NCBI GenBank assembly: GCA_007134695.1
Contig: SLKI01000012.1
Coordinates: 1 to 64,000 of the forward strand
DNA: 64,000 nt
Reading direction: 5' to 3'
DNA from: Balneolaceae bacterium
Lineage (GTDB): Bacteria; Bacteroidota; Rhodothermia; Balneolales; Balneolaceae
Positions 1 to 64,000 of this stretch are shown here, piece by piece (positions within the stretch are counted from its first letter, which is position 1; every line of letters begins with the position of its first letter). A model generated the notes under the pieces. That model did no database searches. It worked only from the letters and a program-made list of their open reading frames with translations, and was not told where the DNA came from. A program made the translations under genes and the position numbers.

Positions 1-1053
1 TATGCGCTTTCCATCATCAGAGATATGACATTTGACAACCCGGTTGAGTTGCAGGAAAAAATTTTCGACCAGGTTTACAATTATGCCAGACAAACTACAA
101 ATTGCCCCGCCCTTAAAAAGTCATTTGTGCTGAATGCTCTCTCTCCGATCGATGCGGCGGCGTGGGTTCTCTATTCCCGGAGAAACGGATTTCAAAACTT
201 CGACCAAATGATAATGCCGGTATATCGCCCGGCTTTTGCCAACCGTCAATGCCGCTTGGCTTCTATGCCGGTCGCAGGCCTCTTCCTATCTCCACAAGAA
301 ATTGAGCAGATCGCAACTGAAACATCCTGCCATCTGATGAAAATCAGGCTTGGAAGCCCGGGTTCGAATCATGAAATGCTCAGGCAGGATATAAGCCGCC
401 TCTCGGAAATCCACAGACTGATCGGAAACAATCCGTCCGAACACACCAGCCATGGGAAAATCGCCTATTGCATTGACCTGAATGGCCGTTACAGCTCTCT
501 CAACGAATTAAATCAGCTAATAGAACATGCTCGAAAAATCGGAGCGCTGGAACAGATTGAGTTTTTCGAGGATCCCTTTGCCAGTGAAAATATGCATAAA
601 ATCGGACGTCTTGATGTTCGGGTATCCGCTAACGACTCTCTGTATACAGCCGAAGATATAGTCGCCCATATGGAAAAGGGATACAGCGTCATCGCCCTGA
701 ACCCATCAACCAAAACTTTGAGCATGACGCTAAAAATGGCACTTGAGGCTCAACAACAGGGGCTTGCCGTCTATTGCGCCGATTCAACATCCAATCCTCT
801 TCAACTCGGTTTTAGTATGCAAGTTGCAGGCCGCCTGAACCCGTTACCGGAACTGGACCTGCAGGTGCTGGAATTCAGCGGACGCCAGTACTATAGAAAC
901 TGGGATGTGATGTGCAGTTATCATCCGGACGGGAAGGCTGGCTGGAACGATCCAAAAGAGGGGTTTTTTACACTGAATGAAGAGTTCTTTCGGTCTGGCG
1001 GCGGTATTTTAAAGGATTCACTGCACTATTCAAATCTGCTTCTGGCAGATTAG
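1..1053 (+). CDS. Enolase-superfamily (MR/MLE-like) protein, 5'-truncated by window edge
   Basis: The reading frame is open from base 1, so the ATG at 25 is probably internal and the gene starts outside the window. The visible part looks like the barrel and C-terminal region of a mandelate racemase/muconate lactonizing-type enzyme. A K-I-R stretch (MKIRLG) is in the place of the KxK base. It is followed by IDLNG (metal Asp), FFEDPF (metal Glu) and SANDS (Asp at the third metal position). Family members abstract the proton alpha to a carboxylate with Mg2+. The substrate cannot be read from the sequence, and the KxK motif is divergent, so a non-racemase activity is possible. It ends 141 bp before ppdK on the same strand. 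Family assignment is fairly good; function is unknown. Confidence 0.6.
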   Translation, partial: YALSIIRDMTFDNPVELQEKIFDQVYNYARQTTNCPALKKSFVLNALSPIDAAAWVLYSRRNGFQNFDQMIMPVYRPAFANRQCRLASMPVAGLFLSPQEIEQIATETSCHLMKIRLGSPGSNHEMLRQDISRLSEIHRLIGNNPSEHTSHGKIAYCIDLNGRYSSLNELNQLIEHARKIGALEQIEFFEDPFASENMHKIGRLDVRVSANDSLYTAEDIVAHMEKGYSVIALNPSTKTLSMTLKMALEAQQQGLAVYCADSTSNPLQLGFSMQVAGRLNPLPELDLQVLEFSGRQYYRNWDVMCSYHPDGKAGWNDPKEGFFTLNEEFFRSGGGILKDSLHYSNLLLAD

Positions 1054-1194
1054 TGTAGTAGAGATCCCTACACAAAATGTAGAATCACTTCTATACCGAC
1101 AGTCCGGTTTAATGGTTAATCATAGAAACCATTTTGATTGTTCATATAAAGGTTTGATGCAAAACTTACTCATAGTAACTAACCCCCGTAACCT

Positions 1195-3846
1195 ATGAAA
1201 ACAGCAGAAAAACATGTCTACACATTTGGAAAAGGAACTGCAGAAGGTGATCGAACCAAAAGAGAACTGTTGGGTGGCAAAGGGGCAAATCTGGCCGAAA
1301 TGAGCTTGATCGGGCTTCCGGTCCCTCCCGGTTTCACCATCTCGACCAAAGCCTGTAACTATTATAGCGACAACGACTCCACCTGGCCGGAAGGGCTTGA
1401 TGAACAGACAGAGGAGGGAGTATCGTTTCTCGAGTCGGCGATGGATAGTAAATTTGGCGACACAAAAAATCCGCTGCTCGTATCTGTCCGTTCAGGAGCA
1501 GCGATCTCCATGCCCGGTATGATGGATACTATTCTCAACCTGGGTTTAAATGACAGTACGGTGGATGGACTGGCAGAAAAGACCGGTAACACGCGGTTTG
1601 CATACGATTGCTACAGGCGATTTATCGATATGTTTGGAACGGTTGTGATGGGAATTCCCTACGAAGAGTTTGGCCATTCGCTCGATAAATTGAAAGAGAA
1701 CAAGGGTGTTGAGAAAGATACCGAACTAACCGCGGATGACTTGATGGAGCTGGTAGACCAGTACAAGGCAGTCTATAGGCGTGAAACCGGATACATGTTC
1801 CCGGACAATCCCTACGAGCAGCTCAAACTTGCTGTCAATGCGGTTTTTGAATCCTGGGACAGCCCAAGAGCTATCACTTATCGACGTATAAACAATATTA
1901 CCGGGGTGATGGGAACGGCGGTCAATATTCAGGCTATGGTATTCGGCAATATGGGAGACGACTGTGCAACCGGCGTCTGTTTTACCAGAAACCCCTCAAC
2001 CGGTGAAAATAAACTGTACGGTGAGTTTTTAATCAATGCACAGGGAGAGGATGTGGTAGCCGGCATCCGGACACCGGAGGAGATCAGCAAACTTCGTGAC
2101 GAGATGCCGAAAGCGTATGATGAACTTCTGGCGATGAGCCGCAAGCTGGAAGAGCATTACGGCAACATGCAGGATATCGAGTTTACTATTCAGAATAATG
2201 TACTCTATATCTTGCAAACACGTAACGGCAAGCGGACCGGAAAAGCGGCAATTAAAATCGCCACCGATATGGTAAAGGATGAGCTGATCTCCAGGCGGGA
2301 TGCAGTGCTCAGGCTGGTCGAGCCGAATCATCTCAACCAGCTTCTTCACCCGCAGATCGACAAGTCCGAGATCTCCGAAGAGGATATCCTGGGGAAAGGG
2401 TTGCCCGCTTCTCCGGGTGCTGCTGTCGGGAAGGTAGTTTTCAGCTCCGAAAAGGCAGAAGAAGCTGCTGAAAACGGAGAGGATGTAATATTGGTTCGGG
2501 TAGAAACCAGCCCCGAAGATATCGGCGGAATGTCGGCTGCCCAGGGAATTCTCACCTCTCGCGGCGGAATGACTTCACATGCCGCTGTTGTAGCCCGTGG
2601 CTGGGGCAAGCCTTGTGTTGCCGGATGTGGAGATATCGTAATTAATTACGAACACAAATCTTTTACCAACGGAGAGGTCACCATCAAAGAGGGAGAGTGG
2701 ATCTCCATCGACGGAACACTCGGAACTGTAATCCAGGGACAGAAACCGGTAGTCAAACCGGAACTGGATAACGACTATCGAGAATTTATGACCTGGGTTG
2801 ATGAATATCGGGACATGAAGGTTCGAACCAATTCCGATACGCCTGAAGATTCGGCAAAAGCTCTGGAGTTTGGTGCCGAGGGTATCGGACTGTGCCGAAC
2901 AGAACATATGTTCTTTGGTGAAGAACGCATTTTGGCAATGCGTAAGATGATCTTCTCCGACAGCCAGGAAGAGCGTAAGAAAGCACTTGGTAATTTACTT
3001 CCGTTCCAGCGGAAGGACTTCATTGAGATTTTTGAAGTGATGAAAGGGAAGCCGGTAACCATTCGGCTGCTCGATCCCCCGCTTCACGAATTTCTTCCGC
3101 ATGAGGAGAAAGAGGTTGAAAAAGCGGCTGACGACCTGGGTATTCGGCTGAGTGAACTTAAAGAGAAAATCCGGTCGCTCAGCGAATTCAACCCCATGCT
3201 GGGACATCGCGGCTGCCGGCTCGGAATCACCTATCCCGAAATTACCGAAATGCAGGCCCAGGCGATCCTCGAAGCCGCTGTTGAGATCAATAAAAACGGG
3301 GATGAAGTCCTTCCGGAGATCATGGTACCTCTGATAGGCACTCCTCAGGAGTTTCGCAGCCAGAAACTTGTGATCGATAAAACGGCAGAAAAAGTGTTCG
3401 AAGAGCAGGGTGAACGAGTGGAATATAAAGTCGGCACTATGATCGAAATTCCGAGAGCTGCGCTGGTTGCAGATCAGATCGCAAAAGATGCGGAGTTCTT
3501 CTCGTTCGGCACCAACGATCTTACGCAGATGACCTTTGGGTATAGCCGGGACGACTCTGGAAAATTCCTTGGAGAGTACCTCAAACAGGGCATACTTCAG
3601 GAGGACCCGTTCCAGGTGCTGGATATCGAAGGTGTAGGACAGCTTGTCCAAGCTGCAACCAGGAACGGCCGTAAAGAGCGTAACGACCTGAAAGTCGGTA
3701 TCTGCGGAGAGCATGGCGGAGAGCCGAAAAGCGTCTCCTTCTGCTACCGTCAGAACTTAGACTATGTTAGCTGCTCACCGTTCCGGGTTCCGGTGGCAAG
3801 ACTCTCGGCTGCCCAGGCGCGGCTCAAGGAAGAGGATGGGCAATAG
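1195..3846 (+). CDS. ppdK: Pyruvate, phosphate dikinase
   Basis: Interconverts pyruvate + ATP + Pi and PEP + AMP + PPi in the cytoplasm. At 883 residues it has the usual length. Domains in order: an N-terminal ATP-grasp domain opening with [10 protein letters not shown], a central swivelling phosphohistidine domain with [10 protein letters not shown] (catalytic His about residue 462), and a C-terminal PEP-utilising barrel with LCRTEHMFF and the catalytic Cys in CGEHGGEP (about residue 837). It starts 141 bp after the enolase-superfamily gene and is followed by a large imperfect palindrome before the convergent respiratory operon. With the malic enzyme at 58.5 kb it fits pyruvate/PEP cycling for gluconeogenesis or PPi-linked glycolysis. 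The identification is secure. Confidence 0.97.
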
Positions 3847-3860
3847 CAGTTTACTCCGTT

Positions 3861-3950
3861 CCCCGTACTGCACTGGAAATTGGATTGCCGGCAGGAGATG
3901 GTTTTCCTCACAGCGATATAATCCGATACTTCCAGTGCAGTGAAGCGGGG
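3861..3950. repeat. 90-bp imperfect palindrome (extended hairpin)
   Basis: Nested complementary arms are visible. The outer pair is CCCCG (3861-3865) with CGGGG (3946-3950). The main 12-bp perfect pair is ACTGCACTGGAA (3867-3878) with TTCCAGTGCAGT (3930-3941). Further in, GGATT (3882-3886) pairs with AATCC (3920-3924), with a small AGGA/TCCT hairpin at the tip. It lies between the convergent ends of ppdK and the respiratory operon, so it could act as a bidirectional transcription barrier. It could also be a small non-autonomous repeat. There is no clear T-tract. Confidence 0.7.
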
Positions 3951-4071
3951 GCTAAACATTTAAGAGGTCAGTTGCTTTCAAAGGCTTAAGATCCACTGAA
4001 GTGCTCATGCCACGACTCCTTTATGATTTCAGAGTGTTGTTCCACCACTTTCAACGTGAATGTGGATAGGT

Positions 4072-6249
4072 TCACAGTCCGTACCAGCGGATTCCATGCT
4101 CTCCATCGACTTTGACCACGAGCCGGTCACCCATTTCGAAATCCACCCGGCGCTGATCGGTAAAGACCCAGTCGACTTCGCCATCTATCACTCTTCCGAT
4201 CTGCAGTACCAGATCATGACTTCCCGGTTCCAGATCAATCTCTTCGAGGCCGCTGCTGTAACCGCGCCGGAAAATACCCCGCGGCCTGTAGTTTTCCTCG
4301 AAGATAGACTCACCGTTTAAATCCACCCGCATCACCACATCCGTTCTGCGTACCACTCTTTGGGTATCCTGACGCTGCATATGGCGCAGTCTGCCGCTAT
4401 CGTCCTCTTCTTCGGCATAGACCGGTGCTCCCTGCATCTTCAGCGAAACGACCAGTTGCGAGGTGCGTTCCGGCATCGGCATCCCCGAAGCGCTCAGCCA
4501 GACTGTTATTCCGCCGACCAGTCCGATAATCAGGGTGCCGACGAACGCTGATTTCAGCAAAGAGCTCTTTCCGCGCTTTTTCGATCTCCCTTTCTCTCCT
4601 CTTGTTCTGAAGCTATCGGCGGCATCCAGAAATTTCTGAAAGTCGGGCTTATCCATTTTCAGAAAGAGTAACCGATCCATTTCAAACCGGTCTTTTCGAA
4701 GTTCCGGGTGTCTCTCCCCTTCAATCCGGCTTCCGAGCCAGTCGGCCCCGAGACGGAAATCCGGATCCGATTCACATCCCCCCACCAGCACCCCTTCAGC
4801 TCCTTTTTTAAGTGCCCGTTCGATCAGGGTAGGGTGAACCCAACCGGCACACGGCAGCGTACAGACCAGGTAACCCGGCATCTCCGGGCATTCACCGGTT
4901 TCCGGATCGATGGTCAGCCGGCTGCCGGCACTGTTGCCGCAAACAAACGCCACATACCTGCCCTCCAGGGATTGATCCGCCTCCTCCAGCCAATGGTCGA
5001 GCTTGCGCCGGATCTCCCACGGCGAGAGCCCCGGGTATTCGATAGCCACCGGATCGCATGAACCGACGCAAATACCGCATGAAACGCAGACCGCCGGATC
5101 GATCCGGGCTACCATCTCGCTCTTTTTCAAGCTTCCCTCTTCCCTCGGCAGCATCGAAATTGCGTTGTAAGGGCAATCCTCAAAACATTGCCGACAGCCA
5201 TTGCACTTGATCTCATCTACCCGGGGAGTGATCGATTCTTTTCTTCTGGCCATCACCCATGGAATCGAGATCAGGATCACAAAAACAACCAGGCAGAGGA
5301 GCCAGAGCGTCCCCGCCTGAAGCCGTTCCGTCAATATCAGCGGCAGCAGATAGAAGTAGTCGATCGTTACATTTTCCGGATGACTCATCAGGTCGGCACG
5401 CTCTCCGATATCGGCCGGTGCGATCAGAGAGATCACGATCAGCGAAACAGTTAGCACCATCGAAAACCGAAAACCGGTAAAAAAGAGTGGACGGTTTAAA
5501 CGGGATACATGAAGCCAGATGGCGATGCAGAAACCGATCGGAATGAGCATATGCAGGAAAAAGACGATCAGAAAAAGAACCGAATTGAAACTGTCGTCTG
5601 TTAAAAATGATGCCTTCAACGGTTCGGCGAAGAGCGGCAGCTGATCCAGCATTCGAGCCGTGGCTGTGGCAATCATCGCCGCACGGTCATCCCACACCAG
5701 CCAATAGCCGAGCCACCCGTCAAACCAGATAATCGCCAGACCCACGATACCGGTCACCCATGCCAGCCATCGCGACCCGGTAAACCGGCCGGCAAAAAAG
5801 ACCTTGAATGCATGAAAAAGGACAAACAGAATAAAAGCATCGGAGCTGTATTTGTGCAGACTCCGCATCAGCTCCGCCGTGTAGGGTTTTTCAGACATCG
5901 CTGCTACCGAGTCGTAGGCAAGATGTACACTCGGACTATACCAGATTAGCAGGGCAAACCCCGTCAGCACCGCCACAACAAACATAAAATTGGCGATCGC
6001 ACCCGACTGGATAAACGGATGATACTCCTCCGGGATCATACGCCGCGTTATTCCATCGAGCTTTCGGAACCAGCCATCCACTCTGTCGAGCAGTTTTCGC
6101 CCCCTCATCGAGCTGTCGGGGCCGGCCTCCGAAGCCTTGACGACATTGGTTTTGAACTCCTTCCACTGCCAATATGTTTCGTCGGCTATTAGAGGCTGTT
6201 TGTCCGAATCTTTTTCAAAATCCGATCCCTTCTCATTCTGCTTTTGCAT
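4072..6249 (-). CDS. Cytochrome b / 2x[4Fe-4S] ferredoxin / MvhD-like fusion protein
   Basis: A 725-residue multidomain membrane redox protein. Residues about 75-335 resemble cytochrome b of bc/b6f complexes, with two H-x13-H pairs (H132/H146 and H233/H247) able to hold two b hemes. Residues 349-398 carry two [4Fe-4S] motifs, C-x2-C-x2-C-x3-C and C-x2-C-x2-C-x3-C. Residues about 430-545 resemble the MvhD/FrhD delta subunit, with conserved cysteines at about 437, 463, 467 and 492. There is then a membrane anchor (about 565-587) and an exported C-terminal beta-rich domain of about 130 residues that I do not recognise. It is the last gene of the heme-copper operon, 80 bp after the SCO gene. It may pass electrons from a ferredoxin- or Hdr-like donor or quinol to the reductase; the partner is inferred only from context. 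Confidence 0.85.
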   Translation of the reverse strand: MQKQNEKGSDFEKDSDKQPLIADETYWQWKEFKTNVVKASEAGPDSSMRGRKLLDRVDGWFRKLDGITRRMIPEEYHPFIQSGAIANFMFVVAVLTGFALLIWYSPSVHLAYDSVAAMSEKPYTAELMRSLHKYSSDAFILFVLFHAFKVFFAGRFTGSRWLAWVTGIVGLAIIWFDGWLGYWLVWDDRAAMIATATARMLDQLPLFAEPLKASFLTDDSFNSVLFLIVFFLHMLIPIGFCIAIWLHVSRLNRPLFFTGFRFSMVLTVSLIVISLIAPADIGERADLMSHPENVTIDYFYLLPLILTERLQAGTLWLLCLVVFVILISIPWVMARRKESITPRVDEIKCNGCRQCFEDCPYNAISMLPREEGSLKKSEMVARIDPAVCVSCGICVGSCDPVAIEYPGLSPWEIRRKLDHWLEEADQSLEGRYVAFVCGNSAGSRLTIDPETGECPEMPGYLVCTLPCAGWVHPTLIERALKKGAEGVLVGGCESDPDFRLGADWLGSRIEGERHPELRKDRFEMDRLLFLKMDKPDFQKFLDAADSFRTRGEKGRSKKRGKSSLLKSAFVGTLIIGLVGGITVWLSASGMPMPERTSQLVVSLKMQGAPVYAEEEDDSGRLRHMQRQDTQRVVRRTDVVMRVDLNGESIFEENYRPRGIFRRGYSSGLEEIDLEPGSHDLVLQIGRVIDGEVDWVFTDQRRVDFEMGDRLVVKVDGEHGIRWYGL

Positions 6250-6329
6250 CGCACTTGCTTCGATTCACCTTTATTCGTGTCGAACCCTATCCCTTTAAAG
6301 ATGGTAGATCTCGATTCAGGATCTGCCGG

Positions 6330-7271
6330 TTACCCGTCTGTTCTCTGTTCGCTCAAGTTTTCCGGCCTCTCCTCTTCGATCAATGTTCGCAATGCCTTGG
6401 TCATCCACTCCTCCTGGCGTTCTCCCAGCGTAAATCGAAATGCGATCTCGCCTTCACGATCTACCAGGTAGAAAAGGTTGGCGTGGTCGATCTCTCCTGT
6501 ATCCATATTCTGAGCACGTGCCACACCGAGCCGGTCGAGAACCTGGTGAACCTCATCCGGATCTCCGGTCAGCATATGGGATTTGTAATTGTCCAGTCTG
6601 TAGAATTCAGAAATTCTGCGAAGCAGATCGGGAGTATCTTTTTCCGGATGCATGGTTACCGCCAGCAGTACAACCTGTTCCAACTCATCCGGGCTTAATC
6701 GGTCCAGAACCCGTTTGGCCTGGTCGAGGATCATTGGGCATGTATCGGAACAGGAAGCATAGACGGATGTTAGCAGTACCACACGGCCGCGAAAATCTTC
6801 AAGACGAACCAGCTTTTCATGCTCATTGATCAGTTCGATCGGCGGTGGAGTTTGACTGATTCGCAACACATCGGCTCGAAATTCGAACTCCTCCTCATCC
6901 GGAGCATCTGCCATCAGCGGAAAGGTGAGAGCGATAGCACCAACGAGTGCAAATGAAGCCGCGGCATATCCTTTTGCCAGAAACGGCTTCATCCACACTG
7001 TTTTCAATGGTTCATACCAGACCCAGGAGATAATCAGGGCCAGGATGATCGGATTGACCGTGTAAGTGATCAGGTAGATCGACTGCATGCTTCCGGATTC
7101 CGGATCATACCCGAAACACCACACCCTGAAATCTTCGGCAAAAGCACCCCACGCCGAATCTCCCGCCGGCATAAATGCCATCACCATCATCAGCACCCAG
7201 AAGAGCGCCAAGGTGAACAGCATGAAGCTGGGAAAACGCCAGGTTGTAAAAAAACGCTCAATCCGTTTCAT
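6330..7271 (-). CDS. SCO1/SenC-family copper chaperone with N-terminal membrane domain
   Basis: A 313-residue protein. The N-terminal ~120 residues hold about three hydrophobic segments (about 15-35, 68-86 and 100-120). The C-terminal thioredoxin-like domain has the copper/redox motif C174-SDT-C178-P and the third ligand His263 (DHANLFYLVD). SCO proteins deliver copper to the CuA site of subunit II, and this gene lies between subunit I and the cytochrome b fusion of the same operon. Typical SCO proteins have a single anchor; the extra multi-span N-terminal domain is unusual. Family assignment is strong. Confidence 0.9.
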   Translation of the reverse strand: MKRIERFFTTWRFPSFMLFTLALFWVLMMVMAFMPAGDSAWGAFAEDFRVWCFGYDPESGSMQSIYLITYTVNPIILALIISWVWYEPLKTVWMKPFLAKGYAAASFALVGAIALTFPLMADAPDEEEFEFRADVLRISQTPPPIELINEHEKLVRLEDFRGRVVLLTSVYASCSDTCPMILDQAKRVLDRLSPDELEQVVLLAVTMHPEKDTPDLLRRISEFYRLDNYKSHMLTGDPDEVHQVLDRLGVARAQNMDTGEIDHANLFYLVDREGEIAFRFTLGERQEEWMTKALRTLIEEERPENLSEQRTDG

Positions 7272-7315
7272 CTTCTAATGGTTCGCTACTGTTTTATCGA
7301 TTGTCTTCAGCAGGC

Positions 7316-7382
7316 TTTCGCACTGCTGCATTTCCATATGTGTTCAAAAGTTTTTCGCACTGCTGCACTTTTAACATATGTG
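7316..7382. repeat. Short direct repeat in the subunit I-SCO spacer
   Basis: TTTCGCACTGCTGCA is repeated exactly at 7316-7330 and 7353-7367. Each copy is followed by a related tail ending in CATATGTG, giving a repeat unit of about 28 bp with a 37-bp period. It occupies most of the 140-bp gap between the subunit I gene and the SCO gene and lies in no supported gene. It could be a local duplication or a processing element; no function is evident. Confidence 0.7.
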
Positions 7383-7411
7383 AATAGGGCGTTCCGTTCT
7401 GCTCAAATCTT

Positions 7412-9142
7412 CTATCGAATGTGCCACAAGTCGGCCAGTGCCGCCCAGTTGGCAAAATAGTAGATCGCAAAACTGAGCAGGAATATGAGAACCAGAACAA
7501 CCGTTCCGGGAGTCTTTATATGCTTGTAATCCTTGCCTTCCTCCTCATAACCCCGGCTGATCAGATCGTCGGTCATCTTCTGAGCTTCCGGTGTTTGCCA
7601 GGTCGGCATCTTTTTGCCCTTGAGTGAGGGGCCGAAAAAGACCGCGGCAACAACCAGAAGGATAAACAGAAGCAACCCGATAAACGCCAGAATACCACCT
7701 ATACCGAGTATACCCAGCATGATGTGGGCCACCGGATCAAAACCGGTTTCGAGCGTCGCACCGCTGAAATCGCTATCGTAGGTACGCCGCGGTACTCCGT
7801 AGGTTCCGGCAAACGACATGCCGAGCGACATGATGACGATCCCGCCCCCAAAGATCCAGGGCTGGATACGAGCCAGGCCTTTCAGATAGAAATCTTTCTG
7901 GAAGATGAGGGGAACTACATAGTAGCAGAGCCCCATAAAGGCCAGCGATGTCCCTCCAACCACGGTAGCGTGGAAGTGGCCCGGAATACGCAGCGTATTG
8001 TGAGCCATAATGTTGATCTGCTCCGTGCCCAGAGTTACACCGGTAATGCCGCCGATAAATCCGAAGATGATTGCCGAAAGAGCGACCGCAGAAAACCCGG
8101 GGTCTTTCCAGGGGAGTCTGGCAAACCAGCCGAATATTCCTTTGTTAAACCCTTTTCTCCGCATGGCAACCTCCATCGAGGCCGGAACAGTATAACCGTG
8201 AATCATCGATGCGAGCACTGCCAGGTACATCGCGTAGGAGGTGTTCCACATTTTCCACTCGGCACTGAATCCAGGATCTACCAGCAGGTGATGTGCAGCG
8301 GCCAGATTGATAAATAGGATATAGAGGATAAATGCAGCCCTGCAGACCGTTTCGTTCAACGGTTTGGCTCCGGTACTCATCGTAGCGATGAAATACCAGA
8401 CGGCCACCATGGCAGCTACATTGATCTGCTGAGAGTGGTGGCCGAGCCCCCACCAGAAAAGCCGGTAAACACCGGGATCCATCATCTCCGTCCAGCCCAT
8501 CGACCAGAAAAAGGTCGGTACAAGGGCAATCGCTCCGTGAACCAGCGCAACCACCGCAATGATCGCAGCGGTAGCCGCCCCAAACGTTACCAGCGGCATC
8601 GAGCCCTCATAGGTCTTGTTCTTCTTGGCGATATAGAGCGTTGCAAAGAAATTGAAGCAGACGATCAGTGCTCCGACCGCAAAAAGTATAATCCCCAAAT
8701 AGAAGAGCGGGTGCGCCTCGAGAGGCGGGTAGGAGGTTAATAACACATCCGCCTGGCCGGCAAACATGATGTAGTTTGTGGCGATCGCTCCGATTGTCAT
8801 CAGCACAAGAGAAACATATGCCAGTTTCTTCGAAAACAATCTTGTATTGAGCAGTGTCGTGCTGGCAAAATAGAGAATCGCCATCTCCAGGAAGATGATC
8901 CAGAAGACTAGCATGTTGACACCGTGTACCGTCAGCATCCGGTAATACCAGACATCGCTGAGCAGCATCACATTGGACCAGCGGGTCAGGGCTAATAGAA
9001 GTGCGGCGACTGCTCCGACCAGCAGAAATATAACGGCAAGAACTGCATTCGCCTTCACAAACCATTCAGCCTTTCGGAAAATATTCAACCCCGTGGTATT
9101 ACAGACCCTATATTCATCAGTTGTAGCAGTTTGCGTATTCAT
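7412..9142 (-). CDS. Heme-copper reductase subunit I lacking the active-site Tyr (eNOR-like NO reductase candidate)
   Basis: A 576-residue polytopic protein of the heme-copper superfamily. It keeps heme ligand H73, CuB ligands H235 and H284/H285, and the H389-x-H391 pair for high- and low-spin hemes. In oxygen reductases of the ba3 type the helix VI motif is G-H-x-x-x-Y; here it is G-H-H-S-Q-Q, so the Tyr that cross-links to the CuB His is Gln239. Loss of this Tyr is known in NO-reducing members of the superfamily, and a Gln is, as I recall, typical of the eNOR group described from Rhodothermus. The CuA subunit II is 18 bp upstream, and a NsrR-like regulator is divergent from the operon, which supports NO reduction. 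Not proven: an atypical oxygen reductase remains possible. Confidence 0.85.
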   Translation of the reverse strand: MNTQTATTDEYRVCNTTGLNIFRKAEWFVKANAVLAVIFLLVGAVAALLLALTRWSNVMLLSDVWYYRMLTVHGVNMLVFWIIFLEMAILYFASTTLLNTRLFSKKLAYVSLVLMTIGAIATNYIMFAGQADVLLTSYPPLEAHPLFYLGIILFAVGALIVCFNFFATLYIAKKNKTYEGSMPLVTFGAATAAIIAVVALVHGAIALVPTFFWSMGWTEMMDPGVYRLFWWGLGHHSQQINVAAMVAVWYFIATMSTGAKPLNETVCRAAFILYILFINLAAAHHLLVDPGFSAEWKMWNTSYAMYLAVLASMIHGYTVPASMEVAMRRKGFNKGIFGWFARLPWKDPGFSAVALSAIIFGFIGGITGVTLGTEQINIMAHNTLRIPGHFHATVVGGTSLAFMGLCYYVVPLIFQKDFYLKGLARIQPWIFGGGIVIMSLGMSFAGTYGVPRRTYDSDFSGATLETGFDPVAHIMLGILGIGGILAFIGLLLFILLVVAAVFFGPSLKGKKMPTWQTPEAQKMTDDLISRGYEEEGKDYKHIKTPGTVVLVLIFLLSFAIYYFANWAALADLWHIR

Positions 9143-9160
9143 ACGTACACTATTTTCTGT

Positions 9161-9688
9161 TTATGATTCAACAATGATCCGGCCGGTCATCAAATGATGG
9201 CCGATACCACAGAACTCGTTACAGATGATATTGAACTCTCCGCTCGTGGTCGGAGTGACCGTCATGACATAGTCATATCCGGGCAAGACATGCACATTCA
9301 TGTTGAGCGGCAGTATCGACAAACCGTGTTGCAGGTCGACCGACGAAACATGTATACGATAGGTCTGCCCCTCTTTCAGCTTCAATACAGGGTACCAGCG
9401 CCACATCTGCCCCATCAGATAGGCATCTCCTCCCGGCGGCGGTTCAACAATAGGTACTCCGTTGACCTCATCAACCTGATGGGCGTCGACAAATTGATTG
9501 ACCCGTTCCATAAATGCGGCCGGATCTACTTCGTACGTTTCGCTCGGTGCGTTCTGTTTGCCCTGAAAATGCCACCAGGGCATAGTGATCGACATGACCA
9601 GGCACCAGACCAGGGCGAGTCCGACCCACATCCTCTCACTTCCGGTCGGCGCACGAAACCAGTTTCCTTTTGGGTGAAAAATGCTCAT
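9161..9688 (-). CDS. Heme-copper reductase subunit II with CuA centre
   Basis: A 175-residue periplasmic subunit with one N-terminal membrane helix (about 20-38) and a cupredoxin domain. The CuA ligands are complete: H121 (DLQHGLS), C156 and C160 in CNEFCGIGHH, H164 and M167. It accepts electrons from a soluble donor such as cytochrome c or a blue copper protein and passes them to subunit I. A CuA site excludes the cNOR/qNOR type, whose partner is cytochrome c or quinol. An acidic insertion of about 45 residues (about 45-90) sits between helix and domain. It lies in an operon with short spacing on both sides. Confidence 0.92.
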   Translation of the reverse strand: MSIFHPKGNWFRAPTGSERMWVGLALVWCLVMSITMPWWHFQGKQNAPSETYEVDPAAFMERVNQFVDAHQVDEVNGVPIVEPPPGGDAYLMGQMWRWYPVLKLKEGQTYRIHVSSVDLQHGLSILPLNMNVHVLPGYDYVMTVTPTTSGEFNIICNEFCGIGHHLMTGRIIVES

Positions 9689-9722
9689 GGTTCCAGTAGT
9701 TTAGTGTTGAATGACAGTTAGT

Positions 9723-9869
9723 TTAAGGCAGTGTTCCCGGAGGTATATTCAATAGTTCGATCAATCCCCAAATGGTGTAGGAGAGAAATGGAACTGTAAT
9801 ACCAAGAATCAATAGCAGCCAAATGTTGTCCATGAACTTCTGGACCGGATGTTTTTTTTCTTCTTCCAT
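9723..9869 (-). CDS. Small single-helix membrane subunit of the heme-copper cluster
   Basis: A 48-residue protein with a charged N-terminus (MEEEKKHP) and one transmembrane helix (about 16-38). I chose the ATG at 9869 because it lies 4 bp after the TAA stop of the upstream gene. A longer start at 9908 would overlap that gene by 35 bp. Its size and position match the small IIa-like subunits of B-type heme-copper enzymes, and the same slot in the ba3-like cluster of this window also holds a 44-residue helix protein. The specific role is inferred from context. Confidence 0.7.
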   Translation of the reverse strand: MEEEKKHPVQKFMDNIWLLLILGITVPFLSYTIWGLIELLNIPPGTLP

Positions 9870-9873
9870 CGCT

Positions 9874-11379
9874 TTATGATTTTTGTGACAAGGTGTAGGA
9901 TTTGACAATCAGATAGATAAATAGCAGGCCTCCGGCGATCGCCAGCAGTCCGCCGACCGCCATCAGCCCGAGGCCGATTACGGCATCCACCGTATAGATC
10001 GACTGATCCTGGCCAAACAGTTTGCGGCCCATACCGGTCATGCCGGCCCATGCGAAACCGATCACAAAGATGACCTGGCCCAGCCCGAACAGCAGTGGCT
10101 GCAGGCTGGTCAATCGCGTGAATTTTTTTCCATCAAGACGAAAACCATACTCTCTGAGAAGAATGAACACCATCACCATGTAGGCGACGGTCACTCCTCC
10201 CAAAGAAGCATGGTAATGAGCCGGAATTAATGTGCTTGAACCTCGTATCATCGCGCCCAGGATAAAGCCGACAACCGTCAGCAGCGCACTGACCAGAAAT
10301 CCATTGAAATAGAGATTACGGAACAGGGAGAGTCGGCCCGATTCTGTTCCGGGTTGCATCTTTTCGGATAGAGTTTCTTTGGATCGAATGACGGCACTCT
10401 TTTCCAGGTGATTTTTTTGCTCTCTTCGCCGGCCGGTTTGCGATCTCCAGATCGCCATTATGCCCAGGATTAAATAGAGGGTAACCACCGGGAAGATGAA
10501 CCAGCGCATCAGTTGCGTAAAGCCGCTGTAATAGAGTTGCGTTGTAGTACCCTGAATCAGAAGAACCGGAGATACAACCGCAGGAAGCGCAAGTGCCAAC
10601 ACGAGCCATCGGTTAATCCTGTCGCTCACCAGTTCTTTACCGGTCAGCTTTTTAAGCAGAATCATCCATACGGTAAGCATGCCTAGTACATTGGCGAACT
10701 GCAGAATGTGTCCGCCGCCCCACATCACCAGTTCAAAGAATGTCTCTTGATGCAGCCGGCCCGGAGTGATCAGATAGGAGGTCACGATCGTTGCGACAGC
10801 AATCAGTACAACAATTCCCGCCGATCGTATCACTTCGGCAGCGTTCGAGGAGTAGAAAGTTGGACGATCTCGTTCCACTCCGGCTGTACGCGTCAGCCCG
10901 GGATTCAGAAATGCACAACAAAACCCGGCAGCCACCATAAAAAGTCCCACCAGAAAAAGTGGGTGGTCGAGTACCGGAATATAGTTGGCCAAAATCGGCT
11001 CCACCCCACGAATGAATACTGGAATAATCATCATAAAAGCACCGATGATCACCAGTTTAAGTCCGGCAATATTCAGTAGCGGGTTGAGCCTGCGTGCAAA
11101 TGTGAGGTAAAGAACCGATAGAAAAGCGTAAAACCAGATAATGAGTGCATAGTCGACATGCAGGACGAGTGATTTTCGGGCAAAATTGGGATCACTGATC
11201 AGCTCCGCAAATCCGGGAGCCCTTGCAAAAACAATGACCGCCGAAAAAAAGCCGGACAATATCAGACTAAAAAGGCCAACCTTGAGCCACTGTTTGGGCA
11301 TGTTCGTTCGAGCCAACGCTCCCGAAACAGTCAAAACCTCCAAAGGTAATTGAACAGCTTTTCGCAGGATCAGAAACAT
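9874..11379 (-). CDS. Degenerate heme-copper subunit I homologue lacking the helix VII CuB histidines
   Basis: About 500 residues and about 12 hydrophobic helices. The heme ligands remain: H75 in VLHVDYAL and H389-Y-H391 in PAHYHASLGG. The helix VI His also remains in WGGGHILQFANV. The His-His pair of helix VII is absent: the aligned stretch reads GTTTQLYYSGF. Without these ligands a normal CuB is not expected. Related Tyr-less homologues occur in several phyla near NO-related genes and are often labelled cytochrome c oxidase subunit I. It is the first gene of the operon, so it may be a heme-only electron-transfer subunit or a divergent NO reductase. The first in-frame ATG is at 11379; homology may begin at the Met at 11301. 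Confidence 0.8.
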   Translation of the reverse strand: MFLILRKAVQLPLEVLTVSGALARTNMPKQWLKVGLFSLILSGFFSAVIVFARAPGFAELISDPNFARKSLVLHVDYALIIWFYAFLSVLYLTFARRLNPLLNIAGLKLVIIGAFMMIIPVFIRGVEPILANYIPVLDHPLFLVGLFMVAAGFCCAFLNPGLTRTAGVERDRPTFYSSNAAEVIRSAGIVVLIAVATIVTSYLITPGRLHQETFFELVMWGGGHILQFANVLGMLTVWMILLKKLTGKELVSDRINRWLVLALALPAVVSPVLLIQGTTTQLYYSGFTQLMRWFIFPVVTLYLILGIMAIWRSQTGRRREQKNHLEKSAVIRSKETLSEKMQPGTESGRLSLFRNLYFNGFLVSALLTVVGFILGAMIRGSSTLIPAHYHASLGGVTVAYMVMVFILLREYGFRLDGKKFTRLTSLQPLLFGLGQVIFVIGFAWAGMTGMGRKLFGQDQSIYTVDAVIGLGLMAVGGLLAIAGGLLFIYLIVKSYTLSQKS

Positions 11380-11476
11380 CAACCCGTTCCGATTTCATGC
11401 ACGGTTAGTTTTCGGCAGCCGCTTCGGCCGAATAGTGAGCTACGAGCACAAGAAGGAGTGACAACCCAACCCTTCT

Positions 11477-11498
11477 TAATAGACAACTATGTCTATTA
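11477..11498. promoter_or_regulatory. Operator 1: perfect 8-6-8 palindrome
   Basis: TAATAGAC - AACTAT - GTCTATTA, both 8-bp arms exactly complementary. It lies about 100 bp upstream of the heme-copper operon ATG and about 190 bp upstream of the divergent Rrf2 gene. The same core (AGAC-N6-GTC) recurs at 11510, 25263, 25293 and 54582. It is probably bound by the adjacent Rrf2 regulator; this is inferred from location. Confidence 0.75.
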
Positions 11499-11509
11499 TA
11501 TCACTCTTT

Positions 11510-11531
11510 CAATAGATACTCAAGTCTATTG
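11510..11531. promoter_or_regulatory. Operator 2: near-perfect 8-6-8 palindrome
   Basis: CAATAGAT - ACTCAA - GTCTATTG, one arm mismatch. Its centre is 33 bp (about three helical turns) from operator 1, which suggests cooperative or same-face binding. It ends 9 bp before a TCTATATTG box and would overlap the upstream promoter element of the Rrf2 gene, as expected for autoregulation. Confidence 0.7.
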
Positions 11532-11540
11532 AGGATTTTT

Positions 11541-11550
11541 TCTATATTGT
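11541..11550 (+). promoter_or_regulatory. Candidate -7 box of the Rrf2 gene
   Basis: TCTATATTGT resembles the TAnnTTTG box of Bacteroidota-type promoters and lies just after operator 2. The promoter of the 602-residue gene at 25366 has the same layout, with TCTATCTTG 7 bp after its operator. Prediction only. Confidence 0.4.
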
Positions 11551-11690
11551 GCACCCTGTTACCATTCGCTGAATCCAGCAGTTTTGGCACTCGATAATAC
11601 CTGCATTTAAAAACTGTGAGATGAGGTCGAATTTTATGACGGCGATTGAACCACTCATACGATAAAAACTGACGACGGAATTGAAACACC

Positions 11691-12131
11691 ATGTTTCTGA
11701 ATCAAACTTCTCATTACGCATTGCGGGCGATGACCGGGCTGGCAGTTTCCGACCCCGAAAACCCGATTCGATCCAGGGAACTGGCAGAAAAAACCGATGT
11801 ACCCTCTCACTATCTCTCCAAAATCATGCGAAAAATGGTAGAGGCCGGTTATGTCCGCTCACAAAAAGGCCATGGAGGCGGATTTGTGATGAATATCGAA
11901 CCGAAAGAGCTTAGAATAATCGATGTATTGACCGCAGCCGGTTTCGATATGGAGGATCAGCCTTGCGTTTTCGGCTGGAGCCAGTGCAGCAGCGACAACC
12001 CCTGCCCGCTGCATCCCGTCTGGAAACGCCTCAAGGATTGCTTTAACGACTGGGCTTGTCATACAACGTTTGAAGAGGTACGGCAGGGAGGTGACGAAAT
12101 TCAGTGGGAGGAGTTTCGGGTTTCAGACTAA
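11691..12131 (+). CDS. Rrf2-family transcriptional regulator, NsrR/IscR-like
   Basis: A 146-residue protein. It has an N-terminal winged helix starting NQTSHYALRAM and continuing through SRELAEKTDVPSHYLSKIM. Next is the typical QKGHGGGF wing, and then three cysteines C92-x6-C99-x5-C105 able to hold an iron-sulfur cluster. NsrR proteins have very similar spacing and sense NO through this cluster; IscR has C-x5-C-x5-C. The gene is divergent from the NO-reductase-like operon, with two palindromic operators between them. The likely role is a redox or NO sensor controlling that operon and itself, and perhaps the promoters at 25.3 and 54.6 kb. Family secure; the signal sensed is inferred. Confidence 0.88.
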   Translation: MFLNQTSHYALRAMTGLAVSDPENPIRSRELAEKTDVPSHYLSKIMRKMVEAGYVRSQKGHGGGFVMNIEPKELRIIDVLTAAGFDMEDQPCVFGWSQCSSDNPCPLHPVWKRLKDCFNDWACHTTFEEVRQGGDEIQWEEFRVSD

Positions 12132-12219
12132 AATGGCTGAATGTTTGTCGGTCAAATAGCTGTAGGCACTGCACAAATTTTATTCACGACTCTACACGGT
12201 AAAATATCAATTGAAATTT

Positions 12220-12726
12220 TTAAATACACTCGCTTGACAGTGATATGTTACCTTGAAAGATTCCGCTCATCCTCTCTTCAGAGCTAATATAACCGCCAAT
12301 ACGAATGATCAGTTCACCTGAATCGGGAATCCGGATCTCACCACATTGCGAGTCCGACAGTAACCTCATTTCTTCGGATTCCTTACGATCTCCCAGAGCG
12401 ACCTCAATCTTATCGAGAATGATAATATCCCCCTTCCTGTTAACCAGCTCAACTTTCGAGGGTAGATCGAGCAATATCATTTCGCCGGCAGAACCCCGTA
12501 TAATAGTTTCACCTGCATCATCACCCAGCGGATCGACATAGATCGGAAAACTCAACTCTTCCAGGCCCAGATCAATCTGCATTTCCATTAGCTGCATGTG
12601 CGATCCGCTCATGATTTCCACCTCCACCGACATAATCACCTGCTTCTCCTGGGCAGATAGAGGTTACACTACGGTCGCTGTCAATAGCAAACAGACGGAA
12701 ATCTGTATCTCTCGGGATAAATTCAT
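12220..12726 (-). pseudogene. Secreted DUF4402-like protein interrupted by an in-frame TAA in the signal peptide
   Basis: The ATG at 12726 directly follows the TGA of the upstream histidine kinase gene (TGA then ATG). Codons 1-20 read as a signal peptide start (MNLSREIQISVCLLLTATVV). Codon 21 is TAA, and the same frame continues with PLSAQEKQV, like a signal-peptidase site, then about 140 residues of beta-rich sequence. The mature part has the pattern seen in DUF4402 proteins (LPSKVELVN, IRIGGY, IFQGNI). An internal GTG at 12639 opens the rest, but that product would lack an export signal. So the gene is probably inactivated by a nonsense change, or needs readthrough; a sequencing error is possible. 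The DUF4402 resemblance is tentative. Confidence 0.65.
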
Positions 12727-13650
12727 TCACAATAATTCAAGTTCACTTGCAGGTATCGGCACTTCAAACTTGACAGTTGTCCCTTTCCCTAATTCCGAAT
12801 CGATCCACAGCCGCCCCCCAAAACGATCTATCACATAGTGTGCCTTGGTCAACCCCATACCGGCTCCCATGGTACGCACCTCCTCCATCACATTTGTTGC
12901 ACGATATCTATATTCAGTCACCTTGTCGATTTCATCTTCGGGAATCCCTCTGCCTGTATCTTCCACGACAAAATGGATAATACCATCCTCCTCCAGCAAC
13001 CCGATATCAATTTTTCCCCCGGGTTTTGTATACTTTCGCGCATTCGCAATTAAATCCCGAATCGAATCTTTGAGAAGCAGCGGGATAGCAATCCGGCCAG
13101 AAGGCCTGCTGTCAATTTCGATATGTACAAGGTAGTCACGTTCCTCCTGCTCAGCGATATTGTAAACAATTCGATATCGGCCGCTGCTATTCTGTTCAAT
13201 TACACCCAGAAAGTGAACCAACTCCTTTTTATAGTCTGATGGTACAATAACCTCCCATCGATCCGGATCCTCCCATCGGCGTTCCAGTTCTTCAAGACGC
13301 ATATCCAGCACGCGAAAAATTTGATCGAATATCAGCTTATAATCAAGATAGTCCGGATTCTTTCTCAAATTGGGAATATCTTGCTCCAGTCTATTCAGGG
13401 TATTCTGGACAGACTTTTTTAACTCTTTCAAAGAATCCGGATTCATATTCTCCCGATCCCCCTTGTGAATCGCATCGCCCAGATTTTTTGTCAAATGGAT
13501 CGGTTCTTCCAGCCTCTCCGGCTGTTTCGTCATCATCGAAATCAACTGCAATTGAGCATTAATCACGTTGAGAATATTCAGAACGGAATGCATCTCCAGT
13601 TCAAAAATTCGATCTGGATCTGTGACTGATGGTTTTGTAATCTCAATCAT
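12727..13650 (-). CDS. Soluble sensor-less histidine kinase
   Basis: 307 residues, no membrane segment. A short dimerisation/phosphoacceptor region near the N-terminus has the candidate His in LEMHSVLNI (about residue 20). A helical linker of about 140 residues follows, then a HATPase_c domain with the N box (NARKYTKPGG), G1 box (DTGRGIP) and G2 box (GAGMGLTKAH). There is no recognisable sensor domain and no response regulator next to it. Its stop codon abuts the ATG of the secreted-protein gene, so the two were built as a transcriptional unit. It may be controlled by the membrane kinase just upstream or by another partner. Confidence 0.85.
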   Translation of the reverse strand: MIEITKPSVTDPDRIFELEMHSVLNILNVINAQLQLISMMTKQPERLEEPIHLTKNLGDAIHKGDRENMNPDSLKELKKSVQNTLNRLEQDIPNLRKNPDYLDYKLIFDQIFRVLDMRLEELERRWEDPDRWEVIVPSDYKKELVHFLGVIEQNSSGRYRIVYNIAEQEERDYLVHIEIDSRPSGRIAIPLLLKDSIRDLIANARKYTKPGGKIDIGLLEEDGIIHFVVEDTGRGIPEDEIDKVTEYRYRATNVMEEVRTMGAGMGLTKAHYVIDRFGGRLWIDSELGKGTTVKFEVPIPASELELL

Positions 13651-13875
13651 AAGATTTCTCTTTCACAATGCTTTAATACAGACCAGGGCCTTCCTTAATA
13701 ATTCGTGGTTGGAAAAATTTTTAGCAGGCCAATATTGAAACATCTTGAAATTCCGCGTATAACTTTGCCCTTTATCACTTCTTGAATAAATAGTTATTTA
13801 AAACAATTAACGCTCAGTTCATTGGCAATATAGAAGAAATGCGGAAATGCAATGTAGGGGATTCCCTTACAATTT

Positions 13876-16308
13876 TTATTTCGTGGTCTGATACCCCTGG
13901 AATCCCTTGCCGGTTGTCTTGTCGGTCATATTTCTGAATTCTAAATAAAATGTTGTTCCGTTATTTGCCTCATGTTTCAGGTTTGCCTGTAACTGTTCGG
14001 TTAGCGTCTGAATGAGAGTCATGCCTAATGATTCAGAATCATCAAAATTTACACTTTCGTCTATCCCGTGTCCATCATCACTTATCACAACTGATATTAT
14101 ATCGTCCCTTTCACGAAGCTGAATTCGTATTTCCCCTTTTTTCTGATTTTTGAACGCATGTTTGTATGCATTGGTTAGCAACTCATTCAACAAAAGCCCG
14201 TATGGTACTGCCTGCTCCAATGTGAGAATAACCGGCTCGGCTTCAATTATTAAATCAATCTGTTTTTCCGGATTGGTTAGCATCAATTCAATAAAACTGC
14301 TCAGCTCCCGGGTATACTGGTCAAGCTTAATAGTCGCCAGATCCTCCATTCCATAAAGCAGTTCATGAACCTGGGCAATACTCTTAATTCTCGCCTGGCT
14401 ATGTCTCAATGCCTCTATAGCTTCTGGATCAACAGTAGTATCTTTTTGTAATTCAAGTAATCCGGAAATCAGAGCCAGGTTATTTTTAACTCGATGATGG
14501 ATCTCTTGAAGCAGTATCTCTTTTTCTTTTAGAGAATTTCGAATCTGTTCTGCTGATTCTACACGTTCTGTAATATCCCGAATCGTTATTTGAATCAACT
14601 CCTCATCCGGAAGTTGAATCGGAATCATATCGACTTCGGCATGAATAGTTTGACGCTCTTTATTCTTAAATATCCACTCAAAATGAACAGGTTCACCCGA
14701 ACGTATGATATTCAAATATTTTTCCAGCCTTGCCTTTTCCTCTTCAGTCCTTTTTGATTGCCTCAGAAAGAAATTCTCGATTGGGCCTTCATCTGTTCTA
14801 TTGCATCCACAATGCAATGCTTCAACAGCTTTAACATTGCAATCCATCCATTCTTTGTCGTCGGTAATCAAAATGGTATCGTTAGAGTGATCAAAGAGAG
14901 CTTTAAATCTCGCCTCGCTTCTGAGAATGATCTTTTCTGCTTGTACACGTTCTAAAACTCTGCCAATCTGAATTCCAATCGTGTTCAATTTTAATCTGGT
15001 CTGGTCATCTATCTGCATCGCACGATTCGACAAAAACACCATCACTCCCAGCACTTCGCGTTCCACCAGAAGAGGAACAGCTATACATGTATGAACAGGT
15101 GCCTCAACTTCATCAGAAATCCGGTTTAATTCGACTGTTTGATTTAGGCTCTCGCTATCTGCAGACGTACCGGTTCTAAAAACTTCGTTTACAATTTTGA
15201 AACAAGGGGAATCGGCACCTTCCGTCAGCATCTTTTCAAACAACTTAGACTGTTTTGAATCGTTAATATGCCATTGTCTTGACGAGATCAATTGACCATC
15301 TTTATTTAAATAAACGTGACCCGCCTGCAAGTAGAAATATTCACATACATTCTCGAGAGCTACACTTAAAATTTCATCCACACTGTCTGAAGAGTGATCG
15401 ATCGACGAAAGTTTGTATAAAAGCTGAATGAACTCTTTTTCCGATTTTATATGATCGATCTGATGACCGATTGTTTTCGCCATTGAATTAAACGAGCGTG
15501 CTAGCGAGCCGATCTCATCATCGCTGTGTACAGGAACTCGCTGACTGAAATCTCCGGCCGCTACTGAATCAGTTGATTCACTGATAAGACGAATCGGTTT
15601 GACAACGTACAAGAGAACCAGATAGAAGATCAGTAAACTTAATACAATGGCTGCTGCCACAGATACATTTACCAATATTTCTCCTCGAGATTGTAATTGT
15701 CGGAACTCCTCATTGAGTTCAATTGTCTTGTGATGAATATGGTCAAAGATTCCTGTAGACAGATAATGAATCTGTTCAGAAAGTTCAGTTATCTGATGTA
15801 TCGCCTGCTCTTCGTCCGACAAGGATAAATCACTTCCATCGGCTTCGAATATCATCTGACCCAACTTGTCGATCGAATCGAGTGTGCTTCGTATTTTCAA
15901 AATCAGATCCAATTCATAATCATCAGGATCAAGATTCATTAATGATACATATGCCAGCTCCGACTTCTCTTGATAGGTTAGAAAAGATGAGATATGTGCC
16001 TCATTACCAGTTGCAAGATGACCGATAACTGCGTGGGGCATCCTGGAACTGTAAAAGCGAAGGTTTCCAGCCGCCGCCTGCTTTTCAGCTTCGTAATGAA
16101 TAGATTGGACAGTATCTGTTACTTGGTTTCTTACATGTGAACTCAAAACCACAAGTAATAATCCCAATAAGAGAACCACTACGATAGGAATCAGAATTTT
16201 ACCCGCTATAGTCGACGGTTCAAGACGTTTTATTATTCCGTTCAATTTCTTGAAAATCATAAACGATCTATTCAGTGATTGGATGGCAGGAAGGCAGGCC
16301 TTTTTCAA
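13876..16308 (-). CDS. Membrane HAMP-GAF-PAS sensor histidine kinase (HisKA_2 type)
   Basis: 810 residues. There are two membrane helices (about 38-57 and 212-236) flanking a periplasmic helical sensor domain. A HAMP linker (about 237-290), a GAF domain (about 300-455) and a PAS domain (about 465-585) follow, then a HisKA_2 region with EIHHRVKNNLALISGLLELQ (phospho-His about 604/605) and a C-terminal ATPase with DDGHGID. HisKA_2/HWE-type kinases often serve in general stress or light/redox signalling. No response regulator is adjacent. Translation may begin at the Met at 16260 rather than 16308, since the first residues look non-conserved. Architecture confident; signal unknown. Confidence 0.88.
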   Translation of the reverse strand: MKKACLPAIQSLNRSFMIFKKLNGIIKRLEPSTIAGKILIPIVVVLLLGLLLVVLSSHVRNQVTDTVQSIHYEAEKQAAAGNLRFYSSRMPHAVIGHLATGNEAHISSFLTYQEKSELAYVSLMNLDPDDYELDLILKIRSTLDSIDKLGQMIFEADGSDLSLSDEEQAIHQITELSEQIHYLSTGIFDHIHHKTIELNEEFRQLQSRGEILVNVSVAAAIVLSLLIFYLVLLYVVKPIRLISESTDSVAAGDFSQRVPVHSDDEIGSLARSFNSMAKTIGHQIDHIKSEKEFIQLLYKLSSIDHSSDSVDEILSVALENVCEYFYLQAGHVYLNKDGQLISSRQWHINDSKQSKLFEKMLTEGADSPCFKIVNEVFRTGTSADSESLNQTVELNRISDEVEAPVHTCIAVPLLVEREVLGVMVFLSNRAMQIDDQTRLKLNTIGIQIGRVLERVQAEKIILRSEARFKALFDHSNDTILITDDKEWMDCNVKAVEALHCGCNRTDEGPIENFFLRQSKRTEEEKARLEKYLNIIRSGEPVHFEWIFKNKERQTIHAEVDMIPIQLPDEELIQITIRDITERVESAEQIRNSLKEKEILLQEIHHRVKNNLALISGLLELQKDTTVDPEAIEALRHSQARIKSIAQVHELLYGMEDLATIKLDQYTRELSSFIELMLTNPEKQIDLIIEAEPVILTLEQAVPYGLLLNELLTNAYKHAFKNQKKGEIRIQLRERDDIISVVISDDGHGIDESVNFDDSESLGMTLIQTLTEQLQANLKHEANNGTTFYLEFRNMTDKTTGKGFQGYQTTK

Positions 16309-16476
16309 AAAATATTGCCTGTCATAGCTGTTTCAATTAGAGGCAAAAGACTATTTTATCCTTTATCATATCTCTGCCATATATTGAATCGACCCAAAAT
16401 TCTATTAACTTCACTCAAATCCATTGATTTTATTCTGCATTCGTAAAACCCAATGATTTGTTTGTTTTAAATTGTT

Positions 16477-16505
16477 TCTCATATTTGAGACATTATTTGC
16501 AAATA
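16477..16505. promoter_or_regulatory. Candidate autoregulatory operators of the S24-type regulator
   Basis: Two palindromes sit 37-65 bp before the regulator start. TCTCA-TATT-TGAGA is at 16477-16490 and the perfect 12-mer TATTTGCAAATA is at 16494-16505. TCATATTTG also pairs with CAAATATGA across them. HTH/S24 repressors commonly bind such sites at their own promoter. Inference from position only. Confidence 0.45.
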
Positions 16506-16541
16506 TGATAATATTTATCTGGACAACCAAGTTTCAATGGC

Positions 16542-17240
16542 TTGCATATGCTTAGAAACAGACTTCGAAAGTTAGAATTTGAGCTGGGTCTTAGCCCCCA
16601 AAAGATGGCCAGGATTGGCAATTGCAGCCGATCGACATACTACAGATATAGAAATGGAACGTCTGTTCCGGATGTGGAGTTTATCGGCAAAATACTCAAC
16701 TATGAGAAATCATTAAATCCCGGCTGGTTGTTGACGGGGCGTGGGGATATGACCTTTAATTCCGATGACTCCAACCAACCACACGACTTCGACGACCAGG
16801 CTGCCCACACCCGACTGCACCATTTACCCTTCTATCAAATGAAATCTCTGAACTATGGTGAAAGCAAGATCCCTTCGGACGATTGGAATAGTCCTGCTGA
16901 ATTTCTGCCCATTTGCGATACCTTTATTCGATCATTGATGGATGCAGACCATCCCGATTCGATATTTGCCATTCAAATCGAATGCGATACCATGGAGCCT
17001 GAAGTAAAAAGAGGTAGCATAGTATTGGCAGATGCGAAAGAGAACAACCCGGCAACTGACGGTATCTTTCTCATCCGGCTCGACAATTTTATTCGTATCA
17101 AACTCCTACAACCATTACCCGGGAAGCGGCTCCAACTTTCTACAATCAATAAGAAATATGATCCGATTGATGTTGATATTGAATACCAGCACTTTGAAGT
17201 ACTCGGTCGGGCAATCTGGTGTGGCAGCTTCATATTCTAA
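16542..17240 (+). CDS. HTH/S24-type transcriptional regulator with altered catalytic Ser
   Basis: 232 residues. An N-terminal HTH (about 15-55, KMARIGNCSRSTYYRYRNG) is followed by a linker and a C-terminal LexA/CI-like S24 domain. The expected G-D-S-M-E-P nucleophile motif reads C-D-T-M-E-P (Thr150), while the general-base Lys is kept (IRIKLLQ, K187). Self-cleavage by LexA-type proteins needs the Ser, so this protein may be a non-cleaving repressor or a slow Thr variant. It lies 152 bp before tryptophanase on the same strand and may regulate it, though CI-like regulators are also remnants of mobile elements. No phage genes are nearby. Confidence 0.8.
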   Translation: MHMLRNRLRKLEFELGLSPQKMARIGNCSRSTYYRYRNGTSVPDVEFIGKILNYEKSLNPGWLLTGRGDMTFNSDDSNQPHDFDDQAAHTRLHHLPFYQMKSLNYGESKIPSDDWNSPAEFLPICDTFIRSLMDADHPDSIFAIQIECDTMEPEVKRGSIVLADAKENNPATDGIFLIRLDNFIRIKLLQPLPGKRLQLSTINKKYDPIDVDIEYQHFEVLGRAIWCGSFIF

Positions 17241-17392
17241 CAGATATCCAGACTTGTCGAATGTTAACTGAGCCAGAACAATGCAGATTATCCCTATCTG
17301 GACGGCATGCCGGGTGTAAATCTCTCCCACGTAATTAAACGAATGATTTTTATATTCACGCTGGCTGATACTCAACCTTTTAAACATTAAAC

Positions 17393-18787
17393 ATGGTCCT
17401 GAAGCCCTTCAAAAGTAAAACCATCATCGAACCCTTCCGGATCCGGTCGGTCGAACCGATCCGGTTTACCACTATGCAAGAGCGTCAAAAGCTGCTCAAA
17501 GAGGCCGGATACAACCCGTTCCTTCTCAAGGCCCGGGATGTCCTTATCGATCTGCTTACAGACAGCGGTACCGGCGCGCTCTCCTCAGGCCAGTGGTCCG
17601 GCATGCTGGAAAGTGACGAATCGTACGCCGGCTCCTCCTCTTTCTACAAATTTGAAACTGCCGTTCGGGAGATTACCGGTTTTAAAAATGTGATCCCGAC
17701 CCATCAGGGGCGGGCTGCTGAAAACATCCTCTTCACCACAGTCGCAGGCAAAGGAGATGTGATTCCCAACAACACCCATTTCGACACCACCCGGGCTCAC
17801 GTGGAACATAACGGAGCGGAAGCACGAGATCTGGTTATACCGGAGGGCCGCGAACCCCAGACAATCCATCCATTCAAGGGAAATATGGATATTGATGCGC
17901 TCGAAGAGACGATCGAGTCGGTCGGCACCTCAAAAATCCCCATCATCATGCTGACGATCACCAACAACTCGGGGGGCGGCCAGCCGGTCAGTATGGCAAA
18001 CATCAAAGCGGTGTCGGAAGTCGCCAAAAAGCATGGCATTCCCTTCTTCATCGATGCCTGCCGATTTGCCGAAAACAGTTGGTTCATCAAGACGCGGGAA
18101 AAGGGGTATGCAGACAAAACTCCGATGGAGATCGCGCAGGAGATCTTCAGCTGCGCCGACGGCTGTACCATGAGCGCCAAAAAGGATGGGATGTCCAACA
18201 TCGGTGGATTCCTTGCACTTAATGATGACAACCTGGCTCAAAAGTGCCGCAGCCTCACCATTCTGACCGAAGGATTTCCCACCTATGGCGGGATGGCCGG
18301 TTACGACATGGAGGCGGTAGCAAAAGGTCTCTACGAAGCTCTTGATGAAGGTTATCTGCGATATCGAATTCGATCGGCCGCCTACCTGGGGGAGAAACTG
18401 GTTGATGCGGGCATATCGATCGTCCAGCCCACCGGTGGGCACGCTGTTTACATCGACGCCAAAAAAACACTGCCAGAGATCCCGCCCCTGGAATATCCGG
18501 CCTGGAGCCTTGTTAATGCACTCTATCTGCTGGGAGGAGTACGAGCCGTCGAAATCGGAACCGTGATGTTCGGCCTGCAGCCGGACGGTTCGGAAAAAGC
18601 AGCCTCGATGGAACTGGTGAGGCTGGCCTTCCCCCGCAGGGTTTACACGCAAAGCCATGTCGATTACCTGGCCGAAGTGATTATTGCCGCCTATGAGCAG
18701 CGAGACAAGCTGACCGGCTATCGAATCGTGGAGGCTCCAAACGTGTTGCGCCACTTCTCGGCCCGTCTGGAACCGATCGGCAGTTAG
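17393..18787 (+). CDS. tnaA: Tryptophanase
   Basis: A 464-residue PLP-dependent beta-eliminating lyase that splits L-tryptophan to indole, pyruvate and ammonia. The PLP lysine is in MSAKKDGMSNIGGF (K264 by alignment to the KKD motif). The sequence GVRAVEIGTVMFG has Ile where tyrosine phenol-lyase has its substrate-specific Arg (VRSMERG), which favours tryptophanase over tyrosine phenol-lyase. The C-terminus (RLAFPRRVYTQSHVDY) is typical. No tnaC-like leader or Trp permease is adjacent. It would feed pyruvate into the PpdK/malic enzyme network and release indole as a possible signal. Confidence 0.93.
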   Translation: MVLKPFKSKTIIEPFRIRSVEPIRFTTMQERQKLLKEAGYNPFLLKARDVLIDLLTDSGTGALSSGQWSGMLESDESYAGSSSFYKFETAVREITGFKNVIPTHQGRAAENILFTTVAGKGDVIPNNTHFDTTRAHVEHNGAEARDLVIPEGREPQTIHPFKGNMDIDALEETIESVGTSKIPIIMLTITNNSGGGQPVSMANIKAVSEVAKKHGIPFFIDACRFAENSWFIKTREKGYADKTPMEIAQEIFSCADGCTMSAKKDGMSNIGGFLALNDDNLAQKCRSLTILTEGFPTYGGMAGYDMEAVAKGLYEALDEGYLRYRIRSAAYLGEKLVDAGISIVQPTGGHAVYIDAKKTLPEIPPLEYPAWSLVNALYLLGGVRAVEIGTVMFGLQPDGSEKAASMELVRLAFPRRVYTQSHVDYLAEVIIAAYEQRDKLTGYRIVEAPNVLRHFSARLEPIGS

Positions 18788-18814
18788 GCACAATTAATAT
18801 CGGTCAGAAATTTC

Positions 18815-18833
18815 AAAAACCGGCTCCTGCCGG
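18815..18833 (-). terminator. Rho-independent terminator of the acyl-CoA synthetase gene
   Basis: Read on the minus strand, a CCGGC-AGGA-GCCGG hairpin (18820-18833) is followed by TTTTTG. It starts 3 bp after the end of the acyl-CoA synthetase gene and separates it from convergent tnaA. Confidence 0.75.
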
Positions 18834-18836
18834 CCC

Positions 18837-20996
18837 TCAATCTATTACAGAGATCTCTCTATCTGCGACACTCCCTCTTAAATCGACGGCGACCGCACCC
18901 TTGCCCTCCTCCATCACAATAAGAGGATTGATCTCCAGGTCGACAATCTCCGGATGAGCTTCGGCCAGCCGGCCCATCCGCATCAGCATTTCGACCACCG
19001 CTTCCCGATCGGACGGAGCCTTGCCCCGCCACCCTTGCAATTTGCGCCCGGCAATGGTCTCATCGATCAACTGCTCCGCTTCCATTCGGCAGAGTGGCGC
19101 GATCGCTGTACGGGCATCCCGGTACAACTCCACTTCCGTACCCCCCGATCCAAAAACCACGACCGACCCGAACTGCGGGTCGCGACGTACACCAATAATT
19201 ACCTCCTCTCCCTCCGGGATCATCTTCTGCACCGTCATTCCTTCCAGGTCAACACCATGTTTTTCCGCTGCCTGATGGATCTCCTCCCACGCATTTTCCA
19301 GCTCTCCCTCATCGGCCAGATCCAAACGTACGCCGCCAACATCGGTTTTGTGAGTCTGTTTCCGGGAGAACAGCTTCAGGGCTACCGGCCATCCAAGCTC
19401 ATCAGCCGCATCGACCGCCTCCTTCTGAGTCTCTGCCAGCTTTTGCCTTGCAACCGGGATTCCCCAGCTCTCGGCCAGGCCGATCCAGTCTTTATTTTTA
19501 ACAGATTTTTCAGCTGCCGCTTCGTCGACCTCCAAGGCCCCCATAATCGCAGCCGCCGAACCTTTGACTCCATCCTGCCTGAACCCGTCAACTTTTGTCA
19601 TCTTCTCGGCCTTCTGCAACTCTTCGGCCCTGGCTTGCTGCATCTCCAGCCACTCTCTCCGCTCGGCCATCGCCAGAAAAACGGCCGCCGACCGCTCAGG
19701 AAACGAAACGTTCGGAACCCGGCGCTTGTGCAAAATCGTCAACGCTTCATCCACCGACGCCTTGCCCATAATCGAGGCGATCACCGGCTTTTTATGCAGG
19801 CCGGCTGTTTCGCCGACCACCTCGGCCAGGCTCTCCGGCAGAAACCAGTCCTGGGGAGCCTGAATCACCAGGACCGCATCCACCTGGTCATCCGAAAGAA
19901 GTGCTTCGAGAGCGAGTGTGTAGGTCGCAGGCCCCGAACCAGCTAACACATCCACCGGATTGTTGATGCTGGCAGCTTTCGGAAGCCGGGCTTTCAAAAA
20001 TGAGCGGGTGTTTTCCGACAGGTCGGCAAGTTCCAGCCCCGCCTTCTCCATCGCGTCAACAGCCAGAATCGCCGGTCCGCCGGCATTGGTCAGTACTGCA
20101 ATTCGCCGGCCCTTCGGAAGCGGCTGCCAGGCCAGTGCCCGAGCAAAATCAAACATCTCTTCGGTCGATCGAGCCTCCTGAATTCCGCATTTACGAAAAG
20201 CAGCACTATACGCCTCCTTACTCCCCGACAGCGCTCCCGTATGCGAAGAAACCGCCTCGGCCCCCTTGCTGCTCTGGCCGGCCTTGATCACCACAAACGG
20301 CTTCTCCTTCGTAATTGCCGAAGCTGTCTCCATGAACGCCCTTCCATCGCTGATCCCCTCGATATAGGCGGTCACCACTTTCGTCTCCCGGTCCCCGCCT
20401 ATCAACTCCACCATTTCAGTCTCGGTCACATCGATCTGGTTCCCCAGGCTCACAAGCCGCGAAAACCCGACGCCGGCACCCAGCGCCCAGTCGATCACCG
20501 CAGCCACCATCGCCCCCGACTGCGAAATAAATCCAATCTCACCCTGCTCCGGCATCCCGACCACAAACGTTGTATTGACAGGCGTGTGCGTATCGATTGT
20601 GCCGATACAGTTCGGCCCTATCATCCGGATCCCATACCTGCCGGCAATCTCCATCACTTTCTCTTCGAGCCTGCCCCCCTCCTCTCCCGTTTCGCCGAAC
20701 CCGCCGCTGACAATAATCACCTGCTTAATGGAAACCTGACCGCACTGCTCAACAACATCCGGGACCGACCGTGCAGGCACAACAATAACAGCCAAGTCTA
20801 CCTCGTCCGGCAGCTCGGCGACAGACGAATAGCAGCGCAAGCCTAGGATTTCCGAGGCGGTGTGGTGAACCGGATAGATCTCTCCCTTGAAATTGTACTT
20901 GAGCAGGTTCCGGACTACACCGTGCCCAAGTTTATGCGGGTCTCTTGAAGCTCCGATGACGGCGACGCTGGATGGGGAAAAAAAGGACTCAATCAT
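18837..20996 (-). CDS. ADP-forming acyl-CoA (acetate-CoA) synthetase, fused alpha-beta
   Basis: 719 residues. Converts an acyl-CoA + ADP + Pi to acid + CoA + ATP, conserving energy from CoA thioesters. The N-terminal CoA-binding Rossmann domain (VAVIGASRDPHKLG) is followed by succinyl-CoA-ligase-like domains with GFISQSGAM and the phospho-His loop SSHTGALSGS (His252). The C-terminal ~220 residues are an ATP-grasp beta subunit (GWPVALKLFS, KTDVGGVRL, LEINPLIV). Fusion of alpha and beta chains is common in bacteria. The gene is monocistronic, with a terminator immediately downstream. The acyl specificity is unknown; acetate or branched aryl acids from amino-acid breakdown are plausible beside tryptophanase. 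Confidence 0.92.
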   Translation of the reverse strand: MIESFFSPSSVAVIGASRDPHKLGHGVVRNLLKYNFKGEIYPVHHTASEILGLRCYSSVAELPDEVDLAVIVVPARSVPDVVEQCGQVSIKQVIIVSGGFGETGEEGGRLEEKVMEIAGRYGIRMIGPNCIGTIDTHTPVNTTFVVGMPEQGEIGFISQSGAMVAAVIDWALGAGVGFSRLVSLGNQIDVTETEMVELIGGDRETKVVTAYIEGISDGRAFMETASAITKEKPFVVIKAGQSSKGAEAVSSHTGALSGSKEAYSAAFRKCGIQEARSTEEMFDFARALAWQPLPKGRRIAVLTNAGGPAILAVDAMEKAGLELADLSENTRSFLKARLPKAASINNPVDVLAGSGPATYTLALEALLSDDQVDAVLVIQAPQDWFLPESLAEVVGETAGLHKKPVIASIMGKASVDEALTILHKRRVPNVSFPERSAAVFLAMAERREWLEMQQARAEELQKAEKMTKVDGFRQDGVKGSAAAIMGALEVDEAAAEKSVKNKDWIGLAESWGIPVARQKLAETQKEAVDAADELGWPVALKLFSRKQTHKTDVGGVRLDLADEGELENAWEEIHQAAEKHGVDLEGMTVQKMIPEGEEVIIGVRRDPQFGSVVVFGSGGTEVELYRDARTAIAPLCRMEAEQLIDETIAGRKLQGWRGKAPSDREAVVEMLMRMGRLAEAHPEIVDLEINPLIVMEEGKGAVAVDLRGSVADREISVID

Positions 20997-21208
20997 GACT
21001 CTCGATCAATTTAAAGGTTTTAAGCTCTTATTATCCTAAAATAAGAAAAATTGTCGGAATTTTATACGGATAGCCGGGACTGTTTCTCTACTTTCACCGG
21101 CCGGATACCACACTGATGGTCCGGCTTCCTTCGAGCTTGTTTCAAAACCCCTGTCGTCCAGCGCCGTACTATCCAAAACCGGCCTTGGCAGGAGCCGCAC
21201 TTGCGCGC

Positions 21209-23758
21209 TCAAAACGAGTAGGAGAGAGACAAGTGAACGTTTCGTCCGGGCCCCGGCATCGAATTTACATTCAGGTGATCCGTATAGAACCGATTCAGCA
21301 AGTTTTCAACACCCGCCTGCAATCGAACTCCATCAGCCGGAGCAAACCGGACAAAAAGATCCCAGAGCAGATATCGGTCTGTCGCGGCCTCCAGGCTATT
21401 CTGTGCGGCTATTCGGTTCTGGGCGGCAGCCCACCTCAGGCGGCCCTGTACACCAAAACGCTCACCTCGCCTCTGTAAGCTCATCTGGCCTTGCAGCGGA
21501 GGAATCATCGGAAGGGGTTCCTCCAGCTCAATATGTTCTCCAACAACCCACGATGCGGACCCTTCCGCCCGCCAACCTGGCGATAGCTGCACCCGCAGAT
21601 CCGCTTCAAACCCGGTGAGTAATGCCCGCCCCAGGTTTTCATAGCGCTTGAAAAGAGCGTCCACACGTTCTCCGGTAATGAAGTCGTTCAACCGGTTGAC
21701 CCAGACCGATAGCGAACCGTCCCAGGCGGACTCCCCGCCTTCCATAGACAAATAAAGTTCCGCCTGGCTGCTCCGCTCGGTCCCGAGCCCCGGATTTCCG
21801 TGATAGAAAAACCCGTCGAGCGGCTGATAAACGTAATAACCGTAGAGCTCCATATGCCCCGGAAGCCGGGTTCCCTCATTCAACTTGAGCCCTGCGGCAA
21901 ACCGCTCCGAAAAATTTCGTTCCAGTTCCAGGCCCAGCCGATAACCGGTCTGTTCCGGTTCGACTTCCACAAGCCCCGGGTATTCCGCCCGGAATGTTGC
22001 AACTGCACGCTCATCTCGCAACCGGTAGAAGCCCTGCTCAATCCGGCCATTCCAACCAATGATCCAGTTTTCAAATCCGAAATATCGGTAACCTGCCGAC
22101 AGGGAGACTCTGCGGTCTGTGAGATCTCCCAGGTTGAGCAGATACATCTCACTTACATCCGGATCTATATGAATCATCTTCATATCACCGAACGCCTCCA
22201 GCCGGTAGGCCTCCAGTTCAACCGATAACAGGTGTGATCCGCTGAGCAACCGTGCTTCGCTGCTGAAACCGGCTGTCAGCGTCTCTCCATACATCGGCAT
22301 ATACATATTTTGCATCACCTCCCTGGAGGCCACATCTCTTGTATAATCATCCATCCAGTGAGCCACCCGGTTTAGGTAAAGGTTGGTCTCCACCTTGCGC
22401 AGTACTCCCGAGTTCACTCGCCAGAGATGACGCAGGCCCCCGATATGTGCATCGGCTCGCCGGGTGTCCATCAATAAGGAGGGATATCCGATCCTGCCCG
22501 CAAAATCCCCGATATAGCGGAGTGTCAGTTGGTGACTCTCGTTCGGCTGAAAGAGGACAGAAGTGGTCAGATTCCCCTTTTCAAGCTCTGAACCGGTGAT
22601 AGCCAGTCCGCCGCCTGCATGGAGATTGCCACTGTTGCGATAGGTGCCGGAACTCCGGACCGCCCACTTCTCACCGCCATATCCGGCCGAACCCTGGTAG
22701 ACCTGCTGGCCCGATACGGTATGAAACCCGATCTCGCTTCGTCCGCTCCATCCCGTTGAAAGCTCCGGCCGGCGCATCACAAAATCGACTGAGCCCCCCG
22801 GCACTCCATTCATCTGAAGTTCATCCATGCCGCCGCGATTCAGTTCGATCGACTGAAGATTGTCGGTTTCGATATAAGCGGTAACCGGGTCCATCCCGTC
22901 GACACAGGCGGGAGTAACGCGCATACCGTCGAGTGTTACATCCAGCCGATGGTCTCTCATTCCCCGAACAACCGGATCCCTGGCAAAATTTGTCCGGGTC
23001 ACCAGATGAACTCCGGATGCGGCCGACAGATGATCCTCGACCGGTCTTGTTCTCTCTTCACTGTAGAGCGCAGAGAAGGGACGCCCCTGTGATCCAGCCG
23101 TAACGATCAGCTCTTCGGAAATTACCTGTGCCGGTACCAGAGACACGGTCAGCTGTTCAATGTCATTTACATTATCGACAACCAACCGTCTGGTCTGATA
23201 TCCGATATGGGTGACGACCAGTGTTATTTCAAGCTGATTGACAGCTGCTACTGGCTGGCCGACTGCAGCTGTGGTTGGTACAAATGATGTTTCGGGCTGA
23301 TCGGCAGCAGTTTTGATCGGCACAATTGTCGGTTTGCACTGTCCGATTGATGTTTTGGCCTTATCTACAGCTGATTCTGGCGATTCGGTTGCTGATTCAG
23401 ATTGTCCCATCTGCAGATCCGACCGTTTCAAACTGATTGTGAATCGGCCGTCTCTGTCGCTTATGGCACCATCACCAGATTCTGCAACAAGAATATGAGC
23501 ACCGTTAATCGGAGCACCGGTTTCTGCATCTATCACAACACCTGCGATCCGGAACTCCTGCTTGCTTTGCATCGGTTGATCTGTCCGCTTCTCCGTAACC
23601 GGGGGTTTTATCTCCTGAATTCCTGCAACTTCTGCCGACAGCAGTGAAAAGATTGCCAGTAATATTGGAAAAGTTCTCATCAGGCTATTCAACTTCAATC
23701 GCCTGTAACCGCTTTTTCGTTCTGATCCAGTCAAGATTACCTGTTTCCGTTTCATCAT
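21209..23758 (-). CDS. TonB-dependent outer-membrane receptor, probable copper uptake
   Basis: 849 residues. A long basic n-region, then a signal peptide (LLAIFSLLSAEVAG), a carboxypeptidase-regulatory-like domain (IAGVVIDAETGAPINGAHI, ending VTHIGYQTRRL), a plug domain (GMRDHRLDVTLDGMRV, GGSVDFVMRR) and a beta-barrel ending in SLSYSF. The start at 23758 is supported by a GGAG just upstream. An insertion of about 55 residues, rich in repeated A/T-x-QP elements, splits the regulatory domain. It is the third gene after a small cysteine protein and a Met/His-rich lipoprotein, a set that suggests copper import in this phylum. A terminator-like hairpin separates it from the lipoprotein gene. The substrate is inferred, not shown. 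Confidence 0.88.
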   Translation of the reverse strand: MMKRKQVILTGSERKSGYRRLKLNSLMRTFPILLAIFSLLSAEVAGIQEIKPPVTEKRTDQPMQSKQEFRIAGVVIDAETGAPINGAHILVAESGDGAISDRDGRFTISLKRSDLQMGQSESATESPESAVDKAKTSIGQCKPTIVPIKTAADQPETSFVPTTAAVGQPVAAVNQLEITLVVTHIGYQTRRLVVDNVNDIEQLTVSLVPAQVISEELIVTAGSQGRPFSALYSEERTRPVEDHLSAASGVHLVTRTNFARDPVVRGMRDHRLDVTLDGMRVTPACVDGMDPVTAYIETDNLQSIELNRGGMDELQMNGVPGGSVDFVMRRPELSTGWSGRSEIGFHTVSGQQVYQGSAGYGGEKWAVRSSGTYRNSGNLHAGGGLAITGSELEKGNLTTSVLFQPNESHQLTLRYIGDFAGRIGYPSLLMDTRRADAHIGGLRHLWRVNSGVLRKVETNLYLNRVAHWMDDYTRDVASREVMQNMYMPMYGETLTAGFSSEARLLSGSHLLSVELEAYRLEAFGDMKMIHIDPDVSEMYLLNLGDLTDRRVSLSAGYRYFGFENWIIGWNGRIEQGFYRLRDERAVATFRAEYPGLVEVEPEQTGYRLGLELERNFSERFAAGLKLNEGTRLPGHMELYGYYVYQPLDGFFYHGNPGLGTERSSQAELYLSMEGGESAWDGSLSVWVNRLNDFITGERVDALFKRYENLGRALLTGFEADLRVQLSPGWRAEGSASWVVGEHIELEEPLPMIPPLQGQMSLQRRGERFGVQGRLRWAAAQNRIAAQNSLEAATDRYLLWDLFVRFAPADGVRLQAGVENLLNRFYTDHLNVNSMPGPGRNVHLSLSYSF

Positions 23759-23769
23759 TCTCTCCGGTC

Positions 23770-23800
23770 AAAAAAATCCGGGGCCGCAAACCAGCCCCGG
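23770..23800 (-). terminator. Intra-operon terminator or attenuator
   Basis: On the minus strand GCCGGGGC...GCCCCGG (arms 23794-23800 and 23778-23784, loop 9) is followed by TTTTTTT. It lies between the lipoprotein gene and the TonB receptor start, so receptor expression may depend on readthrough or a hidden promoter. The hairpin is strong and the T-tract clear. Confidence 0.75.
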
Positions 23801-23807
23801 CATTCGT

Positions 23808-24644
23808 TTAAAATTCCAGTTCAAAAGTGTGACGACCCAGATCCACTCCGTCCAGGCCGATCTCGAATCGCAGCTCCCAGTCACCCGTCATATTGAAGTT
23901 GACTGCGCCCTCATAAAATCCGTTGCCCTGATGTGTCGGGTCCACATTGTTCGACGACCCGTGATCCATCGACGGCATCCAGGGTTCAAAACCGATATCT
24001 GCTTCGGTAACCGGAGGGAAGTTCATCATCGACTCCCTGTGATGAAGTGCCACCATCAGGTCGTTCAATCCGGTCACCGGTTCAGTCGGCTCGATCCAGG
24101 TTAGCACATAACGCTCTTCGTTTTCGGCAAGAAAGGTGATCACCCGGTTGGAATCGTCCACACCGACCTGTATGTCACCTTCCAGTGCCTCATGGCCTCT
24201 TTCTGGATCGGATACCGTCAGCTCCAGATGCCAGCTACCCATCGAACCGGATGGCATGGTGAAAATGGCCCAGGTTTCCAGCAAACCGTGAACCGGATCG
24301 CGCTCCTGACCGGACGACTGAAAAGGTGAACGGTGAGAATGTGCCTCCATATGCATCATCGGTGCAAAGCTGAACTCCGGACGTTCGATCTGCTCGCCAT
24401 CCCGATGGACCTCGAACCAGATTCTGTGATATCCGACAGTCAGAGGCCCTTCGCTATACGCCTCTACCGTAAGGCCGTTCCCGGTCAGTTCACCCAGTTT
24501 GAAAAGATCCGGTACTACGGCCAGGCCGTCGTTCTGATCATTATCGTTACTGCACGAAATTGCTGTAAATAAGTAGAAGACCGCCAGTGCGGCTGAAATA
24601 AAGTGTTGTTTTGATCTAAACATGGTCTCAATAAATTTTGTCAC
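23808..24644 (-). CDS. Met/His-rich YtkA-like lipoprotein
   Basis: 278 residues with a lipoprotein signal peptide ending in FTAISCSN (lipobox Cys about residue 31; translation may begin at the Met at 24620). Two immunoglobulin-like beta domains follow. The first has GYHRIWFEV then FAPMMHMEAHSHRSPF, the second VALHHRESMMNFPP and WMPSMDHGSSN, and it ends GDWELRFEIGLDG, typical of YtkA/FixH-like folds. The Met and His clusters look suited to Cu(I)/Cu(II) binding. It lies between the small cysteine protein and the TonB receptor in one operon, so it is probably the periplasmic or surface copper-binding partner. Copper binding is inferred. Confidence 0.8.
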   Translation of the reverse strand: MTKFIETMFRSKQHFISAALAVFYLFTAISCSNDNDQNDGLAVVPDLFKLGELTGNGLTVEAYSEGPLTVGYHRIWFEVHRDGEQIERPEFSFAPMMHMEAHSHRSPFQSSGQERDPVHGLLETWAIFTMPSGSMGSWHLELTVSDPERGHEALEGDIQVGVDDSNRVITFLAENEERYVLTWIEPTEPVTGLNDLMVALHHRESMMNFPPVTEADIGFEPWMPSMDHGSSNNVDPTHQGNGFYEGAVNFNMTGDWELRFEIGLDGVDLGRHTFELEF

Positions 24645-24677
24645 TGATTTTAAATGTGTTGTGCGGCCTGAAGCCGT

Positions 24678-24721
24678 TCGAAATGCCCCTTCCGATGATC
24701 ACCACTCGAAATGTCTCTTCC
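24678..24721. repeat. Short imperfect direct repeat
   Basis: TCGAAATGCCCCTTCC (24678-24693) and TCGAAATGTCTCTTCC (24706-24721) differ at two positions and have a 28-bp period. They lie in the 149-bp spacer between the small cysteine protein gene and the lipoprotein gene. No function is evident. Confidence 0.55.
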
Positions 24722-24793
24722 AGCCGGGAAACGTTTGAATAGTATTAGCCGGCCGGGAACCGATTGGAGATCACCCTTAAAAATGTCTGAGAT

Positions 24794-25171
24794 TCAAGAG
24801 CTTTTGGGGGGAGGTGAGTTAGAGGCAAGAATGAGGTCAACCGGCCGATCGTCAAACAGGAGATAGGGCTCTCCAGATCTTGCAGTTACAGAAGGCGCCG
24901 GTATAGAGTGGCAAAGTACACCGCCCGGATAGAATTCTGACGTAATTCCGGGGGCATCATGACGCTGCTCTTCACTCTCCGAAATTTGTGAAGTCAGATA
25001 ACAGAATCCATCACAGTCTGAATCCGGCACGTCTCTTTCGACACAAAAAAGCTCCATGATACTCTCTTTGAAGAAGTGATACTCCATCAGCGGGACAATC
25101 GGCTGAATAGCCCCAACCATAAAAGAGATAAGTAGTATGAGGGAGTAGATCCGTTTCACTTCAGCCATCAT
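24794..25171 (-). CDS. Small exported cysteine protein of a Bacteroidota family
   Basis: 125 residues with an N-terminal signal/anchor (IYSLILLISFMVGAIQP). The motifs QPIVPLMEY, ELFCVERDVPDSDC and DGFCYLTSQ are characteristic of short Bacteroidota proteins that sit at the head of copper-linked TonB-receptor operons. The cysteines at about 43, 53, 57 and 86 could bind metal. It is the first gene of the three-gene minus-strand operon and is divergent from the 602-residue gene, with two operators in between. I recognise the family by pattern only; its biochemical role is unknown. Confidence 0.7.
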   Translation of the reverse strand: MMAEVKRIYSLILLISFMVGAIQPIVPLMEYHFFKESIMELFCVERDVPDSDCDGFCYLTSQISESEEQRHDAPGITSEFYPGGVLCHSIPAPSVTARSGEPYLLFDDRPVDLILASNSPPPKSS

Positions 25172-25262
25172 GGGTCGAACGACCCTCTTGTTTATTGTCT
25201 TTCAGGTTTTTAGAAAGAGTCGAGTCGAATTTATGCATTAAAACTATAAATCAAGATAAGAA

Positions 25263-25284
25263 AAAGAGACAACTCTGTCCACTA
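25263..25284. promoter_or_regulatory. Operator 3 (half-conserved 8-6-8 site)
   Basis: AAAGAGAC - AACTCT - GTCCACTA. The core AGACAACT-C-TGTC matches operator 1 (AGACAACT-A-TGTC) at 12 of 13 positions. It lies in the 194-bp divergent region between the copper-uptake operon and the 602-residue gene, with its centre 30 bp from operator 4. Confidence 0.65.
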
Positions 25285-25292
25285 TATTTTGA

Positions 25293-25314
25293 TAAAAGAC
25301 TATTTTGTCTCTTA
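25293..25314. promoter_or_regulatory. Operator 4 (8-6-8 palindrome)
   Basis: TAAAAGAC - TATTTT - GTCTCTTA, one mismatch between the 8-bp arms. It stands 52 bp before the ATG of the 602-residue gene, and 7 bp before a TCTATCTTG box. This repeats the tandem arrangement at the Rrf2 promoter, where the operator spacing is 33 bp. Confidence 0.7.
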
Positions 25315-25321
25315 TAAATTT

Positions 25322-25330
25322 TCTATCTTG
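25322..25330 (+). promoter_or_regulatory. Candidate -7 box of the 602-residue gene
   Basis: TCTATCTTG lies 20 bp from the centre of operator 4, the same layout as TCTATATTG after operator 2 at the Rrf2 promoter. Binding at operator 4 would overlap the upstream promoter element. Prediction only. Confidence 0.4.
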
Positions 25331-25365
25331 ATTCTCCAAAATTTTCCACTTGAAACTCCCCTTTT

Positions 25366-27174
25366 ATGCGCACCAATCAGCACCTGTTTCATATCCCGGT
25401 GATGGGCACCGGGCACTCTATCGACAGCCCGATACGGGTTGCCCACCTGGGAATCAATTCAGTAATATCGGTTGTCGACGATCTTCTTTGCGAAAAAATC
25501 CGTCGGCACTACTGCAAAAAATTTGACCTGCCCTACAAGAATATTCCGCGAAGCGCAGCAGATGGCCGGGCCGAACGGATCACCGCGTATCTGAATACCG
25601 TCCGGGAGATTGTCAGACACAAATTTGACGAACTTAAACAGCAACCATTTTTCGCGAGCAGCGAGAAAGACCGCTACTTCCAGCTTCTGCCGTTCGACAA
25701 CCCCATCAAAAAGAGATATGACGCTCTCAATGCCCTCGCCGATCCGGAGGAGCGGCAGCGCCTTGCTGATCAACTGACAGAGGCGATGACGCCCGGTTCG
25801 ATCGACGTCAATATCATGGCCAAGGTGGATGCTTTACGAAACGACAATGCAAACACTCCGATGAGCCCGGAATTCAGCGATGCCAGTGCAGCGCTTCGCG
25901 GGTTTGCCAACAGCAATCTCTCCTCCGGCCTCGTTTTATCGGCCGGTTTTAATCCACGGCTTTACAGCTACCTTTCTGAATTCCAGGATTTCTACCGCGA
26001 AAAGAGCGGAGCGATCAAAAAGAAGATCATTCTCAAGGTAAGTGACTTCCGATCAGCCCTCATCCAGGGCAAATTTCTGGCAAAAAAAGGCCTTGAAGTC
26101 GCCGAATTCCGTATCGAATCGGGGCTTAACTGCGGCGGCCACGCATTTGCCTCCGACGGTCACCTGTTGCCGGTTCTGCTCGAAGAGTTTCGTGAAAAAC
26201 GGCAGATGCTTACCGATACCTTCCGGCCGCTCGTTCAAAAATTTTATGAGTCCCGGGGATGGGATTATCCGGAACTTGATGAGGAGGAGCTCCAGCCGGC
26301 CATCACCGTTCAGGGCGGCATCGGCATTTCCGGAGAGATGGAACGGCTGCTGGATGAGTATGAACTGGACGGCACTGGCTGGGGAAGTCCGTTTCTGCTG
26401 GTTCCCGAAGCGACCTGTGTGGACGAAGAAACTACAAAACTGCTCGAAAAGTCCGGCGAAGAGGACCTCTACCTGAGCGGTGTATCCCCGCTCGGCGTTC
26501 CTTTCAACAACATTCGCGGAACCGGCTCCCAGGTTCACACCCGCCGGCGAATCGAAAAGGGCAAACCCGGTTCCAAGTGCCCGAAAGGATTTCTGGTTTC
26601 CAACACCGAGTTTACCGAGAACCCGATCTGTACCGCATCCAGCGAATATCAATTGCTCAAGATCGATCAGATCCGCAACAGTGAACTGCCCGACGAAGAG
26701 AAAGAGGAAGAAACCGAAAAGGTGCTGGAGAAAACATGCCTCTGTGAAAATCTCGGAACCGGCGCCCTGATCCGACTGGGCGAACTCAAGCCGACGTACG
26801 GCCGCCAGGCGATCTGCCCGGGCCCCAATATCGCCTGGTTTAGCCGCAGTTACCCCCTCGAGGAGATGGTGGACCATATCTATGGACGGATCAAGCCGCT
26901 GGTCCCGGAAGAACGGCCGCACATGTTTGCCAAAGAGCTCTCGATGTATGTCGATTATCTGGAGTCACTGGCCGAGCAGTCCGAAGAGGACGCGGCAGAG
27001 AACCGCAAATTGCAAAAGATCAGAAAGAACCTGGAAAAAGGGATGGAGAAGTGCCTGGAGATCGCATCAAGCTTGCCTCGACGGGATGAAAACCTCGATT
27101 CGCTGCGAGAAACCGTTCAGAGAGAGCGGCAGCGGCTGGATCGGATCTTCGGAGTGGTCGCAGCCGGAGCATAA
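25366..27174 (+). CDS. Uncharacterised 602-residue cysteine-containing protein, possible NPD-like TIM barrel
   Basis: Soluble, no signal peptide. The N-terminus FHIPVMGTGHSIDSPIRVA and the middle section resemble FMN-binding nitronate-monooxygenase-like barrels. Points of resemblance are LVLSAGFNPRLY, RIESGLNCGGHA, the phosphate-loop-like TVQGGIGISGEMERLLDEY and GTGWGSPFLLVPEATC. After about residue 400 there are cysteine motifs that could ligate a metal or Fe-S cluster (SKCPKG, NPICTAS, KTCLCENLG, QAICPGPN). The C-terminus is coiled-coil-like and highly charged. The gene is monocistronic and preceded by tandem operators like those of the NO-reductase-like cluster. I cannot assign a function; a redox enzyme linked to nitrogen-oxide or iron-sulfur stress is the leading idea. 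Confidence 0.6.
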   Translation: MRTNQHLFHIPVMGTGHSIDSPIRVAHLGINSVISVVDDLLCEKIRRHYCKKFDLPYKNIPRSAADGRAERITAYLNTVREIVRHKFDELKQQPFFASSEKDRYFQLLPFDNPIKKRYDALNALADPEERQRLADQLTEAMTPGSIDVNIMAKVDALRNDNANTPMSPEFSDASAALRGFANSNLSSGLVLSAGFNPRLYSYLSEFQDFYREKSGAIKKKIILKVSDFRSALIQGKFLAKKGLEVAEFRIESGLNCGGHAFASDGHLLPVLLEEFREKRQMLTDTFRPLVQKFYESRGWDYPELDEEELQPAITVQGGIGISGEMERLLDEYELDGTGWGSPFLLVPEATCVDEETTKLLEKSGEEDLYLSGVSPLGVPFNNIRGTGSQVHTRRRIEKGKPGSKCPKGFLVSNTEFTENPICTASSEYQLLKIDQIRNSELPDEEKEEETEKVLEKTCLCENLGTGALIRLGELKPTYGRQAICPGPNIAWFSRSYPLEEMVDHIYGRIKPLVPEERPHMFAKELSMYVDYLESLAEQSEEDAAENRKLQKIRKNLEKGMEKCLEIASSLPRRDENLDSLRETVQRERQRLDRIFGVVAAGA

Positions 27175-27300
27175 TTGCAGCCCACCTGTGAGGCCAAGCT
27201 ATATTCACTTTCGGGTCAATATTTGCAGCCGGGACAAGATCGCAACCGTTGTAAAGCGCACTTTGATTTACTTGACATTTGCTCCGTATAACGGTTTGGT

Positions 27301-27359
27301 GTTTAACCGACCGGCCTTTATCTACTACAGGGAACTCAACGATTCCAGTCGGTTGAAAC
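27301..27359. repeat. Inverted repeat downstream of the 602-residue gene
   Basis: GTTTAACCGAC (27301-27311) pairs with GTCGGTTGAAAC (27348-27359), with one bulged base and a 36-nt loop. It sits in the 205-bp space between the 602-residue gene and the convergent toxin gene and may help end transcription, although there is no T-tract. Nothing else is visible in this gap. Confidence 0.45.
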
Positions 27360-27379
27360 GATTGTTAAATTTTCTGGGG

Positions 27380-27679
27380 CTATATTCTCGACTTCCAGTA
27401 ATCAGGACTTCTTCTTTGATGAAGAATTGCAAAGATGGTAATCGACTCTTCTTCACTAACGAAATAGATAGAAAAAGGAAATCTGTTGACAAGTGCACGC
27501 CGAACATTCTCACTTTGAACGACTGGGTGCTGAAGGGGATGACGGTTCAGGTTTGCAATCTTAGCATCAATACATCGAATAAACTCTTTGCCCAACCCGG
27601 ATTCTTGTTCTTCATACCAATGATAGGCATCATCTAAATCTTCTTCTGCTTTTTCGGTAAGTATTAATGATGAAGGCAA
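27380..27679 (-). CDS. RelE/ParE-family toxin
   Basis: A 99-residue protein with the ParE/RelE fold signature. It starts LTEKAEEDLDDAYHWYEEQ (helical hairpin), continues IDAKIANLNRHPLQHPVV, and ends with the strand pair RRALVNRFPFSIYF and ITIFAILHQRRSPDYW. ParE toxins act on gyrase and RelE toxins on ribosomal mRNA; the conserved Tyr/Arg pattern here is closer to ParE-like members, but the target is not certain. It starts 6 bp after the stop of the antitoxin gene, so translation is probably coupled. Confidence 0.85.
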   Translation of the reverse strand: MPSSLILTEKAEEDLDDAYHWYEEQESGLGKEFIRCIDAKIANLNRHPLQHPVVQSENVRRALVNRFPFSIYFVSEEESITIFAILHQRRSPDYWKSRI

Positions 27680-27685
27680 TGTAGC

Positions 27686-27904
27686 TTATAAATATTTTTG
27701 ACGGACTTTCTCCCAGCTTGATCCCGAATTTTTGTCCTTTGCAAGCGTTTTAAGTCGTTCTTCAATAATTGATTTGTGATGCTCCGGAACTTCCACGTCC
27801 GATGGGTCTGATGCAATTGAATCCCACAAAGCTTCAACCAAAATCAATTTTTCACTTTTTTTGAGCTGAGAAAGCTCGTTGAGTAATGCCTTGTCCATCT
27901 TCAT
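27686..27904 (-). CDS. Addiction-module antitoxin
   Basis: A 72-residue protein of the short putative addiction-module type found upstream of ParE/RelE toxins. It has LKKSEKLILVEALWDSIA, then a helix with EHHKSIIEERL, and a C-terminal SGSSWEKVRQKYL. It should neutralise the adjacent toxin. A small palindrome TTGTACAA (27923-27930) just upstream could be an autoregulatory site, but the evidence is weak. Confidence 0.82.
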   Translation of the reverse strand: MKMDKALLNELSQLKKSEKLILVEALWDSIASDPSDVEVPEHHKSIIEERLKTLAKDKNSGSSWEKVRQKYL

Positions 27905-28047
27905 GATGTTTATTAATAGTAATTGTACAAGTTGATTAAAAACGTTGTCGAAAGCAATTCATTGGGTCGATAAATTCTGCTGAGCATAAGAGAGGGCTTA
28001 ACAGCTTTTATTCGATACGATCAAGATTAATTTACGATCGATTGTAA

Positions 28048-28761
28048 TTACGGTGCCAGCCTGCTGACCCGCCACGACCCGTCATCCTGAAGCGTATAAC
28101 CGAACCGGTCATGCAACCTGTTGATGCGGCCCTGCCAAAACTCGAACCGGTCCGGAATAACCCGATACCCTCCCCAAAACTCCGGCCGCGGCACCTCTCC
28201 ATCAGCAAATTTCTCCTCCATCTCTTTGAGCCGTTTCTCCAGTTCTGCCCGGGAGCCTACCTCCTTGCTTTGCGGCGAAGCCCAGGCGCTGAGGCGGCTG
28301 GCTAGCGGCCTGGATTGGAAATACTCGTCCGACTGTTTCTCCGGAACCCGTTCAACGCTTCCTTCGATTCGGATCTGCCTTACCAGTTCCGGCCAATAGA
28401 ATGTGAGGGCCGCATGCGGGTTGCTCTCCAGGTTTTGGGATTTTCGGCTGTTGTAATTGGTGTAGAAAATAAATCCGTTTCTATCGAACCCCTTGAGGAG
28501 TACCATCCGCGTAACGGGCCGGTTTCGTTCATCTACGGTTGATAGTGCCATTGCGTTCGGATCCTCCTGAACCCTGGCCACCGCTTCGGAGAACCAGAGT
28601 TCAAACTGATCGACCGGATCCTCTTTCAGGGTATCTTCATCGAAAGGTTCACCCCTGTATTCACGCCGGATCATCGAGGTCGCCTGACGTACAAATCCCC
28701 CTTTGGAATGGACCTCGTCGCCGGCAGGCAACCACTTTTTAAACCATCGAATCAAACTCAT
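28048..28761 (-). CDS. pdxH: Pyridoxamine 5'-phosphate oxidase
   Basis: 237 residues. An FMN enzyme that oxidises PNP/PMP to PLP, the last step of vitamin B6 synthesis and salvage. Visible motifs are STVDERNRPVTRMVLLKGFD, FYTNYNSRKSQNLESNP, FYWPELVRQIRIEG, SRLSAWASPQS and the C-terminal EFWGGYRVIPDRFEFWQG with RLHDRFGY. The length and motif order are standard; the N-terminus is about 20 residues longer than in many homologues. The product would supply PLP to tryptophanase and the racemase in this window. No operon partners. Confidence 0.95.
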   Translation of the reverse strand: MSLIRWFKKWLPAGDEVHSKGGFVRQATSMIRREYRGEPFDEDTLKEDPVDQFELWFSEAVARVQEDPNAMALSTVDERNRPVTRMVLLKGFDRNGFIFYTNYNSRKSQNLESNPHAALTFYWPELVRQIRIEGSVERVPEKQSDEYFQSRPLASRLSAWASPQSKEVGSRAELEKRLKEMEEKFADGEVPRPEFWGGYRVIPDRFEFWQGRINRLHDRFGYTLQDDGSWRVSRLAP

Positions 28762-28800
28762 GCAAGTTGTTTTTGTTGAGCTCCAAACCCGAGCTTCGCA

Positions 28801-28852
28801 CTTTGAGCTTTCAGCTTTCAGCTTTGAGCTTTGCTCTTTCAGCTTTCAGCTC
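28801..28852. repeat. Heptanucleotide tandem repeat (AGCTTTC/AGCTTTG)
   Basis: About seven tandem copies of a 7-bp unit: AGCTTTC twice, AGCTTTG twice, a variant CTCTTTC, then AGCTTTC and a partial copy. It lies in the 381-bp gap between pdxH and ftsH, just upstream of the pdxH start, and could shift promoter spacing if copy number varies. The rest of the gap (28853-29142) holds a palindrome GACTCGAGTC but no gene. Confidence 0.75.
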
Positions 28853-29142
28853 AAATATACTCAACAGATCTCTCTTTTTTGGACTCGAGTCTCTATTCCC
28901 GGAAAGTCTGTATCTTTATTTCCATCATGGTATCCGTATCTTTCGGCCTGATTTCCGAATAAATGCCGAAACTCTTTAGTTGCCGGGGGCGTTATACAGC
29001 GGTAATCACTGGCACAATTCAAACAAGTACAACAAATTCAATAAATAACTTGCGTCTTCCGGCATTACAAATTTGAATCGATCGGCAACACGAACAGCAC
29101 GGACACCGTTTTTTCTGTTCAGCCCAGACCTAACCATCAGAT

Positions 29143-31389
29143 ATGGATAACAATAAAAACCGGCAACATTCTTCGGGCAGCAACGACAAGCCCCGCAAGG
29201 ATCCTATGCAGAATAAATCGAAGGATAAGCCGCCGAAACCACCTGCAGGTGGAACCAGTGGAGTATTCTGGGTCTTTCTTTTGACGTTGGTCGTTCTCTG
29301 GTACTTTATGATGACTGATGCGGGCCAGGGCTTGTTCCATTCACCGCCTGAGATCGAGTATACCAATTTCCGGCAGCAACTCGCCCAGGAGAATATCCGG
29401 AGCGTACATGTTCAGGGAGAGCGGATTGAAGCCGAACTCAAGGAGCCGGTCCAGCTTCGGGCTGCACAGGACGACACTACGCACTACGAACGCTTTATCA
29501 CCTATATGCCCTCCTTCGGTGATGAGCAGCTATTTGCTATGCTCGAAGAGAGAGAGGTGATGATCTCGGCCGAGCCCGAGACAGAGAACTGGTGGCTCTA
29601 TTTCTTCATCTTTGCGATGCCGCTGCTCATCATACTATTTATCGGATTCATCTTCTATCGGCGGATGCAGTCGCAGGGACGGGGAATCTTCAACATCGGG
29701 CAGAGCCAGGCCAAACTTCACGACACGAGCAAAAAGCGAACAACTTTTGATGATGTGGCTGGCATGGAAGGGGCGAAGACCGAGCTGCGCGAAGTGATCG
29801 AATTTTTAAAGCATCCCGACCGTTTTGAGGAACTGGGAGCTAAACTTCCGAAAGGAATCCTGCTAGTCGGCCCGCCAGGTACCGGAAAAACATTGCTGGC
29901 GCGGGCTACAGCGGGTGAAGCCGACGTTCCGTTCTTCACCATCACCGGATCGGATTTTATGGAGATGTTTGTCGGAGTCGGAGCCAAACGAGTCCGGGAG
30001 ATGTTTAAAAAAGCGAAGGAGATGTCGCCCAGCATTATCTTTATCGACGAGATCGATTCGATCGGCCGTTCCAGGGGCGCCGGGCTCGGCGGCGGTCACG
30101 ACGAACGAGAACAGACACTCAATCAGCTTCTCTCCGAGCTAGACGGATTTGAAGAAACTGAAAATGTCGTGGTGATGGCGGCGACCAACCGTCCGGACAT
30201 TCTCGACAAGGCACTTCTGAGGCCGGGACGGTTCGACCGACAGGTGACTGTGGACCTGCCAATGCAGCAAGCCCGTGTCGAAATCCTCAAAATCCATGCT
30301 CGAAAGAAGCCGATGGATGAATCGGTCGACTTTGAAAGCGTCGCCCGGGGTACGCCCGGGTTCAGTGGTGCCGACCTGGAGAATCTGCTTAACGAAGCTT
30401 CGCTTTACGCCGGCCGCGACAAGCGGAAAAAAATCACCATGGAGGATATCGACAAGGCGAGAGACAAGGTGATGATGGGGCTGGAACGCGAAGGGATGCA
30501 ACTCGACGAAGAGGAGAAAAAGATTCTGGCTTATCATGAAGCGGGCCATGCGCTGGTCGGGGCCGCACTGCCACATTCCGATCCGGTACACAAGGTCACC
30601 ATCATTCCGAGGGGCCAGGCGATGGGAGTCACCCAGCAGCTACCAAAACGGGAAAAGTACCTCTATAACCGGGACTATCTGCTCGACCGCCTGGCTGTGA
30701 TCATGGGAGGACGTGCTGCCGAGCAGCTTATTTTCAAAACGGCGACCAGCGGCGCACAGAACGACCTTCAACAGGTTTCCAAGCTCACACGGAAGATGGT
30801 GATGGATTGGGGAATGAGCGAAAAATTTGGCCATCTGTCGTTTGGAAGCGGCCAGGAAGAGGTCTTTCTGGGGCGCGAGATGCACCGTCAGCGCGAATAC
30901 AGCGACTCTACCGCTCGAGAGATCGATGAAGAGGTGCAAAGTATCTCACGGGAAGCTTACGACCGTGCAATGCAGACGCTCAAGGAACACAAAGAGGTGC
31001 TCGACCGCATCGCCGAACTACTGATTGAACATGAAGAAGTCCCCGGCCAGGTGGTGACTGACCTGCTGGAGGGTAAAGAGCCGGAGATGCCGGAGAAAAA
31101 AGAGGGAGAGAAGAACGAGAAGGAGAAAAAGGCGGAAAAAGAAAAAGCGAAAGATGAAGAGAAAAACACACCACCGGAAAAGGGGGAGGAGACGGATAAA
31201 AAGGAGAAAGTAAGGAGTGAACCTGAAGGATCACCCGACCGGAAATCGAAAAACGTCAAACGTGACGGAACGAAGAGCGGAAAAAAGCAGGTCGGCGGGT
31301 CAGAAACGGATGAAGTAAAAGCCGATGAGGCTCAGAGTGATCCTGCTGAAACCGACGGAACACAAACCGGCGAGAAAAGATCTGACTAA
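29143..31389 (+). CDS. ftsH: ATP-dependent zinc metalloprotease FtsH
   Basis: 748 residues. A membrane AAA+ protease for quality control of membrane and cytosolic proteins. Two N-terminal helices (about 41-60 and 150-170) flank a periplasmic domain. Next come Walker A GPPGTGKT, Walker B IIFIDEID, the second region of homology, and the zinc site HEAGH (His465, His469). The last ~90 residues (from about 660) are an extreme low-complexity K/E-rich tail, then a T/D/E/Q-rich end; such tails vary among FtsH proteins of this phylum. It is monocistronic and followed by a hairpin. Confidence 0.96.
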
Positions 31390-31397
31390 GTTCAGAT

Positions 31398-31429
31398 CGA
31401 CTTCCTGCTCCGACGTAAGGAGCAGGTCG
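31398..31429 (+). terminator. Hairpin after ftsH
   Basis: CCTGCTCC (31404-31411) pairs with GGAGCAGG (31419-31426) around a 7-nt loop, and an outer CGAC/GTCG extends the stem past a small bulge. It begins 9 bp after the ftsH stop. There is no T-tract, so it may be a 3'-end stabiliser rather than a complete intrinsic terminator. Confidence 0.5.
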
Positions 31430-31451
31430 GGGGAAGCTGCCGATCTGCTTA

Positions 31452-32078
31452 CTAAAGGCCGGGGATCTCCATCCCTCCCTCATAGAATCTGCCTATAAGA
31501 ACGTCGGAGATAATGCGGGTGAGCACCTCCTCCTCTTTCACCCCGTAGATCATTTGACGGGCAATCGAGCCATCCTCGTCCGGTTCCGCATCATACGTAC
31601 GCTTTGTAAAAATGATTTGAGGTATAGTTGGAGAGCCGGGATAATCATCAAACAGATACTTCAAGGTACCGGTTCCCATCCAGCTGTTGCCGACAATGAT
31701 CTCGTCGAACGTGCCATACTCCTGAAGATGATTATAGCCATTTTCGACATACCAGTTGATTGCGACTCCGATAGTCATTAAGTCATACCCTTTCTCGCGA
31801 ATTATATCTCCAATCTCGTTTTTAATGTTAATGACATACGCTATAAGTTTATCATTCGTACAAAGACCACAACTTGTACTTGTCAGGTAGATCATGACGA
31901 TTTCCTGCGGATTTTCAATCTGGTTGCGGGGCTCATAGGTACACTCGGGGATTTCAACAGTATCCACTTCAGTTTCCGGTTCAGTTGCTTCTGAAACGGT
32001 TTCCGGATCGCTGTTGCAGGAAACAGGTATCAGGAAAGCAATCAGAAATATTGGCAAATGGTACTTGACGTAGCTCAT
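31452..32078 (-). CDS. Thioredoxin-like lipoprotein with CxxC motif
   Basis: 208 residues. The lipoprotein signal ends at LIPVSCNSD, followed by an acidic linker. A domain beginning IVMIYLTSTSCGLCTND has a C-G-L-C dithiol motif in the place expected for thioredoxin-like folds, and TIPQIIF resembles the cis-Pro loop. It could act as a periplasmic thiol oxidoreductase. Its ATG overlaps the stop of the beta-propeller gene (4-bp ATGA overlap), implying translational coupling and a shared process. I do not recognise the exact family. Confidence 0.65.
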   Translation of the reverse strand: MSYVKYHLPIFLIAFLIPVSCNSDPETVSEATEPETEVDTVEIPECTYEPRNQIENPQEIVMIYLTSTSCGLCTNDKLIAYVINIKNEIGDIIREKGYDLMTIGVAINWYVENGYNHLQEYGTFDEIIVGNSWMGTGTLKYLFDDYPGSPTIPQIIFTKRTYDAEPDEDGSIARQMIYGVKEEEVLTRIISDVLIGRFYEGGMEIPGL

Positions 32079-33232
32079 GGTAAAACACCATTGTTTTTGT
32101 TTATTAAGAGTTGCGGAAAGGGACTGCTCGTCGAGGTTATAACGAAATCCCGATTATAGGCCTGGATATTTGGAAGAGATCGGGACAGGAGTTCCCCTTC
32201 TCCGGTCCGGCTGTTAATCGAAAATGTCAGCGTCTGTCCGTCGACATGTTCATTATTCTCCCGCTCAAAACGGATAACCTGAAGCACCACGGTTTCAGAA
32301 TCTCCGGAAGAGACCAGCCGGTTATGCAGGTCGGAAAATCCGTCGGGATGAAATCCGGTATTGATGGACGGCGTGGAGCCCTGCCTCGTGACCACTTCGG
32401 CCCGTCTCGGGAAAAAAGGCTGGATTTCCGAAACCCATGCCAGCTCACCATCCGGATGGTATCCATACACATAAGGCAAGATCGATGAGACAACAATGAT
32501 GCGGCCCGAAGACTCATTACAGGTCAACATTATCTGTGAGAGCACCATCCGGGCGGGATGAAAATCTGTGGAATAGACGTCGTGAAAGGAACGAATATGT
32601 TCAAATGTCTCGGCATCATACTGGTGAAGGATCTTTTGATCGTCCAAAACTAATCCTGCCGCAAAGATATAATCACCAAGCTTGCAGACACCGATCGGTG
32701 AGAAATTCACCCTATTGGATCGGTTATCATACTCTTCACGGCCAGACAGATTAAACTCTTCTATTTTATGCATCCGGTCGGCGACATAGAGAAGACTGCC
32801 CGTGGTGTATAGCCCGGAAACCTGCACCATCTCGCCGGGTCCTCTGCCGGGCCGGCCGATCTGCTGAAGAAACTCCCCCGTATCCAGGTCAAAGAGCCGC
32901 AAATGCGATGCCTGGTCATCAAAGATGGCGAGCATTTGGTTGTCCAGAATTCCGGTGTATCGGATCCGGCCAAACATATATGGCTGCTCACCACTATCCC
33001 GCCCGATCGATGTGAGCCAATCCAGCGAGGTGGAATCAACTCGTTCGACGACTGAATCGGAAGAGGAGATCGTATGATCGATCATCTCCGCTGGCAAAAG
33101 GTTCTCCTCGGTCGGATGGAGCTCGCTTCCCGGCGTCGTATGGGGTTCCCGCTCCTGCTGCGTACAGTTTGTCAAAAAAAAGAGCAGCAGAGTCGCGGAA
33201 ACACAAAGTGAGGTCGATCTTCTTGAAAACAT
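32075..33232 (-). CDS. 6-bladed beta-propeller lipoprotein
   Basis: 385 residues. The signal peptide ends in a lipobox (LFFLTNCTQ). The body shows repeated propeller blades with patterns such as LRLFDLDTGEFLQQIGRPGRGPGE, LYVADRMHKIEEF and VYGYHPDGELAW. The GRxGxGPGE motif is typical of the NHL/6-bladed propeller lipoproteins common in Bacteroidota and relatives, of unknown ligand. It is the first gene of a two-gene unit with the thioredoxin-like lipoprotein. Confidence 0.75.
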   Translation of the reverse strand: MFSRRSTSLCVSATLLLFFLTNCTQQEREPHTTPGSELHPTEENLLPAEMIDHTISSSDSVVERVDSTSLDWLTSIGRDSGEQPYMFGRIRYTGILDNQMLAIFDDQASHLRLFDLDTGEFLQQIGRPGRGPGEMVQVSGLYTTGSLLYVADRMHKIEEFNLSGREEYDNRSNRVNFSPIGVCKLGDYIFAAGLVLDDQKILHQYDAETFEHIRSFHDVYSTDFHPARMVLSQIMLTCNESSGRIIVVSSILPYVYGYHPDGELAWVSEIQPFFPRRAEVVTRQGSTPSINTGFHPDGFSDLHNRLVSSGDSETVVLQVIRFERENNEHVDGQTLTFSINSRTGEGELLSRSLPNIQAYNRDFVITSTSSPFPQLLINKNNGVLP

Positions 33233-33384
33233 ATCTCTCGTTTGATCGTAACCTTGGGATTAAGTGCCTGTTTCCAATAATCGGAATTTCGTAAAGATTC
33301 AGGCTCAACAAACAATTACGCAAAAGAAATTCTTTTTCAAAAGGTTACCTGAAACTCAATAATTCACTAATAGAACAGATAAAC

Positions 33385-34608
33385 TCAAACCCACACCCGC
33401 CTTAACTGCGGGCTGATATGCATCAATAGATCGTACGTCGAGACGCCGCATGCGCTGTGAATGTCATCGGCACGTGAGCCTTCCCGGACGTCAAAGATCA
33501 CCGCTTCATCCCCGATCTCTACACCGGTTTCGGGCCCCAGATTCACCAGCGAATGGCTGGCCGAAACAGAGGCCACAACCGGGTGCAACTCCCCCCGGAT
33601 CCGCACTTTTGCACAGCTCGCAGCACCCCTCTGCCATCCGTCGGCGTGGCCGATCGGCAGCGTCGCCAGCCAGGTATCCTCTTCGGCTTCAAACGCCTGT
33701 CCATATCCGGCCGTCTCTCCGCGGTGCAGCTTCTTGACATGGATCACCCGGCATTTGAGCCCGAACGCCGGACGCAGGTCCATCAACCCTTTCGGCCGCT
33801 GCCTGTCCGGCTCGGGATAGATTCCATACAGCCCGATGCCGGGCCGCACCTTGTCGAACCAGGCATCCGGGTGCCGGAAGATCGGCGTCGTGGAAACGGC
33901 ATGCCGGGCTCCGTATTCGAGTCCTTCCGCATCAAGCCGCTCCATCAGCCGGTTGTAGCGCACGATCTGCTCCAGATCGAACTCCTCCGCCTCGGTAAAG
34001 GTGATCATTGAACCCCGGACCGATATGCCGCGCCGGCCGGCCAGGTCGCGGTAAAACTCCAGCGCTTCACCCTCCCGGACGCCGAGCCGTCCGAGCCCGG
34101 TATCCAGCTTCACCTCAACGGAGATCGGTTTTTGCAACCGGGTTGCAAGCCTTTCGAGCTGATCACCCACCGGGGTGTAGATCATCGGGGTGATATCCAG
34201 CCGCACCACCTCCTCGAGCTCTCTTTCGTCGAGCAGAGTCATCAATACAATCGGTTTTCTGATCCCCGCCTCCCGCAGCCGGACCGCCTCACCCATCTTG
34301 ACCACACCGAAGCCCTCGATCGGATCCATCGGCTCCATGATCCGGGCCGACTCGACCACTCCCATGCCGTATCCGTTGTTTTTGATCACCGCGAGTATGG
34401 GCCGTCCTTCCACAGCCCGATAAATCTGACGAACGTTGTGCCGCATATTCTCCGGATAGATCTCCACATAAGGATCGTAGATGGAGGAGAGATCTCTTTT
34501 CACTTTGGCATTGTTCTCCGTCCGGGTGGCTGAGCCGATCTTGGTTGCTGCAGCAGCTAACGGCAGCAGCGAGAAGGATTTTAGAAAGTCAAATCGTGTC
34601 CACTTCAT
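33385..34608 (-). CDS. Exported alanine racemase-like (possible broad-spectrum) amino-acid racemase
   Basis: 407 residues. A fold-type III PLP racemase with the PLP lysine in AVIKNNGYGMG (K76), the barrel motifs VEVKLDTGLGRLG and KVRPGIGLYG, the catalytic-Tyr region ETAGYGQAF, and LPIGHADGW. The first ~27 residues (TRFDFLKSFSLLPLAAAA) form a hydrophobic leader resembling a Tat signal with only one Arg, so the enzyme is probably periplasmic. Where cytoplasmic alanine racemases have C-M-D-Q, this one has SASHS. Leader, length and divergence recall the periplasmic broad-spectrum racemases (Bsr) that make non-canonical D-amino acids. Substrate not determined. Confidence 0.82.
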   Translation of the reverse strand: MKWTRFDFLKSFSLLPLAAAATKIGSATRTENNAKVKRDLSSIYDPYVEIYPENMRHNVRQIYRAVEGRPILAVIKNNGYGMGVVESARIMEPMDPIEGFGVVKMGEAVRLREAGIRKPIVLMTLLDERELEEVVRLDITPMIYTPVGDQLERLATRLQKPISVEVKLDTGLGRLGVREGEALEFYRDLAGRRGISVRGSMITFTEAEEFDLEQIVRYNRLMERLDAEGLEYGARHAVSTTPIFRHPDAWFDKVRPGIGLYGIYPEPDRQRPKGLMDLRPAFGLKCRVIHVKKLHRGETAGYGQAFEAEEDTWLATLPIGHADGWQRGAASCAKVRIRGELHPVVASVSASHSLVNLGPETGVEIGDEAVIFDVREGSRADDIHSACGVSTYDLLMHISPQLRRVWV

Positions 34609-34764
34609 AAATGCAAGTTTGATGAAGGTTTAGTTAATCGAACAGTATCAAATTTCTGCTCAAATATCCAAATCGTGTAAACTTTTTTCGGCATCGATCA
34701 GAAACATTTGTTCCGTGCTATCCGTAAAGCGTTGCAGTAATCCGAAATTTGAGTACAGAAAACC

Positions 34765-35886
34765 ATGTCAAACAAAAAACGATCGAAGAAACGAATTTTC
34801 TGGGGTTCCCTGCTGGTTCTCATTCTTGCCGGCGGCGGTTTTGTCCTTCTCAATAGCAGCTCATCCGAGGATGAAAACTCTCAGGCCCCCTATGTAACTG
34901 CCGAAATCGGCACCATTGTAGAACAAGCACTGGCAACTGGTACCATTGAACCTGAGAATGAAATTGAGGTCAAGTCCAAAATCTCCGGGGTTGTCAACCG
35001 GGTCTTTGCACAGCCGGGGGAATATGTACAACAGGGCGACCCGCTGATCGAAGTACGGCCCGACCCCACCCCTCTTGAGCTCGCCGAGGCCAAAAGAAAC
35101 CTGGAACGAACTCTTGTCGAAAAGGAAAATCTGGAGAAGGAACTGGATCGAATGCGGGTCCTCAGAGAGCGTGACCTGGTTTCGGACCGCGAGTATGAGG
35201 AAAATCTGCAGCGCTACAACGATGCGAAAATCCGGGCCCAGATCAACCGGGAGCGGCTGGAACTGCTTGAGTCGGGACGGATCTCCATCGGCGAAACGCT
35301 GATTGAGTCGGTGATCCGTGCTCCGATCAGCGGATTTATTCTGGACAAGATGGTGGATGTCGGAGAGCCGGTTGTCCCGCTCACCTCCTACCAGGCGGGA
35401 ACCCCGCTGATGACGATTGCCGAAATGGATATGCTGCTCTTTAAAGGCACAGTCGACGAAATCGATGTTGGTAAAATTGAAGAGGGTATGCAGGCCGAAA
35501 TCAAGATCGGAGCACTTCCGGGTGAGGTCGTCTACGGGGAAGTCTCCCGGATCTCGCTCAAAGCCCGGGAACAGGATAATGCAACCGTCTTTCCGATCGA
35601 GATCCGGATCACCGACTTTAACGGTACGGTACTTCGGGCCGGTTATTCGGCTAATGCAGACATCATCATCGAAAGGATAGAGGATGCCGTTACCATTCCG
35701 GAACGGGTTGTGACGATGCGTGACGGTAAAGCGTATGTCGAACTACCCGGCAGTGAACCCGGCCAGCGAATCGAACAGGAAGTTCAACTCGGGTTAAGCG
35801 ATGCGATCAATGTGGCAGTGACCGACGGCCTGAGTGAAGGGGACCGCGTCCTCGAGCGACCCACGCGACAACTGACTGTACGGTAA
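34765..35886 (+). CDS. Periplasmic adaptor (HlyD/MacA-like membrane fusion protein)
   Basis: 373 residues. One N-terminal helix (about 11-29), a biotinyl-lipoyl-like segment (SKISGVVNRVFAQPGEYVQQGDPLIEV), a coiled-coil hairpin (about 105-170), the second lipoyl half (VIRAPISGFILDKMVDVGEPV), then beta-barrel and membrane-proximal domains. It links an inner-membrane MacB-like transporter to an outer-membrane channel. It is followed by two permease genes, but there is no outer-membrane factor or ATPase gene here. The export substrate is unknown. Confidence 0.9.
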   Translation: MSNKKRSKKRIFWGSLLVLILAGGGFVLLNSSSSEDENSQAPYVTAEIGTIVEQALATGTIEPENEIEVKSKISGVVNRVFAQPGEYVQQGDPLIEVRPDPTPLELAEAKRNLERTLVEKENLEKELDRMRVLRERDLVSDREYEENLQRYNDAKIRAQINRERLELLESGRISIGETLIESVIRAPISGFILDKMVDVGEPVVPLTSYQAGTPLMTIAEMDMLLFKGTVDEIDVGKIEEGMQAEIKIGALPGEVVYGEVSRISLKAREQDNATVFPIEIRITDFNGTVLRAGYSANADIIIERIEDAVTIPERVVTMRDGKAYVELPGSEPGQRIEQEVQLGLSDAINVAVTDGLSEGDRVLERPTRQLTVR

Positions 35887-36057
35887 TGGACCGAAATCCG
35901 GATGATTCGATTGCAGGGCCAAAGAGTACATGAAGAGCTTCTGACAGCAGTTTTGGTCAGATTATCCGACCGCATCCTCCTGTCAGCTTTCCCGGTCGCT
36001 ACAACCACATCCCCTGCCATAAACGCCAAGTAACAGCAGTGAAACGGAATTAACAAT

Positions 36058-37287
36058 ATGTCTTTTATCAGCCTCATCGGCGAACTTTTCAGAAACCTGA
36101 ACCAGCAGCGGCTGCGAAGCTTTCTCACCATCTTCGGAATCATGTGGGGGACTGCCACGCTGATACTGCTTCTGGCTTTCGGAGCTGGTTTCCGGGATCA
36201 GACTGTTCTGAACATGCGGGGGATGGGCGACGAAATAGCGATCGTATTTGGCGGCCAGACCACTAAAGCGTTTGAAGGCTATAATATCGGCCGGCAGATA
36301 CGAATGCGCGAGGCGGATGCCCGGCTGCTCGAAGAACAGATTCCGGAGGTCACCACGGCCACCCCGGAATTCAGCCAACACCTGCAGGTTCACCATCTGG
36401 ACCGGCGAAGAAGCTCCCTTATCACCGGTGTCTACCCGGTCTACAGCGATCTGCGTAACATTTTTGAACAACAGGGCGGCCGATGGCTCAATGAAAGCGA
36501 TCTTGAAGAGCGGCGGCGAGTCATTTTTCTCGGCAACCGTCTGGCCGACAACCTGTTCAACGGCGAAGATCCGGTCGGGCAGAGGGTGATGGTCCGGGGC
36601 ACGCCGTTCACGGTGATCGGAGTGATGCAGGAGAAGAATCAAAACTCCTCGTATAACCAGCAAGACCAGGACCGTGCTTTTATTCCGGCCACTACTTTTT
36701 CGACCATGATGGGCACCGACCGCATCAATAATATACTCTATGTTCCCGGTAACCCGGATTTGACCGAATCGATCCGCGCCAATGTTTACGAAGTACTCGG
36801 CCGCAAACACCGGTTCGACCCGTCCGATCAGAGCGCCCTGATGATCTGGGACACCAACGAGTTCTGGAAATTTATCAACATTATGTTTCTCGGTATTAAT
36901 GCATTTCTGGCTCTCATCGGTTTTTTCACCCTGGCAGTCGGCGGTATCGGGGTTGCCAACATCATGTTTGTGGTCGTTCAGGAGCGAACCAAGGAGATCG
37001 GAATCCGCCGGTCGGTCGGGGCCAAAAAACACCATATCATGGGGCAGTTCTTTCTCGAAACTTTCATGATTGTGGCGATCGGAGCTTTGGCCGGCTATAC
37101 CATCGGGTGGGGCCTCATCAAACTGCTGGAACACAACCCGCTTCAGGAGTATGTAGGATCTCCCTTTTTCGCCCCCGAAGTGGGATTGATCGCCTTTGTC
37201 GTACTGGGTTTGGTTGGATTCGCTTCGGGCCTGCTGCCTGCCTGGAGGGCCTCCCGGCTGGATGTAGTCGAATGTTTACGGAGATAA
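36058..37287 (+). CDS. MacB-like ABC transporter permease (first of a pair)
   Basis: 409 residues. One N-terminal helix (about 20-45), a large periplasmic MacB_PCD domain, and three C-terminal FtsX-type helices with GGIGVANIMFVVVQERTKEI and LPAWRASRLDVVECLRR. The first residues (FRNLNQQRLRSFLTIFGIMWG) are typical of the family. It lies 171 bp after the adaptor and 3 bp before a paralogue. No nucleotide-binding domain is fused or adjacent, so its ATPase must be encoded elsewhere or have been lost. Confidence 0.9.
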   Translation: MSFISLIGELFRNLNQQRLRSFLTIFGIMWGTATLILLLAFGAGFRDQTVLNMRGMGDEIAIVFGGQTTKAFEGYNIGRQIRMREADARLLEEQIPEVTTATPEFSQHLQVHHLDRRRSSLITGVYPVYSDLRNIFEQQGGRWLNESDLEERRRVIFLGNRLADNLFNGEDPVGQRVMVRGTPFTVIGVMQEKNQNSSYNQQDQDRAFIPATTFSTMMGTDRINNILYVPGNPDLTESIRANVYEVLGRKHRFDPSDQSALMIWDTNEFWKFINIMFLGINAFLALIGFFTLAVGGIGVANIMFVVVQERTKEIGIRRSVGAKKHHIMGQFFLETFMIVAIGALAGYTIGWGLIKLLEHNPLQEYVGSPFFAPEVGLIAFVVLGLVGFASGLLPAWRASRLDVVECLRR

Positions 37288-37290
37288 GTT

Positions 37291-38535
37291 ATGTGGAAGA
37301 TTTTAATACGTGAATTTTTTACCGACCTGAGCAAACAGAAGCTGCGCTCGTTTCTCACCCTGACGGCGATCGGCTGGGGTACACTCTCGGTCGTTTTGCT
37401 GCTCGCTTTCGGGCGCGGCCTCGGTAATACGATGATGGAGGGAACTATCGGAGCCGGAAACCAGGTGATCATTGTCTACAGCGGGCAAACCAGCATGAAC
37501 TACGAGGGCCTCGGAATCGGACGGCAGATTCAATTCCAGGTGGAAGATGTAGACCTGCTTCAGAGGGCAGTGCCGGGTATCGAGCACGCAAGCCCGCAAT
37601 ACGGCCGAAGCGGAGCCCGGCTGGAGGTCGGCGACCGGATCACGACCACCTATATGGAAGGTGTAAACCCGGACTTCGAAATTATGCGCTCGATGTATCC
37701 GGCGAGCGGCGGCAGGTTCATCAACGAGAGGGATGTTGATGAAGCGCGACGTGTGGTTTTTCTCGGTAACGAGATCGCTGAAACGCTTTTCGGTGATGAG
37801 GACCCGGTCGGAAAGGAGCTGAAGCTCGACAATATTCCATTTACGGTCGTCGGTGTGATGACTCCCAAAATGCAAACATCGATGAATAACGGACCCGACG
37901 CCAATCGGGCGATCATCCCCCACACCACTTTCCGAAATATGTATGGCAACCGGAATATCGGCTCCATGCTCATCCGGCCGGCTAACCCGAAACTCCAGGA
38001 GGAGGTGATCGAGGGGATCACATCTGTACTGTCGGCCAAATACAAGTTCCATCCGGAAGATGAACAGGCGATCCCGATGTGGGACTTTATTGAAATGGAG
38101 GAGATCAACCGGCAGATTGCGCTGGGGCTTGAGATTTTTCTTTTTGTGGTCGGGTTTTTCACGCTTTTGATCGCCGGTGTCGGTGTGGCCAATATCATGT
38201 TTGTGGTTGTCAAGGAGCGCACCAAAGAGATCGGTCTCAAGCTGGCTGTCGGTGCGCGGAAAGTCCACATCATTATGCAGTTTATTTTTGAATCCCTGTT
38301 TATCGCTATCCTGGGCGGCCTGGCTGGGCTGGCAGTATCGGCAGCCATCGTGCAAGGGGTTCTGGCACTCAATCTGGATGAGGGGGCCGGCGAATTCCTC
38401 GGCCAGCCCGAGATCTCGGCTGTCGCTGTGACAGTAACTGCAGGTGTATTGATCACCATCGGGCTTATCGCCGGTGTCTTTCCCGCCCTGAAGGCGGCGC
38501 GTGTTGACCCGGTTGAGTCCCTCCGCTATGAATAA
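37291..38535 (+). CDS. MacB-like ABC transporter permease (second of a pair)
   Basis: 414 residues, a clear paralogue of the preceding gene: QKLRSFLTLTAIGWGTLSV at the start, a periplasmic core, then AGVGVANIMFVVVKERTKEI and FPALKAARVDPVESLRYE at the end. It starts 3 bp after the stop of the first permease, so the two probably form a heterodimer. Together with the adaptor they make a tripartite-type exporter of unknown cargo. Confidence 0.9.
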   Translation: MWKILIREFFTDLSKQKLRSFLTLTAIGWGTLSVVLLLAFGRGLGNTMMEGTIGAGNQVIIVYSGQTSMNYEGLGIGRQIQFQVEDVDLLQRAVPGIEHASPQYGRSGARLEVGDRITTTYMEGVNPDFEIMRSMYPASGGRFINERDVDEARRVVFLGNEIAETLFGDEDPVGKELKLDNIPFTVVGVMTPKMQTSMNNGPDANRAIIPHTTFRNMYGNRNIGSMLIRPANPKLQEEVIEGITSVLSAKYKFHPEDEQAIPMWDFIEMEEINRQIALGLEIFLFVVGFFTLLIAGVGVANIMFVVVKERTKEIGLKLAVGARKVHIIMQFIFESLFIAILGGLAGLAVSAAIVQGVLALNLDEGAGEFLGQPEISAVAVTVTAGVLITIGLIAGVFPALKAARVDPVESLRYE

Positions 38536-38694
38536 GCTGCTTACCGAAATTTGATCTCAGACCTGTTAAAACGGTATGACGCTACTGGCGGAACCTCACC
38601 TGAATCTATTCTGTTAATTTGGTGGGTAATTACAATTATCATTTGGATATTCTGGAGATTGTGTGAAATTCTGAAATCAATCGGGGGTTGACAT

Positions 38695-39462
38695 ATGCCG
38701 ATACTCGACAGATCGAGCCGCATCTTTCCACAATTGAAAAAGCTCTTTCGAAAAGATCTGCTGATCTTGCTGGGTATTCTCGCTGCCCTTCTCTTCTTCT
38801 GGGGCGGTATTGAACTGATCAACAGGCTGGTTGTCGACCGGGCGATCGCTTTTGATGAGTGGATCCTGACGTCGGTTCGGACCGGCGACGAATTACAATA
38901 TTTGAAAGGTCCTCATTGGTTTACCGAAGCTGTTCGGGATGTGACGGCGATGGGCGGGCCGATGGTTCTGACCTTCATGATTCTCTCGGTGATCGGTTAC
39001 TTCTTGATCATGAAAAATTACCGTACCGCCTTATTGGTGGTCGTTGCAACGGCGGGTGGATTGCTTGTAAGTCTGCTCCTTAAAGACTTTTTTCTTCGAG
39101 AGCGGCCCGACATCGTACCCGCTCTGATGGTTGAAACATCTCCCAGTTTTCCAAGTGGCCATTCGATGCTTTCGGCGGTTATCTATCTGACACTCGGTTC
39201 GATTCTGACCCGAATGGAACCGCACCCGAAAATCCGAACCTATACACTTGCCCTGGTGATACTGGTCGTCGGCCTCGTCGGGATTTCGAGAATTCTGCTC
39301 GGGGTCCATTATCCAACCGATGTACTGGTGGGCTGGATAGTCGGCTATTTCTGGGCGGCACTTTGCTGGTTTGTGATGATGGCACTTCAGGAGCAGGGCG
39401 CGATCGAACAAGTGCCCGATGCAGAAGGGGACTCCCCGCCGGCTGAATCCGGCGCCGTTTGA
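38695..39462 (+). CDS. PAP2-superfamily phosphatase, membrane-bound
   Basis: 255 residues with about six membrane segments. The three acid-phosphatase motifs are visible: KDFFLRERP, SFPSGHSM and GISRILLGVHYPTD. Proteins of this type dephosphorylate undecaprenyl pyrophosphate, phosphatidylglycerol phosphate or lipid A, and the substrate here cannot be told. The C-terminus is acidic and extra-membrane. It stands alone between the permease pair and uvrA. Confidence 0.9.
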   Translation: MPILDRSSRIFPQLKKLFRKDLLILLGILAALLFFWGGIELINRLVVDRAIAFDEWILTSVRTGDELQYLKGPHWFTEAVRDVTAMGGPMVLTFMILSVIGYFLIMKNYRTALLVVVATAGGLLVSLLLKDFFLRERPDIVPALMVETSPSFPSGHSMLSAVIYLTLGSILTRMEPHPKIRTYTLALVILVVGLVGISRILLGVHYPTDVLVGWIVGYFWAALCWFVMMALQEQGAIEQVPDAEGDSPPAESGAV

Positions 39463-39664
39463 GTATTGAACCGCGAATCTGTGCATGTTTGCTTCGTGGC
39501 ACAAGGAGCCAAACCACCAGTTGATCTTGTACACGGCAGTGTGGCTTTCCTAAGTCAATGGCGGTTTATCCGGTTCAATAAAAAACAGGGGATTCGGGCA
39601 CCTCTTTTGGCCGGGAAAATTCATATATTGATGGATTGATCTTCTGCATAAGAATTATCGATCC

Positions 39665-42484
39665 ATGAATCGCGCCGCAACTGAAAATCAGCTACAAACC
39701 AACGGATCTATCGCTTCAGACCGGCCGATTGTAGTTCGGGGAGCTCGCGTACACAACCTGAAGAATATCGACGTGGAGATCCCCCGGAATAAACTTACGG
39801 TAATTACCGGTGTTTCCGGGTCTGGAAAATCGAGCCTTGCTTTCGACACCATCTATGCCGAAGGACAGCGGCGTTATGTGGAGTCACTCTCCAGCTATGC
39901 ACGACAATTTCTCGAACGAATGGACAAGCCGGATGTCGATTTCATGCAGGGAATTTCTCCTGCCATGGCGATCCAGCAGAAGAACAGATCGACCAATCCG
40001 CGTTCAACGGTCGGAACATCTACCGAGATCTACGACTACCTGAGGCTGTTGTTCGCCCGTATCGGAAAAACAATCTCACCCGTCTCGGGAAAGGAAGTTC
40101 AGAAAGATACGACCCGTACAGTCCTGCAGGATTTGTTGACCGAGTATGATGAGGACACCAAATTTATGGTTCTCTTTCCAATTCCTTCGAGAGAGAACAG
40201 GTCGATCGGGCAGGAGCTTGAAACGCTCAAGGAGAAGGGGTTTCCCCGACTTCTCCGGCTGAACGATGAGCGCATCGTGGATCTGACTCGCAAAGAGGTG
40301 GACCCTGCATCCATCAGCCGGGAGACTCACCGGGTGCTGGTCGACCGCCTGGTACTCAAAGAGGATGAAAAAACACACAGCCGAATCGCCGGCTCCCTGG
40401 AAACGGCTTTTGTAAACGGTAACGGCTACTGTTCGGTCAAGATCCGTAATGGCGAAGAGCGGGATTTCAGCGAACGGTTCGAACGTGACGGCAAGGAGTT
40501 TCTCGAACCGACTCCCCAGATGTTTTCGTTCAACAATCCGTATGGAGCCTGCCCTGTCTGCGAAGGGTTCGGCCGTGTTGCCGGTATCGATGAAGACCGG
40601 GTGATCCCCGAACCCGATCTGTCACTGAGAGATGGATCTATTGCTCCGTTCAACTCACCGAAGTACAGCAGTTTTCTGCGGGACCTGATCAAGGTGGCCG
40701 CCCGCTACAGTCTTCCTATCGACACCCCTTACCGGGATCTTTCCGACGAAGTCAAGAAGATCGTCTGGGAAGGAAAAGATGAGTACCCGGGAATCGACGG
40801 ATTGTTTGAAAAGGTCAAAAACAAATTTTACAAAGTTCACATGCGGGTCTTTTACGCCCGTTACCGAGGCTACAGCCGCTGTAACGATTGCCGGGGCTAC
40901 CGCGTCCGAAAAGATGCTCTCTATGTGAAGGTCAACGGGATGCACATCGGCGAAGTGACGGAGATGACCATCGGCCACGCCCGGGAGTTTTTCGACAAGA
41001 TCCGGCTAAGTGATTACGATAGTGAAGTGGCTGGCCAGATTCTTTACGAAATCCGCAAAAGGCTGAAATATCTGGATGAGGTTGGCCTCGACTATCTGAC
41101 TCTCGACCGGCTGACCAATACCCTCAGCGGAGGTGAATCGCAACGGATCAATCTGGCCAACTCTCTCGGAAGTTCTCTCATCGGCAGTCTCTATGTGCTC
41201 GACGAGCCGACAATCGGCCTCCACCCTCGGGACAACAGCCGCCTGATAGCCATCCTGGAATCGCTGAGAGATATCGGAAATACTGTACTGGTGGTTGAAC
41301 ATGATCCAGAAATGATCCAGGCTGCCGATAACATCATCGACATCGGCCCGTTTGCCGGCTCACACGGTGGAGAAGTGGTCTTTACGGGTCCTTACGAGAA
41401 ACTTCTGGAGAGTTCAACGCTGACTGGCAAATATCTGAGCGAGAAGAAACGGATCGAAATTCCAGCCACCCGAAGAGATGGGAACGGGAAATCGATCGTA
41501 CTGGAAGGGGCATCCGAACACAACCTTAAAAATATCGACGTCGAGTTTCCGCTCAACAAACTGGTCTGTGTCACCGGTGTGTCCGGCTCCGGCAAATCAA
41601 CTCTGATTCACAACACGCTCTATGCCGCTATCCAGAAAAAGCTTGGCACCTACAAAGAGAAGGTAGGACGGCACCGTGGTATCACCGGGTTAAACCATAT
41701 CGATACGGTAGAAATGGTGGATCAGAGCCCTATCGGCCGCTCCTCCCGCTCCAACCCGGCTACCTATACCAAGTCGTTTGATGCTATTCGAAACCTTTTT
41801 GCCGATACACGGCAGTCGAAAATTCTGGGTTATACACCGGGTCATTTCTCCTTCAACGTCTCAGGAGGCCGTTGCGAATCCTGCCAGGGTGAAGGGGTTC
41901 AGAAAATTGAGATGCAGTTTATGGCCGACATTGAACTGACGTGCGAAAACTGTGGCGGGACGCGATATCGCAAGGATATTCTGGGGGTGAAATTTCAAGG
42001 GGCCAGTATCTATGATGTGCTTGAAATGTCGGTTTCTGAAGCGCTGGAGTTTTTTAAAGAGGAGCAGGCAGTCGTTTCCAGGCTTCAATCGCTCGAAGAT
42101 GTGGGCCTGGGTTATCTGCGGCTTGGCCAAAGTGCTACAACTCTTTCGGGAGGCGAAGCCCAACGGGTTAAACTGGCCAAGTTTCTTTCCAAGTCGGGGA
42201 ATGGAAATGCTCTTTATGTATTTGACGAACCGACGACTGGGCTCCATTTCGAAGATATCTCCCGCCTGCTACTCTCTTTCAATGAACTTGTCGACCAGGG
42301 GCATTCCGTCATTATCATCGAGCACAATCTTGATGTGATCAAATCTGCCGACTGGATTATCGATATCGGGCCGGAAGGTGGTTTCGGGGGTGGACAGATT
42401 GTGGCCGAAGGAACGCCCGAAGAGCTCACCGAAGTCGAAAGCAGCCATACCGGACGATATCTGAAGAATCTTTTCCAGGCCTGA
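39665..42484 (+). CDS. uvrA: Excinuclease ABC subunit A
   Basis: 939 residues, standard length. The damage-recognition ATPase of nucleotide excision repair. It has two ABC modules, each with Walker A ([10 protein letters not shown] and [10 protein letters not shown]) and signature motifs (LSGGESQRI and LSGGEAQRV). Zinc fingers are CPVC...CNDCRGYR and CESCQGEG...CENCGG. It is monocistronic; a small GC hairpin follows. The identification is certain. Confidence 0.98.
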
Positions 42485-42490
42485 CGGAGC

Positions 42491-42503
42491 CTCCCGGCGG
42501 GAG
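42491..42503. terminator. Small GC hairpin between uvrA and the GAF gene
   Basis: CTCCC-GGC-GGGAG lies 6 bp after the uvrA stop, with TTTTT only at 42516-42520. It is a weak candidate terminator between convergent genes. Confidence 0.35.
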
Positions 42504-42523
42504 CAGGAATAGGAATTTTTCAG

Positions 42524-43015
42524 TCAGAAAAGTTGCTCCAGGTCCCGGCAGATCTCTTCACAAAGCCGGCGAAGTTCCGGTGTGATAGCTCCTTTGGTGT
42601 GTGAATCGATATCGAGTTCACCAACAAACTGCTCCCCCTTCATGATGGGGACCACGATCTCCGACTTGACATCCACGCTGCACGCCAGATAGTTGCCGGC
42701 CTTGCTGACATCCTGAACCACAAACGTATCCAGAGTCTCGGCCGCCTGACCACAGATACCGGTTCCGAACGGAATGCGCACATGATCGGTTTCTTCCCCA
42801 ATATAGGGGCCCAGCTCCAGCATCCGGTCTTCATCTTCGGCAACCAGGTAGAACCCAACCCAGTCGAACACGTCCACCTGATCTTCAAGTAGCCGGCAGA
42901 TCTCCTGCAGTTTTTCATTTCGGTTTCCCTGACCCGAGATCAGGTTTCTTGCCTGTTTTATGATCGCATCGATATCGATTTCGGGGTTCCTTTTCATATA
43001 AAAAAATTTGTTCAT
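42524..43015 (-). CDS. GAF-domain protein, fRMsr-like
   Basis: 163 residues consisting of a single GAF domain. It resembles free-methionine-(R)-sulfoxide reductase: VDVFDWVGFYL, IPFGTGICGQAAET, LACSVDVKSEIVVPI and FVGELDIDS. Two cysteines (in GICG and LACS) correspond to the resolving and catalytic region, while the second Cys of three-Cys members is absent, as in some bacterial enzymes. It would protect against oxidised methionine in the cytoplasm. A plain ligand-binding GAF protein is the alternative. Confidence 0.75.
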   Translation of the reverse strand: MNKFFYMKRNPEIDIDAIIKQARNLISGQGNRNEKLQEICRLLEDQVDVFDWVGFYLVAEDEDRMLELGPYIGEETDHVRIPFGTGICGQAAETLDTFVVQDVSKAGNYLACSVDVKSEIVVPIMKGEQFVGELDIDSHTKGAITPELRRLCEEICRDLEQLF

Positions 43016-43197
43016 CTTATTGTCCGCAGGTTAGTCCAGATGTCACCTGCCATCACACGGGCCCTGGCAGCCGCCTCCAGGTTTTCAGCATCGGGGTTCA
43101 CATCCCTGTTTTAAGCTTCGGGCTGCCATACCCGCCTCTACCTTTACCGGCAAGAGTACAAGATACAATTTTAGTAAGATTTCCAATCGAGAGTCTC

Positions 43198-43205
43198 TAT
43201 CTTTG
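43198..43205 (+). promoter_or_regulatory. Candidate Bacteroidota-type -7 box upstream of marC
   Basis: TATCTTTG matches the TAnnTTTG consensus exactly. It ends 7 bp before the ATG at 43213, which would give a nearly leaderless message. No clear -33 element is seen. Confidence 0.3.
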
Positions 43206-43212
43206 CCCAGAT

Positions 43213-43890
43213 ATGATCGATCTATTCACACAGATAACAGGTGAACCTACCCTGATGATCGCAACAACCGCCGGACTGCTTTTCGCAAGTTTCTCGTCAC
43301 TTTTTTCTGTGGCCAATCCGACGGCGGCCATGCCGATCTTTCTTTCACTGACCAGAGACTATACACGTGCAGAACGTAATGCAACGGCGTGGTGGACTTC
43401 CCTGTATATGTTTCTCCTCCTCATCATCTTTCTCTTTGCGGGAGCCGCAATTCTCAGTTTTTTCGGTATCAGCCTTGCCGGAATCCGGATCGCCGGCGGC
43501 CTGATCATTATGCGTGCTGCCTTCTCGATGCTCAACCCGGACAAGAGCGGCCGAAAAATCAGTGAAGAGGATGAAGTGGAAGCGATGCAAAAAGATGATA
43601 TCTCATTCAGCCCGCTTGCCATGCCGATGCTGTCTGGCCCGGGAAGTATTGCCGTGGTGATCGGTTTTGCCTCGCAAGTATCCGGCATACAGGACTATAT
43701 CATTCACTCGATCTCCATCACCCTGGTTGTCATTATCGCATATATTATACTTCGACTTGCACCCACCCTGATGCGCTGGATGGGTACGACCGGAATGAAT
43801 GTGATGACGAGAATGATGGGCTTTATTGCACTGGCGATCAGCGTGCAATTTATTCTCAGTGGAGTCAATCTCTATTTTCAATTGAGTTGA
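43213..43890 (+). CDS. MarC-family integral membrane protein
   Basis: 225 residues with six membrane helices in the MarC/UPF0056 arrangement: FSVANPTAAMPIFLSLT in helix 1-2, AGIRIAGGLIIMRAAFSML, and LAMPMLSGPGSIAVVIG in the second half. Members were once linked to multiple antibiotic resistance, but the function is not established. It is monocistronic, followed by an AT-rich inverted repeat and a decamer tandem repeat. Confidence 0.9.
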   Translation: MIDLFTQITGEPTLMIATTAGLLFASFSSLFSVANPTAAMPIFLSLTRDYTRAERNATAWWTSLYMFLLLIIFLFAGAAILSFFGISLAGIRIAGGLIIMRAAFSMLNPDKSGRKISEEDEVEAMQKDDISFSPLAMPMLSGPGSIAVVIGFASQVSGIQDYIIHSISITLVVIIAYIILRLAPTLMRWMGTTGMNVMTRMMGFIALAISVQFILSGVNLYFQLS

Positions 43891-43930
43891 AACAACCGGA
43901 TTTCGAATCAATTTCATTCGGAGTTGTTTT
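43890..43930 (+). terminator. Candidate marC terminator
   Basis: AAACAAC (43890-43896) pairs with GTTGTTT (43923-43929) with a partly paired interior, and the descending arm runs into TTTTAAAT. It begins at the last base of the marC stop codon. The stem is AT-rich and weak. Confidence 0.35.
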
Positions 43931-44030
43931 AAATCTGCCGAATTGATTTCTTAAGAAGCGATTGTCTCTGCGTTATCAGTTCCTCAACACACTGCTGTAG
44001 TCGAACCGGCCTGTTAAAAGATCTGTTCTT

Positions 44031-44140
44031 CGGGATCATGCGGGTCCGTGCGGAACCATGCGGGATCATGCGGGGCTATGCTGGACCATACGGGATCATG
44101 CGGGGCTGTGCTGGACCATACGGGATCATGCGGGATCATA
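44031..44140. repeat. 10-bp tandem repeat array (11 units)
   Basis: In the register CGGGATCATG there are eleven consecutive decamers related to that unit, with variants such as CGGAACCATG, CGGGGCTATG and CTGGACCATA. A 30-bp higher-order unit (ATCATGCGGG, GCTRTGCTGG, ACCATACGGG) occurs twice. It fills much of the 302-bp gap between marC and the symporter and ends 53 bp before the symporter start, so copy-number change could affect its expression. Confidence 0.9.
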
Positions 44141-44192
44141 GACAGCCGCACCGACCTTACAGTCTGCCCAAACCACCTAATTCGATTCGTTT

Positions 44193-45611
44193 TTGGAATT
44201 TCTTGAACAAATATTGATTGAGTTTGCCAATCATGCCTGGGGAGCACCCCTGCTCGTTCTTCTGGTCGGAGGCGGTATCTTTTTTCTACTCTACTGCCGA
44301 TTTATCCCCTACCGCCATTTCGGCCACGGCGTCGAAATATTGACCGGAAAATATGACGACCCTGATGCGCCCGGTGACATCAACCATTTCCAGGCCCTAT
44401 CCAGTGCTTTGGCTGCGACTGTCGGGATGGGTAACATCAGCGGTGTGGCGATCGCACTCGGTACAGGCGGCCCCGGTGCAATTTTCTGGATGTGGATCAC
44501 TGCCCTGGTAGGTATGGCGACCAAGTTTTTCTCTTGTACTCTTTCGATTCTTTATCGGGGTGAGGACACCTCCGGTAAAATCCAGGGCGGACCGATGTAT
44601 TATATCAGAGAAGGGCTGGGCAAAAAGTGGAAACCTCTGGCGATCTTCTTCTCCTTTGCCGGCCTGATCGGCTGTACTCCGATGTTCCAGTCCAACCAGC
44701 TGACACAAATTCTGCGGGACTCCGTTTTTGCCGAAAACGGTTGGCTCGGTTATAATCAGTTTCTGCTTGAAGATTCTGTCATCACCGAAACCGGGTTCCG
44801 CGTCTCCGATATAATCGTCGGAATCGTCCTTGTGATCCTGGTCTCATTGGTAATTTTCGGCGGAATCAAACGGATCGGGCAGGTGGCTGCAAGGCTGGTT
44901 CCGGCCATGGTGGTCATCTACGTTCTCACGGTCGTTTACATCATCATCAACAACATAGTTGATGTCCCCTACTACCTGTGGCTGATCGTCTCTGACGCTT
45001 TTACAGGCCAGGCGGCGGCCGGCGGTGCGATCGGCGTTGTCATCTCTTATGGAGTCCGTCGCGGAGCCTTTTCGAATGAGGCGGGTATCGGGATGGAAGC
45101 GATGGCTCATGGGGCGGCGAAAACCAAAGAACCGGTTCGGGAAGGGCTGGTAGCGATGCTTGAGCCGGCTATCGACACGCTGCTGATCTGTACAATGACC
45201 GCCCTGGCCATATTGATGACCGGCGTCTGGACCGAACCCGATGTAGACGGCATCACCATGACGGCCATGGCTTTCGAAGCGGGCGTCCCAACGATCGGTC
45301 TCTATCTGCTGATTCTCTGTGTGTTCATTTTCAGCATTACAACCATGTTCACATACTCCTACTACGGCTCCAAATGCCTCAACTTTCTGGCCGGAGCTCA
45401 CAACAAGCATTACTACAACTACTTCTACATCTTCACCATCTTTTTCGGCTCGATCACGACAATCGATATGGTGGTCAATCTGATCGACGGCTTTTTTGCT
45501 CTCATGGCCATCCCGACGATGACTGCATCACTGCTACTCGCACCAAAAGTGATGAAGGCTACCCGGAACTACTTCAACCGCAGAGAGAATGGTGATTTTA
45601 AAACTTATTGA
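44193..45611 (+). CDS. Sodium:alanine/glycine symporter (AGCS family)
   Basis: 472 residues, about 11 membrane helices. Family motifs are ALSSALAATVGMGNISGVAIA, GGPGAIFWMW, KIQGGPMYYI and GVRRGAFSNEAGIGMEAMAH. It imports alanine or glycine with Na+. The only in-frame start before conserved sequence is the TTG at 44193, because a stop codon lies at 44178. The rare start and the adjacent tandem repeat suggest modest or variable expression. Its stop overlaps the longest possible start of the next gene. Confidence 0.92.
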   Translation: MEFLEQILIEFANHAWGAPLLVLLVGGGIFFLLYCRFIPYRHFGHGVEILTGKYDDPDAPGDINHFQALSSALAATVGMGNISGVAIALGTGGPGAIFWMWITALVGMATKFFSCTLSILYRGEDTSGKIQGGPMYYIREGLGKKWKPLAIFFSFAGLIGCTPMFQSNQLTQILRDSVFAENGWLGYNQFLLEDSVITETGFRVSDIIVGIVLVILVSLVIFGGIKRIGQVAARLVPAMVVIYVLTVVYIIINNIVDVPYYLWLIVSDAFTGQAAAGGAIGVVISYGVRRGAFSNEAGIGMEAMAHGAAKTKEPVREGLVAMLEPAIDTLLICTMTALAILMTGVWTEPDVDGITMTAMAFEAGVPTIGLYLLILCVFIFSITTMFTYSYYGSKCLNFLAGAHNKHYYNYFYIFTIFFGSITTIDMVVNLIDGFFALMAIPTMTASLLLAPKVMKATRNYFNRRENGDFKTY

Positions 45612-45655
45612 CCCTTTTCACTCAACTTGTAAATGTGAACCATACTGCCGGTATC

Positions 45656-48109
45656 ATGAAAACTCTCTCCTCGATCCTCACTTTTATTCTGCTGATTGCT
45701 GCAACGGCGACAGGCCAACCTTCGATTTCGGAATATACCGAAGGAATGGAGCGCTACGAAGGTTTCTTCAATTTCTATTGGGACCAGAATGAGGGCAAAA
45801 TCTGGCTCGAAGTTGACAAGGTAGACGAAGAGTTGATCTACGTCAATTCACTGGCAGCCGGCGTCGGTTCCAACGACATCGGGCTCGACCGAAGTCAGCT
45901 CGGTAATACCCGGCTCGTCCGTTTTTACCGCTCCGGCCCGCGTCTGCTGATGGTGCAGCCCAACCTGGGCTTTCGGGCAACCAGCGAAAATGAGCTGGAA
46001 CGTAAATCTGTGGAAGAGGCCTTTGCCCGTTCCGTGCTCTGGGGATTCGAAATAGCTGCAGAAGAGGAGGGGGTTTATCTGGTCGATGCGACCGATTTCC
46101 TGCTCAGAGATGCTCATGGAGTCACCGACCGTCTTCGGGGAACAGGACAGGGCAACTACTCACTGGATCGTTCCCGTTCGGCGATCTACCTGCCGGGCAC
46201 TTTCAATTTTCCAAAAAACTCGGAATTTGAAGCAAAATTGACCTTTACCGGATCCAACCCCGGTGCTCATCTGCGTTCAGTAACCCCGACTTCCCAGGCA
46301 GTCACCGTCCGGCAGCACCACTCCTTTGTAGAACTTCCGGATGATGGATACAAACCTAGAAAATTTGACCCTCGATCCGGCTTTTTCCCGATCTCCTATC
46401 AGGACTACAGCGCTCCGATTGGAGGGGAATTCACCCGCCGGTATATTGTCCGGCACAGGCTTGAAAAGAAGGATCCCGAAGCGGAGGTCAGCGAACCGGT
46501 AGAACCGATCGTTTTTTACCTGGACAATGGCACTCCGGAACCGGTTCGTACTGCATTGCTGGACGGAGCCAGGTGGTGGAACGAAGCGTTTGAAGCGATC
46601 GGCTATAAAGATGCCTTTCAAGTAGAGATACTACCCGAAGATGCCCACCCTCTCGACGTCAGATACAACGTGATCAACTGGGTCCACCGGTCAACACGGG
46701 GATGGTCATACGGTTCTTCTGTAGTCGATCCGAGAACCGGGGAGATTATCAAAGGAAATGTGCTTCTCGGTTCTCTCCGGGTTCGACAAGACTACCTGAT
46801 TGCCGAGGGGCTGCTTGCTCCTTATGAGGAGGGGCGCGAACCCGACCCTCAGATGCTGGAGATGGCACTCGACCGAATCCGCCAGCTTTCGGCACACGAG
46901 ATCGGCCACACCCTTGGCATCGCCCACAATTTTGCCGCCAGTCAAGACAACCTGGCATCTGTGATGGATTACCCGCATCCGATGGCTACGATCAATCCTG
47001 ACGGATCTCTGAGCCTCGAAAATGCCTACGACATCGGTATCGGAGAGTGGGACAAACGGGCCGTAGCCTTTGGTTATCAGGATTTTCCTGATGGTGCCGA
47101 TGAAGAAATGGAACTGAATCGGATCATCGATGAGACACTCGAGATGGGACTCCTCTATATCTCGGATGAGGCGGCCCGGCCGGCGGGTGGTGCACATCCG
47201 AAGGCTCACCTCTGGGACTATGGAGATGATTCAGTAGGCCAGCTGGATCACATTCTCGACATTCGCCGTGCCGCTCTGGACCGGTTTGGAGAGGAAAATA
47301 TCCGTATCGGTCGGCCGATGGCATCTCTGCACGATGTTCTGGTTCCGATCTACCTGTTCCATCGTTACCAGACCGAAGCAACCGTCAAACTGATTGGCGG
47401 TGTGGATTATAGTTACAACCTCCGCGGTGATTCCCAGACGGGGCCTGTTCCTGTCGCTGCAGATCGTCAGCTGGACGCCCTTGAGGCGATGATGCGGACA
47501 CTCGACCCGCAGGAGCTGGCTCTTCCCGAATCAATTCTGGATCTGATCCCCCCCCAGCCTGCAAGAATTTCACAAACTCGTGAGCACTTCCGGGGTTATA
47601 CCAATCCTGTTCTCGACCCGGCAGCTATGGCAGAAGCAGCCGCCGAACATGCAGCTTCACTACTGCTCAATACGAATCGGGCAGCCAGGCTAATCCAGCA
47701 GAACGCTCGGGACAATCGGGTGCCTGCCCTCGATATATTGCTCGACCGCATCACCGAGCAAACGGTTCTCGGAACACCGCAAGAGGGGTATATCGGCCCG
47801 ATACACAGAGCCATCAACACCGCTGTACTGAGAAATCTGCTCGAAATGGCAGCAGACAGCGGGGCCTCACCCGATGTTCAGGCAATCTCCCGAATGAAGC
47901 TGAATGAGCTTGAACACCAAATCCGGCAACTCAGCGACTCGATTCAGGAAACAGCCTGGAAAGCTCACTATGAATGGATGGCAGACAAGATCGAGGAGTT
48001 CCGGTCAGCACCCGAGAAATTTTCACCGGTGCCTTCTCCCTATATGCCTCCCGGCGCTCCCATCGGAACATCTTCTGCCGAATCGCTGATGCTGCTCTGT
48101 GACTTCTGA
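45656..48109 (+). CDS. Secreted zinc-dependent metalloprotease (DUF5117/metzincin type)
   Basis: About 817 residues from the Met at 45656, chosen because it begins a clear signal peptide (MKTLSSILTFILLIAATATG). The N-terminal region resembles DUF5117 (FNFYWDQNEGKIWLEV, GLDRSQLG, RLVRFYRSGPRLLMVQ). The catalytic motif is HEIGHTLGIAH (HExxHxxGxxH), with the downstream Met-turn candidate SVMDYPHP. Such large secreted metalloproteases are common in Bacteroidota-like phyla. The substrate is unknown. It follows the symporter closely, so peptide degradation and amino-acid uptake may be co-expressed. Confidence 0.88.
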   Translation: MKTLSSILTFILLIAATATGQPSISEYTEGMERYEGFFNFYWDQNEGKIWLEVDKVDEELIYVNSLAAGVGSNDIGLDRSQLGNTRLVRFYRSGPRLLMVQPNLGFRATSENELERKSVEEAFARSVLWGFEIAAEEEGVYLVDATDFLLRDAHGVTDRLRGTGQGNYSLDRSRSAIYLPGTFNFPKNSEFEAKLTFTGSNPGAHLRSVTPTSQAVTVRQHHSFVELPDDGYKPRKFDPRSGFFPISYQDYSAPIGGEFTRRYIVRHRLEKKDPEAEVSEPVEPIVFYLDNGTPEPVRTALLDGARWWNEAFEAIGYKDAFQVEILPEDAHPLDVRYNVINWVHRSTRGWSYGSSVVDPRTGEIIKGNVLLGSLRVRQDYLIAEGLLAPYEEGREPDPQMLEMALDRIRQLSAHEIGHTLGIAHNFAASQDNLASVMDYPHPMATINPDGSLSLENAYDIGIGEWDKRAVAFGYQDFPDGADEEMELNRIIDETLEMGLLYISDEAARPAGGAHPKAHLWDYGDDSVGQLDHILDIRRAALDRFGEENIRIGRPMASLHDVLVPIYLFHRYQTEATVKLIGGVDYSYNLRGDSQTGPVPVAADRQLDALEAMMRTLDPQELALPESILDLIPPQPARISQTREHFRGYTNPVLDPAAMAEAAAEHAASLLLNTNRAARLIQQNARDNRVPALDILLDRITEQTVLGTPQEGYIGPIHRAINTAVLRNLLEMAADSGASPDVQAISRMKLNELEHQIRQLSDSIQETAWKAHYEWMADKIEEFRSAPEKFSPVPSPYMPPGAPIGTSSAESLMLLCDF

Positions 48110-48156
48110 GGTCTTAATGCACTGAACGAATCAACCCTGAAACTGCAAGAAACGGA

Positions 48157-49344
48157 ATGGGATTCACCTTTAACAAGAATGAACGCGGTTATTCCAATAT
48201 TACCTTCCCTTTCATGCGGAATACCGTCATTCCGACTACGAACTACTTGTTCAATGTCCGGTTGACTCAAGTAAAGAATATGCCGCTGACCGGCCCATGT
48301 TTCATCTACGGTAATCATTCCAACTATTTCGATCCATTTCTGCTTAATGTTGGATTGGTCAGGGAGCCAACGGCCGGGGTGATGACCCGCGACCAGTTTC
48401 ACAAAATGCTTCCCAGAATCTTTATGGACAGCATTGGAATTGTCCCAACCAGCAAATATGTGCCTGAGCCGGGAATCGTCCGAGATGTCATCCGAATGAT
48501 CGATCAGCGGCGTATCATCGTCATATTCCCGGAAGGCGGCCGGAGATGGGACGGCCGGCCGAAACCTCTGATCGAAACAACCATGAAGCTCTTCTGGAAG
48601 ATGAAAGTGCCGGTACACCCGGTACAGCTTCATGGATCACATCTGGGGTGGCCAAGGTGGGCGAAAAGGCCCAGGCGAAGCAGTATCGAAGTGCGATGGC
48701 TCGACCCGCTTCACGCCTCCAACTATCCTGACTATGAGACATTTGCCCGCGAATGTAAACAGAAAATTAATTTCGAAGAGTATGACCCGCCCGAAGAGAC
48801 CCGGCCGTTCAGCTCCTGGAAACCGGCCAAAGGGGTCGAGCGATTTCTTTATCGCTGCCCGATTAGCGGAAGAAGTGATCAGGTCTTTACACCCGACGGC
48901 CAGCGAGTTTTGAGCAGAACTGCCGAATTTGATTTTCGCATGGATCATTCTTCCCGGTTAATCGACAAAGAGGGCAGGGAGCATTCATTGATCGATCTTT
49001 ACGATTCGATCCGGCAAATGGAGATGTTCTGTGATCAGGAGCGTTGTCTGCTTGAGGTTGTAGGAAGCAGGTTTTTTACAATTGACAAGCAACACAAACT
49101 GATCAACCTGGGTGATGGAGTCGTCCGGCTTACCACTGATGGGATCCGCTACAGCTACCGTTCTGAATCCGGTTTAGTTCCGATCGATTCGATTCGATAT
49201 ATCTCGATCGAACAGGCCCACAAATTGAGTGTGACCGACGACAGGCGAACCCTGCAATTTACCCTGAAACAAAGCAGCGCACTGCAGTGGCAGCAATACC
49301 TGCGGCGGCTTCAGTCGGGGGAAAAGCCGATAGTCGAGGCATGA
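48157..49344 (+). CDS. PlsC-like acyltransferase with unknown C-terminal domain
   Basis: 395 residues. The N-terminal half has acyltransferase motifs NHSNYFD (H-x4-D), GVMTRDQFH and FPEGGRRWDG, as in 1-acylglycerol-3-phosphate acyltransferases. From about residue 235 a second domain of ~160 residues starts with CPISGRSDQVFTPDGQRVLSRT and is rich in beta-strand patterns; I do not recognise it. The stop overlaps the ATG of the symporter gene (ATGA). The acyl acceptor is unknown. Confidence 0.78.
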   Translation: MGFTFNKNERGYSNITFPFMRNTVIPTTNYLFNVRLTQVKNMPLTGPCFIYGNHSNYFDPFLLNVGLVREPTAGVMTRDQFHKMLPRIFMDSIGIVPTSKYVPEPGIVRDVIRMIDQRRIIVIFPEGGRRWDGRPKPLIETTMKLFWKMKVPVHPVQLHGSHLGWPRWAKRPRRSSIEVRWLDPLHASNYPDYETFARECKQKINFEEYDPPEETRPFSSWKPAKGVERFLYRCPISGRSDQVFTPDGQRVLSRTAEFDFRMDHSSRLIDKEGREHSLIDLYDSIRQMEMFCDQERCLLEVVGSRFFTIDKQHKLINLGDGVVRLTTDGIRYSYRSESGLVPIDSIRYISIEQAHKLSVTDDRRTLQFTLKQSSALQWQQYLRRLQSGEKPIVEA

Positions 49345-50720
49345 GCTCCTGGATACTTGATATCCCTCTGGGCCGATTTTTCCTCGATTTCGCTCTGCTC
49401 AGCTTGCTTCTCATCGTTGCCACCTGGCTGCGAAGCAGGGTTCAGCTGATCCAAAAATTTCTGATACCCAACAATCTGATCGCTGGATTTCTCGGGCTGA
49501 TGATAGGCATGAACGGTCTGGGATGGATCGATCTGACGACAGAACGACTCGGTGGTTATATCTATCATCTCCTTGCACTGCTATTTATTGCAGTTGGCCT
49601 GCGGGCGCCCAAACAGCAGGTCGGGCTCTCATCGGTCAAGTTCGGCCTGATTTTCATTTCCGTCTATCTGGTTCAGGCTCTCATCGGACTCTCGATCGCA
49701 TTTCTGCTAATCTGGGCCTTCATGCCGGAGCTTTTTGCCGGTATCGGGTTGCTAGCCCCGCTCGCTTTCGGGATGAACCCCGGTATAGCCTACACCATCG
49801 GCCAGAATTGGGAACTTCACGGATTTGAGTCGGGGGCTGTTGTCGGTCTGACCTTTGCCGCCATCGGTTTTCTGGTCGCTTATACCGTCGGGCTCTGGCT
49901 TCTTCATCGGGGTGTACGGGCCGGCAAAGCCGCCTATCTGTCAAAAGCAGAACAATTACCGGAAGAGGTGCGAACCGGCCTCTTTCCGTCCGATAAAAAA
50001 CCGAAAGGCGGCCATTTGACCACTTCTGGTGAAGCGATCGAATCGCTGACTTTTCATCTATCTCTGATCGGCCTGGCCTACCTGGTTACCTGGCTCTCAC
50101 TTTCCGGCATCGAGAAGGTGCTGGTCCTGAACGGGGCCGAGCAGGAGGTGAATACACTGTGGTCGTTTCACTTTATCGCCGCCGCTGTTGTGGCTCTGTT
50201 TATCCGGATGGTGATCGATAAATTGAAACTGGGATATCTTGTCGACGACACCACGATGACCCGAAGTGCCAATCTCTTTATGGATTTCATGATTGTCGCC
50301 TCAGTTGCTGCAATCAGCTGGGGAGTGGTTCGGGAATACCTGGTACCACTGGTGCTCATCAGCATCTTCGTTGCCGCTGCCACCTGGTTGCTCATCCACC
50401 GGATGACCCGGGAGACGTTCCGGGAGTTTCAGCTGGAACGTTTTATTGCCATCTTCGGTAATTTGACAGGCACCATTCAGTCGGCTTTGGTGCTGCTTCG
50501 GGTACTGGACTCCCGACTGAAGTCTCCGGTCAGCTACAATCTGGTTTACGGCAGCGGTCTGGCCCTTCTCTTCGGATTCCCTCTCCTGTTACTTATCAAC
50601 GCACCGGTACACTACTTTGAGGATGTGACTCTGGGATTTGCCTATGTCGGGGTGGCCCTTTTTGGCTATCTGCTGCTGATATTGGGAGCCTGGCACTTCT
50701 TGTCTAACCGTAATAAATAG
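49341..50720 (+). CDS. Sodium/glutamate symporter family (GltS-like) protein
   Basis: About 459 residues from the ATG at 49341, which overlaps the acyltransferase stop as ATGA; a longer frame to 49287 would overlap far more. About 11-12 helices. Pattern matches include FLIPNNLIAGFLGL, LLAPLAFGMNPGIAYTIG and GLTFAAIGFLVAYTVG, and an internal inverted repeat typical of GltS is likely. Substrate not certain; glutamate or a similar dicarboxylate is expected. Confidence 0.8.
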   Translation: MSSWILDIPLGRFFLDFALLSLLLIVATWLRSRVQLIQKFLIPNNLIAGFLGLMIGMNGLGWIDLTTERLGGYIYHLLALLFIAVGLRAPKQQVGLSSVKFGLIFISVYLVQALIGLSIAFLLIWAFMPELFAGIGLLAPLAFGMNPGIAYTIGQNWELHGFESGAVVGLTFAAIGFLVAYTVGLWLLHRGVRAGKAAYLSKAEQLPEEVRTGLFPSDKKPKGGHLTTSGEAIESLTFHLSLIGLAYLVTWLSLSGIEKVLVLNGAEQEVNTLWSFHFIAAAVVALFIRMVIDKLKLGYLVDDTTMTRSANLFMDFMIVASVAAISWGVVREYLVPLVLISIFVAAATWLLIHRMTRETFREFQLERFIAIFGNLTGTIQSALVLLRVLDSRLKSPVSYNLVYGSGLALLFGFPLLLLINAPVHYFEDVTLGFAYVGVALFGYLLLILGAWHFLSNRNK

Positions 50721-50782
50721 AGCAGCCGGATCTCTCTCGTGAAAAGCCCGGCTGAACCTGCTTCTACCCAGCTGAAAGTGAT

Positions 50783-50816
50783 AAAAAAACCCGGATCTCC
50801 AGGATGGTGATCCGGG
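50783..50816 (-). terminator. Rho-independent terminator of the blue-copper gene
   Basis: On the minus strand, an 8-bp stem CCCGGATC/GATCCGGG (50809-50816 with 50790-50797) is followed by TTTTTTT. It lies 31 bp after the blue-copper gene stop and separates it from the convergent symporter gene. Confidence 0.85.
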
Positions 50817-50846
50817 CTCAGTTCGTAATTTGAAAGACTCTGGTAC

Positions 50847-51395
50847 TTACTGAACGACCAGCGTACCTCTCATTCCGGCTACAAAGTGTCCGGGGAATGT
50901 GCAGACAAATTCATATTCACCCGGCTCCTCCGGAGCATCAAACTCGATCGTCTCCGTCTCACCTCCGCCCAGCATGGACGTTGTCACGTAAACCTGATCT
51001 TCCATATCGGGTGCGATATATTCGTTATCTGCCGCAACGGCCGATGCATTCGCAAATGCATCCACATCAACCCCCATATGGAGCAGTGCGAAGTTATGAG
51101 ACATTGCCGTTGGCGGAAGTTCACTTCTTGTTGTCAGCACAATACGAAGCGTTTCACCCGGTTCGGCAAGGATCTGATCCACTTCATACTCATCACCGAT
51201 CTGCTCACGAATCACCAGGCCATCTGCCTCTTCGGCAACCCGGAATTTCATGTCGTCGGTACCGATAAGTTCAATGGTTCGCACCCCGTCGTCTATCGGT
51301 TCTTCGGCGGGTGCGGCCGGTTCTTCTTCTCCGTTACAAGCCGCCATAAATAAAACGAGGGCGAATATAATCGAGTAAAAACTCAGGGATTTCAT
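50847..51395 (-). CDS. Azurin/auracyanin-like blue copper lipoprotein
   Basis: 182 residues with a lipoprotein signal (LVLFMAACNGE). An acidic linker leads to a cupredoxin domain with MSHNFALLHMG and the copper loop C-TFPG-H-FVAG-M (C-x4-H-x4-M). The ligand set His, Cys, His, Met fits a type 1 copper site. Auracyanin/azurin proteins shuttle electrons to terminal oxidases, and this gene lies directly downstream of the ba3-like operon on the same strand. It may be the electron donor to its CuA subunit; that pairing is inferred. Confidence 0.9.
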   Translation of the reverse strand: MKSLSFYSIIFALVLFMAACNGEEEPAAPAEEPIDDGVRTIELIGTDDMKFRVAEEADGLVIREQIGDEYEVDQILAEPGETLRIVLTTRSELPPTAMSHNFALLHMGVDVDAFANASAVAADNEYIAPDMEDQVYVTTSMLGGGETETIEFDAPEEPGEYEFVCTFPGHFVAGMRGTLVVQ

Positions 51396-51522
51396 GTTGA
51401 ACTCCTTAATTCGGTTTGTTGGGTTTTTTATGATCTGTATCTCTTTTTCTGCGATTATCCGTTTTCAGGGTCAAAAATATCGAATAAACAGATGAAGAAG
51501 ATATGAACTCTGGTTCTTCTTT

Positions 51523-52149
51523 TTACAATTCATTCAATACCGATCGAATGTCGTCGGCCACCTTGCTGCGGTTAAGATCACTTCCCTGATAATGTCTTCG
51601 GATATTTCCATCACTGTCAACCAGTGAAATCCGGTCTGTATGATCAATAAAATAGACCGGGGTTCCTGAATCTGTAAACCGTGTCGGCGTTTTCACCGTT
51701 CGAATTTCCAGCCGATCCAGAAGAGAGTTGACTACCCGCCGTTCTCCGGTCAGAAAGGTCCATCTCGACTCATCAACCTGAAAACTTTGGGCATATCGTT
51801 TTAATACTTCGGGTGAGTCACGGTCCGGATCGAAACTGATACTGACAAAGTGTACCCTCTCATCGTTCAGTTCTAAATCGATCGCTCGCATATTGTGGGT
51901 TATCATCGGACAGATATCGGGACAATAGGTGTAAACATACCCGATCAACATCACGTTTCCATTGAAATCATCGGGAAATGTAACCTCTTCACCGTTTTGA
52001 TTGACCAACTCAAAGCGTTCGTCGCCGAGTCGATCGACAACCGCCAATTGGTCACAACTTGTTAAAGTCAATACAATGATCAACAATAAAACCGAAACTG
52101 TACAATACCGCTCAACATTCATATCGGAAAAATAACTCCTTGCCTGCAA
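51523..52149 (-). CDS. SCO1/SenC-family lipoprotein
   Basis: Up to 208 residues; the Met at 52122 (MNVERYCTV) is the likelier start because it directly precedes a lipoprotein signal ending LTLTSCDQ. The thioredoxin-like domain has the copper motif YTYCPDICPMI, SFDPDRDSPE and the third ligand His in FIDHTDRISLVD. It is 16 bp downstream of subunit I of the oxygen reductase and presumably loads its CuA site. It is a different, single-anchor type from the SCO at 6.3 kb. Confidence 0.92.
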   Translation of the reverse strand: MQARSYFSDMNVERYCTVSVLLLIIVLTLTSCDQLAVVDRLGDERFELVNQNGEEVTFPDDFNGNVMLIGYVYTYCPDICPMITHNMRAIDLELNDERVHFVSISFDPDRDSPEVLKRYAQSFQVDESRWTFLTGERRVVNSLLDRLEIRTVKTPTRFTDSGTPVYFIDHTDRISLVDSDGNIRRHYQGSDLNRSKVADDIRSVLNEL

Positions 52150-52165
52150 GGCGCAACCTGCTCAG

Positions 52166-53851
52166 TTAACGTAATGGCGCCGGGTTTTCCGGACTAAATG
52201 GTGGTGAACCGCCGGCAGTACTTTGCAGTACATCAATAATCACCGGAGTGTAGGCCAGAACAATGATGATGATGGCCGCAATGACCCACGGCTTGAAATT
52301 TTTCAGCCAGGGGACATCCTCGTCGTGATACGGTTCAGTGGTCGGAAATTCAAGCGTCGCTTCGCCCTCTTTCTGTTTTGCAAATACCGTTGCAAAGAAA
52401 ACGACGGCAAATATGACAACCGACAGTGTCATAATCACCCCGCCGACAACACTGATATCTATATAGCTGATCCATTCAGGCTGATAGAGAGCGCTGTCCT
52501 GATTGGCATAGGATGGACCGGTATTGGTTCTTCGCGGCATACCGATCAGGCCGCCCCGCATCATGCCCCAGGAGAAGATGAAAACGCCGATCGTCCAGAT
52601 ATAGGGCATCGAGAGCGCCCACCCTTTCATCTTGACCGGTTTGTTCAGATAGCGGCTCAGCAGATAGAGACTCATCCCCATAAACGCCAGAAGCACAGGG
52701 CCTGCAACTGTCAGGTGAAAGTGGCCGGGAACCCACGCCGTATTGTGAACTGCGGTGTTCAGCTGATAGGAGGCGTTTACAATACCGCTGATCCCTCCAA
52801 AAATGAAGATCACCAGTCCGGCAATCAGATAGGAGAAGAGCCACCGGTCACGGTCGAAATAGGGCAGCTTGAACATCCACCCGAACAACCCTTTGCCGCC
52901 TCGTTTCCGGCCGGCATACTCCAGGGAAGCAGCGAGCGTAAATGCAGTGATGAGGCTGGGCAATGCCACCATGAACGTGAAAAATCCATGGAGCAGCTTC
53001 CACTGTGCGCCGATCGCCGGGTCCATATATTGATGGTGTGTGCCGACCGGGATCGAGAACACGATAAACATCATAAAAACCAGGCGCCCCGCCATATCGG
53101 AATAGAGCTTTCCGCCGGCCAGCTTTGGCATATAACTGTAATACATCACATAAGCGGGCAGGAGCCAGAAGTAAACCAGCGGATGGCCGAAGAACCAGAA
53201 AAGGGTTCGCGCCAGCATTGCATTGATCTCATTCACCAGCCCCATCGACCAGGGGAGCAGCATAAAGAGAATCTCCACTGCTACGGGAATCGTGGCGATC
53301 TGCCAGACGATAAAAGTGGTAAAGATTCCAACGACCGAAAGCGGCGTTTTTTCTCCCGGGTTTTCTCTTCGCCACTTCAGATAGAGAGGTATCCAGTTCC
53401 AGAATGCTACCCAGGAACCGACCACCAGCAGAGTCAGCCCGATATAGAAGAGGGGGTGTGCTTTGAGCGGCGGATAGAAGGTGTAGAGAACGGTCGCTTC
53501 TCCGATGTAGATCATCAGGGTGGCCAGGGCGGAACCGACCAACATCAAAATGCCGGACACCCAGGCCCAGGTCATATTGAGTTTCATCCTGAGTGCGTAG
53601 GAGACGACAGCATTGCCGAATGCGACTGCAAAAAAGGTGGTGAAAACAAGGGCGTTCAGAACCCCGTGCATGGTGAGGCCTTTGTAATAATCGGGGCCCA
53701 TGAAGGGGTCGCTCTGAATGATGCCGGCGCGGAATAGGGTCTGCATCAATCCGCCATACACCCCGAGAACAAGAAAAATCATCGGGATGATGAGAAGAAC
53801 GCCCATCAGGTAGCGGTTCGACTTGTCGATCTTCATTACATAACTTTTCAT
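52166..53851 (-). CDS. ba3-like (B-type) cytochrome c oxidase subunit I
   Basis: 561 residues, about 13 helices. Ligands are complete: H62 for low-spin heme, H223 with cross-link partner Tyr227 in GHPLVYFWLLPAY, H272/H273 (VGTHHQYMDP), and the HFH pair in VPGHFHLTVAG. The HPLVY motif and the helix II sequence resemble Thermus ba3 oxidase. It reduces O2 to water with proton pumping. Its first codons overlap the end of subunit II by 4 bp. The intact Tyr contrasts with the Gln in the 7.4-kb homologue. Confidence 0.95.
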   Translation of the reverse strand: MKSYVMKIDKSNRYLMGVLLIIPMIFLVLGVYGGLMQTLFRAGIIQSDPFMGPDYYKGLTMHGVLNALVFTTFFAVAFGNAVVSYALRMKLNMTWAWVSGILMLVGSALATLMIYIGEATVLYTFYPPLKAHPLFYIGLTLLVVGSWVAFWNWIPLYLKWRRENPGEKTPLSVVGIFTTFIVWQIATIPVAVEILFMLLPWSMGLVNEINAMLARTLFWFFGHPLVYFWLLPAYVMYYSYMPKLAGGKLYSDMAGRLVFMMFIVFSIPVGTHHQYMDPAIGAQWKLLHGFFTFMVALPSLITAFTLAASLEYAGRKRGGKGLFGWMFKLPYFDRDRWLFSYLIAGLVIFIFGGISGIVNASYQLNTAVHNTAWVPGHFHLTVAGPVLLAFMGMSLYLLSRYLNKPVKMKGWALSMPYIWTIGVFIFSWGMMRGGLIGMPRRTNTGPSYANQDSALYQPEWISYIDISVVGGVIMTLSVVIFAVVFFATVFAKQKEGEATLEFPTTEPYHDEDVPWLKNFKPWVIAAIIIIVLAYTPVIIDVLQSTAGGSPPFSPENPAPLR

Positions 53852-54333
53852 CGCTCACCTCCCGGAAGATCCGCTCTTGCCAGATCCTCTTCATTGTCGG
53901 TAATGATGATGCGGCCTGCCATCAGATGGTGCGCCGCTCCGCAAAATTCATGACATGCAAAAAAGTACTCACCGGGCTCATTGAAGGTAACCGGTATATA
54001 GTTGATCGTTTGCGGGACCGCCATCAGGTTTACGTTTTTCCCTTCAATTTTGAATCCGTGAATGATGTCGCGGGAAGTAACGTAAAGGTGCACGGTCGAT
54101 CCGACCGGAAGTGTGACTGAAGACGGCTCAAATGCCCACATCCGGGTTATCATATGGAGCTCATATTCATTTTCATCAATCTGAAAGAGTGTATCCGAGG
54201 TAAACGGCTCCACATCGGTAATGCATGTGGGAACCTCGATCCCTCTGGCCACTTGTGCATAGATGAGCGCCAAAAAGAACGCGGCAAGAAGTAAGCCGCT
54301 CAATCCGAGTGCCAATTTTTCCGATTTATCCAT
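53848..54333 (-). CDS. ba3-like oxidase subunit II with CuA centre
   Basis: 161 residues. One N-terminal helix (about 8-28) and a cupredoxin domain with H92 (RDIIHGFKIE), C127, C131, H135 and M138 in CHEFCGAAHHLM. It receives electrons from a soluble donor, possibly the azurin-like lipoprotein encoded downstream. It overlaps subunit I by 4 bp and starts 2 bp after the small subunit gene. Confidence 0.94.
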   Translation of the reverse strand: MDKSEKLALGLSGLLLAAFFLALIYAQVARGIEVPTCITDVEPFTSDTLFQIDENEYELHMITRMWAFEPSSVTLPVGSTVHLYVTSRDIIHGFKIEGKNVNLMAVPQTINYIPVTFNEPGEYFFACHEFCGAAHHLMAGRIIITDNEEDLARADLPGGER

Positions 54334-54335
54334 TT

Positions 54336-54470
54336 TTACCCCCTGCTTAAAACTTCAAAATAGATGGAAAGCCACATGATGACGAAAAGGACGATCATGA
54401 TCACGAAAAATGTGATTGCGCCTTTCGGAAAAAACTCTTCCGAGACGTTTTCCTGTTCCTGCTGATTCAT
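54336..54470 (-). CDS. Cytochrome c oxidase subunit IIa-like small protein
   Basis: A 44-residue protein not long enough for usual gene calls. It starts MNQQEQENVSEEFFPKG and forms one helix ending in the typical tail EVLSRG. The PKG-helix-LSRG pattern matches subunit IIa of B-type oxidases, which supplies a helix missing from the short subunit II. The TAA stop lies 2 bp before the subunit II start. It is the first gene of the oxygen-reductase operon. Confidence 0.85.
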   Translation of the reverse strand: MNQQEQENVSEEFFPKGAITFFVIMIVLFVIMWLSIYFEVLSRG

Positions 54471-54581
54471 AGGTATCCTCCAGAATTTTGTGAAGGCACA
54501 GCCAACACAGGTCGTTTATTGTTTTGATTCAGTCTGTTAACTACTTATCTGACATATAATAAGCCTACATAACTTTATAGT

Positions 54582-54603
54582 AAAAAGACAGACCTGTCCA
54601 AAA
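54582..54603. promoter_or_regulatory. Operator 5 (partial 8-6-8 site)
   Basis: AAAAAGAC - AGACCT - GTCCAAAA. The GAC-N6-GTCC core matches operator 3, but the outer arms are not complementary. It lies 112 bp upstream of the ba3-like operon and may bring it under the same regulator. It is weaker than sites 1, 2 and 4. The remainder of the 54471-54733 gap shows only AT-rich promoter-like sequence. Confidence 0.5.
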
Positions 54604-54733
54604 TAAAAAAAAGGCCCACTTTTCCTGGTTGCCAGATTCCTTTTTTCTTGCTTTATCTATCCTTTCAATCCGTTTGGATTACTGAATTTATTCTTCAGGC
54701 CGATCTGCATCCAACCTTCAAACCGGATAGCAA

Positions 54734-54767
54734 TAAAAAAAGCGCGAACCCTTTCGGGCCGCGCTTT
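54734..54767 (-). terminator. Rho-independent terminator of the DUF4097 gene
   Basis: On the minus strand a stem AGCGCG/CGCGCT (54760-54765 with 54741-54746), with an inner CCC/GGG pair, is followed by TTTTTTT. It begins 27 bp after the DUF4097 gene end. Confidence 0.85.
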
Positions 54768-54794
54768 CGCTACTGTTCGGTTGTATTATATATT

Positions 54795-55718
54795 TTAGAA
54801 ATAGTTCAGTGTTACACTGCCTCCCGATGTTCTGGCCCGAATCAACGGACCTCCGCCATCCATACTCCCCTCAATCCGGGAACGCTCGGAGTTGCCTGAA
54901 AAGTTGATCAGTTCCGTCCGGACCCGATTACCCCTCAAGTTCAGGTCATACCCGCCGCGAGGTACCTCAATTGTGATGCTTCCTCCACTTGTACGGAGGT
55001 CGAGAAGGTCTTCGACTGACCCCATTTTTGCACGAATGCTGCCACCGCTGGTCCGGGCGGCCAGTTTGCCCGATACCTCTTCGAATCTCATGCCGCCTCC
55101 GCTGGTGCGAAGGTCAAATTCTCCAACCGCCTGCTCCAGCCTGATACTCCCGCCACTCGTACGCGCCGAAAGAGATCCGTCGATTTCGGTCATACTGAGG
55201 CTGCCTCCCGATGTTCTGGCCTCTATCACACCGGCCAGATTTTCCAGGGAGATGCTGCCACCGCTGGTGCGAAGCTCAATAGTACCATTCAAAGAAGCCG
55301 CTGATACGCTCCCACCACTGGTTCTGGCTTTTACATTCGTATTCGACGGTGTATAGACCACAAACGAGATCGACTCGAAATCTCTCCAGAATCGCCAGCC
55401 GCGTTCTGTTGTTCGTTCTGCATGGGCGATAACCCGGTTGCCAACCTGCTCGATTCGAATATCAAAATCGTTCAGATCGGTGTCGGAAGGTGCCAGATAG
55501 CGCCCCCGGTAGCGCACATACATTTCAACCCGAACCTCATCAAGCTCCGAACCTTCGATCTGAATCGACCCGCCGGATGTCCGGACATCGATCAGTTCAG
55601 GATTACTCAATTGAAACGTTTCGAACTGATAGACGCGATCACTGTTTTGCGAACGCAGTTCCACAGTCAATGCCAGGAAAAGTGATGCGGAGATAAAGAG
55701 ACTCAATGCTTTTTTCAT
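54795..55718 (-). CDS. DUF4097-type exported beta-helix protein with RTSGGS repeats
   Basis: About 307 residues from the Met at 55718, which starts a signal peptide (MKKALSLFISASLFLALTV). The mature protein carries ten exact or near-exact RTSGG(S/G) motifs, about every 18-25 residues through most of its length. This periodicity is typical of a right-handed beta-helix of the DUF4097/putative adhesin class, which often sits beside envelope-stress regulators. No partner is adjacent; proline dehydrogenase is divergent. Its function is unknown. Confidence 0.82.
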   Translation of the reverse strand: MKKALSLFISASLFLALTVELRSQNSDRVYQFETFQLSNPELIDVRTSGGSIQIEGSELDEVRVEMYVRYRGRYLAPSDTDLNDFDIRIEQVGNRVIAHAERTTERGWRFWRDFESISFVVYTPSNTNVKARTSGGSVSAASLNGTIELRTSGGSISLENLAGVIEARTSGGSLSMTEIDGSLSARTSGGSIRLEQAVGEFDLRTSGGGMRFEEVSGKLAARTSGGSIRAKMGSVEDLLDLRTSGGSITIEVPRGGYDLNLRGNRVRTELINFSGNSERSRIEGSMDGGGPLIRARTSGGSVTLNYF

Positions 55719-55977
55719 AACCACATATTCGAATTTGATATTGCAGTTCAGGAACCGGCGTACAAACAATCGTCGTTCAGCCTTGACAAAGATTACGTGA
55801 TCTGATGGAAGAAAGTTGCATAATCCGGTAATTCAGGGCGCTGATTCTGGCGACGGGACGATCTAATTATCACACAAATAGAGAAATCTGCCTGCGATTC
55901 CGAATTGATGGCGCTGCATGCTGCTTTTGTTTATTTTTGGCACCGCCATAGACAGACAACGGAACTCCTATTGCATG

Positions 55978-56826
55978 AAACTACCTTACCTGTTCGCCAA
56001 ACGATTTGTCGCTGGAGAAACTTTTCAGCAGGCGGCTCCCAAAGTCCGGGCTCTTAATGATCAGAAGATCAAAATCACGCTCGACCTGCTCGGTGAAAAT
56101 GTAAGCGACCGTCAAATGGCTGACGAAGCGGTTAGTAACTACATCGATCTGCTGAACGAAATTGAAGAGGCCGGCCTGGAAAGTACCATCTCCATCAAAC
56201 TTACCATGCTGGGCCTGGATATCGACGAATCGTATTGCAGGGATAACCTTTTCCGGCTTCTGGAACGAGCAAAGGAGCTCGGCCAGTTTGTGCGCATCGA
56301 CATGGAAGGTTCCGATTATACAGAGCAGACGATCAGCCTGTATAAAGAAGCCCATCAACGCTATGGAAACCATACAGGAATCGTTCTGCAGGCCTACCTC
56401 CACAGAACAGAGGAGGATATTCGCGAGCTGGCCGAAATGGGAGCCGATATACGACTATGCAAAGGCGCCTACAAGGAGCCCGAGCGTATTGCACTCCAGG
56501 ATATGAAATTGATACGGCAGGCGTTCAAAGATTACACGAGTCTTTTGTTGGCACAAACTCGCTATCCAAGAATTGCGACCCATGACGATGAACTGATCGA
56601 GTGGGTGAAGGAGTATGCCAAAGAGCACGATATCGGCAAGGATCGTTTTGAGTTTCAGATGCTGTATGGATTAAGGGAAGAGACGATGCTGGATCTGACC
56701 GAAAAAGGGTACAATTGCCGAATCTATGTTCCTTACGGCACGATGTGGCTGCCATATTTCAAAAGGCGCCTGATGGAGCGCAAGGAAAATATCTGGTTTG
56801 TGCTGTCGACCATGTTCAAGAGCTGA
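55978..56826 (+). CDS. Proline dehydrogenase
   Basis: About 282 residues from the Met at 55978 (MKLPYLFAKRF); the frame is open upstream to 55918. An FAD-dependent TIM-barrel enzyme that oxidises proline to pyrroline-5-carboxylate. Motifs include SIKLTMLGLDID, VRIDMEGSDYTE, IVLQAYLHRTEEDI, RLCKGAYKEPE, ATHDDELIEW and FQMLYGLREE. It is a monofunctional short form, without the P5C dehydrogenase domain of PutA, as in Gram-positive and many other bacteria. P5C dehydrogenase must be encoded elsewhere. Confidence 0.93.
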   Translation, partial: KLPYLFAKRFVAGETFQQAAPKVRALNDQKIKITLDLLGENVSDRQMADEAVSNYIDLLNEIEEAGLESTISIKLTMLGLDIDESYCRDNLFRLLERAKELGQFVRIDMEGSDYTEQTISLYKEAHQRYGNHTGIVLQAYLHRTEEDIRELAEMGADIRLCKGAYKEPERIALQDMKLIRQAFKDYTSLLLAQTRYPRIATHDDELIEWVKEYAKEHDIGKDRFEFQMLYGLREETMLDLTEKGYNCRIYVPYGTMWLPYFKRRLMERKENIWFVLSTMFKS

Positions 56827-56884
56827 CGAGTGCAAGCTCGACGACGGATGGCGGGGCGCTGAAAACTAATCAAGATCATATACT

Positions 56885-58429
56885 GTGAACCGTGTATTCA
56901 AGGTGACTGCCCCTCCGCTGAGATCAATTCTCATCGGGCTGCTGATCGGCCTGATGAGCCTGACCTTACCGCTGCTTCGGGATTTTCATTGGGAATCGGC
57001 CGGTGTTGCTTCCCTGGCCCTTGCATTTTACGCTGCTTTGCGAATGGGAAGAGGCAGCCGTTCCGGTTCGGTTTTCAGGGATGGATTGGCAATTCTGATC
57101 GGCTGGTCGGCCCCTCTCATACTGTTCACAATCTCCACAGGCTGCTGGAGTTTTGACGGGCTTGCTTTCTGGGTATCGGGGCCGCCATTTTCACTACTTT
57201 TCGGCTGGTCGGCAGGTCGTGCGGTTCGGAGCTTCGGCGGCAAATGGAGTGGATCGATTGCCCTGTTGTCTATTGCGGGTTTTGCCATCGTCCCCCTGGT
57301 GGTACAATTTTTTTCGTTTCCGCAACTCTACTTTTATAACCATATATGGAGCTATTGGCCGGGGCCGATTTACGATGAGGTCGTTCAGTTCGATACCCGC
57401 TTGATTCTGTTTCGAACGATCACGCTTCTTTGGGTTCTACTGTTCTGGGCAGTTCCCGCTGCAGGGAAAGAGCGTGTCTACCAGGTGATTTCGCTTGGCT
57501 CGCTTTTTGCTTTGTTGTTCAGCTATGCCCATCTCTCAAACTGGGGTTTGATTTCACCTGAAGAACGAATTCAACAGGAGCTCGGGATGGTATATGAATC
57601 GGATCACTTCCGAATATTTTATCCTGCTGAGAGATCGAGTGGCAGGAGGGTTGAAGCTTCAGGTCAGGATAGCAGGCATAATGATGAACCGGATGGAGCC
57701 GGTCTGGAGCGGACTTCGGCCGCGAAAAGTATTGCCGATTGGGCCGAGATTCACGAAACCCATCTGAAAGAGATCACCGAAGAGCTTGGGCTGGACCTTC
57801 AGCTTTACCGTGAAACAAAGGTTCACTCCTATATTTATAATTCTTCCGACCAGAAGAAACGCCTGACCGGGGCCGGCCGAACCAGTTTTGCTCCAGTCTG
57901 GCTCAGTCAGGATCAAATTCATATAGCAGAAGAAGTTCTGGAGCGTGTACTGCGCCACGAACTGGTTCATGTCGCTGCCAAACAGTTTGGCAACCGGTTT
58001 GGAGCCAGTACCAGTATCGGACTGGTTGAAGGGCTTGCCGTTGCACTTGATCCCGGCCGTTATGGCAGCTCGGTTCACCGTCTGGTCGCAGCACGAGATC
58101 CGTATCCCGATTCGGAGGAGCTTCGAAGATTGCTTGGTGCCGGGTTCTATAGTTCGGCTGGGAGTGTCAGTTATCTGATTTCCGGCTCTTTTATCAGGTA
58201 TCTGATCGATCACTATCCTGTTGAACGACTCAGGAAAGCCTACAGGACGGGAGATATTGAAAAAGCGTACGCTCCCTATACACTGGAAGAATTGACCCGA
58301 TCCTGGCATCGGTATCTGGATTCCCAGGAGCCCGACCTGGTGGATGTTGAACGTGCTGATGCACTATTCAGAACACCATCAATCTTTGAAAAACCGTGCC
58401 CGAGAGTGGCTCCGGGCAGAGAAAACTGA
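56885..58429 (+). CDS. Membrane protein with C-terminal gluzincin-like peptidase domain
   Basis: 514 residues, GTG start at 56885. The N-terminal ~225 residues hold about six hydrophobic helices. The C-terminal half has RVLRHELVHVAAKQF (HExxH) and, about 30 residues on, GLVEGLAVAL with the candidate third-ligand Glu, as in peptidase MA-like proteins. The domain probably faces the periplasm. A linker (about 250-285) is charged and low in complexity. The substrate is unknown. It lies 58 bp after proline dehydrogenase, so co-transcription is possible. Confidence 0.75.
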   Translation: MNRVFKVTAPPLRSILIGLLIGLMSLTLPLLRDFHWESAGVASLALAFYAALRMGRGSRSGSVFRDGLAILIGWSAPLILFTISTGCWSFDGLAFWVSGPPFSLLFGWSAGRAVRSFGGKWSGSIALLSIAGFAIVPLVVQFFSFPQLYFYNHIWSYWPGPIYDEVVQFDTRLILFRTITLLWVLLFWAVPAAGKERVYQVISLGSLFALLFSYAHLSNWGLISPEERIQQELGMVYESDHFRIFYPAERSSGRRVEASGQDSRHNDEPDGAGLERTSAAKSIADWAEIHETHLKEITEELGLDLQLYRETKVHSYIYNSSDQKKRLTGAGRTSFAPVWLSQDQIHIAEEVLERVLRHELVHVAAKQFGNRFGASTSIGLVEGLAVALDPGRYGSSVHRLVAARDPYPDSEELRRLLGAGFYSSAGSVSYLISGSFIRYLIDHYPVERLRKAYRTGDIEKAYAPYTLEELTRSWHRYLDSQEPDLVDVERADALFRTPSIFEKPCPRVAPGREN

Positions 58430-58476
58430 CTCTCCCGTAACGAATTCAGCAGATGGCCGCGCCGCACCAGCAGTTT

Positions 58477-59646
58477 TTATTCCGATCCGGCTATCGAACT
58501 CACCGCTTTGGCAACAGCTGGTGCAACCGTCGTGTCGAAAGCATTTGGAATGATTTTCTCTTCGGTCGGCTCTTTTACAGCGTTCGCAATCGCTTTTGCA
58601 GCCGCCATATAGATTTCGTTGGTCAGTTTTCGCGCTCTGACATCGAGCAGGCCTCGAAAAATTCCCGGAAATGCGAGAACATTATTTACCTGGTTGGGAA
58701 AGTCGGAGCGCCCCGTCGCAATAATCCGGGCGCCGGCCTGTCGTGCTTCCGCCGGCATGATTTCCGGAATCGGGTTGGACATGGCAAATAGAATTGGGTC
58801 ATCTTTCATCGATCGGACCATTTCACCGGTCAGCACTCCCGGTACGGATACTCCTATAAAAACATCCGCATTATCAACTGCATCCTGAAGCGTACCTTTC
58901 AGGCCGGTTTGATTTGTCAGGCCGGCCATCTGCTGTTTGATCTCGGTCAGATCACCACGGTCATTAAATATAATCCCGCGGCTGTCGCACATAATGATAT
59001 CTTCGACCCCCATCAGCCGAAGAAGATTGACAATGGCAACCCCGGCAGCACCCGCTCCGTTGATCACGACACGCAAATCTTCAAAACGCCGGCCCGTGAC
59101 TTTCATGGCATTGATCATCCCGGCCAGTGTAACGACGGCAGTTCCGTGCTGATCGTCGTGCATTACGGGAATCTCCAACTCTTCTTTCAGCCTCTGCTCC
59201 ACTTCAAAGCAACGCGGGGCAGAGATATCCTCCAGGTTGATGCCGCCATAGGTAGGAGCGATCATCCTGACCGTCTCCACAATTTTATCGGTGTTTTGCG
59301 TAGCCAAAACCACCGGGACGGCATCGATATTTGCAAATTTTTTAAAGAGAACCGCCTTTCCCTCCATGACCGGAAGTGATGCTTCCGGGCCGATATTTCC
59401 GAGCCCGAGAACGGCGGACCCGTCACTTACAACCGCTACACTGTTCTGTTTCCAGGTATAGTCGTAAGCAGCCGAAACTTGTTCCGAAATTTTAAGACAG
59501 GGCTCGGCTACCCCCGGCGTATATGCCAGACTCAGATCGTCCCGGGTCTCCAGCGGCATCTTCGATGTTATTGCCACCTTGCCGCCATATTTTTTGTGAA
59601 CTTCAAGTGCTCGTTTACTATAGTCGTCCTTCTTTTTGGCAGACAT
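58477..59646 (-). CDS. NAD(P)-dependent malic enzyme, short form
   Basis: 389 residues. Oxidative decarboxylation of malate to pyruvate. Motifs are [42 protein letters not shown], the Rossmann [14 protein letters not shown] and [16 protein letters not shown]. It lacks the phosphotransacetylase-like C-terminal domain of MaeB, so it is the stand-alone bacterial type. With PpdK it would connect C4 acids, pyruvate and PEP. The cofactor preference cannot be judged reliably from the sequence. Confidence 0.94.
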
Positions 59647-59728
59647 TCTCAGTCCTCCTTTATTCAGCCGTATTGCAGATTTATGACCGGTTTATGCAGA
59701 GACGCAGGAAATAACGCAGTTTTCGGAA

Positions 59729-61627
59729 TCAATACTCCTCATTGATCCAGACATTGTGGCTTCGATCGATGTCGGCCATTCGCATTGAAGGATCGATCTC
59801 GATTCGGCGGATCGATTCAATTCCCCAGGGCAGCGTTAGTGTGTAATCGGGATTGACCCAGGGCCATGGCTCCAGCTTAGTGCGGGGGATTTCCGGATTC
59901 TCATGTTCCTTTTCACCAAACATGATCAGCAGAGGGATATAGAAATGGTGAAGCGAGCCGTCATCAAGCTCCACTACGAGGTCGATCGGCATCGGTATTT
60001 GCCCATGCCGGGCGATTTTAACATCGGTGTTGTTTTCCCGGGCGTCTACTCTGTCTATACCGTAATTGATCGTTCTTGTCGTCTTCACCCAATATTCATA
60101 ATACCAGTAGAGCTGCATACCGCTTTCTCGCTCCATGGTTCGGATAAAATCGGCTCCGGTCGGATGTTTGAATTTCCACTCGTAGTAAAATCTTTTCAAA
60201 CCACGATCCAGCGCATCCCTGCCCGTGATATATCCGAGTTGATTCAAGAATATCATCCCCTTTACATAGGAAGCGACCGAATAGGCGATATTTCTCTCAA
60301 AGTGGTCGGCATGCTGAACCATAGGCTCTTCAATCCCCATCGCCACGATCTGAAAATAGTTGTTATAACTACCGGAAAACGGATCTCCCTCTCCGCCTTC
60401 AAAAAGCTGATTCATGATGCGTGCGGAAGCGTAGGAGGTAAATCCTTCATCCATCCAGTGGTAGTAGCTCTCATTAAAAGCCAGTACTCCCTGATACCAG
60501 GCATGAACCAGCTCGTGTACCGTGACCCCAACCAGGCTTCGAAGTGTTCTGTTGCCGGTGATCAGTGTTCCCATAATATACTCCATCCCGCCATCTCCCC
60601 CCTGAATAACCACATACTCATCATAGGGATACTCTCCGAAATGTTCATTCATATATTCAAAGGCCGCAATGGTGTATTCCGGCAGCCGTTCCCAATTCTC
60701 CAGAAGTTCCTCCTGGCTCTCATCCGGAGCGTTTTCCGCAACCGGATCGGTCTGATAGAAAAATCTGAGCTTGGGGCCATCCGGAACCTGAGCGGTAACA
60801 TGCGTATAGTCGGGGTCGGCTGCCCACATAAAATCGTGCTGGAGATCTGTCCTGAAGTGCCAGGTCAGTTTATCTCCTTCAGGCCGCTGTACAGTCATCT
60901 CCTCAGTTTCATAACCATAACCTACCTCCTCCGGGTTTTGTAGATAGCCGGTGGCTGCAACCACATAGTCCCGGTCGATATGGATGGTCACATCGAATGT
61001 GCCAAACACACCGTGAAATTCCCGGCCGATATACGGGTGTGCATGCCATCCCATAAAATCATATTCTGCCATTTTGGGGTACCACTGCGCCATCGAATAT
61101 TCAACCCCTTCGGCATTGTGACGCCCGGTACGCCGTATTTGCACCGGTACCTGGGCTTCAAACTCCATCTCGAAATGCACAGTTTCACCGGGCAGGATGG
61201 GTTCTGCAAGCTCCACCTCCATCACGGTGTCCCTGATTTTCCAGGTTACACTTTCTCCATTCTGCGTGAGGGAGTGTACTTTCTGATAACCGATTTCATC
61301 CTCGTCAAGGTGATAAATTCGATCTCGAACCCGCTGATCCGGATCTTCGATCGTTCTGGAGCGTACATCCATCATGCTTCCCGGCTGAAATGCATTGAAG
61401 TAGAGATGGTAGAAGACTCTGTCGAGTGTATCCGGCGAGTGGTTGGTGTATTCGAGCAGCTGATCTCCTTCAAATCGGTGAGAATCTACATCGAAGTCGA
61501 CCTCCATCGTATATTCAACCTCTTGTTGCCAATAACCGTAACGTTGTGCCTCTGCAGAGTCGGCAGAGGCAATTTGTATCGTTCCGATAATCAGAATAAT
61601 AAAGAGTCCGTCTTTAAGTAATCGCAT
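59729..61627 (-). CDS. Secreted M1-family metallopeptidase
   Basis: 632 residues with a signal peptide (FIILIIGTIQIASA). An N-terminal beta domain is followed by the zinc motif HELVHAW-x15-DE: His-Glu-x2-His, with the third-ligand Glu 19 residues on (WMDEGFTSYA). The exopeptidase GAMEN loop appears as GGMEYIMG. It is probably an aminopeptidase acting in the periplasm or outside the cell. It starts 15 bp downstream of recR on the same strand, so it may be read through from the dnaX-ybaB-recR unit. Confidence 0.92.
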   Translation of the reverse strand: MRLLKDGLFIILIIGTIQIASADSAEAQRYGYWQQEVEYTMEVDFDVDSHRFEGDQLLEYTNHSPDTLDRVFYHLYFNAFQPGSMMDVRSRTIEDPDQRVRDRIYHLDEDEIGYQKVHSLTQNGESVTWKIRDTVMEVELAEPILPGETVHFEMEFEAQVPVQIRRTGRHNAEGVEYSMAQWYPKMAEYDFMGWHAHPYIGREFHGVFGTFDVTIHIDRDYVVAATGYLQNPEEVGYGYETEEMTVQRPEGDKLTWHFRTDLQHDFMWAADPDYTHVTAQVPDGPKLRFFYQTDPVAENAPDESQEELLENWERLPEYTIAAFEYMNEHFGEYPYDEYVVIQGGDGGMEYIMGTLITGNRTLRSLVGVTVHELVHAWYQGVLAFNESYYHWMDEGFTSYASARIMNQLFEGGEGDPFSGSYNNYFQIVAMGIEEPMVQHADHFERNIAYSVASYVKGMIFLNQLGYITGRDALDRGLKRFYYEWKFKHPTGADFIRTMERESGMQLYWYYEYWVKTTRTINYGIDRVDARENNTDVKIARHGQIPMPIDLVVELDDGSLHHFYIPLLIMFGEKEHENPEIPRTKLEPWPWVNPDYTLTLPWGIESIRRIEIDPSMRMADIDRSHNVWINEEY

Positions 61628-61642
61628 ATATCAGGATCAGGT

Positions 61643-62248
61643 TCAAATGGCATTTCTGCTTGCAAAAGCCCGGCTCAGCGTCGCCTCGTCGATATACTCC
61701 AGATCCGACCCCATCGGAATTCCGTATGCTATACGTGTAACCTCGACGTCGAACGGTTTCAGAAGCTTGTGAATATAGTAGGCGGTCGCCTCCCCTTCCG
61801 CATCGGGATTGAGGGCAAGAATCACTTCCCGGATCTCCTCACCCGACTCTCCGACTCTCTCAATCAGTTCTTTGATGCGGATATTGTCCGGCCCTATATT
61901 TTCCATCGGGGAGATGACACCCCCCAAAACATGATAGCGGCCCCGAAACTCATTGGTCTTTTCGATAAAATAGACATCCTGAAACTCCTCTACCACGCAG
62001 ATCTGATGCGCCGACCGCTTCGGGCTGCCGCAAATCCGGCATGGATCTGTGTCGCTGACCGTGCCGCATTGGGAACAGCGAATCACCGACGTTTTGAGCT
62101 CTTTCAACGCATCTGCCAATTCAAAGACCGCCTCTTTGTTCTGCTTGAGCAGATACATGGCGATCCTTCGAGCTGATTTGCGCCCGGTTCCGGGTAATTT
62201 GGCAAGCTGCTCTACTGCCCTCTCCAGAGCTTCTGACGTGATCTGCAT
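61643..62248 (-). CDS. recR: Recombination protein RecR
   Basis: 201 residues, usual length. An N-terminal helix-hairpin-helix (LAKLPGTGRKSARRIA) precedes a C4 zinc finger (CSQCG and CRICG) and a Toprim domain (VVEEFQDVYFIEKT, ALNPDAEGEAT). It acts with RecF/RecO in loading RecA at gaps. It lies 6 bp after ybaB in the conserved dnaX-ybaB-recR order. Confidence 0.97.
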   Translation of the reverse strand: MQITSEALERAVEQLAKLPGTGRKSARRIAMYLLKQNKEAVFELADALKELKTSVIRCSQCGTVSDTDPCRICGSPKRSAHQICVVEEFQDVYFIEKTNEFRGRYHVLGGVISPMENIGPDNIRIKELIERVGESGEEIREVILALNPDAEGEATAYYIHKLLKPFDVEVTRIAYGIPMGSDLEYIDEATLSRAFASRNAI

Positions 62249-62254
62249 CGGTCG

Positions 62255-62605
62255 TTACAGGCCAAATTTGCTCAGGTCCATTCCGGGCATACCCCCGCCC
62301 GGCATCATATCTTTATAGACCTCCTGCATTTTCTGTTTAGCCGCTTCTTCCGCTTTTTCGAGTGCCTTGTTCACACCGGCAACGATCAGGTCTTCCAGCA
62401 TTTCGGAATCTTCGGGGTCCACCACATCCTTGTCGATTTCGATCGAGATGATCTGGCGATTGCCGTTTGCTTTCACCTTAACCATACCGCCGCCCGCTTC
62501 AGCTTCTACTTCCACCTCTCCAAGCTTCTCCTGGGCCTCTTTCACTTTCTGCTGCATATCGGCAAACTTGCCGAACATATCCGCCATGTTAAACTGTTTA
62601 CTCAT
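62255..62605 (-). CDS. YbaB/EbfC-family nucleoid-associated protein
   Basis: 116 residues. A small alpha-beta-alpha DNA-binding dimer. It has the typical MADMFGKFADMQQKVKEAQE, a central VEAEAGGGMVKVKANGNRQI, and DPEDSEMLEDLIVAGVNKAL. The C-terminal tail is Gly/Met-rich (MMPGGGMPGM). It lies between dnaX and recR, as in most bacteria. Confidence 0.95.
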   Translation of the reverse strand: MSKQFNMADMFGKFADMQQKVKEAQEKLGEVEVEAEAGGGMVKVKANGNRQIISIEIDKDVVDPEDSEMLEDLIVAGVNKALEKAEEAAKQKMQEVYKDMMPGGGMPGMDLSKFGL

Positions 62606-62673
62606 AAGATCTATTCCGATTCATTGTAATTAGATGGTTATCGCCGAACTTTGCCGGCTTCAGCTAAATCAGG

Positions 62674-64000
62674 TCAATACTCAAGTTCCGCACCGAACAA
62701 TTCAACTAACGTCTGAATCTGCGGATCCTTTTCCCGAATCTTTTGAAATTCGTCGTATAGGCTCGTTGAATGATCCCGGCTTTCATCTTGTTGAACATCA
62801 CTTTCAATCTTCAGCCGTACACCGGTCACGCTTTTCAGGAGCCTGCTAAGCTCCATCTGATGCTCATCAATCAGCTGTTTGCCAAATTCATTGTCCACCA
62901 GAAGTTTCAGTACTGTGCCCTGAAGTTCTGCCAATTCTGCTCGCTGTATTTGAAAATAGAGCATTCGGGGTACAGATTCTTCAAGTTCTAAAAGGTACTG
63001 ATCCCATTTGTCCCGAATATCCTCGAGATTCTTGAAATTCCTTCCCTCAGCCGGCCTGTTATGCTCATTGTCTGACACCGTTCGGCCGGATCCGCTTTCT
63101 GCTTCGGCTGAAGAAACTGCGACGGGAGATGGTTTTTTGACCCTGGTTTTACCAGCCCCATTCTGGTGTTGCCGATCTCCGCCTCGGCCGGATTTTCTGC
63201 TGGGTCTGTCATCGGGATTCCGGCTGGGTCCCTTATCGGGGGGGCGGCCGGTTTCGTCACTCGCACCGGCAAGAGAAGGCGGGCCGAAGAGCTCCTCATC
63301 CGGGTTCGATGCAGAGCTCTTCGCCGGTGAACTGGTATTCCCTGATGGTGATGCGGCTCCATCAAATGATGATTCGGTTTTACTTGAAGCCGGAGCAGAG
63401 TTTCCCTTCGCTGGTTCATCTTCTCCCTTCGCTGGTGCAGCTTCTCCCTTCAATGTTGCGGACTTTCCCGGCTCACTCAGGTTAGTGGAGTTTTTTTTTA
63501 ACTCCTGTAATTCATTCATTAAGGTGTCGAGATTCCGAACAGGAGTCATATGGATCAGTTTGAGCATCAAAACTTCGAACTGGATCCGCGGCTGGCGGGC
63601 ATCCTTCAATTTCTGTTGCGTCTCGCTGACCAAGTGAAGCATCCGGATCAGATCCTCTTCGGTATAGTCTCCAGCCTGCTGTCGATATTGATTCCTGGTC
63701 TCTTCTGTTGCTTCAATCAGCTCCAGCCGATCCGGATCAGAAGCAACATAGAGATTTCGGATGTGGCCGGTCAATGAGACCAAAAACTCCTGAATGTCCG
63801 TTCCCGCAGTCAAAAGTTCTTTCACCAGGCCGAGCCCCTTTGCAGCATTTCGTTCTGTTACGGCATCTACAAAGGCAAACAGATGCTCCTTGTCTACCAC
63901 ATTGAGCGCTCTTAGCAGCTCCTTGTACTCGATCGTGCTTCCGCAAAATGCGATCGCCTGGTCAAGCAGCCCCAATGCATCTCTCAGGGCACCATCAGCC
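62674..64000 (-). CDS. dnaX: DNA polymerase III subunit gamma/tau, 5' end outside window
   Basis: The frame runs to base 64000 and reads ADGALRDALGLLDQA at its upstream edge, the sensor-2 region of the clamp-loader ATPase (usually ADGSMRDALSLLDQ). So only the C-terminal ~440 residues are present. Visible are the domain III collar (about 60-150 residues in), a Ser/Pro/Lys-rich linker with repeats such as APAKGEDEPAKG, and a tau-type C-terminal domain ending LFGAELEY. The TTG near 63975 is an internal codon, not a start. It heads the dnaX-ybaB-recR unit. Confidence 0.93.
   Translation of the reverse strand, partial: ADGALRDALGLLDQAIAFCGSTIEYKELLRALNVVDKEHLFAFVDAVTERNAAKGLGLVKELLTAGTDIQEFLVSLTGHIRNLYVASDPDRLELIEATEETRNQYRQQAGDYTEEDLIRMLHLVSETQQKLKDARQPRIQFEVLMLKLIHMTPVRNLDTLMNELQELKKNSTNLSEPGKSATLKGEAAPAKGEDEPAKGNSAPASSKTESSFDGAASPSGNTSSPAKSSASNPDEELFGPPSLAGASDETGRPPDKGPSRNPDDRPSRKSGRGGDRQHQNGAGKTRVKKPSPVAVSSAEAESGSGRTVSDNEHNRPAEGRNFKNLEDIRDKWDQYLLELEESVPRMLYFQIQRAELAELQGTVLKLLVDNEFGKQLIDEHQMELSRLLKSVTGVRLKIESDVQQDESRDHSTSLYDEFQKIREKDPQIQTLVELFGAELEY

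Follow-up and report, generated by a model that had tools for sequence, protein, structure and literature searches.

The core of a heme-copper operon in Balneolaceae DNA very probably encodes an eNOR-type CuA nitric oxide reductase, for which the sequence predicts conversion of NO to N2O. The operon lies in a 64,000-nucleotide stretch that was analysed as a whole (the window). Its B-family-related catalytic subunit I (7412..9142, minus strand, 576 aa; PF00115 241.7 bits) has the complete set of heme and CuB histidines, H73, H235, H284, H285, H389 and H391. In the alignment with ba3 oxidase, Gln238-Gln239 replaces Val-Tyr, which places Gln239 (codon 8426..8428, minus strand) at the site where O2 reductases have their cross-linked Tyr. 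Q238 and Q239 are invariant, and the Tyr is absent, in all 83 aligned subunit I homologues. Gln at the Tyr site is a published eNOR criterion (PMC8756737), and the operon core is therefore probably a new member of this group, which is identical to ba3-a1 (PMC8879329) and is cited as a biochemically characterised NO reductase in PMC11388526. Subunit II (9161..9688, minus strand, 175 aa; PF00116 22.5 bits) consists of a membrane anchor and a cupredoxin domain and scores 43.4 bits with the CoxB model, under its cut-off. Its CuA site is complete (H121, C156, E158, C160, H164, M167), with ligands invariant across an alignment of 79 homologues, and a cupredoxin (CuA) subunit II gene adjoins the subunit I gene in 81 of the 83 loci. 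An earlier note, made from the letters of this DNA, had described the full histidine set, Gln239, the complete CuA site and an operon divergent from an Rrf2 regulator. All of this held, as did its ORF coordinates, and the ORFs of the operon all lie on the minus strand. Loss of the Tyr is by itself compatible with residual O2 reduction.

Placement of subunit I in a phylogenetic tree had been proposed beforehand as a check, and it put the protein outside the Tyr-type O2 reductases. In this one tree, built by one method (FastTree LG) without named sNOR, gNOR or nNOR references, Q-type sequences split from Tyr-type ba3/B-family oxidases with a support of 0.996. Q-type subunits of 44-45% identity from genomes of the same class cluster with subunit I of the window, and the clade also takes in Thermus and another genus of the host's class. 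The fold, the six His, the CuA subunit and Tyr250 (ba3 Tyr248, by alignment) are shared with the ba3 oxidase of Thermus thermophilus (1XME), but subunit I of the window lacks the cross-linked Tyr and falls in a separate clade. With cNOR and qNOR the enzyme has in common the proposed reaction of 2 NO to N2O, whereas it features a CuA cupredoxin subunit in place of a heme-c subunit or a quinol-type fusion. A characterised eNOR exists from Rhodothermus marinus. What the enzyme of the window shares with eNOR as a type is Gln where the Tyr would be, the full complement of metal ligands, a CuA subunit II and the position in the tree. Alternatively, the operon could encode a microaerobic B-family O2 reductase that lost the Tyr but not its O2 reduction; partly reduced products might escape from it, or its electrons might come from a different source, and NO turnover would be a side reaction. 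The nearest solved relatives are indeed ba3 O2 reductases, further COX1-family proteins give the host the means to respire aerobically, and some copies of the CuB-less paralogue (pseudoSUI) discussed below have genes for aerobic oxidases and for assembly in their neighbourhood. Nevertheless, we consider this quite improbable in view of the invariant glutamines and missing Tyr in 83/83 homologues, the separate Q-type clade, the association with NirS and NosZ, and the relative cited as a characterised NO reductase in PMC11388526.

The genomic context likewise favours NO reduction by the predicted enzyme. NirS-family genes were found close to eNOR in 11/83 loci, with Pfam confirming the NirS identity for one of these 11 and for the Thermus gene. 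In T. thermophilus NAR1, the Q-type enzyme adjoins nirS, nirJ-like and nsrRST-like genes; the corresponding nic cluster of T. thermophilus PRQ25 has been described with a cNOR (PMC5748679). The host genome encodes NosZ (893 bits), and within the host's class NosZ occurs in 20 of 23 genomes with eNOR versus 79 of 173 without (Fisher p = 2e-4, shared ancestry ignored). Neither NirK nor NirS was detected in the host assembly, which is 91% complete; the best NirS match reached 21.0 bits, below the cut-off. Together, the Gln criterion, the tree, the NirS/NosZ linkage and the Thermus context support, at the level of sequence, the proposal of the earlier note that this is a CuA-type NO reductase with extra subunits. 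A PF00115 search of the host returned four proteins over threshold, namely one A-type-like, one ba3-type and the pair encoded in the operon described here, besides two weak fragments. For two weak COX1 matches on contig C87 that were considered as a split NorB, translation of the stretch gave a different ORF. The window itself also contains an ordinary Tyr-type ba3 oxidase (52166-54333), and respiration hence need not depend on the eNOR-type enzyme. Since eNOR genes are commonly annotated as cytochrome oxidases, NO and N2O turnover is under-counted in such bacteria.

In the mechanism that we propose, CuA would receive electrons from a c-type cytochrome or a dedicated cytochrome b conduit and pass them to the low-spin heme. 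At the heme/CuB site, N2O would then form from 2 NO, and the Tyr chemistry on which O2 cleavage depends would not come into play. Sco would serve in copper loading, the CuB-less paralogue might help in assembly or electron transfer, and the Fe-S cluster of the Rrf2 protein could act as a sensor of NO or redox state that regulates this operon only. In this NosZ-encoding host, with NirK and NirS not detected, NO would thus be taken via N2O to N2. What the accessory proteins do, and which signal Rrf2 responds to, is much less certain than the eNOR core.

The unusual aspect of the locus is the extended operon with Sco, a cytochrome b fusion and the CuB-less paralogue; minimal two-gene eNORs on Thermus plasmids and in another genus of the same class, which may be Rhodothermus, lack all three. 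Wherever the six-gene block occurs in the Balneolaceae family with enough flank, its synteny is kept, and the conservation of the arrangement is well beyond chance. Fodinibius halophilus 2W32 is among the carriers of these six genes. The 83 homologues were gathered with two peptide patterns from Balneolaceae, and frequencies in this set are for that reason not population frequencies; counts of the cytochrome b fusion and of the CuB-less gene in the neighbourhood refer to its 43 fully flanked loci. The membrane-anchored Sco/SenC protein (6330..7271, minus strand, 313 aa; PF02630 82.5 bits) features N-terminal hydrophobic segments and a CxxxC motif (SCSDTCP), and may deliver copper to CuA. The cytochrome b/ferredoxin/FlpD fusion (4072..6249, minus strand, 725 aa; PF00033, Fer4, PF02662) is present in 42/43 fully flanked loci. 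Its cytochrome b module would carry two hemes, with the ligands His132, His146, His233 and His247 invariant in a 21-sequence alignment. This module is fused to a pair of [4Fe-4S] motifs and an FlpD/MvhD domain, and one more hydrophobic segment precedes the C-terminal domain. The cytochrome b module resembles ExtP, a cytochrome of selenite/tellurite operons (97.2 bits), and the Fe-S and FlpD modules resemble HdrA2/MvhD (FlpD/HdrA-type) proteins; however, the NCBIfam scores are far under the cut-offs, and the modules are here fused and tied to eNOR. The conservation of these additional modules suggests electron-input and maturation parts with which eNOR is often supplied as its own.

The operon encodes a second PF00115 protein (9874..11382, minus strand, 502 aa), which the earlier note did not mention explicitly. 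It is the product of the first gene of the Balneolaceae operon, homologues suggest its start at the ATG at 11379, and it matches the COX1 domain with 36.3 bits against a threshold of 34.8. H75, H225, Q228, H389 and H391 are retained; the first His of the CuB ligands is present and the His-His pair is missing throughout the aligned family of 37 sequences. A PDB sequence search gave no match. The AlphaFold2 model (pLDDT 89, pTM 0.89) has the multi-helix COX1 fold, and its best match in Foldseek was a ba3 oxidase, with a TM score of 0.66. A split or decayed subunit I is ruled out by the full length of the protein, the good quality of its model and the ligands that stay invariant from one phylum to another. 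The gene is nearby in 23 of the 43 fully flanked eNOR loci, leaving 20 without it. Among Gammaproteobacteria, 26 of 32 eNOR genomes encode the protein, and 19 of the 45 genomes that encode it have no detected eNOR, which rules out that it is specific to eNOR. In literature apart from the primary eNOR description we found no account of this family. We tentatively assume, at close to even chances, that it forms an undescribed heme-copper branch with both heme sites and no CuB, found in several phyla and acting as a non-catalytic partner that handles heme or relays electrons for CuA-type enzymes, eNOR above all.

For the CuB-less protein taken alone, a function as assembly factor is also plausible, if rather less than an even bet; it would pass on heme or shield it while CuA-type heme-copper enzymes generally mature. 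Such a function would be compatible with the eNOR core and competes with the electron-transfer reading. Loci with the CuB-less gene and without eNOR adjoin Sco-, CtaA- and oxidase-like genes; in two of them (L233, L241), an eye reading of sequence starts gave Cox11/CtaG- and CyoE-like neighbours. CtaA genes are moreover present in 13 eNOR loci. On the other hand, about half of the eNOR loci have no CuB-less gene nearby, and none of the assembly factors known to us has the fold of a heme-copper oxidase. It could also be argued that the paralogue is the real partner catalyst, performing NO chemistry on its heme, with subunit I as electron donor or proton-pumping module. The gene's first position in the operon, the heme ligands with H225 and Q228 kept in every sequence covering those positions, and the 26/32 co-occurrence would fit. 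We regard this as very improbable given the missing CuB His-His pair, the 20/43 loci without the gene, the 19/45 gammaproteobacterial genomes without eNOR, and its faster divergence (39-60% identity among relatives vs 79-91% for subunit I). A heme-copper fold without CuB would allow a role of this fold beyond gas reduction to be tested directly.

The divergent Rrf2-family regulator (11691..12131, plus strand, 146 aa; PF02082 95.9 bits; TIGR00738 98.3 bits, over cut-off) contains the cysteine motif C92-x6-C99-x5-C105 that the earlier note had reported, and it is invariant in aligned relatives. Rrf2 family, three cysteines and an adjacent nor gene are in common with NsrR, but the label NsrR-like, also given in that note, is not supported. 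Asp8 is named as the fourth cluster ligand of S. coelicolor NsrR in PMC5411485; here position 8 is His, and His, Gln or Glu in aligned relatives. The NCBIfam NsrR score is 26.7 bits (cut-off 182) and that for IscR is higher at 57.9 bits (cut-off 207.6), a weak test because the NsrR model is an equivalog that may miss distant NsrR. The operator differs as well. Two exact copies of the palindrome AATAGAY-N6-RTCTATT, AATAGAC-AACTAT-GTCTATT (11478..11497) and, 33 bp away, AATAGAT-ACTCAA-GTCTATT (11511..11530), are the only ones in the 2.7-Mb host assembly, both at this operon. The E. coli-type NsrR operator consensus has no match in the window at up to three mismatches. A true NsrR over a wider NO stress regulon, in favour of which one may cite the conserved cysteines, the family and the Thermus NsrR that controls its nic cluster (PMC5748679), is hence unlikely: besides score, His8 and operator, sites with two mismatches are hardly commoner than in the control (37 vs 30). 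We predict instead that the palindrome is the local operator of this Rrf2 protein itself, unlike that of NsrR; exact sites are restricted to the operon in seven of the eight genomes that have them. Sensing of NO by this putative Fe-S protein is possible, and the twin operator provides a ready in vitro test for it.

Subunit I (7412-9142, minus strand) carries Gln239 at the site of the cross-linked Tyr of O2 reductases. Our named-genome scan yielded 80 loci from about a dozen phyla, and across 83 subunit I sequences H73, H235, Q238, Q239, H284, H285, H389 and H391 were invariant, as were N241, Y250, Y303, S312 and H315. In a FastTree LG tree, the protein grouped with Q-type sequences of Thermus, Thermomicrobium, Defluviimonas and a genus of the same class, and the oxidases of Tyr type (B and A) were separated from this group with a support of 0.996. 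The invariant Gln239 and this placement support the CuA-type NO reductase core proposed in the earlier note, as one of eNOR type, and we hence regard the operon core as very probably a new member of this known family. Previous work described eNOR as having Q at the Tyr site and one predicted proton channel; the residue is N in sNOR and CuANor, D in gNOR and E in cNOR/qNOR (PMC8756737). The ba3-a1 group has been equated with eNOR (PMC8879329), and its missing Tyr and operon-borne Sco were already remarked upon (PMC6431628); eNOR is cited as biochemically characterised (PMC11388526). Since Y250 aligns with ba3 Tyr248, a K-type proton path may be retained in part. In the Thermus plasmid eNOR, H-x-H reads HFK, with Lys replacing the low-spin heme ligand equivalent to His391 in all three sequences checked (L112, 8983-10665; L113, 8983-10668; L114, 5983-7668). 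On an Azospirillum plasmid, a heme-copper protein that is partnered by a CuA-like subunit (L121, 2341-4053) shows two Tyr substitutions: one replaces a CuB His (SLYHM), the other the proximal His of heme a3 (PGYFH).

The five operon genes (4072-11382, minus strand) encode, from 5' to 3' of the transcript, a COX1-family protein of 502 aa (pseudoSUI, 9874-11382), CuA subunit II (9161-9688), subunit I, a membrane-anchored Sco protein and a 725 aa cytochrome b/two [4Fe-4S]/FlpD fusion; the Rrf2 gene (11691-12131) is divergent from them. This six-gene block recurs in the relatives viewed at full length (G011, G002, G019, G017, G092, G112, G155 and several named Balneolaceae contigs), and identities in compared relatives were 79-91% for subunit I, 72-84% for CuA and 39-60% for pseudoSUI. 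In literature other than the main eNOR paper, we found no description of this extended variant of the operon, which includes a heme-copper protein lacking CuB and has an operator of its own.

PseudoSUI kept H75, H225 and Q228 in 37 homologues, in whose alignment the CuB His-His pair is missing, and H389 and H391 in all 35 long enough to cover them. Its AlphaFold2 model (pLDDT 89.1, pTM 0.89) best matched ba3 oxidases in the PDB (TM 0.66, E 2e-8), and it formed a separate clade outside the eNOR clade (support 1.000). Whole-genome searches located a genuine copy in about half of 25 eNOR genomes. Among 369 gammaproteobacterial genomes, 45 carried pseudoSUI, 32 eNOR and 26 both (odds ratio 72, p 3e-22, ignoring shared ancestry). 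Nineteen of these genomes carry pseudoSUI alone, and it is therefore not eNOR-specific. Such loci contain Sco-, CtaA- and oxidase-like genes, besides Cox11- and CyoE-like ones, names judged by eye from sequence starts. It fits best that pseudoSUI helps CuA-type enzymes by assembly or by electron transfer, neither of which we prefer.

Fully flanked loci, drawn with Balneolaceae peptide patterns and thus not giving population frequencies, contained CuA in 42/43, Sco in 39/43, a cytochrome b/Fe-S module in 42/43 and pseudoSUI in 23/43 cases. The fusion retains four His spaced 14 residues apart, together with eight Cys for the clusters and three in the FlpD domain, and hence likely carries two b-type hemes and a pair of [4Fe-4S] clusters. 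Some betaproteobacterial loci additionally encode a cytochrome b that continues into Fer2 (ferredoxin), FAD-binding and NAD-binding domains (L099, 8558-10546). These modules suggest a dedicated electron route to the enzyme, whose direction and donor are inferred. Of these parts, the loci of Thermus and the Rhodothermus-like genus encode just CuA and subunit I, so that the extras are dispensable for the core reaction. In one relative (L028, 4864-7111), two overlapping ORFs of 176 and 578 aa take the place of the single fusion gene, with the break near the C-terminal-domain junction.

AATAGAY-N6-RTCTATT, perfect or imperfect, was present in 11/11 intergenic regions compared, mostly in two copies. 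The exact copies at 11478-11497 and 11511-11530 are the only ones in the host assembly (reversed-pattern control, 0). Exact sites occurred in 8/9 operon-bearing genomes, only one of which (G188) had a further site elsewhere, and two-mismatch sites were scarcely commoner than control. With exact sites nearly confined to the operon, the Rrf2 protein is most likely a dedicated local regulator; by position and conservation, it would bind these sites. Judged by the features tested, including Asp8 (PMC5411485), the regulator previously called NsrR-like is not an NsrR.

Cytochrome cd1 (NirS) family members lay within 11/83 loci (that of L107 Pfam-confirmed, PF02239, 399 bits); 17 loci had hemerythrin genes and 15 had genes of the Crp/Fnr type. 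A Thermus thermophilus NAR1 plasmid stretch with nar genes contains nirS (369 bits), a radical-SAM gene, CuA, subunit I and genes for Rrf2, DUF542 and cupin-like proteins. The nic cluster comprises nirS, nirJ, nirM, norCBH and nsrRST (PMC5748679). As the Q-type enzyme of NAR1 adjoins an nsrRST-like trio matching that of nic, and the 49 kb viewed include no annotated norC or norB, we read the arrangement as a swap of one NO reductase for another. The host genome encodes NosZ (893 bits), with no match for NirK and nothing above cut-off for NirS. In the class sample, NosZ was present in 20/23 eNOR genomes versus 79/173 others, and nosZ and subunit I are some 12-13 kb apart in the congeneric relatives G112 and G155. 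On another host contig, about 7 kb away from nosZ, are two short reading frames that match COX1 weakly (G000:C87:21673-22463; L005, L006). The window also holds a second operon (51523-54333), for a Tyr-type ba3 oxidase, with Sco (51523-52149), subunit I (52166-53851) and CuA (53848-54333).
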